Positions 1 to 35,121 of a stretch of DNA of 35,121 nt are shown here, piece by piece. A program made the position numbers and the translations under genes. The notes below the pieces were generated by a model, which worked only from the letters and a program-made list of their open reading frames with translations, was not told where the DNA came from and made no database searches. Position 1 is the stretch's first letter; the number at the start of each line of letters is the position of its first letter. The DNA comes from Fidelibacterota bacterium. Lineage in GTDB: Bacteria > Fidelibacterota > Marinisomatia > Marinisomatales > SCKK01. The stretch is taken from contig SCKK01000039.1 in the NCBI GenBank assembly GCA_004124475.1, positions 1 to 35,121 on the forward strand, read 5' to 3'.

Positions 1-114
1 CGAATGATCAAAGAAATTCTGATGGAACGGACAAATTTAATCGATATTTTGTCCTTAAACGTGAAAACAGTCAAGAAGGCAAGGGAACCTGTGCCTCAAT
101 TAGCGCTATTTTAA
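1..114 (+). CDS. IS4-like (DUF4372-type) transposase, C-terminal tail, partial
   Basis: Frame 1 is open from the window edge and ends at TAA 112-114. It encodes about 37 residues with an ILMERTNLIDILSLN block and the ending QLALF. This matches the C-terminus usual for IS4-family transposases with an N-terminal DUF4372 domain, a family recalled from memory rather than searched. The stop lies in the terminal inverted repeat (108-119), as expected for such an element. The catalytic core is outside the window. A start of the same kind of element appears at the opposite end of the window in the same orientation. Confidence 0.7.
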   Translation, partial: RMIKEILMERTNLIDILSLNVKTVKKAREPVPQLALF

Positions 115-127
115 CCGGACAGTAGTG
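108..127. repeat. IS right terminal inverted repeat plus possible 8-bp target duplication
   Basis: ATTTTAACCGGA (108-119) is the exact reverse complement of TCCGGTTAAAAT at 35004-35015. The next 8 bp, CAGTAGTG (120-127), are identical in direct orientation to the 8 bp just outside the other IS end (34996-35003). They are either a target-site duplication or an imperfect extension of the inverted repeat (18 of 20 positions match when read that way). Confidence 0.7.
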
Positions 128-584
128 GTTTGTAAAGCCAAAACAATGGTATTGCTACATTTTGTTCAGATAGCCGGGAACACAAATCCAACCTTTCGAC
201 TACATTTACAATCACGGCATAACGACTTTTGTCGAATTCTGCGCTTTTATACATGTGGTTTGGTCTAATATCAGAGCATGCAATAGTTAGTGCTTTATCA
301 ATATCTTTGCTTGATAAATGATCACCAACCAACTTCTTAATTTCCTCTTGAAGCGATTTGTCAGGAATAAACTTATCCTTCAGAGACACATACCATTCAC
401 TAGGTGCTATCCAGGTAACATAGTAGGGATAGCTGTCTCGGGCTTTGTCCGGAGAAAAGCTAACCGGTTCTCCAGAAGGTGAAAAACCCACATATACTAA
501 TGACCCGAGAGCTAATTGATTTATATCATATGGATACTGATATCTACTATTATTGATCCCAAAAATGACCTTGGCCTTACTCAT
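111..584 (-). CDS. Unrecognised cassette-like gene, 3' end cut by the IS
   Basis: A 157-residue reading frame starts at ATG 584 and stops at 111 inside the IS terminal repeat. The last residues (LLSG) are therefore encoded at or beyond the IS junction and the native C-terminus is lost. I do not recognise the family: there is no signal peptide and no clear motif, but it has an aromatic-rich N-terminal half and a YAVIVNVVERLDL segment. It starts about 20 bp from a GTTAGGC integron core site, lies opposite a divergent integron integrase and lacks a Shine-Dalgarno sequence. That is the arrangement expected of the first gene cassette after attI. No attC site is visible because the 3' side is interrupted. 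If the window ends join around one IS copy, the frame would continue for 10 codons after LL and stop at a TAA. Confidence 0.6.
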   Translation of the reverse strand: MSKAKVIFGINNSRYQYPYDINQLALGSLVYVGFSPSGEPVSFSPDKARDSYPYYVTWIAPSEWYVSLKDKFIPDKSLQEEIKKLVGDHLSSKDIDKALTIACSDIRPNHMYKSAEFDKSRYAVIVNVVERLDLCSRLSEQNVAIPLFWLYKPLLSG

Positions 585-587
585 CTT

Positions 588-617
588 ATCATACCATTAA
601 TGCGCCTAACTTGTCAA
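588..617 (-). promoter_or_regulatory. Possible promoter straddling the integron core site
   Basis: On the minus strand TTGACA (617-612) and TATGAT (593-588) are separated by 18 bp and point towards the cassette-like gene. The -10 box ends 3 bp before the ATG, so transcription would begin at or just inside the frame, giving a leaderless or shortened product. The boxes are good but the geometry is awkward, so this may be coincidental. Confidence 0.35.
604..610 (-). other. Candidate attI recombination core (GTTAGGC)
   Basis: GTTAGGC on the minus strand matches the integron core consensus GTTRRRY. It is preceded by ACAA, as at the class 1 attI/cassette boundary. It lies between the divergent intI gene and the cassette-like gene, where attI is normally found. 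Seven bases alone are weak evidence; the position is what supports the call. Confidence 0.55.
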
Positions 618-621
618 TCTA

Positions 622-669
622 TGGAAAAGTTTCCACTATATCACCCTTATAGCATGGAAATTATTCCAT
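622..669. repeat. Two TGGAAA/TTCCA palindromes upstream of intI
   Basis: TGGAAA-AG-TTTCCA occupies 622-635 and ATGGAA-ATTA-TTCCAT occupies 654-669. Two more GGAAA half-sites follow before the intI start. They could be operator sites for intI or the extra integrase-binding repeats of attI. No function can be assigned from sequence alone. Confidence 0.45.
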
Positions 670-768
670 ATATTATTATTCATTACCTGAAATAGTGGAA
701 AATATCCTGTAAGTTATCCATATATTCAATTAACCCCTTTGTTATATGGAAATTTAAGAGAAAAGCCT

Positions 769-1794
769 ATGAAAAACAATAACAAAACCTCACAAAAATT
801 CACTCCGGACCCTGACCTTAAGCTGATGGATCAAGTCCGGCAGGTGATGCGATATCACCATTACGCCTACCGTACCGAAAAAACCTACAGTGATTGGATT
901 GTCAGATATATAAAATTTCACGGTGCAATTAAGCATCCCCGTAACATGGGCAAGCGTGAAATCGAAGCGTTTTTAAGCCATCTGGCAGTAGCCAGGAATG
1001 TTTCGGCATCTACACAAAGACAAGCTCACAACGCAATTATTTTTCTATATGATCAAGTTCTAAACATTCCAGTCAGCGAAGTCATTGAACCGGTTAAAGC
1101 TAAGAGACATCCTCATTTACCTGTCGTTATGATGCAAGATGAAGTGAAGTTGGTTTTCAATCAAATTCAGAGAACCCATTTGATGATGGCAAAGCTTCTT
1201 TACGGCGGCGGTCTGCGGCTGATGGAGTGTATGCGGTTGCGGGTTGGAGACCTCGATTTTGACAGGAATAAAATCTATGTGCACGGCGCCAAAGGAGGTA
1301 AAGACCGCTTTACCCTATTCCCTCAAACAATCCAGGAAGACATGCGAAACCAACTTGTTAGAATAAAACAATTGCATGAACAAGATTTGGTCGCTGGATA
1401 TGGTGAAGTCTATCTTCCCTTTGCGCTTACAAGAAAATATCGTCATGCTGCCAAAGAATTTGTCTGGCAGTATCTGTTTCCGGCTAAAAAATTGAGTGTA
1501 GACCCGCGTACGGAAATCATCCGCAGGCATCATGTAATGGAATCCGGATTGCAGAAAGCTGTCAAGGTTGCGGTTACACGTGCAGGGATTCTAAAACGGA
1601 TTAGCTGCCACACGTTTCGCCACTGTTTTGCCACTCACCTACTGGAAAATGGCGTCAATATTCGTGCAGTTCAAGAGCTGATGGGACATGCTAATGTGAA
1701 AACAACTGAAATTTATACACATGTCATGGAAAATGACCTGCAAGACATTCTTAGCCCTTTGGATGTTATTGAAGGTGAAAATAATAGTGCCTAA
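769..1794 (+). CDS. intI: Integron integrase (tyrosine recombinase, IntI family)
   Basis: Site-specific recombinase that would insert and excise gene cassettes at attI and attC sites. From ATG 769 (341 aa) it has the N-terminal SAM-like core-binding domain (about residues 15-100) and the catalytic domain. Visible catalytic residues are R150 in GGGLRLMEC, the Lys of HGAKGGKDR, the HTFRH box, the His of MGHANVKTT and nucleophile Y316 in IYTHV. Between them is the IntI-specific insertion, with ALTRKY, WQYLFPA and RRHH, that separates integron integrases from XerC/D. A TTG at 739 could extend the protein by 10 codons, but those residues do not look conserved. It is divergent from the cassette-like gene at 111-584 across a candidate attI. 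The protein appears intact. Confidence 0.95.
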   Translation: MKNNNKTSQKFTPDPDLKLMDQVRQVMRYHHYAYRTEKTYSDWIVRYIKFHGAIKHPRNMGKREIEAFLSHLAVARNVSASTQRQAHNAIIFLYDQVLNIPVSEVIEPVKAKRHPHLPVVMMQDEVKLVFNQIQRTHLMMAKLLYGGGLRLMECMRLRVGDLDFDRNKIYVHGAKGGKDRFTLFPQTIQEDMRNQLVRIKQLHEQDLVAGYGEVYLPFALTRKYRHAAKEFVWQYLFPAKKLSVDPRTEIIRRHHVMESGLQKAVKVAVTRAGILKRISCHTFRHCFATHLLENGVNIRAVQELMGHANVKTTEIYTHVMENDLQDILSPLDVIEGENNSA

Positions 1795-1952
1795 AAAACG
1801 AATGGTAACCCAAGAAATTTCCACCGCTTAAACATACGAGTACTATAACACATGGTCTAGAGTATTCCCAATTGGAAACACTTTAACACTCCTCCGTAGG
1901 CGTGTCCCTCCGGGACAATTCTCTCAATCTCCTCAAGCTCCACAGCCGGCCC

Positions 1953-1968
1953 TCCCGACACGTCGGGA
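1953..1968. repeat. Dispersed palindrome TCCCGAC-AC-GTCGGGA
   Basis: Perfect 7-bp arms around AC. It belongs to the same sequence family as the palindromes at 2310, 19041 and 21524. Confidence 0.7.
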
Positions 1969-2309
1969 TGGGTGGCTGGCAGGCGAAGAATGGATATTCA
2001 ACGGGGCGGGCAGGTACAATCAAGATACTAAAACTGAGAGGCTAATTAAGAACTTTGAAATAACAAAGTGGCTTGAAAGCTTTTTTCTTTATAGAGAACA
2101 TCAAAAATCAAGACAGATTTTCATAAATAGAATTCTTCTTGTAATTTGGTAAATTGTAGTCAAGAATTATGGTAAAACTAAGTGAGTATATTAAGAAAAT
2201 CACGATTGCAATAACGTTAGATATTCGGGAGCGATTTGAAACAATGCAAACACTATCTAATTAACGGAGTAATATCTCAGTTAATGGTAGGCATACTAAG
2301 AACTCCCGT

Positions 2310-2327
2310 ATCCCGACGCGTCGGGAT
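2310..2327. repeat. Dispersed palindrome, 18 bp, perfect
   Basis: ATCCCGACGCGTCGGGAT is its own reverse complement. A second hairpin (CCCTGTC-TGCT-GACAGGG) follows within 45 bp, making a compound extragenic palindromic element upstream of the kinase gene. Confidence 0.75.
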
Positions 2328-2441
2328 TCCTCCCTACGGGGCAGGCAAGAGCCCTGTCTGCTGACAGGGGTCTTTGCAGGTGTTTCTCCTACTCATAACT
2401 GAGGGAATACTTAGCGGATCTAAAACCCGATACTTATTATC

Positions 2442-4856
2442 ATGAAACCGAATACACTTTCCCTCCTACAAAGATTATCCCGGTATCTTAAACTGAATAT
2501 CGAGAAGAAGCTGGGGATTGCTTTTGTAGGACTATCAGCGGCTTCCATATTAATGATAGGTGTGTTTGCGATAGCAACGACGACTCGATACATACGAAAC
2601 AATACTATTGCCGAGCTTGAACATTTTGCGGAAGAAGTGAGTATTCGTCTTCAAGATTTTCTTAACGTCGTTGACTCAGATTTGACGTATATCATGAACT
2701 CAAAGCAGTTTCAGGCAGTTTCTACCACATTAATGGATGATCATTCAAGTGAAGCGGACGCTTTTTTAGATTTTATTCGTGGCTTGATGCAAAACAAACA
2801 GTTTTACTATGAAATAAAATATTTAGAGGAGTTTACTGAGCCCCTGAGTTTAGTTCGTAATCCCGAGAATCTGGAAGAAACAATAATCTCCAAAAAACAG
2901 ACAAGTTGGAATTTCTACCATCTTCTGGTCAATCCGCAGTATCCTGTGGATAATTTAGTCTACAATGAAATGGTCATGGTACCCGTTGAATTAAGTACTC
3001 AAAATTCAAACGAAACACTTTCTGCTTTCAGTTTTGTCATGCCATATTCGATTGATGGACAATCGCAAAAGGGATTATTAGTTGCCAATGTATTTGCGTC
3101 CCAAATTTTTTCAATAATTGAAACTTCCGTTAAAAAGAGAGATGTTTTCACCGCCGCCATTGTGGATAAGGAAGGTAATTATCTTTATCACTCAATTAGA
3201 ATGGCTGATTGGAATAAATGGCTCGCTGAAAAGAATAAATTCAATATTTTTTCTGACTTTTCTAAGTCTAATGCTTTAGAAATAATCTTGGGAGATATGG
3301 GATACATTGAAGAAACCGATAATCTTGTTTTTCATATGCCCCTTCTCTGGGGTTCTTCGGCGCTAAATCAAAACTACTCATTTTTACTCTCGCAACCAAA
3401 GTCCGTAATTTTTGTACCCCTACGAAAGTTCATATTATACTCTATTGTTTTCGTTGTGGCATTCTTGCTAATTGCGTTTTTTTTGAGTCACATTGCTACA
3501 AAACAATTCGTCCAGCCTATTCAGAATCTTCAAAAAGGCTCAGATATAATCGCCCAGGGTGATTTTACACACAGGCTTGATATACAGACCGGGGATGAAA
3601 TTCAAGAACTCGCTGAAAAATTCAATCAGATGGCTCAATCCATTCAAGAAAGAGATAAACAACTCCATGATCACAGCTTTGAATTGGAGAAAAAAGTCTT
3701 AGAGCGAACTAATCAACTGACTGAAGAAAAGAATAAACTTCAGATCATTTTGGATAATGTACCAAGCGCATTTATATTATTAGATAAGAATTACCAAATC
3801 CTGACTGCCAGCAGGGCAATCAAAGACTTGACAGGGTATGGTAGCGATGAATCCATAGGAAAAAGATGTTATGAATTGTTCGGATACTCAGATATTTGTG
3901 ATTATTGCGTCTCCAAACTCACTGATAACTCAAAGATAAGTCGGACTGAGTTCAAAATAACAAATAATAATGAACCGTCGAGAGTAATCGAGTTAATTTG
4001 TGTTCCTGTTCACCAAGACAACCGGGAAACGATGCACTTAGAAATTCTAACAGACATTACTACGAGGAAAGAGATGCAGAAACAGATTCTTCAATCTGAA
4101 AAATTGGCTTCTATTGGTGAAATGGCGGCAGTGTTAGCCCATGAAATGCGTAACTCCCTCACATCTGCAAAAATGTTGATGCAACTTTTAAGCCAGTCTC
4201 AACACCTTCCTAAGCCTGACAAAGAATCTCTGGAGGTAGCTCTCACATCCATACAAAGAATTGATAAAATCACCAACGATCTTTTATCATTTTCGCAACC
4301 CTCAGAGCTTAAAAAGGCTCTAGAAGATATTAGAGCAATCATTCAGGAAAGTGTGCAACTGTCCAAGCATCATTTCGAAAAACAAAATATCCTCATCACC
4401 CTGGACTTGGATGAAAATGTACCCAATTTATGGCTGGATAGAAGTCTATTCCAGGAGGTGGTAATGAATATCCTCCTGAACGGTTCTCAATCTATTGGCG
4501 AAAACGGAACAATACATATTTCTCTTACTCAAAGCATTTTATCAAAAGATTTTCACGGCGCCAAAAGGTCAACTAATAACAGAAGCGAGAGCGAAGAAAT
4601 TACACTCACAAAAGGATTATCAGTCGTCACCCTGACTATTTCAGATTCCGGTCCTGGTATCCAGCCAGATAAACTGGATAGGATATTCGATCCGTTTTTC
4701 ACAACAAAATTAGAAGGTACTGGTTTGGGACTATCCATGGCAAAACGTGTTGTTTCTGAACATGGTGGGATAATATTTGCTGAGAATACGAAGGGATCCG
4801 GTGCATGTCTATCGATCATCATTCCTATTACAACAGGAGACAGTTTAAATGCCTGA
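2442..4856 (+). CDS. Membrane sensor histidine kinase (Cache-like/HAMP/PAS/HisKA/HATPase)
   Basis: Sensor of an NtrB-type two-component pair, 804 aa. Order of domains: a transmembrane segment near residues 24-46, a periplasmic sensor of about 280 residues (Cache-like by length and position), a second transmembrane segment near 327-349, HAMP, a short coiled coil (LEKKVLERTNQLTEEKN) and a PAS domain near 430-545. The PAS domain contains a CYELFG...CDYC cysteine pattern. The HisKA box LAHEMRNSLTSAKM has phospho-acceptor H567. The ATPase has N676/N680 of the N box, DSGPGI, and GTGLGL. The stop overlaps the following response-regulator gene by 8 nt, implying translational coupling. The stimulus is not visible; the downstream redox cluster suggests a copper, nitrogen-oxide or redox signal (inference). 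Confidence 0.93.
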   Translation: MKPNTLSLLQRLSRYLKLNIEKKLGIAFVGLSAASILMIGVFAIATTTRYIRNNTIAELEHFAEEVSIRLQDFLNVVDSDLTYIMNSKQFQAVSTTLMDDHSSEADAFLDFIRGLMQNKQFYYEIKYLEEFTEPLSLVRNPENLEETIISKKQTSWNFYHLLVNPQYPVDNLVYNEMVMVPVELSTQNSNETLSAFSFVMPYSIDGQSQKGLLVANVFASQIFSIIETSVKKRDVFTAAIVDKEGNYLYHSIRMADWNKWLAEKNKFNIFSDFSKSNALEIILGDMGYIEETDNLVFHMPLLWGSSALNQNYSFLLSQPKSVIFVPLRKFILYSIVFVVAFLLIAFFLSHIATKQFVQPIQNLQKGSDIIAQGDFTHRLDIQTGDEIQELAEKFNQMAQSIQERDKQLHDHSFELEKKVLERTNQLTEEKNKLQIILDNVPSAFILLDKNYQILTASRAIKDLTGYGSDESIGKRCYELFGYSDICDYCVSKLTDNSKISRTEFKITNNNEPSRVIELICVPVHQDNRETMHLEILTDITTRKEMQKQILQSEKLASIGEMAAVLAHEMRNSLTSAKMLMQLLSQSQHLPKPDKESLEVALTSIQRIDKITNDLLSFSQPSELKKALEDIRAIIQESVQLSKHHFEKQNILITLDLDENVPNLWLDRSLFQEVVMNILLNGSQSIGENGTIHISLTQSILSKDFHGAKRSTNNRSESEEITLTKGLSVVTLTISDSGPGIQPDKLDRIFDPFFTTKLEGTGLGLSMAKRVVSEHGGIIFAENTKGSGACLSIIIPITTGDSLNA

Positions 4857-6288
4857 GTTAAAAATTCTCATTGCCGATGATGATGAAAACATCATCTTTG
4901 CTTTTAAACGAACCTTTGAGAACAGTAACTATACGGTAATATCTTCTCCCGATGGGGAAGATGCATTAAAAACACTCCTTGATGAACATCTTGATTTGGC
5001 TTTTATCGATATAGCAATGCCGAAGAAAGATGGATTAACAGTTTTAAAAGAGGCAAAAAAAGTAGGCATTAAAACTCCCATTGTGGTGATCACAGGATAT
5101 GGCACAATGCAGACTGCAATTGAAGCGATGAAATTAGGCGCGTATGAATATATCACAAAACCGCTTGATGTGGAAAAGGTAAGGGTCGTAGCAAAACATG
5201 GTATCGAGATGGTCAAGCTGCAACAAGAGGTGAGCGATCTCAAAGCGGCACTGGACAGACCTAAGCAGAAAGATGAAATTATTGGGAATCATCCTCTCAT
5301 GCAGGAGGTTTTCAAACAAATTGGCGCTGTGGCTCTGACACCAAACACCACGAATGTCATCATCACCGGCGAAAGCGGGACGGGGAAAGAATTAGTGGCT
5401 AAGGCAATCCACAATGCTGGGGAAAACAGTCAAGCTCCCTTTATTGCCATCAACTGTGCGGTTCTCCCGGAGACTCTACTTGAGAGTGAGCTTTTTGGAT
5501 ATGAACAGGGGGCTTTTACAGGGGCGACATCACGGAAATTGGGAAAATTCGAAGTAGCCAGATCAGGGACGATATTCCTAGATGAAATAGGGGATATGCC
5601 TTTACATATTCAACAGAAACTGCTCCGTGTTCTGGAAGAAAGAACCTTCGAACGCATTGGTGGAAATCAGAAAATTAACGTAAAAGCACGATTTATTACC
5701 GCAACCAACAAAGACCTCACATTAATGTTAAAAGCCGGAACATTCAGAAAAGACCTCTACTATCGCCTTCAGGTAATACCCATTGAGCTGCCCCCTCTCC
5801 GTGACCGTGGGGCAGATATTCCTCTATTGGCAAATTTCTTTTTATCAAAGTATAATCGAATGCTTCATAAACAGATTAAAGTCATTTCCGAAGAGGTGAT
5901 GAACTTCTTAATGAATTATGGTTATCCCGGAAATGTTCGTGAATTACAAAACATTCTGGAACATTGTATCACAAGAGAAAGAGGAGATGTTTTAACTCCC
6001 GCATCTTTTCCCGAGTACTTAAAGAAAAAACAGACGGAATCTCGTTATCATTTTACTTTTCCATTCAAAGGATCCTTCGAGACGGATCATTCCGATAAAA
6101 GTTTTGACCTGAAAGAAATTAGAGCAGACATCATAGATTCCTTTGAGAAACAGTTTGTCAAGCATCTATTGACGTTGACAAAAGGAAATGTTACATCAGC
6201 AGCCCAAAAAGCTAACATAGAGCGACAAAGTCTTCAGCGCCTCATGAGGAAACACGGAATTCGGTCGGAAAACTTCCGAGGTTCCTGA
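4849..6288 (+). CDS. NtrC-family sigma-54-dependent response regulator
   Basis: Transcription activator of 479 aa. The receiver domain (1-120) has the acidic cluster D10-D12, phospho-acceptor D54, T82 and K104. The AAA+ sigma-54 interaction domain has Walker A GESGTGKE (174-181), the GAFTGA loop (221-226) that contacts sigma-54, Walker B with D245-E246, and a [16 protein letters not shown] segment. The C-terminus has a Fis-type helix-turn-helix ([21 protein letters not shown]). All residues needed for an active sigma-54 activator are present. It is coupled to the upstream kinase and is followed by a sigma-54-like promoter with an upstream inverted repeat, so the 6539-12233 cluster is its likely target. 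Confidence 0.95.
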
Positions 6289-6439
6289 TTGTTTTCCTTC
6301 CTGAATATTTAAGTCTAATATAGATAGGATATATAGATTATTCCCTCTTTCCGGGAAGGGTCTACTGCAACACAAAAATGAAATGCCTGCAACCGAATAG
6401 GTGGCAGAGCTTGGAGAACATCTTATCCCTGGAACTGTC

Positions 6440-6463
6440 CTTCTCGTCGTGAGATCCGAGAAG
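6440..6463. promoter_or_regulatory. Candidate upstream activator site for the NtrC-type regulator
   Basis: CTTCTCG (6440-6446) and CGAGAAG (6457-6463) are perfect 7-bp inverted arms with a 10-bp spacer. The site lies about 30-50 bp upstream of the -24 element at 6492. Dyads of this kind are usual binding sites for dimeric NtrC-family activators. The spacing to the promoter is shorter than the classical 100 bp or more. Confidence 0.45.
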
Positions 6464-6491
6464 AAACGTTTATGAAGGACATCAAATTCCC

Positions 6492-6507
6492 TGGCATGCT
6501 TTTTGAA
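6492..6507 (+). promoter_or_regulatory. Candidate sigma-54 promoter of the redox cluster
   Basis: TGGCATGCTTTTTGAA resembles the consensus TGGCACG-N4-TTGCA. The GG and GA elements are 10 bp apart as required, with one mismatch in the -12 GC. It lies about 32 bp upstream of the ATG at 6539, downstream of a sigma-54 activator gene. Confidence 0.5.
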
Positions 6508-6538
6508 CAGATAGTTAAGTTATACAAAAGGAGTTATC

Positions 6539-7843
6539 ATGAAGAAATATTTTGAGAATCTTACTTCATTGGGCATCATAACTGTTTTGTTGTGGACTCT
6601 GGTTCCTACAAAAGTATTAAGTATTCCCGCATTTTCAAGAAAATACAGAACCAGTTGTGCTACTTGCCATGTAGGGTTTCCCAAGCTGACTCCCTTCGGT
6701 GAATCGTATCGGCAAAAGGGCTTTCAAATGCCAGAGATTGAAGAAGAATCCATTAAGGAGGAGCCGGTTCCTCTTGGTTCGGAAGGGTACAAACGAGTTT
6801 GGCCAAAGGCTATCTGGCCTGGATCAATTCCGGGTTCTTCGCCGATCTCGTTTAGGATTCGTTCCGGATTCAAATACGAGTCGGATGAAGATTCAGAGTA
6901 TACTGAATTCACCCAACCTGCCTTACAGATCATGGCTGGCGGAACGTTTGGTGAGAACATATCCTTCTATGCCGGAGCACACCTTTTTGAAGAGGGGGAG
7001 GCTGGAAGTCTTGATCGTCTCTATCTCAAATTTAATCACCTGTTCTCCAATGTACTACCGTACGACGCTCTATATGTGAGAGTAGGGCAGTTCGTCCCTG
7101 ACATTGTACCATTCATCACAAATCATCGTGCCCTTACAATGACTGCTTTTGCTTTTAATACTTATGCACCAGCGTATGGCTCCGGATTTGTTCCAGGGCA
7201 TGTCCATGGAGCAGGTCCATTTGGATTGGAGTCGTTCCAACTCGGTGCTGAAGCCAGCGGAATTCTGAAAAGCAGAATAAGATATGTCCTTGGCATAGTC
7301 AATGGCAACGGCGTTGAGGAAGATAACAATTTAGCTAAGGATTTATATTTTCGGCTGGGCTATAAAATGGGTGGACTCGCCTATGATGGAACATCAGATG
7401 GAGATATTTATGGACCGAGTGGCAACAATTGGGCTGAGAAATCCTTAGCAGTCTCAGCGTTTGGGTATTTGGGAACCGGCGTGAGTAGTGGGAAGGATGT
7501 GGATTTTTCACGCCTTGGTTTGGACCTTAATCTCTTTATGCGGGATCTTAACCTGTTCGGAGGAGTGATCGCCGGAACAGATGCTGAGTATCATGGTGAG
7601 GAACTGCATGAGGAAAAATATTCTCTGTTTTTTCTTGAAGGTAATTACATGATCTATCCATGGCTCATTGCTGTACTCCGTTATGAACAAGCCAATCCTG
7701 AGGATCTGGATTCTGTCCGGCAGGTTGTCGCCCATATAACAGCACTTTATATAGCAAACATTAAATTTATAGTCGAATCCAGACTCGATCCTGATAATAT
7801 GGAATTCAACAATCTTTATCTGGGAATGGACTTTGTGTTCTGA
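6539..7843 (+). CDS. Monoheme c-type cytochrome/outer-membrane barrel protein
   Basis: 434 aa with a signal peptide (about 1-29) and one heme c motif, C40-x-x-C43-H44, in the segment KYRTSCATCHVGFPKLTPFGE. The rest is rich in alternating hydrophobic and aromatic strands (YVRVGQF, LFFLEGNYMIYPW, NLYLGMDFVF at the C-terminus). The final aromatic residue is typical of outer-membrane beta-barrels. Proteins with this N-terminal heme block joined to a porin-like barrel occur in several Gram-negative phyla; their function is not established. It may conduct electrons or a substrate across the outer membrane. A strong AAAGGAG ribosome site precedes ATG 6539. It is the first gene after the candidate sigma-54 promoter. 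Confidence 0.75.
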   Translation: MKKYFENLTSLGIITVLLWTLVPTKVLSIPAFSRKYRTSCATCHVGFPKLTPFGESYRQKGFQMPEIEEESIKEEPVPLGSEGYKRVWPKAIWPGSIPGSSPISFRIRSGFKYESDEDSEYTEFTQPALQIMAGGTFGENISFYAGAHLFEEGEAGSLDRLYLKFNHLFSNVLPYDALYVRVGQFVPDIVPFITNHRALTMTAFAFNTYAPAYGSGFVPGHVHGAGPFGLESFQLGAEASGILKSRIRYVLGIVNGNGVEEDNNLAKDLYFRLGYKMGGLAYDGTSDGDIYGPSGNNWAEKSLAVSAFGYLGTGVSSGKDVDFSRLGLDLNLFMRDLNLFGGVIAGTDAEYHGEELHEEKYSLFFLEGNYMIYPWLIAVLRYEQANPEDLDSVRQVVAHITALYIANIKFIVESRLDPDNMEFNNLYLGMDFVF

Positions 7844-7929
7844 TTTGATAAAAAAGGTGAGATACACTTTTCCCGTAGAGGCTACTCTGGAGCAAAGTTC
7901 GTCTCACTTAACTTAGGAGGATAACAGCC

Positions 7930-8322
7930 ATGATTAGATCAACTTTCGCATTCACAACCATGCTGATAGCGCTTGCATTACTGGTTGTAGGCTGTGGTGA
8001 AAAAAGTACAGACAGCGATGAGCACGCCATCGAAGTTACTATGACCTACACTCCGACATCAGCCACCGTCAATACGCCTATTAACTTCCTTTTTGAGGTT
8101 GAAGACGAGGGCGAACACTTGGGTGGTCTTTCACCCCATGTGGAGATCGAAAAAGAAGGGGCAACCGATCATGTAGAGATGACGGTTTCAGAAGACACGG
8201 ACGATCCAGGTCACTACAGGGGTACCCACACTTTCACGGAAGCTGGGAGTTATGATATCCATTTCGAGTTCATGCATGATGGTGACGATGTGGACGAAGA
8301 GTTTCAAATCACAGTTCAATAA
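7930..8322 (+). CDS. Lipoprotein with YtkA/FixH-like domain
   Basis: 130 aa. The N-terminal signal ends in the lipobox VVGC (Cys about residue 22), followed by an acidic, His-containing domain. An Ig-like beta domain with LSPHVEIEKEG and a GSYDIHFEFMHDGDDVDEEF end resembles YtkA-like/FixH-type domains, which often accompany copper and cytochrome oxidase genes. The site AGGAGG is 10 bp before the ATG. It lies 86 bp after the cytochrome-barrel gene, and the gap contains distant GTGAGA/TCTCAC arms. Probably a periplasmic metal-handling or assembly factor; this role is inferred from its neighbours. Confidence 0.7.
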   Translation: MIRSTFAFTTMLIALALLVVGCGEKSTDSDEHAIEVTMTYTPTSATVNTPINFLFEVEDEGEHLGGLSPHVEIEKEGATDHVEMTVSEDTDDPGHYRGTHTFTEAGSYDIHFEFMHDGDDVDEEFQITVQ

Positions 8323-8348
8323 TGAACAAAGTATAGGAGTAGATAATC

Positions 8349-8939
8349 ATGAGACAGGTAGCAATCTTCATAGTATCACTCACAATAGTTCTTCAGCCAC
8401 TCTTTTCTGGAGACATTAAAGGAACCGTGATTTGTAAAGGTGTACGTGATAGTCGTAATGTCGTCGTCTATATCGAAAAAGTGAATACACCTGTCCCTGC
8501 ACCAAAAGAATCGGTATCTATGAATCAAGTTAACTTGGAGTTCATACCTCACGTACTTCCCATTGTAAAAGGTACAACAGTAGACTTCATGAACAGTGAC
8601 AATGTATTACATAACGTGTTTACACCCGATAAATGTGCTGAGAAAATGAACTTGGGAACATGGCCAAAAGGTGAGGCTCGCTCCTACACTTTCAAAGAAG
8701 AGGGATGCGAGTCTGTGGTGTTATGCAATGTTCACCCGGAAATGGAAGCATGGGTTTTGGTACTACAGAACCAATACTTCTTCAGAACAGACAAGGATGG
8801 CACCTATAAAATTGAGGGAATTCCACCCGGAAAATATACTTTGATAGCGTGGCACGAAAAATTAAAGAACCGGTCCACAGAAATCGAAGTACCGGAAAAG
8901 GGAGAGGTAGAGGTTAATTTCACGCTTAAACGACGCTAA
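8349..8939 (+). CDS. Blue-copper (cupredoxin) protein with carboxypeptidase-regulatory-like C-terminus
   Basis: 196 aa, secreted (signal peptide about 1-20). A plastocyanin-like fold is indicated by H88 in VLHNVF and the ligand loop C126-N-V-H129-P-E-M132, a type 1 copper site of the kind in proteins annotated as methylamine-utilisation cupredoxins. Residues about 145-196 (GTYKIEGIPPGKYTLIAWHEK) form a carboxypeptidase-regulatory-like beta-sandwich. Likely a periplasmic electron carrier. It sits 26 bp after the lipoprotein gene and 18 bp before the CuA gene, so it is co-transcribed. Confidence 0.85.
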   Translation: MRQVAIFIVSLTIVLQPLFSGDIKGTVICKGVRDSRNVVVYIEKVNTPVPAPKESVSMNQVNLEFIPHVLPIVKGTTVDFMNSDNVLHNVFTPDKCAEKMNLGTWPKGEARSYTFKEEGCESVVLCNVHPEMEAWVLVLQNQYFFRTDKDGTYKIEGIPPGKYTLIAWHEKLKNRSTEIEVPEKGEVEVNFTLKRR

Positions 8940-8957
8940 CCCCTACCTCTACTGGTA

Positions 8958-9542
8958 ATGAACAGTTCGGGAAAATCTGCTGTCGTTGTTGTGTTAATTA
9001 CCGCTTTAGGTGGTTTCACAGGGGCGTGGATTGCATGGAACTCAGAGGAACCGACGAGTCATTACATCTCTATTAAAGCTCGTCAATATGCTTTTGAACC
9101 GTCAGTCATTCGAGTAAACCGGGGAGATACACTCCATATAAAACTTATTTCACTAGATGTGGTGCATGGGTTTTTTCTCGAAGGGTATGATTTAGATGCA
9201 GAGATTTTTGCACATCAGAAATCTTTCAATATACGGCATCCATCCAAAGGTAAAGAATGGTCAGAGGTGAATGAGTTTACGCTTATTACCAACCGTAGAG
9301 GGAAATTCAGATACCGTTGTTCTCATACTTGTGGTAGCATGCACCCATTTATGCAGGGAGAACTCATTGTACAGCCCAATACACCGTTTCATGCCAGCGT
9401 TGGAGGTACTCTCGGGCTCTTTGTGGGAATGCTGTGGACATTTGCAAAGAGGCGAAAAACACGACTTTTTGATAATGGAGAAATGTCTGCCCCGCCTGAC
9501 CAATCTCGGCGGGCAGGCAACAGGCAGGCAGCACCCCATTAA
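8958..9542 (+). CDS. Membrane-anchored CuA (cytochrome oxidase subunit II-like) protein
   Basis: 194 aa with an N-terminal membrane anchor (about 7-27) and a cupredoxin domain. The binuclear CuA ligand set is complete: H70 in DVVHGFF, then C121-x3-C125-G-x2-H129-x2-M132. A second hydrophobic stretch lies near 148-163. The last 17 residues (rich in P, R, A and Q) are encoded by a palindromic GC-rich repeat at about 9490-9535 and are probably an extension produced by that repeat. No subunit I is nearby, so the protein likely acts as an electron-transfer domain for another partner. It contains one copy of a 34-nt sequence that recurs inverted at 12440-12473. Confidence 0.85.
   Translation: MNSSGKSAVVVVLITALGGFTGAWIAWNSEEPTSHYISIKARQYAFEPSVIRVNRGDTLHIKLISLDVVHGFFLEGYDLDAEIFAHQKSFNIRHPSKGKEWSEVNEFTLITNRRGKFRYRCSHTCGSMHPFMQGELIVQPNTPFHASVGGTLGLFVGMLWTFAKRRKTRLFDNGEMSAPPDQSRRAGNRQAAPH
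9275..9308. repeat. 34-nt repeat, copy 1 (inside the CuA gene)
   Basis: This segment, encoding FTLITNRRGKF, recurs in inverted orientation at 12440-12473 with 33 of 34 bases identical. The flanks are unrelated on both sides. Confidence 0.85.
9490..9535. repeat. GC-rich palindromic repeat in the 3' end of the CuA gene
   Basis: CCCGCC and GGCGGG arms flank an 11-bp spacer and are followed by repeated CAGGCAG units. The composition differs from the surrounding gene, and the encoded tail (PPDQSRRAGNRQAAP) is low-complexity. Confidence 0.55.
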
Positions 9543-9555
9543 TCTATTCGAAGTA

Positions 9556-11046
9556 ATGAGTGAATTTGTGACAGAAACACCAGAGATAGAGCCAAAAACG
9601 GTCATCAGGAAGAGACCTCGCCCTAAAAAGGAACCTACCCCAGTTAAAGGTTTCCGCTTAGATCTTTTCGACTGGATTCCAGGACTTAAAAAGTTCGTTC
9701 GTTTGCGGTCGTTTCAATTCCTTGTGATACTGCCTAACCTCTTCGTATTTCACATTCTTTTCATTGCGGGCATTTTCGGGACCCCAGTGGGCAATAAGAA
9801 CATCATGATCGTTTTTATATGGATTTTATGGTGGTTTATATTGATTGCCGTCATGGTACCGTTTGCATCGCGTATCTGGTGTGCTATTTGTCCTATGCCA
9901 TTCTTCGGCGATTGGCTACAACGACGTGCTCTAATAAAGGTTCGATCTGGAAAAACAAAAGGAATAAAAAATAAAATGTTCGGCCGTAACCTTCGTTGGC
10001 CGAAACGGTTATCCAACATCTGGCTTCAAAATATAACCTTTCTCACTATGTGTACCTTTAGTGCACACCTTGTAACCCGCCCTATCGTTACGGTGGGCGT
10101 TTTAGGCAGTATGGTACTTTTAGCTACTTTCCTTGCTCTGATCTATCGCATGAGAACCTTCTGCAACTATATCTGTCCGGTTAGCGGTTTTCTCAGCCTC
10201 TATGCGATGACCGCTACTGTGGAACTACGGTCAAAAGATACAGATGTATGTCTAAAGTGCAAGACGAAAGGGTGTCGAACAGGAAGCGAGGATGGCTGGG
10301 CATGCCCTTGGTTCGTTTACATGGGAAAGCTCGATCGAAACAATTATTGTAGTCTTTGTATGGAGTGCGTGAAATCATGCCCTAATGATAATATTGCTCT
10401 AAATCTTAGACCTTTTGCCAGTGATACGCAAATAAGGGGTTATGACGAAGCTTGGAAAGGATTCATCATGTTGGCGCTTGCTATGGCGTATTCAATAATC
10501 CTCCTCGGTCCAAGCGGTACAATCAAGGATTGGGCTAACGTGGCTGAGACTCACGCATGGGGCGGTTTTGCCATCTACACATTGATTCTATGGTCTGTAG
10601 CCCTGGTTATCGTACCTGGAATATTCTACGGGTGTATCTTACTGACTCGTCGTCTTGCCAAAGCTACCCATATTCCAATGAAGGAAGTCTTTCTCGGATA
10701 TTCTTATCTTCTTGTACCACTAGGTCTGTTAGCCTGGATTGCTTTCAGTGTCCCTCTACTTTTCGTGAACGGTTCTTATATTATTTCCGTCGTCTCCGAT
10801 CCCTTAGGCTGGGGCTGGGACATATTTGGAACAGCCGATTTCCCCTGGACGCCTTTGTGGCCGGAATATCTTGTTTTTCCCCAGATCGCACTGCTTTTAA
10901 TCGGATTATTCTATGCCTTAAATCACAGTTATCAGATCGGAGAACGTCTTTTCGGTTCATCCGAGGCCGCTTTAAAAGGCTCGATCCCGATGGGAGTTTT
11001 CTCCATAGGAATAACTCTAGCATTTCTAAGATTCTTTACAGGTTAA
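9556..11046 (+). CDS. NosR/NapH-like membrane polyferredoxin
   Basis: 496 aa from ATG 9556. The frame is open further upstream, but that part overlaps the CuA gene and does not look conserved. The cytoplasmic N-terminus is basic (KRPRPKKEP). Several transmembrane helices carry the paired Cys motifs WCAICPMPFFG and FCNYICPVSGF that mark the NosR/NapH/CcoG group. Then come a CLKCKTKGC...CPW cluster and a classical [4Fe-4S] ligand set, CSLCMECVKSCP, near residue 275-286. Four or more further helices follow. Such proteins pass electrons from the quinone pool or cytoplasm to periplasmic copper or heme proteins, which fits the neighbouring CuA and cytochrome genes. Start choice is moderately certain. 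Confidence 0.82.
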   Translation: MSEFVTETPEIEPKTVIRKRPRPKKEPTPVKGFRLDLFDWIPGLKKFVRLRSFQFLVILPNLFVFHILFIAGIFGTPVGNKNIMIVFIWILWWFILIAVMVPFASRIWCAICPMPFFGDWLQRRALIKVRSGKTKGIKNKMFGRNLRWPKRLSNIWLQNITFLTMCTFSAHLVTRPIVTVGVLGSMVLLATFLALIYRMRTFCNYICPVSGFLSLYAMTATVELRSKDTDVCLKCKTKGCRTGSEDGWACPWFVYMGKLDRNNYCSLCMECVKSCPNDNIALNLRPFASDTQIRGYDEAWKGFIMLALAMAYSIILLGPSGTIKDWANVAETHAWGGFAIYTLILWSVALVIVPGIFYGCILLTRRLAKATHIPMKEVFLGYSYLLVPLGLLAWIAFSVPLLFVNGSYIISVVSDPLGWGWDIFGTADFPWTPLWPEYLVFPQIALLLIGLFYALNHSYQIGERLFGSSEAALKGSIPMGVFSIGITLAFLRFFTG

Positions 11047-11079
11047 AAACATGCTAACACTGTAATCAGGGAGGTTAAT

Positions 11080-11289
11080 GTGGAGAATATCATAAGAATC
11101 ATATATTGTAAGGAATGTCAAAAGGATATTCCCATCGAAGAACTTGATGACGGCACAATTGTTATCCGTTGTCCCAGATGCATAGGAGAGTGCGTTATAT
11201 GTGACTGTCATTTGGTTAAGGAATGTTTTCCTGATACACCACACATTCGAGTGAGGCATCCTGACGATGGACAGGAGATCGCTTCATGA
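11080..11289 (+). CDS. Small Cys-rich (zinc-ribbon-like) protein
   Basis: 69 aa starting at GTG 11080, chosen because AGGGAGG lies 5-6 bp upstream; the overlapping ATG at 11078 is out of frame and stops after five codons. It has eight cysteines: YCKEC, RCPRC and ECVICDC form CxxC knuckles, plus one more in KECF. No signal peptide is present, so it is cytoplasmic. It could bind zinc, iron or copper and help mature the cluster's metal centres. It overlaps the next gene by 4 nt (ATGA). Confidence 0.7.
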   Translation: MENIIRIIYCKECQKDIPIEELDDGTIVIRCPRCIGECVICDCHLVKECFPDTPHIRVRHPDDGQEIAS

Positions 11290-12233
11290 AACACGGTATG
11301 CAAGAAGTCCTGGCAGTTAGTATGACAGTTGCTGTTTTAGTAGGGCTTCCTGTGGCTATCTTTCAAAATGGACCCTCAAACTCAAGTGGAAATGTTCGTG
11401 TCATCCATCTTACCGGGGTAATGAAAAGCGGTGTCTGGACAGATGAAGAGGTAAATGGTCTTAACTATTGGTGGAAATCTTTTCGGCCCGCAACAATTAC
11501 GCTCCATGTGGGGGAAGAAATTCTGTTACGACTCACGAGTTCTGACGGCACACATAGCTTTTATATTCCTGAATTAGGGATAGGGCCTATACAAATTGAA
11601 GCGGGACATACAAAAGAGATATTGCTTAAGGCTAATCACGTGGGAGAGTTCACATACTACTGCACAACTGTCTGTGGAGACTGTCACTACTTTATGCGCG
11701 GGACTGTGAGGGTTATGAGAAACACCACCGATATTGTATTGAGCGATACTAAGATTAGTTCGGAATGTATACTTTACGATCCTCCTGAAAATTTCACCTC
11801 ATTTGTTGCGAAAGGAAAATATTTGTATACCAATAAAGGATGTGTAGCCTGCCACGGTGAAATGGGTAAAGGAGGTGTCACTAATCCCAATTATGTAAAT
11901 GAATTTGTTCCGCAGTTGGACAACCTTGCAGACAAAATGAAAATCTACTGGGAAGAAGATGCCAATACCATCATTAAGCTATTTGAGTCCAATGTGGATT
12001 TTAGGAGTCTGGAAGATGAGCCTCCTATTGATAATTACAGCCGTTTCTTAGCTCAATATCAATCAATCAGCAATAAAATTCTGAACGGAAGTCCTATTGT
12101 ACAAAAATTGGACACTGAAAGACCTGAACCCCCTCTCACAATGCCGGCGTGGGAAGAGCAACTCTCTAAAGAGGACATCAATTCGATCCTTGCTTATTTA
12201 ATAAGCCTAAACCCGTGGGATGAGTATGAATAG
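11286..12233 (+). CDS. CuA cupredoxin fused to cytochrome c
   Basis: 315 aa with an N-terminal membrane anchor (about 7-26). The CuA domain has H90 in GTHSFY and the loop C126-x3-C130-G-x2-H134-x2-M137. It is followed by a class I cytochrome c domain with C186-V-A-C189-H190 and a likely axial Met in LTMPAW near residue 283. The order CuA then cytochrome c is that of caa3-type oxidase subunit II, yet no oxidase subunit I, III or IV is in the cluster. It overlaps the upstream small gene by 4 nt and ends the run of co-oriented genes. Probably the terminal periplasmic electron donor or acceptor of the membrane complex. Confidence 0.88.
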   Translation: MKHGMQEVLAVSMTVAVLVGLPVAIFQNGPSNSSGNVRVIHLTGVMKSGVWTDEEVNGLNYWWKSFRPATITLHVGEEILLRLTSSDGTHSFYIPELGIGPIQIEAGHTKEILLKANHVGEFTYYCTTVCGDCHYFMRGTVRVMRNTTDIVLSDTKISSECILYDPPENFTSFVAKGKYLYTNKGCVACHGEMGKGGVTNPNYVNEFVPQLDNLADKMKIYWEEDANTIIKLFESNVDFRSLEDEPPIDNYSRFLAQYQSISNKILNGSPIVQKLDTERPEPPLTMPAWEEQLSKEDINSILAYLISLNPWDEYE

Positions 12234-12449
12234 GAGGAGTAATGTCCCGTCCCATAGGGATCCTTTGGGAGGGTGACTCCTGCGGAGGAGTGAGGGAGTA
12301 TTACTCTATAGAAAGCCATTTGGGGATAGCTTCAACTTGTGGATGGAGGCTCAGCTCTCAACTAATCTACACGATTGGTGGCGTAAGACTTGAACTATTG
12401 CACAGAACAAAAATTAGTCAATGCAGGCTGGCTCGCACAGAATTTTCCT
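12234..12449. other. Non-coding stretch with palindromic repeats
   Basis: No supported gene. Near 12243-12300 there are short inverted motifs (TCCCATAGGGA, ACTCCTGCGGAGGAGT) of the same style as at 16645-16680. The rest is featureless up to the inverted 34-nt repeat copy. Confidence 0.45.
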
Positions 12450-12473
12450 CTACGGTTGGTAATAAGCGTAAAC
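12440..12473. repeat. 34-nt repeat, copy 2 (inverted)
   Basis: Reverse complement of 9275-9308 with one mismatch. The stop codon that ends the disrupted lipoprotein-like frame (12450-12452) lies within this copy, so the repeat forms the junction where that gene's reading frame ends. Confidence 0.85.
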
Positions 12474-12606
12474 CTCGGAATCCGATTGTCTCATATAGCT
12501 GATACCACCCAATTCGCCTACTGTCTCCAATACTGAATAGACCTTGCCATCATTCATGATTGTATCCCCGATCACTCGAGTTGTATGAAGATAGTCCCAA
12601 TAAGTA
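12450..12606 (-). pseudogene. 3' part of a secreted/lipoprotein-like gene split by the IS
   Basis: When the IS (12607-14193) and one TAAGTA copy are removed, the minus-strand frame runs from the other piece straight through: NVWEYWVTT continues as YWDYLHTTRVIGDTIMNDGK, then YSVLETVGELGGISYMRQSD, then SEVYAYYQP and a stop. The FPLKxGNxWxY...GDTxxNGKxYYV pattern is common in short secreted proteins of Marinimicrobia and Calditrichaeota. The protein ends early, inside the 34-nt repeat, so the C-terminus was probably already altered before the IS arrived. Confidence 0.75.
12601..12606. repeat. Target-site duplication TAAGTA (left)
   Basis: Identical to 14194-14199 directly outside the other IS end. 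Keeping one copy restores the interrupted reading frame exactly. Confidence 0.85.
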
Positions 12607-14193
12607 GGGTCTGCTGATAAACAAAAAATATTGTTATAATATATTGTAATTAATGTACATAAGTGTTATATTATGGGGTAAACAATGGGTATCAAATGCA
12701 AGATTTTACTCCATTACCCCTCAAAACCCTTGCAATTATGTTAGGAGATTTAATTGATGTACAAAGACAAAGACCGTAAAACGATCCCTCTTTTTGAAGA
12801 ATTATTCCCTTTTGGCGGCAGTTTAGATGAAAACAACCGCTGGCTAAGGATTGCAGAATTGATTCCCTGGGATGACCTGGAGTCTTCTTATCGCTCCTAT
12901 TTTTCGGATATAGGCAGACCGGCGACGGATGCGCGTTTATTTATCGGATTGATACTGTTAAAGCATATGACGGGCTTCAGCGATCGAGAAGTAGTCCGTT
13001 CTATTCAGGAGAATATTTATCACCAGGTATTTTGTGGCTTTGAACATTTTGTAATAGGAAAGTCACTGGATCCAAGCAGTATGACGAAGCTTCGGAAAAG
13101 ATTAGGATTGAAGTACTTCAAAGAGTTGGAAGAAAAGACGTATGGAGTATTACTTGATCGTAAGATCATTAAAGGCAAAGGTCTATTGGTTGATGCCACA
13201 GTGTTTCCGGAAAATATCAAATATCCAAATGATGTGGGCTTATTGAATGATGTACGTGAGTGGTTGGTAGATACGATCAAGCCGTTAGGAAAGAGGATCG
13301 GGAAAACATACCGAACCTATTGTCGAAAAGCAAAAAAGACCTATCTATCATTTTCAAAGAAGAAGCGCCGAACAAAGAAGATAATACGAAGAGCCAAGCG
13401 TGAAATGCTTCAATATGTTCGTCGCAATCTGAAGCAGTTGGCTGAGATCATACATACGCTTAAGGGTCTGGGACATGAGATAAGCCGGAAGTTAGTTGAG
13501 AAGTTGAAGGTTGGACGTCGGATATATGATCAGCAGTATGAAATGTACAAAGAGAAAAAGCAAAAGATAGAAAAAAGGATTGTGAGTTTTCACCGTAGTT
13601 ATGTTCGTCCGATTAAACGTGGCAAGGGAGGTGGAAAGAACACAGAGTTCGGCCCAAAGGGAGCATTGAGTTATGTGGACGGTTTTTTGTTTTTGGATAA
13701 GTTAGATCACGACAATTATTCAGAAGCCGGGAAAGATATTGTGCAAGACCAGATTGAGAATTATAAGAAGAAGTTTGGTAAACTTCCGCCATCCTTTACG
13801 GGAGATAATCTTTACGGGACCAGAAAGAATCGAAAGCTCATGGATGAATTGGAAATCCGTTCGGCATTCAAGCCGTTAGGTAGGCGGGGTAAGTCACCAC
13901 CGGACAGATGGTTGAAAAAGAAACAAAAAGAACGGAACCGGATCGAGGGATCGTTTGGTCATGGTAAGGTTCACTTTGGGTTGGATTGTGTAAAATACGA
14001 TGGAAAAGATGGTTCAGAGATGTGGATCCGGTTAGGGATTATGGGAATGAACCTTCAAACAGCATTGGTAAGGATGTAGAAGCAAGAAAGATACGAATGA
14101 AATCAATCAGTCAATCAATTCATCCTTCGTAACTGAGTGTAGATGGACCATGCATCCTTACAACAATATAAAATTGGGTTTTTCAGCAGACCC
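12607..14193 (+). mobile_element. IS5-superfamily insertion sequence, 1587 bp, complete
   Basis: Terminal inverted repeats GGGTCTGCTGATAAAC (left) and the complement of GTTTTTCAGCAGACCC (right) differ at one position. They are flanked by the 6-bp direct repeat TAAGTA. The element carries one transposase gene. A GGGGTAA...TTACCCC inverted pair (12675-12681 and 12714-12720) upstream of the transposase may be a hairpin that shields it from read-through transcription. The intact repeats, gene and target duplication indicate a recent insertion. Confidence 0.92.
12757..14079 (+). CDS. IS5-superfamily DDE transposase
   Basis: 440 aa from ATG 12757; a TTG three bases upstream is equally well spaced from the AGGAG at 12743. 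The N-terminal DUF772/InsH-like domain reads PFGGSLDENNRWLRIAELIPW...GRPATDARL. The DDE residues are visible as LLVDATVFPE (first Asp), FTGDNLYGTRKNRK (second Asp) and RIEGSFGHGKVHFGLD (Glu). A long basic region between residues 170 and 290 is the usual insertion. The frame is intact, so the element is probably active or recently active. It is unrelated to the IS4-like elements at the window ends. Confidence 0.92.
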   Translation: MYKDKDRKTIPLFEELFPFGGSLDENNRWLRIAELIPWDDLESSYRSYFSDIGRPATDARLFIGLILLKHMTGFSDREVVRSIQENIYHQVFCGFEHFVIGKSLDPSSMTKLRKRLGLKYFKELEEKTYGVLLDRKIIKGKGLLVDATVFPENIKYPNDVGLLNDVREWLVDTIKPLGKRIGKTYRTYCRKAKKTYLSFSKKKRRTKKIIRRAKREMLQYVRRNLKQLAEIIHTLKGLGHEISRKLVEKLKVGRRIYDQQYEMYKEKKQKIEKRIVSFHRSYVRPIKRGKGGGKNTEFGPKGALSYVDGFLFLDKLDHDNYSEAGKDIVQDQIENYKKKFGKLPPSFTGDNLYGTRKNRKLMDELEIRSAFKPLGRRGKSPPDRWLKKKQKERNRIEGSFGHGKVHFGLDCVKYDGKDGSEMWIRLGIMGMNLQTALVRM

Positions 14194-14199
14194 TAAGTA
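14194..14199. repeat. Target-site duplication TAAGTA (right)
   Basis: Partner of 12601-12606. Confidence 0.85.
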
Positions 14200-14393
14200 G
14201 TCACCCAGTACTCCCAGACATTGCCTTTTTCAAGAGGGTAATGCCCTTCTGCACCAGAGCTCGGTGACGATAACAGAAAGAAGAGAGTCACGGTGACGTC
14301 AAGTGTCCACCTATTGTGAAATCTATCTTGAGACCTTTTGCATCCCCATGAGAGGGATTCCCACACTCGTTGCAACAAGATAGGTTGTTTCAC
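14194..14393 (-). pseudogene. 5' part of the IS-split secreted protein gene
   Basis: The minus-strand frame from GTG 14393 overlaps the stop of the upstream nuclease gene (GTGA). Its clear secretory part is TVTLFFLLSSPSSGA followed by EGHYPLEKGNVWEYWVTT, after which the IS introduces a stop. The first 35 codons (MKQPILLQ...) do not look like a normal signal-peptide N-region. The true start may be the internal GTG at about 14288 or may be lost. Confidence 0.65.
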
Positions 14394-16174
14394 CTCAACA
14401 CCATCACCTTCCGTGTCTGAGTGAAGTCCTTGGTCACCATCCTTACAAAATAGATGCCTGTGGGAATATTACGAGCATTCCATTGGATACTATGATTACC
14501 TGCATCCATATGCTGGTTTAGTATCGTATCCACTTTCCTTCCCAACACATCATATACGATAAGAGCAACTTGCCCAATTGCTGGTAAGGAGAACTCAATA
14601 GTTGTAATGGGATTGAAGGGGTTGGGGTAGGCAGGATATAGTTTCAATTTGCGAGGGAGGGAAGAACCGACGTCGTAATCGACCCCTGCAGAATGAACCT
14701 CAGCAATGTCCAGAATGCGAGGGAGATGGTCGGAAGCGAGCTTTGTGTCCTCTGCTTCAAGTCCATATGCCAGCAGGTCCGTCTCCGTCATAGCCAGAGT
14801 GTTCAGGACAAAGTGCTTTCCCGTATCGATCACGCTGTCGGTGTAGAGGATATAGTCCAGCTTCCCGGGGCTGAATGGGCTTTCATCCCGCCGCCAGGTG
14901 TAACCCATTCGGATGTGGGTGTGGCGGGAGAAGAGGTCGGCGAGGGGTGTCCCGTCCCAGTCTAGGGTAAAGTCGGGACCATATGTCTCTTCGTCAGAAA
15001 TGTCACCCGCAGCCAGGGTTTTTAACTGCTGAGAATAGCCCACCAGATTAAAGTCCCCCAAAAGGACAAACGGTGTTTCGACCGCCAGCGGGAATGGTCC
15101 GTTGCCTTCCCTCCACTGCCGCATAACTCGGATAAACTCATCCGCATCTGCCTGACGGGACAAGTCGTTCTGACAACACCTTAGATGGGTATTCATTACA
15201 AGCAGATTGGAACCTAAGTCTTGCTCAGTATCCAATAAAACTGCGTGTATCCGTTCTGAGGTGATCAGCGTATCCTCTGCTAAAATTGGGTATTTTGAAA
15301 GAACGACCAACTCCCAACGATAAAGATAGCTCACATACCACAAATCCGCAGGAAACCAACTGGATATCAAGGAGTCGACTGTGCCATCATTGTTTTGTTC
15401 CTGAAACGCAATGATGTCCGGATCCAATGCCATTAGAATTCGTTCAAAGTGTGGCTTTCTTTCTTCATCAAGCAGACCAGGCCAAAACGTATTGTACGTC
15501 ACGATACGGATGTCGTCTTCATTATACCGCGATAGCGAAATAGGTTCAGGGGGATCAACAGAGGTTGTATCAAATACATATTTGATACCTCCAGCTTGAT
15601 CTGGAAGAATATCACCGTTAGGATCAGACTCCTTGAAGACAACAGACACGGTATCAGCGATCTGGATTCCATCTAGTGTCATGACGAAACTATTCCGCCC
15701 AATTGAAATTTCAAATCTCTCCGAAGTAATGGTAGGGGAAGACCTTAGGGTTAAATCATTCTGGTAGATTGTATCAGATGTGGTTGTAGTATGATAAAAT
15801 CCTTCCCGACAGCCGAAACACCACTCCAACTCTGCACCGATTCCGTGAATTGGTGTGCCGGTCTCAGAATTGTTATCCGAGTCAATGTAGAGAGTGATTT
15901 CATTCCAGTTTTGGATCAAATGCTCACCGTCGTGAAAGCTTACGTTTAGGAAAAGGAAATCGTTATCATTTGTTATGCTCAATTCCGCAAAGTCCTCAAG
16001 AACATTGTCCCCACTGGGATCGAAGGATGCTACAGATACCTCGGACCAATCTTCAAAGAGTCCATCAACAGTAATTGGGTGAGAAGCCTGGGATGTATTT
16101 ATAGATATTCCAAAAATTACTGCAATTGATTGCAGCATTGCCCCCCCTTGTAGGATTTTGTAAAATATTTTCAT
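14390..16174 (-). CDS. Secreted endonuclease/exonuclease/phosphatase-family protein with C-terminal sorting domain
   Basis: 594 aa. A signal peptide (about 1-29) is followed by a carbohydrate-binding-like beta domain that starts ITVDGLFEDWSEV (CBM9/DOMON-like, about 33-200). The DNase I-like catalytic domain (about 220-490) carries VTYNTFWPG, the catalytic Glu in IIAFQEQN, MNTHLRC, LLGDFNLVG and the terminal SDHLP. The last about 80 residues are a sorting domain beginning YPAYPNPFNP and containing YDVLGRKV and GIYFVRM. This domain implies export through a type IX-like or related system. Likely a secreted nuclease or phosphodiesterase for nutrient scavenging. The AGGGAGG site sits correctly before ATG 16174. 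The bases and style suggest a native gene. Confidence 0.88.
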   Translation of the reverse strand: MKIFYKILQGGAMLQSIAVIFGISINTSQASHPITVDGLFEDWSEVSVASFDPSGDNVLEDFAELSITNDNDFLFLNVSFHDGEHLIQNWNEITLYIDSDNNSETGTPIHGIGAELEWCFGCREGFYHTTTTSDTIYQNDLTLRSSPTITSERFEISIGRNSFVMTLDGIQIADTVSVVFKESDPNGDILPDQAGGIKYVFDTTSVDPPEPISLSRYNEDDIRIVTYNTFWPGLLDEERKPHFERILMALDPDIIAFQEQNNDGTVDSLISSWFPADLWYVSYLYRWELVVLSKYPILAEDTLITSERIHAVLLDTEQDLGSNLLVMNTHLRCCQNDLSRQADADEFIRVMRQWREGNGPFPLAVETPFVLLGDFNLVGYSQQLKTLAAGDISDEETYGPDFTLDWDGTPLADLFSRHTHIRMGYTWRRDESPFSPGKLDYILYTDSVIDTGKHFVLNTLAMTETDLLAYGLEAEDTKLASDHLPRILDIAEVHSAGVDYDVGSSLPRKLKLYPAYPNPFNPITTIEFSLPAIGQVALIVYDVLGRKVDTILNQHMDAGNHSIQWNARNIPTGIYFVRMVTKDFTQTRKVMVLR

Positions 16175-16418
16175 AAAAGCCTCCCTTTATGATGTTAAAA
16201 TTTACTACATATTCCACTAAACGCAACAAAAAAGGGGGCAGCTCTAATGAACCTTCCCCTTCTTTATCCGCAGAAAGTCAGTGTTATGACTTCAATTAAA
16301 TCTAACTTTTCATTACTCAAATTGCAATGCTAATTCTGTATGCGTATTTTCAGGTACTTTCAATGGAAAAGGTCTTAATGCCCAGATCCAGACAAGAATG
16401 TTCAATTAAAGGAGCGGA
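16175..16418. other. Intergenic region without recognised features
   Basis: 244 bp between the nuclease start and the relic of another sorting domain. It should hold the nuclease promoter on the minus strand, but no convincing pair of boxes stands out. A GGGG...CCCC-TTTTTT arrangement near 16232-16263 is a weak terminator possibility. Confidence 0.3.
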
Positions 16419-16648
16419 TCATTTCAACAATACCATCTTGCGGGTTTGGGTGTATTCCCCTCTAATCGTCCTCACGAAATAGATTCCTTTGGGTACATTA
16501 CGAGCATTCCAGTGGACACTGTGAGTTCCTGCATCCAAATGCTGGTTCAGTATCGTTTCAACTTTCCTTGCCAATACATCATACACGGTTAAAGTAACAA
16601 ATTCACTTGTAGGTAGGGGGAACTCGATGTTTGTGGTCGGGTTGTCCC
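16419..16648 (-). pseudogene. Orphan C-terminal sorting domain (gene relic)
   Basis: The minus strand encodes NPTTNIEFPLPTSEFVTLTV, then YDVLARKVETILNQHLDAGT and GIYFVRTIRGEYTQTRKMVLLK before the stop at 16419. This is the same C-terminal secretion domain as in the neighbouring nuclease. Nothing upstream encodes a passenger protein. The frame runs into a different gene relic through a repeat-like junction near 16645-16680, so the passenger was deleted. Confidence 0.75.
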
Positions 16649-16808
16649 AAAGGGATGCCTTCGGCAAAGGAGTCGGGATAATCGGGAGATTCAGACAGTA
16701 ATTTGAGAGTGTGAATTTCGTCATCTGGTTCGATTCCGACGACATCAGTAAACGTCCCACCCCAGTCGATGGGAACTGCTATTTTCTTTTTTCAGCAGAC
16801 GATTTCAT
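16603..16808 (-). pseudogene. N-terminal relic of a hydantoinase A/5-oxoprolinase gene, frameshifted
   Basis: From ATG 16808 the minus strand reads MKSSAEKRK. After a one-base loss in an A run it continues in another frame as IAVPIDWGGTFTDVVGIEPD and DEIHTLKLLSESPDYPDSFAEGI. The IDxGGTFTDVV and HTLKLLSESPDYPD blocks are diagnostic of the N-terminal hydantoinase/oxoprolinase domain, in which several hundred further residues should follow. The fragment ends at about 16655, where it meets the sorting-domain relic in a different frame. It is clearly non-functional. Confidence 0.75.
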
Positions 16809-16820
16809 AAAAAAACCTAC

Positions 16821-16840
16821 AAACCACTTCAGTGGTTTTT
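16821..16840. terminator. Bidirectional hairpin terminator
   Basis: AAACCACT-TC-AGTGGTTTTT: 8-bp arms with a T run on the plus strand. It directly follows the hydrolase stop (16842-16840) on the minus strand, where a T7 run lies a few bases further on. Confidence 0.65.
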
Positions 16841-17703
16841 CAACTCCTTAGAAAATCGAGCAGTAACCGATTCACCCTTTCCGGCTCCTCATGTTGAAGC
16901 CAGTGGGTCGCCTCGTCCAGAAAGATGAGCTGTCCATTGGTGCATCGGTCTATTGAGGGTTGGGCCATCTCCCTCCCTAAGAATCGATCTTTCACCCCCC
17001 ACAGCAGAAGCATCGGCACCTCTATTTTCCTTGAAGCTTGGTTTCTTCTTCCACCTCGCTTCATAAGAAGTATCCCCGCCCGGTACCAGTTCACCATCCC
17101 CGTGATGGCACCCGGTTGGGACCATGCTTCCATATATTTGGAGAGGTCCTTTTCGGTAAACGATCCCCGCTGAGAAGTGTAGGTCAAAGCCTTTCTGGCA
17201 AACTCCCAATCTTTTCGGTACATGGTCCACTCAGGCAAAAAGGGTAATTGATAGTAAAAGATATACCAGCTCTTTTTCCGCTGGTCTCGATTGGTAAAAA
17301 GATTTTTCCGCATGACATCAGGATGGGGGCAGTTTAGGACGGTTAATTTTTCCACCCAGCGGGGATAACGATGTCCCAGTTGCCACGCGGTGAGTCCGCC
17401 CCAATCGTGTCCGACGATGTGGGCCTTCTTTCGGCCCAGGGCTTCGATGAGTCCGAGAGTGTCATGGACAATTGATCGACCTCTGTAAGACGAAATGCTG
17501 GAGGGCTTGGTTGAGCGGTTGTACCCCCGCTGATCCGGAACCACCACTCGATATCCCCTCTCAGCAAAGAAATCGATCTGCTTGTGCCAGCAGTACCAGA
17601 ACTCAGGAAAGCCGTGGAGAAAGATCAGCAGTTCCCCGTCTTCCGGTCCTGCCAGGGCAGTGTGGAGGGTAATACCGTTAGTTCTGATAAACTTGAACTT
17701 CAT
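16840..17703 (-). CDS. Alpha/beta hydrolase, epoxide hydrolase-like
   Basis: 287 aa from ATG 17703; an extension to 17763 would overlap the preceding gene and reads like its antisense frame. Signature blocks are HGFPEFWYCW (oxyanion HGxP), DQRGYNRS, the nucleophile elbow GHDWGG (Asp nucleophile, as in epoxide hydrolases and haloalkane dehalogenases), the acid in WGVKDRFLG and the base His in ATHWLQHEEP. The cap region contains aromatic residues. Cytoplasmic; substrate unknown. The start lies 1 bp after the stop of the nitroreductase fragment, so translation is probably coupled. GC content here looks higher than in the AT-rich island further right. Confidence 0.88.
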   Translation of the reverse strand: MKFKFIRTNGITLHTALAGPEDGELLIFLHGFPEFWYCWHKQIDFFAERGYRVVVPDQRGYNRSTKPSSISSYRGRSIVHDTLGLIEALGRKKAHIVGHDWGGLTAWQLGHRYPRWVEKLTVLNCPHPDVMRKNLFTNRDQRKKSWYIFYYQLPFLPEWTMYRKDWEFARKALTYTSQRGSFTEKDLSKYMEAWSQPGAITGMVNWYRAGILLMKRGGRRNQASRKIEVPMLLLWGVKDRFLGREMAQPSIDRCTNGQLIFLDEATHWLQHEEPERVNRLLLDFLRS

Positions 17704-17704
17704 A

Positions 17705-17959
17705 CTAAAAAACCGCGGTAACCTCTTCAAATAACTTTTTCTCCAGTATAGGCACCTGGGCATCTTCTGCGGGATATCTTACGGGAATCAGCAGAAACGG
17801 TTTTTCGTTGGGCGAGCGGTTCAGGATTTCGGAGAGGAACCCCATGGGGCTGGGCGTGTGTGTCAGGGCTACCAGTCCTGCATTGTGAATAGCTGTGAGA
17901 AGAAAACCGGAAGCAATCCACACAGGTAATTCTTTTTCTGTGAGATAATCCTTTTTCAT
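17705..17959 (-). pseudogene. Nitroreductase-family fragment (C-terminal part only)
   Basis: 84 residues, with SGFLLTAIHNAGLVALTHTP, SPMGFLSEIL, RSPNEKPFLLIPVRYPAEDA and a QVPILEKK tail. This matches the C-terminal FMN-binding half of nitroreductases, which are normally 200-270 aa. The N-terminal half with the other flavin contacts is missing, and the quinone-reductase gene ends only 5 bp upstream, pointing to a deletion. It may still be translated, but it is unlikely to be an active enzyme. Confidence 0.7.
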
Positions 17960-17964
17960 GTAAG

Positions 17965-18549
17965 TTATAGACTCCGGGCGATTTGGTGGACTTTGTTAAG
18001 GTACTTTTCTTTTTTTTCCTGAGATACGAACGGTACGGACCAGCAGTTGATCCGTTTGATCTTTTTTATCCCGCACATCTTCAAAACGCCGCGCTTGATC
18101 CTCCGGAAAGGTATGTTCATATAAAAGTATTTGGTAAAGAGAGCCGGGGAACCATAGGTGTTGATGATGATCGCTTGTTTCCCCTTCAGCAGTCCCACGG
18201 GCCGACCGTAGTTGCCGATGATCTGCTTGAAGTTGAAGGCAAAGCCCACAGAAAAAACCCGGTCAATCCATCCCTCAAAGATTGCCGGCGCCCGAAACCA
18301 CCAGACGGGATAAACAAACACCAATACATCTGCTCTCTTCACTTTCTCCTGGTGGGACTTTACTGCATCACTGATCTCTTCTCCAGCCAATTCAGATTGA
18401 GGCAGGACCGGCTGAAAGTTCTCAGCATAGAGGTCTACGAGAGATATATCGTGACCGGCATTCTGTGCACCTTCTGCAAAGGCATCTTTTAATGCTCCGC
18501 AGAAACTGTTCAGGTTGGGGTGGGAGTATACAATTAAAATATTCATCAC
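17965..18549 (-). CDS. Flavodoxin-fold NAD(P)H:quinone oxidoreductase
   Basis: 194 aa. Begins MMNILIVYSHPNLNSFCGAL, the usual beta1-phosphate loop of the MdaB/KefF/NQO1-like family. It continues with VYPVWWFRAPAIFEGWIDRVFS (substrate loop), GRPVGLLKGKQAIIINTYGS and a CGIKKIKR region. FMN- or FAD-dependent two-electron reduction of quinones is expected. It is the first gene of a run with the nitroreductase fragment and the hydrolase, all on the minus strand with gaps of 1-5 bp, suggesting one detoxification-type operon. Confidence 0.88.
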   Translation of the reverse strand: MMNILIVYSHPNLNSFCGALKDAFAEGAQNAGHDISLVDLYAENFQPVLPQSELAGEEISDAVKSHQEKVKRADVLVFVYPVWWFRAPAIFEGWIDRVFSVGFAFNFKQIIGNYGRPVGLLKGKQAIIINTYGSPALFTKYFYMNIPFRRIKRGVLKMCGIKKIKRINCWSVPFVSQEKKEKYLNKVHQIARSL

Positions 18550-18666
18550 ACTTCAATATCCTGAAATTTACAACTGTTGACTAATAAACCCACTTAAATG
18601 TCGATTCAAGTTGTTGAAAATTCAGATAAGATTTTTTAATTTTGTCGACACTTTAAGAGGCAGATG

Positions 18667-18915
18667 ATGGCGACTTACTTTTCAATGAACAACGTAACCC
18701 CCGGCACGAAACTGAGGCTCATCCGTGAAAAGCGGTCCAGCTGGGGATGGGTTTTATCTGAAGGAGAGATTGTGGAAATTCTGGAACTTCAATACCAGCC
18801 CACCCGGTTCAAGGTGAAAGACAGCCAGAGTCGGACCTGGATTTTGGACACCCACGATGCCGAAATCGTGGATGAAGAAATTACTTCAGAATCACCAGCT
18901 TCCGGGTCTGCATGA
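18667..18915 (+). CDS. Small conserved-looking hypothetical protein (SH3-like?)
   Basis: 82 aa (one residue longer if the preceding ATG at 18664 is used). An AGAGGCAG site lies upstream. The sequence has alternating beta-type segments (TKLRLIREKRSSWGWVLSEG, EIVEILELQ, FKVKDSQSRTWILDTHDAEI) consistent with a small SH3-like barrel, and an acidic tail. I do not recognise the family. It is directly followed by a duplicated piece of the selenoprotein gene. Confidence 0.55.
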   Translation: MATYFSMNNVTPGTKLRLIREKRSSWGWVLSEGEIVEILELQYQPTRFKVKDSQSRTWILDTHDAEIVDEEITSESPASGSA

Positions 18916-18921
18916 ATACTC

Positions 18922-19033
18922 AGCCTGTTCTTGTGGATTACAAACTCAGCGAAGATTGAAGTGTTACGGTGTGACTGGCTCCTATCTATACTGATGATTC
19001 GTGTGTTCCCTCGGTTTCGGGTTTGCAAATAAA
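18922..19033 (+). repeat. 112-bp direct repeat, copy 1 (relic of the selenoprotein gene 3' end)
   Basis: 109 of 112 bases match 19924-20035. It includes the last codons (PVLVDYKLSED and stop) plus about 75 bp of downstream sequence. Here it has no upstream gene body and is therefore a truncated duplicate. Confidence 0.9.
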
Positions 19034-19040
19034 GAACCAA

Positions 19041-19056
19041 TCCCGAAGTTTCGGGA
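19041..19056. repeat. Dispersed palindrome TCCCGAA-GT-TTCGGGA
   Basis: Perfect 7-bp arms. It may act as a terminator-like or REP-like element and belongs to the family found at 1953, 2310 and 21524. Confidence 0.7.
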
Positions 19057-19211
19057 AAATCGGGAGGAGTTTGATTGATTCCCACGGCCATACAAACACA
19101 GCTCATAATTCTATTGGGTAAAGTCCCAGTTTAGCCACTAATGTTCTTAAATTACTCATATGGCAAATCGTTTGAAATGCTTATTTCCACGAAGAACCGG
19201 AAAATTTATCA

Positions 19212-19961
19212 ATGGGTGATCTGAGCGAATTTAAAACTACTACCCGACTGTTTCTAAAATCCTATCCATGGAGGCGGATTGATCCCGTTCCCTGGACACA
19301 ATTGGGTAAACCTCTTTCAGAATGTCGACTGACGCTTATTTCCAGTGCGGGGTTTGTCCTGCCGGATCAGGAGCCGTTTGATAGGTTCATTCCTGGTGGC
19401 GACGTCAGTTTTCGGGAAATTCCAAGCGATATTAATGTTTCTGAATTGACTGATTGCCATAAAAGTAAATCATACGATCATAGCGGGTTGCGTCGGGATC
19501 CCAACGTGGCGTTTCCCATAGACAGGGTTCGGGAACTGGTTGAGTCAGGACGAATTGGTTCCTTAAATCATCGGTATCTCTCATTCATGGGCGTCATAAC
19601 AGCTCCGGGAAGGTTAATTCATCGCACCGCCCCGGAGGCAGCGAAGTGGCTGGCAGATGATGGTGTTGACATTGCGATTTTAGTCCCTGTCTGACCTATG
19701 TGCAATCAGGCCGTGTGCCTGGTAGCAGCAGAACTTGAACGCCAGGGCATTGTAACCGTTGTCATACAGCTTTTGCGGAGAGTGGCTGAGAAAGTACAGC
19801 CACCCCGTGCTTTATTCGTACCTTTTAAACATGGATACCCATTAGACAAACCTGGTCAATCAGAAAGACAAATTGCTGTGCTCGAAGCCGCACTCAGTCT
19901 ATTAGAGGACAAATCTCTCCAAAAGCCTGTGCTTGTGGATTACAAACTCCGCGAAGATTGA
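19212..19961 (+). CDS. GrdB/PrdB-family (glycine/betaine/proline reductase B-like) selenoprotein, in-frame TGA
   Basis: 249 codons when TGA 19692-19694 is read as selenocysteine. N-terminal part: RLTLISSAGFVLPDQEPFD, GDVSFREIP, ELTDCHKSKSYDHSGLRRDP, then DRVRELVESGRIG and APEAAKWLADDGVDIAILVPV. Directly after come TGA-P-M-C-N-Q, VCLVAAELERQGIVTVV and PVLVDYKLRED. Homologues of this family have Cys or Sec at this position, in a C/U-x-x-C redox motif followed by AxxxExxGIPTV. Continuous homology on both sides of the TGA, a UxxC motif and a hairpin 12 nt downstream all favour selenocysteine over a nonsense mutation. The substrate is unknown; the protein lacks the fermentation-operon context. The start has only weak Shine-Dalgarno support. 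Confidence 0.82.
19692..19721 (+). promoter_or_regulatory. Selenocysteine codon and candidate bacterial SECIS hairpin
   Basis: TGA at 19692-19694, 12 nt spacer, then CAGGC-CGTGT-GCCTG (19707-19721): a 5-bp stem with a loop containing GT. Bacterial SECIS elements such as that of fdhF place a short stem with a G/GU-bearing loop about 11 nt after the UGA, within the coding sequence. Confidence 0.6.
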
Positions 19962-20035
19962 AGTGTTACGGTGTGACTGGCTCCTATCTATACTGATGAT
20001 TCGTGTGTTCCCTCCGTTTCGGGTTTGCAAATAAA
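19924..20035 (+). repeat. 112-bp direct repeat, copy 2 (3' end of the selenoprotein gene)
   Basis: Contains the authentic C-terminal codons and 3' flank of the GrdB-like gene. Three substitutions separate it from copy 1. Confidence 0.9.
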
Positions 20036-20139
20036 AAGCCAAAGAGCAGATATAAGTGATTACATTCATTGCCATTTTATCTTTGACATTTAGCCAATTT
20101 ATACGAAAGTTTCAGAAGAATAAATAGAGGAGATTACCA

Positions 20140-20400
20140 TTGAATCACATGCTTTTTTCAATTATAAATTTAATATTCCAGTTCTTGTATATCTGTTTGA
20201 TCGCAAGAGTAGTTTTATCGTGGGTGCCACACAATGCTTACAATCCGATTGTTCAGATTGTGTATAAAATCACCGATCCTATGCTGAGACCCATCCAGCA
20301 GATCATTCCGCCATTGAGAATTGGATTTGATATTTCACCCATTATTGCCATCGTAGCGTTAGGCTTTATCAAAAAAATAATTGTGTGGGCGATGTTTTAA
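20140..20400 (+). CDS. yggT: YggT-family membrane protein
   Basis: 86 aa. The start is TTG 20140, chosen because AGAGGAG lies 7 bp upstream; an in-frame ATG at 20149 is the alternative. Two hydrophobic helices flank the family signature ARVVLSWVPHN...NPIVQIVYKITDPMLRPIQQIIPP. YggT proteins are small inner-membrane proteins linked to osmotic or cell-envelope stress. It lies 65 bp upstream of an MscS channel gene on the same strand, which fits an osmotic-stress role. Confidence 0.9.
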   Translation: MNHMLFSIINLIFQFLYICLIARVVLSWVPHNAYNPIVQIVYKITDPMLRPIQQIIPPLRIGFDISPIIAIVALGFIKKIIVWAMF

Positions 20401-20465
20401 GAAATCTTTAAATCAAAGAATATTCAGCGACAATCCATACGGCAATAATCCATTGATTGGTTAAG

Positions 20466-21515
20466 ATGGAAATTATTACATCACTATTAGCAGAACCCTA
20501 TATACAAGCCCTAATAGTTATAATCGTTTCAGTTATCGCTGCGAAATTAGCCGATTGGATTTTCACCCGAATATTTGGTCGAATCGTCAAGCGCACCAAG
20601 ACAACCCTTGATGATCAGATATTAGAGCGCCTGCACAAGCCGATTTTCTACAGCATCTTATTAATTGGAATAAATATTTCTGTAGGTCTCATTGAACTTC
20701 CCAAGAATATTCAGTATTTAATTGTTGGTCTTTTGAAAACTTTTGCTGTATTGATTTGGTCAGCAGCAGTTTTAAAATTAATCACAGTGGCTTTAAATTG
20801 GTTTTCTAAAAAGGAAAAAGTATTAAGGGTTGTTCAAAAACAAACCATTCCTCTTTTTGATAATCTTGGGAAGATCTTCATTGTTATCGCAGCCAGCTAC
20901 TTTATACTACTTGCATGGGATGTGAACATCACCGCCTGGCTTGCATCCGCCGGAATAGTGGGTATTGCGATCGGTTTTGCAGCCAAGGATACGCTGGCAA
21001 ATCTCTTTGCCGGATTATTCATCATGGTGGATGCACCCTATAAAATAGGGGATTTTATTAATCTTGGTACCGGTGAGAGGGGGAGAGTAACTGAAATCGG
21101 TATTCGCAGCACACGGATATTAACCCGAGACGATATCGAAATCACGATACCAAACTCTGTAATTGCCAACGCAAAAATCGTGAATGAAAGTGGTGGACCT
21201 TACGAAAAAGAACGTGTACGCGTCACTGTGGGCGTAGCGTACGGATCTGACATTGATAAGGTTCGAAGGATTCTTATGGATGTTGCTAACTCCAATGAAA
21301 ATGTACATAAAGATCCTGAACCCCGTGTTCGATTCCGAAAGTTTGGAGAGTCTGAATTGGTCTTTCAGCTTCTATGCTGGATTGAAGAACCGGTCTTAAG
21401 AGGAAGAGTTATTGACCAGTTGAATACTGAAATTTATCATAGATTTGGTAGAGAAAATATAGTGATTCCCTTTCCCCAACGGACTGTACATATAGTTAAT
21501 ACGGCAAAGGAATAG
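20466..21515 (+). CDS. mscS: Small-conductance mechanosensitive channel (MscS family)
   Basis: 349 aa from ATG 20466 (a TTG at 20457 would add three residues). It has three to four N-terminal transmembrane helices. The pore-lining helix contains AWLASAGIVGIAIGFAAKDT followed by LANLFAGLFI, with the Gly/Ala packing typical of MscS TM3. Next come the beta domain (APYKIGDFINLGTGERGRVTE, DIEITIPNSVIANAKIVN) and the cytoplasmic alpha/beta vestibule ending VIPFPQRTVHI. Releases solutes on hypo-osmotic shock. Full length. A palindrome follows the stop and may terminate transcription. Confidence 0.94.
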   Translation: MEIITSLLAEPYIQALIVIIVSVIAAKLADWIFTRIFGRIVKRTKTTLDDQILERLHKPIFYSILLIGINISVGLIELPKNIQYLIVGLLKTFAVLIWSAAVLKLITVALNWFSKKEKVLRVVQKQTIPLFDNLGKIFIVIAASYFILLAWDVNITAWLASAGIVGIAIGFAAKDTLANLFAGLFIMVDAPYKIGDFINLGTGERGRVTEIGIRSTRILTRDDIEITIPNSVIANAKIVNESGGPYEKERVRVTVGVAYGSDIDKVRRILMDVANSNENVHKDPEPRVRFRKFGESELVFQLLCWIEEPVLRGRVIDQLNTEIYHRFGRENIVIPFPQRTVHIVNTAKE

Positions 21516-21523
21516 TATGTAAA

Positions 21524-21539
21524 TCCCAAAGTTTCGGGA
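21524..21539. repeat. Dispersed palindrome TCCCAAAGTTTCGGGA
   Basis: Same family as 19041-19056 with one arm mismatch. It lies in the convergent gap between mscS and the DUF3326 gene and could terminate both. Confidence 0.6.
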
Positions 21540-21565
21540 CAAAAGGGGTGAACCGACTATTCATC

Positions 21566-22936
21566 CTATTCACTTATTTTTAAAATCATTTCTGTTGATG
21601 CTTTACTATTTGCCTGTATTTTTTTCCTATACGTTATTTTTTTAACTTGGGTTGCAGACAATGGTCGCCTGACAGATTCCGGAGCAATTCCGGCTTTGAT
21701 AGCATTCAGCACACCGGCAGCTTCCCAATAGTTATCAACCATGTATAATTGACCGGGTTTCCAAGGTAAAGCCCTCAGATCATTTTTCATCAGGTTATAA
21801 TTTTCCCGAACACCGATAACTTTAATACCCTGTTCTAAAGCGGCTAATGTAGGTAAACCAACGCAACCATCAGGAATAACAAGGCAGGAGATATCTTCTG
21901 CCGTAATAATATTAGGATGAAGCATATTATTAGGGTCAGTGATAATTCTTGGACTTCGACTAAGCCCTTTCAAAATCGATTGTAAAAAAGTCACAGAAAC
22001 AACTTCCGCCGCCATCCGTGGATCTACTACTCCAGGATCCATATTTGCAATTTCAGGTGACTCAAACATTGGTGAATGAGCAGAAGGCACATTGTAAAGT
22101 AGTGAGATTCCATGTGTAAGGATCGCTTCAACGCCACCCCACGGGTTGATCATTGATCCTTCACTCTTGTAATAATCTGTATGATAGCTTTTTGGCACAT
22201 CAATTACAGATGACAAAGCTACTGCATCGTATTCATCCCGATATTCATCCATTACATTCAACAGAGCTTTTAACCGGTCAATTTTCCCCACTGCTCGACC
22301 GGAAGATGAATATTCCGAACTCATATGAATTGGTGGATCAATTTGCAGGATCCTTGAGCACTGAAAACCGTAAGCCGCTCTGGCTCCGTTAACACTATTA
22401 ATTGCAGCATTTACGAAAATTTGATGGGGGTGATCATCGATGACGACCAGTACACGATTTGAGTGGACAGGCTGTAATCCAAGAGTTCCCATGAGTAAGC
22501 GACTGATAATACTGCCTTCTACATATAAACCATTATCAGGGATTTCGTTGATATCGGATGCGTTAACAACATTGGGGTGGGTAATCAATGTATCACAGGT
22601 TTCCGACAATAATTTCGCGACCGGTCCAGCATCACCAGAGTGTCCACCCACCTCCGCTCCAATACCTGTTGGAACCAATAGGACAGTATTGAACTTATTG
22701 ATATTTTCTGTTGATCTCTTTGAAAAATGAAAAATCGAATCTGTTATTTCATGATCATTTCCTGATAATAAACCCAGCTCACAATGATAATGGTCAACTT
22801 TCGTTTCCGTAACCACAAAACGGACTGGAATTTCATCCTTTGGAATAAATTCACTAATAACCTTGTTAAAATGATTTATCAGGTTTTTATGCCCGGGTAC
22901 TATCGGTATCTCAAACTCTTTTTCATACAGTTTCAT
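21566..22936 (-). CDS. DUF3326-family protein
   Basis: 456 aa. The central block VPTGIGAEVGGHSGDAGPVA, KLLSETCDTLITHPNVVNAS, DINEIPDNGLYVEGSIISRL is characteristic of DUF3326, a family of unknown function known from cyanobacteria, plants and other bacteria. Later conserved-looking parts are NPWGGVEAILTHG, SAHSPMFESPEIANMDPGVV, DPRMAAEVVS and IPDGCVGLPTLAALEQGIKV. No signal peptide or membrane segment, so it is cytoplasmic. It lies 57 bp downstream of the SpeD-like gene and 2.7 kb from an MfnB-like gene on the same strand. A metabolic partnership with MfnB is possible but unproven. Confidence 0.85.
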   Translation of the reverse strand: MKLYEKEFEIPIVPGHKNLINHFNKVISEFIPKDEIPVRFVVTETKVDHYHCELGLLSGNDHEITDSIFHFSKRSTENINKFNTVLLVPTGIGAEVGGHSGDAGPVAKLLSETCDTLITHPNVVNASDINEIPDNGLYVEGSIISRLLMGTLGLQPVHSNRVLVVIDDHPHQIFVNAAINSVNGARAAYGFQCSRILQIDPPIHMSSEYSSSGRAVGKIDRLKALLNVMDEYRDEYDAVALSSVIDVPKSYHTDYYKSEGSMINPWGGVEAILTHGISLLYNVPSAHSPMFESPEIANMDPGVVDPRMAAEVVSVTFLQSILKGLSRSPRIITDPNNMLHPNIITAEDISCLVIPDGCVGLPTLAALEQGIKVIGVRENYNLMKNDLRALPWKPGQLYMVDNYWEAAGVLNAIKAGIAPESVRRPLSATQVKKITYRKKIQANSKASTEMILKISE

Positions 22937-22993
22937 GTTTATCTACTCCACATCTTTATCCATAACCCTCAATTGGAAAATCATTTTCTTTTT

Positions 22994-23380
22994 TTATTTT
23001 CTCTCAATTAAGTGTGAACTGACAATTTTTCCTTTAAACCATTCTGCAGAAAAATTCTGTGCGATTTCAGCATCAAAATCTTTACAGGAAAAAATATTGA
23101 TATACACCGCACCAAGCAGGTCCAAAGTATGAATTACGATATTGCTTGTCATAATAAATTGCACAGCCGACGTTCCTTTAAAATGGGGTTCGGTCTGTTG
23201 GTCCTCGGGGGCAACACCATGGTCATCCCACCAGCTTAGTTTACAGCGATCCATGTCAATCAACTTGCACAATTCGACAAAATACTGTTTAATATTTCTT
23301 CTGTTGAAAATTGTTGGATCGCAATCGTGAAGATCCAATATTAACTCTTTACCATAGTGGTTATTATCTAAAGGTGTCAT
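22994..23380 (-). CDS. SpeD-like (S-adenosylmethionine decarboxylase family) protein
   Basis: 128 aa. GKELILDLHDCD at the N-terminus and the segment GTSAVQFIMTSNIVIHTLDL...VYINIFSC match the class 1 AdoMet decarboxylase fold. S79, H84 and C99 have the same spacing (+5, +15) as the pyruvoyl-forming Ser63, His68 and Cys83 of short bacterial SpeD. The residue before the Ser is Thr instead of the usual Glu, and the residue after it is Asn instead of His. Self-cleavage and decarboxylation are therefore plausible, but the substrate may differ. The ATG overlaps the HNH gene stop by 4 nt, so it belongs to the ATPase-HNH operon, not to a polyamine operon. Confidence 0.75.
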   Translation of the reverse strand: MTPLDNNHYGKELILDLHDCDPTIFNRRNIKQYFVELCKLIDMDRCKLSWWDDHGVAPEDQQTEPHFKGTSAVQFIMTSNIVIHTLDLLGAVYINIFSCKDFDAEIAQNFSAEWFKGKIVSSHLIERK

Positions 23381-24204
23381 CTTATTAGGCCAATTGTATT
23401 TACTATTTCAGTGATGCTGTCCCGTATTACTTTCCTTGCTGATATTGTATAAGGTTTACTTCCTTCTTTTATTAAATTTAATTCATCAATCTCCCGATTT
23501 TTTCTGGGATCGATTTCGTCCATTGAAAAAATTGCCTTAATCTTTCTTTTTATATTATCATACGCTGTTTTTCTTTCTTCCAGAAGTGCTTCACGAACGT
23601 TTAATCCAAATACTTCAATAACCGTTTCCCCCTTTGTTGATCTGTTTCGCACATGAATTATTCCTAATTCATCAATATATATATGATCAGCTGGATCCTC
23701 AAACATAGGATTAATTAATAGTTCTTCCTCATTAACCTCCTCCCCCGGATTAATTGCATATTGATTTTCTAAAGGGAAGCGATTGCCCTTTCCAATCTGG
23801 TGTTCTGAACGTTGATCCTCATGCCATGTATTACATTTCCAGCAAGTTGGTAGTAAGTTACGCCAGTCGTAAGCAAGCCAGTAATACCCTGGATGTGGTT
23901 TGATGTCAACCCCATTTTCCTGTATCATCACACGTGTATTATCTATATATCTAATCCCACCTTTTGGTCTATAATGATCAACATAAGTTGGTGAGTTTAC
24001 CTCAATACTAGATTCACAGTAGGCGCATTTACCATAAAATGGTTTCCCATAGAATCTTTCTTTTTGTTCACTGTATAAATTAGTAATGCTAATTTGTATA
24101 CCATTTTGGTAATCTTTGATTAATTGTTCTGTTGCATCATTACAGTTTTGAATCCATTGCATCCATTCTAAATCATCAGGCTCAGTAAAATCCAAGAAAA
24201 TCAT
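23377..24204 (-). CDS. HNH endonuclease, PtuB/TIGR02646-like
   Basis: 275 aa from ATG 24204, 1 bp after the ATPase stop; a TTG at 24213 would overlap the ATPase gene by 8 nt. The nuclease core is complete: C60-A-Y-C63-E, the D-H of TYVDHYRPKGG, YDWRNLLPTC (Asn) and C121-W-K-C124-N. The paired CxxC bind structural zinc and the DH...N...N form the HNH metal site. This arrangement is that of PtuB nucleases of Septu and of retron-associated HNH proteins. The C-terminal third is helical and basic (REALLEERKTAYDNIKRKIK). It probably cuts DNA or RNA when licensed by the neighbouring ATPase. Confidence 0.85.
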   Translation of the reverse strand: MIFLDFTEPDDLEWMQWIQNCNDATEQLIKDYQNGIQISITNLYSEQKERFYGKPFYGKCAYCESSIEVNSPTYVDHYRPKGGIRYIDNTRVMIQENGVDIKPHPGYYWLAYDWRNLLPTCWKCNTWHEDQRSEHQIGKGNRFPLENQYAINPGEEVNEEELLINPMFEDPADHIYIDELGIIHVRNRSTKGETVIEVFGLNVREALLEERKTAYDNIKRKIKAIFSMDEIDPRKNREIDELNLIKEGSKPYTISARKVIRDSITEIVNTIGLIR

Positions 24205-24205
24205 G

Positions 24206-25525
24206 TTATTCAATTAAATTCTTCAATTGCCTTAACACCTCGTAGTTGACAGGCGATTTTTTATCCTTAAATTTTTTTAGCTTCTCATTATATAATTCTT
24301 CCAAAATTCTATCTAAAATATTAGTTGCTTTTTTTTCCAGTTCTGTCTCGCCTGATCCTAATTGAGCATCTAAGCTACTATAAAGTTCATGCAGTTCTTT
24401 TTCTTCAATATTTGTTCTAGATTCTCTGGAGTATAATTTTGAATAACGCTCAATATCTCGCTTAAGGGCATTGTCACTTGCTGTAAGAAGGTCAAATATA
24501 TATGATGTTAAAACCTGATCAACCCTTTTTCCTCGTGGTGGTGTAGAAACTCTACATTCAATTTGTTTTTCTTTCTGCTCCAAAACAACAATTGAACATT
24601 CTTCATCCCTTAAATCCGTAGTTCCAACAACGCATAAAGGAGAATGGGTGGTAGCAATAAATTGTAGTTCTGAAAACTGATCCCGTACTAGTTTAACTAT
24701 ATTTTTTTGCCATTTCGGATGTAGATGTTGCTCAATTTCGTCCAATAAAATAATCCCTGAAATATTTAAAATTCTATTAATTGACACCTCCTTTTTTTTG
24801 CCTTCAAAAAGAGACTTCCAGCCAAACATATCAATAATCCAAGTTATAGTAGCTATATATCCATCACCTAACGCATCCATTGGCATTTTTCTACCCCATG
24901 GCCCACTTACTTTAATTCCAGAAAAGTCTAATGTAATTGCTCCCTTTTCCAACATCAAAATTGATTCTAATAGATTAAATATTTTTGTTTCGTCTATACC
25001 CAAAGATTGAATCCTTCTAATGTTTAACTCAGGATTTTGAAGTGGTTGACTATACCTAATTAACGTATAGACTGAATCTGTTATAACATAATCCGAATAA
25101 GATTCAGTTGCATGTAGGCTTCTTGCAGCTCCATAAGCACAAACAAAAAGATTATCCCAATCAAATGTATCAGGTTTTATTGGATTAACTTCTTGGCTTA
25201 CTTCAACTTCCTTAAAGTCATTCATTATAAATTTGGTAGTAATAAAAGTATTTTCTTTACATGCAGGATAGGGTTCTATATCCAGTCGAATAGAACCCTC
25301 TGTACACTCCCTTCGGATCCAGTCACTTCCAAGGTCATCTACAAGCCCTGAAGCTCCCGAAACTTCAGTTAATCCGATAGCAATACTTCTGAGAATAGTT
25401 GTTTTTCCAACTCCATTATCTCCTATAATTAATGCCCATTTCTTGAGCTCATTATTTGAATTAAAATCAATTTCAAGATGCTTAAAGCACCGAATGTTAT
25501 CTATCGTTATCTTTTTTATTTTCAT
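24206..25525 (-). CDS. AAA/ABC-type ATPase, PtuA-like (Septu-type defence)
   Basis: 439 aa of SMC/RecF-like ATPase architecture. The N-terminus is KKITIDNIRCFKHLEIDF, with Walker A G35-D-N-G-V-G-K-T42. Further blocks are FVCAYGAARS, an ABC-signature-like MDALGDGYIATITWI, Walker B IILLDEIEQHLHPKWQ and the switch His in IATTHSP. The C-terminal part is helical. Pairing with an HNH nuclease immediately downstream is the hallmark of Septu (PtuA-PtuB). It lies 125 bp downstream of the MfnB-like gene, in a visibly AT-rich stretch, consistent with horizontal acquisition as a unit with the next two genes. Confidence 0.85.
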   Translation of the reverse strand: MKIKKITIDNIRCFKHLEIDFNSNNELKKWALIIGDNGVGKTTILRSIAIGLTEVSGASGLVDDLGSDWIRRECTEGSIRLDIEPYPACKENTFITTKFIMNDFKEVEVSQEVNPIKPDTFDWDNLFVCAYGAARSLHATESYSDYVITDSVYTLIRYSQPLQNPELNIRRIQSLGIDETKIFNLLESILMLEKGAITLDFSGIKVSGPWGRKMPMDALGDGYIATITWIIDMFGWKSLFEGKKKEVSINRILNISGIILLDEIEQHLHPKWQKNIVKLVRDQFSELQFIATTHSPLCVVGTTDLRDEECSIVVLEQKEKQIECRVSTPPRGKRVDQVLTSYIFDLLTASDNALKRDIERYSKLYSRESRTNIEEKELHELYSSLDAQLGSGETELEKKATNILDRILEELYNEKLKKFKDKKSPVNYEVLRQLKNLIE

Positions 25526-25650
25526 TAGTATCGGATTAATATTGTTTCAAATAAATTGATATAGTAAGTCATTTTGATTTTATGCACATTTCTTGGGAAT
25601 TATGAGGACATAAAACAAAATGTAAGTTAAACCTTTAAATAGAAGCATAT

Positions 25651-26388
25651 TTATGAATTGTATTTGATAGTTTCAATTAACTCTAAGACTAACTCAGTTC
25701 TGATTTTACCAAATCTTAGTTCTTCATCTATGGATTCACACGCTGCCCCGCGCACACAAACAACATCAACACCAGTTTCCCATAACTTTAGCATTTGTTC
25801 TATTGTTATACTTCCTGCTAACCAGGCTTCTTTTCCCAACGAATGGAGATCATCAACAAGTTGTTTTAACTTTTTTACTGTGAAATAATCTAATAAAGAT
25901 TTTCCAATATTCTTATTGTAAGTATCGATCAACAATCCATCACAATTGATCTTTTCAACTAGCATAGGTCCGTCAATCAAAGGATTGAATACACTCATAT
26001 ATTCTTCATCCGGGAAAACAGCAGGGTACATCTTTTTTTCCGGGTGCCATTCTTTTATTGTCCGCATCAAACTTCTACCCAAATAAGTTGATCTTTCTAG
26101 GCTTAGCCCTGCCATTCCGCATTTAATAAAATCAGATCCTGCTGTGGCTACCCCTAAGGCTGCCTGACATGCAGTACTTAACACCGGTTGTTTTTCACCA
26201 ATGTTTGTTGAAATTGGTATTTGTTTAAATCCATTTGAATCCAATTTGTCCCGAACTGCTTTAATGTTTAGTGGATAGGGTGTACCTAAAGCTGATCCAG
26301 GGAATTCAACGTCAGCGATATGAGCCCCACCTCTAGCTGCAACCAATGCTTCTTTAGGACCTCTGACACTAACCAATAAACGACCCAT
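25651..26388 (-). CDS. MfnB-like protein ((5-formylfuran-3-yl)methyl phosphate synthase family)
   Basis: 245 aa, TIM-barrel type. Family blocks: GGAHIADVEFPGSALGTPYP, DFIKCGMAGL, CDGLLIDTYNKNIGKSLLDY, AWLAGSITIEQ and VVCVRGAACESI. The archaeal enzyme builds the furan ring of methanofuran from two glyceraldehyde-3-phosphates. Its DVK near residue 27 holds an active-site Lys (recalled from the M. jannaschii enzyme); here it is DVE. The FIK Lys and the D-x3-K-x3-K region are retained. Function may thus have diverged. No other methanofuran or C1-transfer genes are in the window. The upstream 296 bp include a relic of a methyltransferase tail. Confidence 0.8.
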   Translation of the reverse strand: MGRLLVSVRGPKEALVAARGGAHIADVEFPGSALGTPYPLNIKAVRDKLDSNGFKQIPISTNIGEKQPVLSTACQAALGVATAGSDFIKCGMAGLSLERSTYLGRSLMRTIKEWHPEKKMYPAVFPDEEYMSVFNPLIDGPMLVEKINCDGLLIDTYNKNIGKSLLDYFTVKKLKQLVDDLHSLGKEAWLAGSITIEQMLKLWETGVDVVCVRGAACESIDEELRFGKIRTELVLELIETIKYNS

Positions 26389-26512
26389 AGTAAATCCTTT
26401 CCAATCAATTGTAAAATTAAGATTGTTCGGATTGAAAACCCTTCAAGATTACCTTACTAAATGTAAAGAAAAGTTTTGTTCGGTGTGTACTTCAATTTCT
26501 TGCTCACAAATT

Positions 26513-26670
26513 CTATTTTTGTATACCTTCTTCCACAATCGCTTTCTCCTCCTCCGTTAGCCCATACAACGCATATCCGCAAGTGGATAGACAGACCATC
26601 AAAGGATCTATTTCGGTTTGGAGATTCTGCACATTAAGAATGACAATTTTTCTCTTTTTACGAGATCGTC
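26513..26670 (-). pseudogene. Methyltransferase C-terminal relic A
   Basis: The minus frame ends YALYGLTEEEKAIVEEGIQK and stop, preceded by LQTEID and a short unrelated insertion. LVYxLYGLTEEEIxIVEE is the typical C-terminal peptide of type IIG/Eco57I-like restriction-modification methyltransferases. Only about 40 residues remain. A closely related relic occurs at 28793-28890. Confidence 0.6.
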
Positions 26671-26684
26671 AATACTTGCATTTT

Positions 26685-28202
26685 TTAATTTATATGGTTT
26701 TGAGGTTTTAGCAATTTTTGCCAGACTTCCGTCAGTTGATAACCTCCGGCACGTTTAGATCCCATATATACAATTGCTTTGATATCCCTGAGAGTCTTTA
26801 TATGTCTTTCAATAGTCTTATAGGGCTTATTTAGTTTTCCTGTAATTTCGGAAGCTCTCAAGCTCTTATCTTTAATCAGCAGTTCAATAATTTCCTGCAT
26901 CGATGCCTTTAAGGCATCAGTAATTCCCTTACTTGTTCCCTCATTTATTCCCTCATTATAGTAATCAATAAGTAGTTTATTTAATCCCTCACTTATTCCC
27001 TCACTTATTCCCTCATTGTAATTAAATGGGACAGAAATTCCCGGGAAAGTAACTGTAACCGAATTTCCATGTACACGCCAAAATGGAATTTTGAAGCCCT
27101 GATCACGGCATTGTGAGATCATCTTTACTGTGCCTCGTCCAATTTTTTCAATCCAATTTCTTAAAAAAAAGATGTGTGCAATATCAGGGTTTACAGGAAT
27201 GGAAAGATGATCTTCAGCAAGAGATTTAACTGTTATTCCTTTGGGAAACTTGCCATAGCTGCTGATTTTTAGCTTATCTGGGTAAATGTTAATGGCAACA
27301 CTGCCAGAGTAAGACGAATAGTCGCGATGTATTATAGCATTAAGAATTGCTTCACGAACGGCTAATCGTGGAAATCCAAGCTTATCATTCCGCTTCCAAT
27401 CAGTGGATTTAAAAGAACTAGATACACCATATGCCAAGTCAAAAAAGTCAGTGATCTGTGTAGTTGATTGGAAAAGATTCTTATCGAAAATTTTATCGTA
27501 AAGAATATTTCCGCCGGTTTTATCAGTTTTGTATACAGATAATCTAATTCTAACTTGAGGGAAAAACTGTACAGGTTCTTTACCAAACATTAGTACGGCA
27601 GCGTTTGTGAAATCACCATTTTTGTACAAACCGTATTTACTTAAAAATTGAATGGGATCGGAAGGAATATTGATATCCCGATTAGCCATAGTTACATCTT
27701 TTATACATCCATTCACTTCATTGAGATCAATTTCATCTAACTCAATCTCAATTGCCGGCTTTGTCTCCCATCGCTGATTTATTTCTTGACTACTATGTAT
27801 AAGTTTTGCCAGTTGTGCAGAGCTGGCTTTGACGGTAGAAATGTTTTTTCTATAATAGATACTTCCCTTATAGATATAGGGTGGATTATTACCCTGCCAC
27901 ACATTAATCATGATAACATTCTTATTTTTGTAATTCTGAATATCCACGGAGATAACAGGTTCAGGGACGATTTCTTTTGTGAGGTATTTTGCAATTTCGT
28001 CTGCTTTGTATTTTGCTTTAGTAACGCCGATCACTTGATTTTTATCGCCGCAGCCGATTACTATCTGTCCACCCTTTTTATTAAGAAAGGAGCAAATTAT
28101 TTGGCCAACCTGTTCTTTATCATAAGATGACTTGAATTCAAGTGTTTCTGATTCTTCTTTTTTCAGAATTGATTCAAATTGCATTATATCATCACTTTTC
28201 AT
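26685..28202 (-). CDS. AlbA_2/Schlafen-like protein with ATPase and winged-helix domains
   Basis: 505 aa. The N-terminal AlbA_2 domain (ESETLEFKSSYD, LNKKGGQIVIGCGD) is followed by a GHKL-type ATP-binding region (RLAVREAILNAIIHRDYSSY, IGRGTVKMISQC). A repetitive linker (NEGISEGISEGLNKLL, YYNEGINEGTSKGI) leads to a C-terminal winged helix (SEITGKLNKPYKTIERHIKTL). Proteins of this layout are annotated as putative transcriptional regulators or RecG-related and are common in defence islands. The ATG overlaps the stop of the DUF4062 gene by 4 nt. The role is unproven; nucleic-acid sensing or cleavage through AlbA_2 is a possibility. Confidence 0.85.
   Translation of the reverse strand: MKSDDIMQFESILKKEESETLEFKSSYDKEQVGQIICSFLNKKGGQIVIGCGDKNQVIGVTKAKYKADEIAKYLTKEIVPEPVISVDIQNYKNKNVIMINVWQGNNPPYIYKGSIYYRKNISTVKASSAQLAKLIHSSQEINQRWETKPAIEIELDEIDLNEVNGCIKDVTMANRDINIPSDPIQFLSKYGLYKNGDFTNAAVLMFGKEPVQFFPQVRIRLSVYKTDKTGGNILYDKIFDKNLFQSTTQITDFFDLAYGVSSSFKSTDWKRNDKLGFPRLAVREAILNAIIHRDYSSYSGSVAINIYPDKLKISSYGKFPKGITVKSLAEDHLSIPVNPDIAHIFFLRNWIEKIGRGTVKMISQCRDQGFKIPFWRVHGNSVTVTFPGISVPFNYNEGISEGISEGLNKLLIDYYNEGINEGTSKGITDALKASMQEIIELLIKDKSLRASEITGKLNKPYKTIERHIKTLRDIKAIVYMGSKRAGGYQLTEVWQKLLKPQNHIN
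26930..27021. repeat. Coding 12-nt-type repeats (EGIS/EGIN linker)
   Basis: Repeated CTTATTCCCTCA-like units on the plus strand encode the N-E-G-I-S/N linker of the AlbA_2 protein. Such repeats can change length by slippage without breaking the frame. Confidence 0.65.
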
Positions 28203-28792
28203 AATGTTCTCATATTATCGATGATGTTTAATATTCTATTTTTATCACTAAACTGAGTGTTTATCACCTTTAAGATGTCATATAGTGTAAAATATTCATC
28301 GGTCCAATGTCCAACACGCTCTTCTGGTGGAATGTTATTTTGAATTGTATCATTATACATATCAATGACGCGTATGTCATCCAGAAGTGATGTTGGATGA
28401 TAATGAAATGTAGAGTTTTGTGTACCATCTGAGTTATACATATACTGTTTAAATAACACTCTTGCTACTCGGATGTCCCGATGGGCAATAAACCAGCGAG
28501 GCTTTTTTAGTGTTAAGGATAACTTCATTTCTTCGTGAGTTATTGATGTGTTTCCAATTAGGCCGGATCCATAAAATGGACGCAAGATTCCAAACAATAC
28601 ATCACAATTACTAACTGCTTCCAGACAGTTCTCCAGATTGGATTTTGAAGGATCCACCGGCAATGTTCTATAATGGGAATTGACGGGATGATAATCCATT
28701 TGTTCAAATAAACCGCAGATCTGCATTAGTTGGTCTTCAAAACCATATACTGAGGATGCCACCAATATCGTTATTTTCCCATCAGATGTCAT
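28199..28792 (-). CDS. DUF4062-domain protein
   Basis: 197 aa. ITILVASSVYGFEDQLMQIC at the start, then SKSNLENCLEAVSNCDVLFG, ILRPFYGSGL and SITHEEMKLSLTLKKPRWFI are hallmarks of DUF4062, a TIR/nucleoside-deoxyribosyltransferase-like fold often found in defence or signalling genes. It overlaps the AlbA_2 gene by 4 nt, so the two form a bicistronic unit. Its start codon lies within the last codons of methyltransferase relic B, indicating that it once followed a methyltransferase gene. Confidence 0.82.
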   Translation of the reverse strand: MTSDGKITILVASSVYGFEDQLMQICGLFEQMDYHPVNSHYRTLPVDPSKSNLENCLEAVSNCDVLFGILRPFYGSGLIGNTSITHEEMKLSLTLKKPRWFIAHRDIRVARVLFKQYMYNSDGTQNSTFHYHPTSLLDDIRVIDMYNDTIQNNIPPEERVGHWTDEYFTLYDILKVINTQFSDKNRILNIIDNMRTL

Positions 28793-28890
28793 ATGCTCTC
28801 ATTGTCTCCTCAACAATCGCTATCTCCTCCTCTGTCAACCCATACAACTCATACACCAACCGGTCAATTTCTGCTTCTAATTTATGGTAA
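28793..28890 (-). pseudogene. Methyltransferase C-terminal relic B
   Basis: The minus frame encodes KLEAEIDRLVYELYGLTEEE followed by IAIVEETMRAYDI and stop, about 30 residues. It is homologous to relic A at about 26513-26600 at protein and visibly at DNA level. The frame ends within the DUF4062 start region. Upstream an extra stop closes the frame, so the rest of the gene is gone. Confidence 0.65.
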
Positions 28891-28972
28891 TAGCATCAGG
28901 ATTAGCATGCTTGGTGGTAATGCACGGTCTCTTTTTTTTATCAAATTAATTTGTACAACAGGTTATAGTAAC

Positions 28973-31543
28973 CTATTTATATTGTTTTAAAATTGTTATA
29001 ATTTTGTTTGGATTTTTACATACTTCAAACTTCCATGACCCCATCTTCCTCCAACTTGAAACAGCGTTACACCATCTTTTTGCCGCTTCGTGTTTTGCAC
29101 GATCTTCTTCATCTTCATAACCCTTAACTTCCAGCACAAGTGTAATACCGGATATGAGCTTCACCAAGAAATCAGGCAAATACGTATTCTGACTTCCACC
29201 AAACTCGTAGTCTATGGTAAAACCAAGGTGATCGTTTTTCACGTATGAAAGAACTAAGTCATTTTGTTCAAGATAGTACGCTACTGATCCTTCCCACCGT
29301 TTTGTGTCGAGTACAACGTGGCTGACATGGCTTTTCAGGGTAGTTCTGGTCTTCTTAGCTGTTCTGAACAGTACTTCGGTAGTAGATCCTCTGGGGCGAA
29401 AGCGTTCGAGTCTGGGAATTAAAGGGGCTTCACCGGCCCCCTCATCCGGCCGTATTGCTGCACATAGTCTCTCGATGACTAACTGAACATATCGTTGCAA
29501 GCCCAGCTCCCGCTGGTCAATACTGTTGTATTCCACCCGACCGTTCTCAGATAATGGCTTCACATAATGTTTCACAATTTGCAGCACTTGAGGAAATAAC
29601 AGTTGTCTCGCCTGCATCTTGAAGTCATCACTTGCTAACAATGCTGAAGTAATCTGTCTCGCTATTTCGTAATGGAATTGCTGAGGACGTACACGCTCAT
29701 AAAATGCTTTCCGAGTTTCTTCTATGGTTTCACCAGGACCTGCAAGACCGGGAACGCCTATCTGGTAGCCAACACGAGCCCTGACGACGGTTTTCGTGGG
29801 TTCCGTTGAGGGGTCTATTTCAAGGAGTTCAATTTTGCTTATGTCGGCAGTAATCCGACTTTTCACTTTGTAAACAAACCCCTCTACTCTCGGGAATTCA
29901 ATCTTAAGTTCTTCTCTTTGTTTCAATGCTTTGACCAGGGTTGTTGGAGGAGGCGGAGGTGTGGGACCCACTGGTTTCTTTTTCACAGGAATAACTTCGA
30001 ATGGAATGCCATAGACGTCCACGTACTCGGGTACTGAAAAATCATCATATTGGGTTCGGCGTAAGCCTCTTCCAACAACTTGCTCACAAAGTAACTGAGA
30101 CTGAAAAGCCCTTAAACCCAAAATATGGGTCACATTCTGTGCATCCCACCCTTCTGTCAGCATTGAAACAGAAACAACACACCGGATATTTGCTCCTGGT
30201 TCACCGACTTTCCCAATAGTATTGACTTTTTTCCTCAGGGCTTCTGCTGCATCCTGTTTTGATTTTCCTTCCTCCCTTTCCTCAGCTTGACTTAGAAGTT
30301 TGCTGTCTATCCGGACTGTGTTCTCGATGTTTTCTGTGTTTCCCAACAATTCGGGAAACACATGTCCAGAATCAAAAACTTTCCGTTTGCGCTTCTTGCC
30401 TTTGGTGTCAGGAACTATTTCCATATGCTCACCGCTTATGTATTCGTGAATCACCTGTGCAATGTTTGTGTTATCACACACAACTATCATCACAGGAGGT
30501 ACTGGATAATTATTTTTTTGAAATTCTTCAAATTTATCCTTCCACTGTCCCGCCAGTTGCTGTAGAGCTCCTTCAGCCTCCCGGATAATGGCTTCTGGCT
30601 TGGGTTTTCGTTTACCACTTGCCCGCTCCTTCGCTGGGAGTTTCTCGTAGATCCATTTCCATAAAGCAAAGTACTCAGGAACGGGGCGTCCTGAGTTGGA
30701 ATCCACAGGCACTTGAGGAATCTTCACAATTCCACACTCTATGGCATCCACCAGTCCGAAGTCAGAAACAATCCATGGGAGAGGACTTCCTTCTGGATAC
30801 CCACTGCCATGGATATAAAATGGCGTTGCTGTTAAATCCATTACCAGATTGATTCCCCTTGCAAGATTGATTCTATCCAGACCAGAAATCCAGACCGTGG
30901 CTTCTTCTTTCTGTTTCTTTTCTTCAGCCGATAGTTTTGCAACTTTCGGATCGTCAGGATCGATGAGTGCTGGACGGTAGGCATGATGAGCTTCATCATT
31001 CATAACAAGGATGTTCTTGGCATTACCCAGGTCTCTCAGCACACGGTAGGCAAACGCCTGCGGGCTCTCTTTCCCCCGTTTCGTGATGCTCCGTTTCTTG
31101 CTGTCATCTATCATTGAAAATTGGTGCCAGTTGGTGATGATGAACTTCCCCCGCCCCAGAAACTCTATCAGGTTGGCTGGAACGAGACCGAATATGTCGT
31201 AGTAATTCCCTTTTGCACCTGGGATGAGTGCACGTTCTGGTTCAGAACCAACATTGGTTATAGGAGCACCGCCTAATCGTTCTTTGATTGTTAAATTTGG
31301 GCACACGATGAGAATAGCATCGGAGCACCATTTTGCCTGGCGGTTGTGTACTTTATTCAGGATACTCCACGCAGCAATCATTGCCATCACCACTGTCTTG
31401 CCGCTGCCAGTAGCCATTTTTATACACTGACGCCTCAGCGATGGAAAACCTTCTTCATTGGGTTCATCTTTTAGGAATAGTGATGCCACGCTGGCCTGGC
31501 TTATGAATCTCGTTGAGCCAGATAATGGTTTCTGCAGCCTCAA
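28973..31543 (-). CDS. res: Type III restriction enzyme Res subunit, main part (frameshifted)
   Basis: Helicase-nuclease of a BPTD_3080-type type III system. Helicase motifs are MATGSGKTVVMAM (K49), DEAHHAYRP, DLTATPFYIHG and TEGWDAQNVTHILGLRAF with QVVGRGLRR. The C-terminal nuclease motif is YLPDFLVKL...LVLEVKGY (PD-ExK). The authentic N-terminus is in a different frame (31464-31898). The two are separated by one extra base in a T4 run on the plus strand (31469-31472), and the first about 24 residues of this frame (MRLQKPLSG...) are out-of-frame translation. Removing one base would give a single protein of about 974 aa. It is either inactivated, phase-shifted or the site of a sequencing error. 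Confidence 0.85.
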   Translation of the reverse strand: MRLQKPLSGSTRFISQASVASLFLKDEPNEEGFPSLRRQCIKMATGSGKTVVMAMIAAWSILNKVHNRQAKWCSDAILIVCPNLTIKERLGGAPITNVGSEPERALIPGAKGNYYDIFGLVPANLIEFLGRGKFIITNWHQFSMIDDSKKRSITKRGKESPQAFAYRVLRDLGNAKNILVMNDEAHHAYRPALIDPDDPKVAKLSAEEKKQKEEATVWISGLDRINLARGINLVMDLTATPFYIHGSGYPEGSPLPWIVSDFGLVDAIECGIVKIPQVPVDSNSGRPVPEYFALWKWIYEKLPAKERASGKRKPKPEAIIREAEGALQQLAGQWKDKFEEFQKNNYPVPPVMIVVCDNTNIAQVIHEYISGEHMEIVPDTKGKKRKRKVFDSGHVFPELLGNTENIENTVRIDSKLLSQAEEREEGKSKQDAAEALRKKVNTIGKVGEPGANIRCVVSVSMLTEGWDAQNVTHILGLRAFQSQLLCEQVVGRGLRRTQYDDFSVPEYVDVYGIPFEVIPVKKKPVGPTPPPPPTTLVKALKQREELKIEFPRVEGFVYKVKSRITADISKIELLEIDPSTEPTKTVVRARVGYQIGVPGLAGPGETIEETRKAFYERVRPQQFHYEIARQITSALLASDDFKMQARQLLFPQVLQIVKHYVKPLSENGRVEYNSIDQRELGLQRYVQLVIERLCAAIRPDEGAGEAPLIPRLERFRPRGSTTEVLFRTAKKTRTTLKSHVSHVVLDTKRWEGSVAYYLEQNDLVLSYVKNDHLGFTIDYEFGGSQNTYLPDFLVKLISGITLVLEVKGYEDEEDRAKHEAAKRWCNAVSSWRKMGSWKFEVCKNPNKIITILKQYK

Positions 31544-31898
31544 GTTGACAGAAAAAAAGCTTCTTCTCTCGATCAGGTGTATTCCAATGTCGTAGGAGTT
31601 GTTTTGTCACATGGCTGGCATTTTTGTATCCTCCTTCCCGCCATTTCCTCACCTGATCTCGTATTTTGTTTACCAGTTCCAATTCCACCATCTCTTCTTC
31701 GGCGAAAAGCTTCGTTTGTCCTGTATCCAATCGCCGTCTTGCTCGAAAATAATAATGAGCCGATCTTCTCCCCGGCTGTTTGCTTGGCAATCCTGTGTCC
31801 TTTTCATATAGCCAATGATATTGGGGCTCAGTCCAAGGGCTATTGATGATCGGCTCATCAACGGCTAAATGTCGTTGAGCTTCAGGTTTAGTCATCAT
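31464..31898 (-). CDS. res: Type III restriction enzyme Res subunit, N-terminal part
   Basis: 144 residues ending in WLNEIHKPGQRGITIPKR and a stop created by the frameshift; the next in-frame residues would be DEPNEEGFPSLRRQCIKMAT. It begins at ATG 31898 or 31895 after AGGAGG, overlapping the truncated ORF6N gene. The EPQYHWLYEKDTG and REKKLFFCQLEAAETIIWL blocks belong to the domain before helicase motif I in this family. Alone it cannot be a restriction enzyme. Confidence 0.8.
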   Translation of the reverse strand: MMTKPEAQRHLAVDEPIINSPWTEPQYHWLYEKDTGLPSKQPGRRSAHYYFRARRRLDTGQTKLFAEEEMVELELVNKIRDQVRKWREGGYKNASHVTKQLLRHWNTPDREKKLFFCQLEAAETIIWLNEIHKPGQRGITIPKR

Positions 31899-32211
31899 TT
31901 CCTCCTATATCAAAACCGATCTTCCGCTTCGGTTCTACTTCAGGCGACTCTAACAACTGAGTCACAATCTCAACCACCCGGTTTAATGTGTCACCCTGAA
32001 TTCTCATCTCACGATCAAGCATTTCTACTCTCAAAGCCAACTCCTTGTTGGAGTAGAGCAATTCACGAAGACGCACAAACGCCCTTATAATCAGTATGTT
32101 GATTTCAATGGCTCGTTTGCTCCTAAGAACAGAATATAGCATGGCGACTCCTTGCTCTGTGAACACCATTGGTTTGTACCTTAATCCTATTCTATCTGAT
32201 TTGGAGGTCAC
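31888..32211 (-). pseudogene. ORF6N/KilA-N-type DNA-binding protein, N-terminally truncated
   Basis: About 107 residues from GTG 32211. Block FVTSKSDRIGLRYKPMVFTE plus QGVAMLYSVLRSKRAIEINI, IIRAFVRLREL, a coiled-coil region and an EPKRKIGF end match the second half of ORF6N proteins. The first 80-90 residues with the DNA-binding ORF6N core are absent. It lies between mod and res with short overlaps, a place where intact ORF6N genes are common in such operons. It may be translated but should lack its binding domain. Confidence 0.7.
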
Positions 32212-32228
32212 AAAATGTGTCCTCCATG

Positions 32229-32436
32229 TTAAGGTGCTAAACGGGCACCTCGAGATAATTCCACCACCTTCATCACCTCATTCCCCCGCTGGTCAATCAC
32301 CTTCACCGCTGCCTTTTTATGGTTTCCTGCTTCAAAGGGAAGGGATTCTTGACCCGTAAGCATCTCAAACCGCTCTTCATCCAGCGTCCCTTTCAAGGCA
32401 CGTTCCAACTTTTTCCATGCGGACTTATCAGGAAAA
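32229..32436 (-). pseudogene. Displaced C-terminal tail of the Mod subunit
   Basis: After AFF the native frame continues as PDKSAWKKLERALKGTLDEE and RFEMLTGQESLPFEAGNHKK, then AAVKVIDQRGNEVMKVVEL, stopping at 32229-32231. It is shifted by one base from the main mod frame at the A5 run 32433-32437 (six bases would keep the frame). An AGGTGC...GCACCT hairpin (32232-32250) overlaps its end. Confidence 0.8.
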
Positions 32437-34846
32437 AGGCTTGCACGATGCAGAATGTTCGGCTATCGTAGTCCGTGTCAATAAACCATGCTGCTATTTT
32501 ATCGGCATTCTCCGAATGAACAGACCCAGTGAGGGGATCGTACACGTCCACCCCGAGCAGCTTCAGGATGTATTCATCATCTTTTCTTGTCAGTTCCACA
32601 TCGGGCTCGCCGAAGACAGTGAACAGTTGACTTGTGGCGGTAGTCTTCAACAGGTCGCCCCCTTCCGAATCTTTCAGGATGACGTCAGGGCGGATGTGGG
32701 AAGCATGGGCTTTCACTTTCGGATGGGGATTGGCTGCGATACTCGCCTGAGCCTCGGGATCGAAGGCAAAGCCACAGAAGATGATGTCGTCATAACCACC
32801 CATGTACGCTTCTCTCAAACCACCCTCCACCTGCCAAGCGGTGACGGGACCATGAAGGGGACCGAATGAAACGGCAAATCGTTTCCCCTCTGCTTCCCCC
32901 TCCGCGTGGAGAACACCCCCTGTCCGGGCAGTGAGTACGTCGAACTTGAGATGGCGGTTATTTGGAAAGGTGACGCCGTCTTTCTGCAATAGATTTATGA
33001 GGGAGGGAATGTGATTTTCTTCTGCCAGTTCAGCACCTTCCAGTTCGTATTCCTCATCTACCAGTTCCGGTTCACCGCCGATGGGAGACTCTGCCGTGTA
33101 AACTGGTGGCGGAATCGCTTCCACCGTGAATGGACCGGAGACCCGCACCGTTTTCCTGTCCACTTCCGGTTGATCGCATAAGATCTCCTGCATGGCATCT
33201 TCGGCGATGATAGCGGCAATCTTCTCCTGCTTCTCCCGCTTGAGTTTTCTGAATTCCTCCCATGCTGTCTTCGTTGCAGCGTTCCAATCGTCCTCCGCCT
33301 CGAAGGGAACTTCCCACTCTTGGTATTCGAGACCAATGGTTTTGTTCAGCTTCTCAACCGCCGCCTCAATCTTGGGATTGTATTCCTCAGCCACTTGGTC
33401 AATACGTGTGTTCTGGGCGATGGATTTGAGGGTTATGTGGGGGACGGTCTTGTATTTGAAGCCATATCTGGGGTTGTTGCCGTTATCATCATCGTCAATG
33501 ACATAGTAAGGATAGGTGGCGGTGAGGAGCCGCTGACGGGCGATAGAGAGAGCCACCCGACTTGTGTCGCACGTAATCCATCTTCTCCCCCACTGCTCCG
33601 CCACATAAGCAGCGGTTCCGCTGCCGCAGGTGGGATCAAACACCAAATCACCGGGATCAGTAGTCATAAGCACGCATTTATCAATTACCTTGTTTGAAGT
33701 CTGCACAACATAAACTTTGCTCTGCTCAGAAAGCTGTCTCGTCCACAGATTATCTAACTGATGAAAACCAAAATCAGATACATATCGAATAAATCTCAGC
33801 GTTCCGGAAGCCTTAATTCTACCTGATTCGGCAATCCTCGTCAGTGAGTTATATGATAGGCGCCAACCATTAGTTGGATTGTAAGCTTGGCCTTGATATT
33901 CGAATTCATAAATAGCTTGTTTAGTGCTTGCTTCTAATTGTTGGGTACTTATGTCCTCATTCGATTCAATTCTCTCAAATAAAGGTCTAAACTTCAGTGC
34001 CTTAATATCCCTGCAATACCACAACAAGAAATCGCAAACGTTATTCAGCAATATTGTTGGCTTAGTCATTGCTGTTCTAAATGGAATTAAGGAAACGAAG
34101 TTCTCTGCCCCAAATATTTCATCGAGTAAGCCCCTCACCAAATGTACATTATCATCAGAGATCTGGACAAAGATTGATCCTGATTCGCTGAGGAGTTCCC
34201 AGCATATGCGTAAACGATCCCTCATATAGGTGAGGTAGGAATGTATCCCCAGTTCCCAGGTGTCCCGGTACGCTTTGATCATTTCTGGTTCCCGGGTGAG
34301 ATGGTCATCCTGTTCTTTCACGTCCCGCTGGTCAATCCGCGCCTGAAAGTTGGAGGCGTATTTTATCCCATAAGGTGGGTCCATGTAAATCATTTGCACC
34401 TTTCCCGACATCATCTCCCGTTCTATGAGCGAATTCGCCACCAGAAGAGAATCACCCAGAATCAGCCGGTTGGCCCAGTCAACGTCGTGCTGGTAAAACT
34501 TAACCGCTTCGTGGAGGGGAAGCTGGGGATCGGCGAAGAGATCGAACTGCTTCGGTTTCTTCCGCACCGTTTCGATGATGGCTTTTGCGCTGATCCGCTC
34601 GTGGACGTGGAGAGAGACAATTTCCGGCTCCACCCCGGCGGCGTCTTCCACCTCTATGGACTTCAGTCCGGGTTTGTTTGCCCAGATCAATTGAGGTGAA
34701 AGATGAGGGTCGTAGGCGTAATGTCTCGTCTTTGGCTCGCGTATCCCTGTTTTTTCATAACTCACCATTCCAGCAGGCGGGTTATTCTTCCGCTTTTCAT
34801 CAAATCGGTAGTCTTTAATGTCCTTTTGTTTTCTTACCTTTGCCAT
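32393..34846 (-). CDS. mod: Type III DNA methyltransferase Mod subunit (C-terminus frameshifted)
   Basis: 817 residues as read, with the last about 14 out of frame; restoring one base gives about 872 aa. Beta-class N6-adenine methyltransferase: catalytic MDPPYGIKYASNF near residue 155 comes before the AdoMet-binding block VFDPTCGSGTAAYVAEQWGR near 405. The target-recognition region lies between them (about 255-390) and is markedly AT-rich compared with its flanks, suggesting exchange by recombination. The conserved DKIAAWFIDTDYDSRTFCIV end precedes the frameshift. A CTCAGGAG site precedes ATG 34846. The lost tail is outside the catalytic core, so some methylation activity could persist. Confidence 0.88.
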   Translation of the reverse strand: MAKVRKQKDIKDYRFDEKRKNNPPAGMVSYEKTGIREPKTRHYAYDPHLSPQLIWANKPGLKSIEVEDAAGVEPEIVSLHVHERISAKAIIETVRKKPKQFDLFADPQLPLHEAVKFYQHDVDWANRLILGDSLLVANSLIEREMMSGKVQMIYMDPPYGIKYASNFQARIDQRDVKEQDDHLTREPEMIKAYRDTWELGIHSYLTYMRDRLRICWELLSESGSIFVQISDDNVHLVRGLLDEIFGAENFVSLIPFRTAMTKPTILLNNVCDFLLWYCRDIKALKFRPLFERIESNEDISTQQLEASTKQAIYEFEYQGQAYNPTNGWRLSYNSLTRIAESGRIKASGTLRFIRYVSDFGFHQLDNLWTRQLSEQSKVYVVQTSNKVIDKCVLMTTDPGDLVFDPTCGSGTAAYVAEQWGRRWITCDTSRVALSIARQRLLTATYPYYVIDDDDNGNNPRYGFKYKTVPHITLKSIAQNTRIDQVAEEYNPKIEAAVEKLNKTIGLEYQEWEVPFEAEDDWNAATKTAWEEFRKLKREKQEKIAAIIAEDAMQEILCDQPEVDRKTVRVSGPFTVEAIPPPVYTAESPIGGEPELVDEEYELEGAELAEENHIPSLINLLQKDGVTFPNNRHLKFDVLTARTGGVLHAEGEAEGKRFAVSFGPLHGPVTAWQVEGGLREAYMGGYDDIIFCGFAFDPEAQASIAANPHPKVKAHASHIRPDVILKDSEGGDLLKTTATSQLFTVFGEPDVELTRKDDEYILKLLGVDVYDPLTGSVHSENADKIAAWFIDTDYDSRTFCIVQAFFLISPHGKSWNVP

Positions 34847-34995
34847 AATTACTCCTGAGGAAATGATATTAAAAATTCATATTTTACTTGTTCAGACATT
34901 ATGCAACTAAGAATCATTTTAAAATTACTTATTGTTTTCTTAAAGCTAAACCTGTATCTGCACTATTACATCTTTAATTTTTTATGTAATAAGGT
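34847..34995. other. Upstream region of mod
   Basis: AT-rich 149 bp between mod and the IS end. It presumably contains the minus-strand mod promoter; no reliable boxes could be assigned. Confidence 0.3.
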
Positions 34996-35015
34996 CAGTA
35001 GTGTCCGGTTAAAAT
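34996..35015. repeat. IS left terminal inverted repeat plus flanking 8 bp
   Basis: TCCGGTTAAAAT (35004-35015) is the inverse of 108-119, and CAGTAGTG (34996-35003) repeats 120-127 directly. Confidence 0.7.
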
Positions 35016-35041
35016 AAGTATAAGGTCTGGTAATCCTCATA

Positions 35042-35061
35042 AAGGAGAGTAATTTCTCCTT
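35042..35061. other. Hairpin upstream of the transposase start
   Basis: AAGGAGA-GTAATT-TCTCCTT: 7-bp arms. It lies 20 bp before the real GAGGAGA ribosome site (35081-35087). Hairpins of this kind in IS leaders often limit read-through expression of the transposase. Confidence 0.45.
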
Positions 35062-35095
35062 ATGAAATCATAGAATAACAGAGGAGAACCAGACC

Positions 35096-35121
35096 ATGAG
35101 GCAAGTTAACACGATTATGTT
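35096..35121 (+). CDS. IS4-like transposase, N-terminal start, partial
   Basis: ATG 35096 follows GAGGAGA at a suitable distance and begins MRQVNTIM before the window ends. Position 81 bp inside a terminal repeat, the sequence style (M-x-x-V-N-T-I) and the matching element tail at the other window end support a DUF4372-type IS4 transposase. Only eight complete codons are visible. Confidence 0.55.

What the first reader, a model, noticed from the sequence alone, without database searches (positions are those of the whole stretch)
22994..25525. Septu-like ATPase-HNH pair with a third gene, a SpeD-like AdoMet decarboxylase homologue
Three minus-strand genes follow one another with a 1-nt gap (or 8-nt overlap) and a 4-nt overlap: PtuA-like ATPase, PtuB-like HNH nuclease, SpeD-like protein. 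The overlaps are seen in the sequence, and PtuA-PtuB is an established two-gene defence system. A SpeD-like enzyme as third component would add a SAM- or polyamine-related function, for example consuming SAM, making decarboxylated SAM as a signal, or sensing phage SAM depletion. That role is inference. The unit sits in an AT-rich insertion beside other defence genes.
Basis: partly seen in the sequence, partly recalled or inferred. Interest (0 to 1): 0.85.

Follow-up and report, generated by a model that had tools for sequence, protein, structure and literature searches.

The report
Swappable nuclease on amine-enzyme pair
A known type of bacterial anti-phage nuclease is wired, in the same operon, to a small set of metabolic enzymes (an amino-acid decarboxylase and an uncharacterised partner that phages also carry), and the nuclease part is swapped in and out while the enzymes stay, which suggests a small amine molecule controls the defence.

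Summary
The three genes and overlaps are exactly as described, but the unit is longer: MfnB-like–PtuA–PtuB–SpeD-like–DUF3326 (26388→21566, minus strand). Dereplicated DUF3326 genes found without using SpeD sit directly beside a decarboxylase in 54 of 60 viral contigs and 12 of 15 scorable genome loci. That decarboxylase comes in three unrelated folds: SpeD-like, PLP-dependent NspC-like (including two MfnB-PtuA-PtuB cassettes) and, in phages, phosphatidylserine-decarboxylase-like. PtuAB is a swapped-in effector: between sister loci the decarboxylase–DUF3326 end is collinear (82–87% DNA identity) while PtuAB is exchanged for a divergent PtuAB or a membrane protein. PtuAB-plus-decarboxylase loci recur in Neomarinimicrobiota, Bacteroidota and Alphaproteobacteria. 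The SpeD-like protein keeps the pyruvoyl triad (S79, H84, C99) but carries three of four marks diagnostic of ornithine-decarboxylase SpeD homologues and lacks the proline invariant in true AdoMet decarboxylases, so the SAM idea is unlikely. Best reading: an amine-making two-enzyme core coupled to exchangeable immune effectors, one of which is Septu, with the amine probably the controlling ligand. The association is well supported; the regulatory role is inference.

The parts
25651..26388 (-). MfnB-like (4HFCP-synthase family, PF04476) gene, 245 aa; first gene of the extended cassette; catalytic Lys27 replaced by Glu
   Evidence: 130 and 126 bits, far below the NCBIfam equivalog cut-off of 341; K27E with the other two conserved lysines kept; same position before PtuA in L014 (69% id), L067 (63%) and degenerate in L068
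24206..25525 (-). PtuA-like ABC-type ATPase, 439 aa, Walker A and B intact
   Evidence: nearest solved chain PtuA 8ee4, E 4e-18; alignment
23377..24204 (-). PtuB-like HNH nuclease, 275 aa, zinc CxxC pairs and the (D/E)H-x-(R/K)-P-K / N-L-L / CxxCN motifs intact
   Evidence: alignment
22994..23380 (-). SpeD-like pyruvoyl decarboxylase (predicted amino-acid decarboxylase, not AdoMetDC), 128 aa; S79/H84/C99 invariant; Q74, T78, Y93 ODC-type marks
   Evidence: AF2 model pLDDT 94.6 matches T. maritima AdoMetDC 1tmi/1vr7, E about 1e-7
21566..22936 (-). DUF3326 protein, 456 aa, near-obligate partner of the decarboxylase; no solved fold relative
   Evidence: AF2 pLDDT 90.2 with no PDB match below E 1e-3

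Best explanation
The locus is a mobile immune cassette built on a two-enzyme core: an amine-forming decarboxylase (here the SpeD-like pyruvoyl enzyme) plus DUF3326. The core makes a small amine, probably polyamine-like. An exchangeable effector sits upstream, here the Septu ATPase-nuclease PtuAB, preceded by an MfnB-like enzyme. Shown by sequence: the gene order, conserved active sites, the near-obligate decarboxylase-DUF3326 pairing, replacement of the decarboxylase by unrelated folds, and exchange of PtuAB against constant decarboxylase-DUF3326 sequence. Inferred: the core supplies a ligand that controls the effector. The likeliest sign is inhibitory, with the metabolite holding PtuAB in check until phage takeover of metabolism lowers it and PtuAB then cuts nucleic acid. 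Phages that carry their own decarboxylase-DUF3326 pair would then keep the effector silent, or simply use the same amine for themselves.
For: Pairing: 54 of 60 dereplicated viral DUF3326 loci found by DUF3326 alone and 12 of 15 scorable genome loci (sample centres left out) have a decarboxylase directly adjacent. Non-homologous replacement: NspC-like PLP decarboxylase in L067, L068, L081, L176, L180 and as a C-terminal fragment in L179; PS-decarboxylase in L090, L095 and L098 by Pfam and L097, L100, L101 by similarity; 6 changes of type on the DUF3326 tree. Effector swap: L068 against L081 share 82% DNA on both sides, with 2.5 kb of MfnB remnant-PtuA-PtuB in one and 1.4 kb carrying a 360-aa membrane protein in the other; window against L006 87% across SpeD-like-DUF3326, breaking near the start of the decarboxylase gene; PtuB 54% nt identity with dS saturated against dN/dS of 0.11 and 0.09 for the two enzymes. 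MfnB-PtuA-PtuB-decarboxylase order is conserved across phyla (L014, L067). In cellular loci SpeD-like and DUF3326 distances correlate (r 0.61, 0 of 2000 permutations). ODC-type motif. Polyamine-linked neighbours: GSP synthase in L019, L021, L025, L175, L176, arginase-family gene in L102, ornithine-cyclodeaminase-family gene in L092.
Against: No direct evidence that any metabolite touches PtuA or PtuB, or that this cassette blocks phage. The core works without a defence effector in phages and many bacteria, so its function need not be immune. In phages SpeD-like and DUF3326 distances do not correlate (r 0.10), so the pair is reshuffled or too diverged to tell. DUF3326 has no known chemistry and no fold relative, so the product is a guess. 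MfnB-like is present in only some PtuAB loci. Some DUF3326 loci have no decarboxylase beside them (L177, L178, L181, L099, L126, L134, L153).
Confidence: 0.5

Rival explanations
1. Metabolic cargo: decarboxylase plus DUF3326 is a short polyamine-type pathway (a metabolic gene pair in phages, a fitness gene pair in bacteria) that rides in the same hotspots and operon as PtuAB without regulating it.
For: Pair is free-standing in phages with no recurrent third partner and in several bacteria; phage SpeD homologues are known ODC/ADC enzymes (PMC9992855, PMC10407285); GSP synthase neighbours.
Against: 4-nt overlap and fixed order PtuA-PtuB-decarboxylase-DUF3326 across phyla; PtuAB is exchanged at exactly this position; all PtuA hits of this clade carry the decarboxylase.
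Confidence: 0.27
2. Self-marking: the two enzymes (with MfnB-like) make an amine that is attached to tRNA or DNA, so that host or own nucleic acid is protected from the PtuB nuclease; phages carry the pair to mark theirs.
For: Septu and retron PtuAB cut tRNA-Tyr (PMC13096335); phages carry the enzymes; one locus (L017) places the pair beside a type II restriction-modification system.
Against: No transferase or nucleic-acid-binding domain recognised in DUF3326; only 4 of 60 phage loci have tRNA genes nearby; no recurring DNA-modification genes among 120 phage neighbours.
Confidence: 0.12
3. SAM-based role: the SpeD-like enzyme decarboxylates SAM to consume it, make a dcSAM signal or sense SAM depletion.
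For: AdoMet_dc Pfam match and AdoMetDC fold; Pro-less ADC and Sinorhizobium-phage AdoMetDC show that motifs are imperfect predictors (PMC9992855).
Against: ODC-type Q/T/Y marks, no AdoMetDC proline; replaced by NspC-like and PS-decarboxylase-like enzymes; no spermidine synthase domain in 10 of 18 genomes; below the bacterial AdoMetDC equivalog cut-off (27.9 against 75.65 bits).
Confidence: 0.06
4. Accident: the third gene is just next to a Septu pair in this genome.
For: None found beyond the rarity of the module.
Against: Recurrence in at least seven divergent PtuAB loci plus one PtuB remnant, in three phyla, and swap architecture.
Confidence: 0.02

Closest known systems
Septu (PtuA-PtuB), and retron type I-A PtuAB
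   Same: PtuA ATPase and PtuB HNH nuclease families, gene order, intact Walker and HNH motifs
   Different: Far below the retron PtuA/PtuB equivalog cut-offs (119 of 500 and 46 of 150 bits); no reverse transcriptase found among the annotated ORFs and no Rfam match in the window; extra MfnB-like, decarboxylase and DUF3326 genes
SpeDC / SpeDA: SpeD-derived ornithine/arginine decarboxylases of phages and bacteria (Li 2023)
   Same: AdoMetDC fold, pyruvoyl triad, Q/T/Y marks, presence in phages
   Different: Third diagnostic residue Phe is Thr85 here; clade-specific WWDD...PH insert; linked to DUF3326 and not to SpeE, HSS or SpeY; activity untested
NspC carboxynorspermidine decarboxylase (TIGR01047)
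   Same: The enzymes that replace SpeD-like in L067, L068 and L081 are its nearest relatives
   Different: Non-homologous to SpeD-like; scores 176-318 bits, below the 409 cut-off
MfnB / 4-HFC-P synthase of methanofuran biosynthesis
   Same: Sequence relative of MJ1099 (4rc1, E 4e-29), two of three conserved lysines kept
   Different: Lys27 replaced by Glu in all three intact cassette members; no methanofuran genes nearby
Immune systems with exchangeable effectors controlled by small molecules (e.g. CBASS; Panoptes, where a constant signal inhibits the effector; own knowledge)
   Same: Constant enzyme core with swapped effectors, including a membrane protein
   Different: Core enzymes are a decarboxylase and DUF3326, not a nucleotide cyclase; ligand control not shown

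Membership tests
Septu | PtuA family ATPase with intact nucleotide-binding motifs | tested here: met
   PADLOC PtuA E 4e-62; GDNGVGKTT and LLDEIEQHLHP present
Septu | PtuB family HNH nuclease adjacent to PtuA | tested here: met
   PADLOC PtuB E 6e-46; 1-nt gap; motifs intact
Septu | Anti-phage activity | not testable with these tools
   Needs plaque assays
Retron type I-A (PtuAB with RT and msr-msd) | Reverse transcriptase and ncRNA beside PtuAB | tested here: not met
   No RT among the ORFs scanned; no Rfam match at gathering threshold
AdoMet decarboxylase (SpeD) | Pyruvoyl-forming Ser, catalytic His and Cys | tested here: met
   S79, H84, C99 invariant in 44 of 44
AdoMet decarboxylase (SpeD) | Proline fully conserved in bona fide AdoMetDC | tested here: not met
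   HTLDLL in place of HTWPE
AdoMet decarboxylase (SpeD) | NCBIfam equivalog cut-off (TIGR03330) | tested here: not met
   27.9 against 75.65 bits
SpeDC (SpeD-derived ODC) | Four diagnostic residues Gln, Thr, Phe, Tyr | tested here: inconclusive
   Q74, T78 and Y93 met, Phe position is T85; assignment of the four positions is mine, from the alignment, as the logo figure is not held
SpeDC (SpeD-derived ODC) | L-ornithine decarboxylase activity | not testable with these tools
   Needs enzyme assay
4-HFC-P synthase (MfnB) | Conserved active-site lysines (27, 85, 155 of MJ1099) | tested here: not met
   K27 is Glu in window, L014 and L067; K85 and K155 kept
DUF3326 (PF11805) | Pfam gathering score | tested here: met
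   319.5 against 25 bits

The most novel reading that the evidence does not exclude
Decarboxylase-DUF3326 is the constant core of a previously undescribed class of metabolite-controlled immune systems: an amine made by the core is the ligand, effectors (PtuAB, a membrane protein, possibly cyclase-TPR proteins) are swapped in upstream, and phages widely carry the same two enzymes as counter-defence.
Probability: 0.33. Interest if true: 0.93.

Novelty: new variant of a known kind. Interest (0 to 1): 0.78.

Why it matters
It would add a metabolite (amine) layer to Septu, one of the known ATPase-nuclease defence types, and give a handle on DUF3326, an uncharacterised family found in phages, bacteria, cyanobacteria and plants whose genetic partner here is an amine-making decarboxylase of any of three folds. 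It would also explain why many environmental phages carry this SpeD-like gene: as half of a fixed two-enzyme pair. In the held literature DUF3326 is mentioned in only two papers, neither giving a function, and none of the searches returned a paper describing a SpeD-like gene in a Septu operon.

Tried and rejected
(1) SpeD-like as the third Septu gene: rejected as the primary relation, because DUF3326 is the constant partner. (2) SAM or dcSAM role: motif, replacement and SpeE distribution argue against it. (3) tRNA-modification link in phages: only 4 of 60 loci near tRNA genes. (4) A third conserved phage partner: none; 120 neighbours gave only scattered Pfam families. (5) Fold of DUF3326: confident model but no PDB or BFVD relative below E 1e-3. 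(6) Retron: no RT, no Rfam match. (7) INPHARED and PLSDB hold no DUF3326, and SpeD-like hits there are distant (27-35%), so named phages could not be used. (8) MfnB and PtuA searches of viral contigs found nothing. (9) Coevolution test: correlated in cells, not in viruses; reported as such. (10) PtuA ligand-site prediction was not attempted because no complex prediction is available.

Full report
Observation. The three ORFs lie where stated, are intact and overlap as stated. PtuB has an ATG at 24204, so the 1-nt-gap reading is the natural one. Two more genes belong to the same run and were missed: DUF3326 at 21566-22936, 57 nt downstream of SpeD-like, and an MfnB-like (4HFCP-synthase family) gene at 25651-26388, 125 nt upstream of PtuA. 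The GC dip and the defence-type neighbours are real.

The SpeD-like gene's true partner. Homologues of SpeD-like were collected from genomes (27 loci), viral contigs (26 loci) and relatives. Nearly all are followed directly by DUF3326, often with a 4-nt overlap. Turning the search round and asking for DUF3326 alone gave 69 viral loci. After dereplication at 90% identity, 54 of 60 of these have a decarboxylase directly adjacent: 48 SpeD-like and 6 PS-decarboxylase-like. DUF3326-first searches of whole genomes (contexts) give 12 of 15 scorable loci when the sample centres are left out. The DUF3326 profile was built from SpeD-linked members, so this leans somewhat towards that clade.

Three unrelated decarboxylases fill one role. 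In two Neomarinimicrobiota relatives the order is MfnB–PtuA–PtuB–[PLP decarboxylase] (L067, contig ends there) and degenerate MfnB–PtuA–PtuB–[PLP decarboxylase]–DUF3326 (L068). The replacement is an NspC relative (PF02784; PF00278 in the full-length L068; TIGR01047 176-318 bits, below the 409 cut-off). The same replacement occurs behind GSP synthase in Alphaproteobacteria (L175 has SpeD-like, L176 the NspC-like enzyme) and in the class of the Desulfobacteraceae locus L010 (L180; L179 shows only a C-terminal fragment). Phage locus L090 has a PS decarboxylase overlapping DUF3326, and L095, L097, L098, L100 and L101 have one just downstream; PF02666 was confirmed for L090, L095 and L098, the rest by similarity. 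The DUF3326 tree needs at least 6 changes of decarboxylase type. Such replacement argues that decarboxylation of an amino acid, rather than a SpeD-specific property, is what DUF3326 needs.

PtuAB is the exchanged part. L068 and L081 share about 3 kb of left flank and 2.3 kb of right flank at 82% DNA identity. Between them 2.5 kb of MfnB remnant–PtuA–PtuB in one corresponds to 1.4 kb with a 360-aa membrane protein in the other. The window and L006 are 87% identical across SpeD-like and DUF3326, and identity collapses near the start of the decarboxylase gene: PtuB is only 54% identical at nucleotide level with saturated dS, while the two enzymes have dN/dS of 0.11 and 0.09. PtuB presence changes at least 6 times on the DUF3326 tree of cellular loci. 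PtuAB–decarboxylase loci are in Neomarinimicrobiota (window, L006, L067, L068, remnant L003), Bacteroidota (L007, L009, L014) and Alphaproteobacteria (L015). Pairwise identities are 31-50% for PtuA, about 28-53% for PtuB, 58-82% for SpeD-like and 54-89% for DUF3326. All four genomes with this PtuA clade in 491 sampled carry a decarboxylase, but two of these four were sample centres; the nearest plasmid PtuAs (26% identical) have no annotated decarboxylase or DUF3326 next to them. Other genes in the effector slot: class III cyclase-like proteins (L008/L080; L012 downstream; L178 without an adjacent decarboxylase) and unknown 509-aa and 286-aa proteins (L010, L011).

Chemistry of the decarboxylase. 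The AF2 model (pLDDT 94.6) matches T. maritima AdoMetDC, and S79, H84 and C99 correspond to its S63, H68 and C83. Li et al. 2023 (PMC10407285) give Gln, Thr, Phe, Tyr as diagnostic for SpeDC ornithine decarboxylases and a Pro as fully conserved in true AdoMetDC. The window has Q74, T78, T85 and Y93 and no Pro. L029 and L030, distant homologues beside SpeE and a canonical SpeD, show the Q-T-F-Y pattern. Placing these positions is my reading of the alignment, since the figure is not held. Spermidine-synthase domains are absent from 10 of 18 genomes with the module, and in the host genome they occur only in 516-aa and 1134-aa ORFs.

MfnB-like. It is related to MJ1099 (E 4e-29) but has Glu in place of Lys27 in all three intact cassette members, keeping the other two lysines. 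Calling it a 4-HFC-P synthase is not justified; it probably has changed chemistry. That these lysines are catalytic is own knowledge, with Lys155 named as catalytic in PMC11365854.

DUF3326. The model is confident (pLDDT 90.2, pTM 0.89), with no PDB or BFVD relative below E 1e-3. Long forms carry about 80 extra N-terminal residues; many phage forms lack them. Its reaction is unknown. In cyanobacteria the family is reported beside a ferredoxin and DUF650 (PMC4284462).

How it probably works. Shown: an operon joining Septu proteins to an amine-forming core, with the effector swapped. Inferred: the core product is a ligand of the effector. PtuAB cuts tRNA-Tyr in E. coli systems (PMC13096335), and PtuA in the solved system is inhibited by ATP (own knowledge, Li et al. 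2024), so PtuA is the natural receiver of a metabolic signal. An inhibitory ligand best fits phages carrying the pair without the effector, and has a precedent in systems where a constant small molecule restrains an effector (own knowledge). The main rival is that the pair is simply a polyamine-type metabolic gene pair sharing the operon.

Limits. Everything is comparative genomics on MAGs and metagenomic viral contigs. Several loci are cut by contig ends (L002/L006, L014, L067, L179). No activity has been measured.

Noticed in passing
window 28973-31543 and 31464-31898 (-): A BPTD_3080-family restriction endonuclease appears split over two frames (profile positions 1-138 and 143-968, overlapping by 80 nt), suggesting a frameshift or an assembly error.
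   Followed up: no
L070 6777-8131 and L081 6886-9493 (both genome G137): One genome carries two DUF3326 modules: a phage-type SpeD-like+short DUF3326 in what looks by eye like prophage sequence, and an NspC-like+long DUF3326 beside a membrane protein near an integrase-like gene.
   Followed up: partly
L008/L080 135-1679, L012 9719-10126, L178 8051-9862: Class III nucleotide-cyclase-like proteins, TPR-containing in L008, sit beside SpeD-like/DUF3326 three times; possible alternative effector or signal producer.
   Followed up: partly
L019, L021, L025, L175, L176: Glutathionylspermidine-synthase-like gene directly before the decarboxylase-DUF3326 pair in five alphaproteobacterial loci.
   Followed up: partly
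L092 3939-4865: Phage locus with an ornithine-cyclodeaminase-family gene in the decarboxylase position before DUF3326.
   Followed up: no
L102 6561-7511: Large-phage contig with an arginase/agmatinase-family gene beside DUF3326.
   Followed up: no
L069 8560-9195 (G001): MfnB-like pseudogene 89% identical in DNA to the window's MfnB region, detached from that genome's own SpeD-like-DUF3326, which is only about 65% identical at SpeD-like.
   Followed up: partly
window 26925-27020: Short imperfect 12-nt tandem repeats inside the AlbA_2/HATPase gene, giving repeated NEGISEGI-type residues.
   Followed up: no
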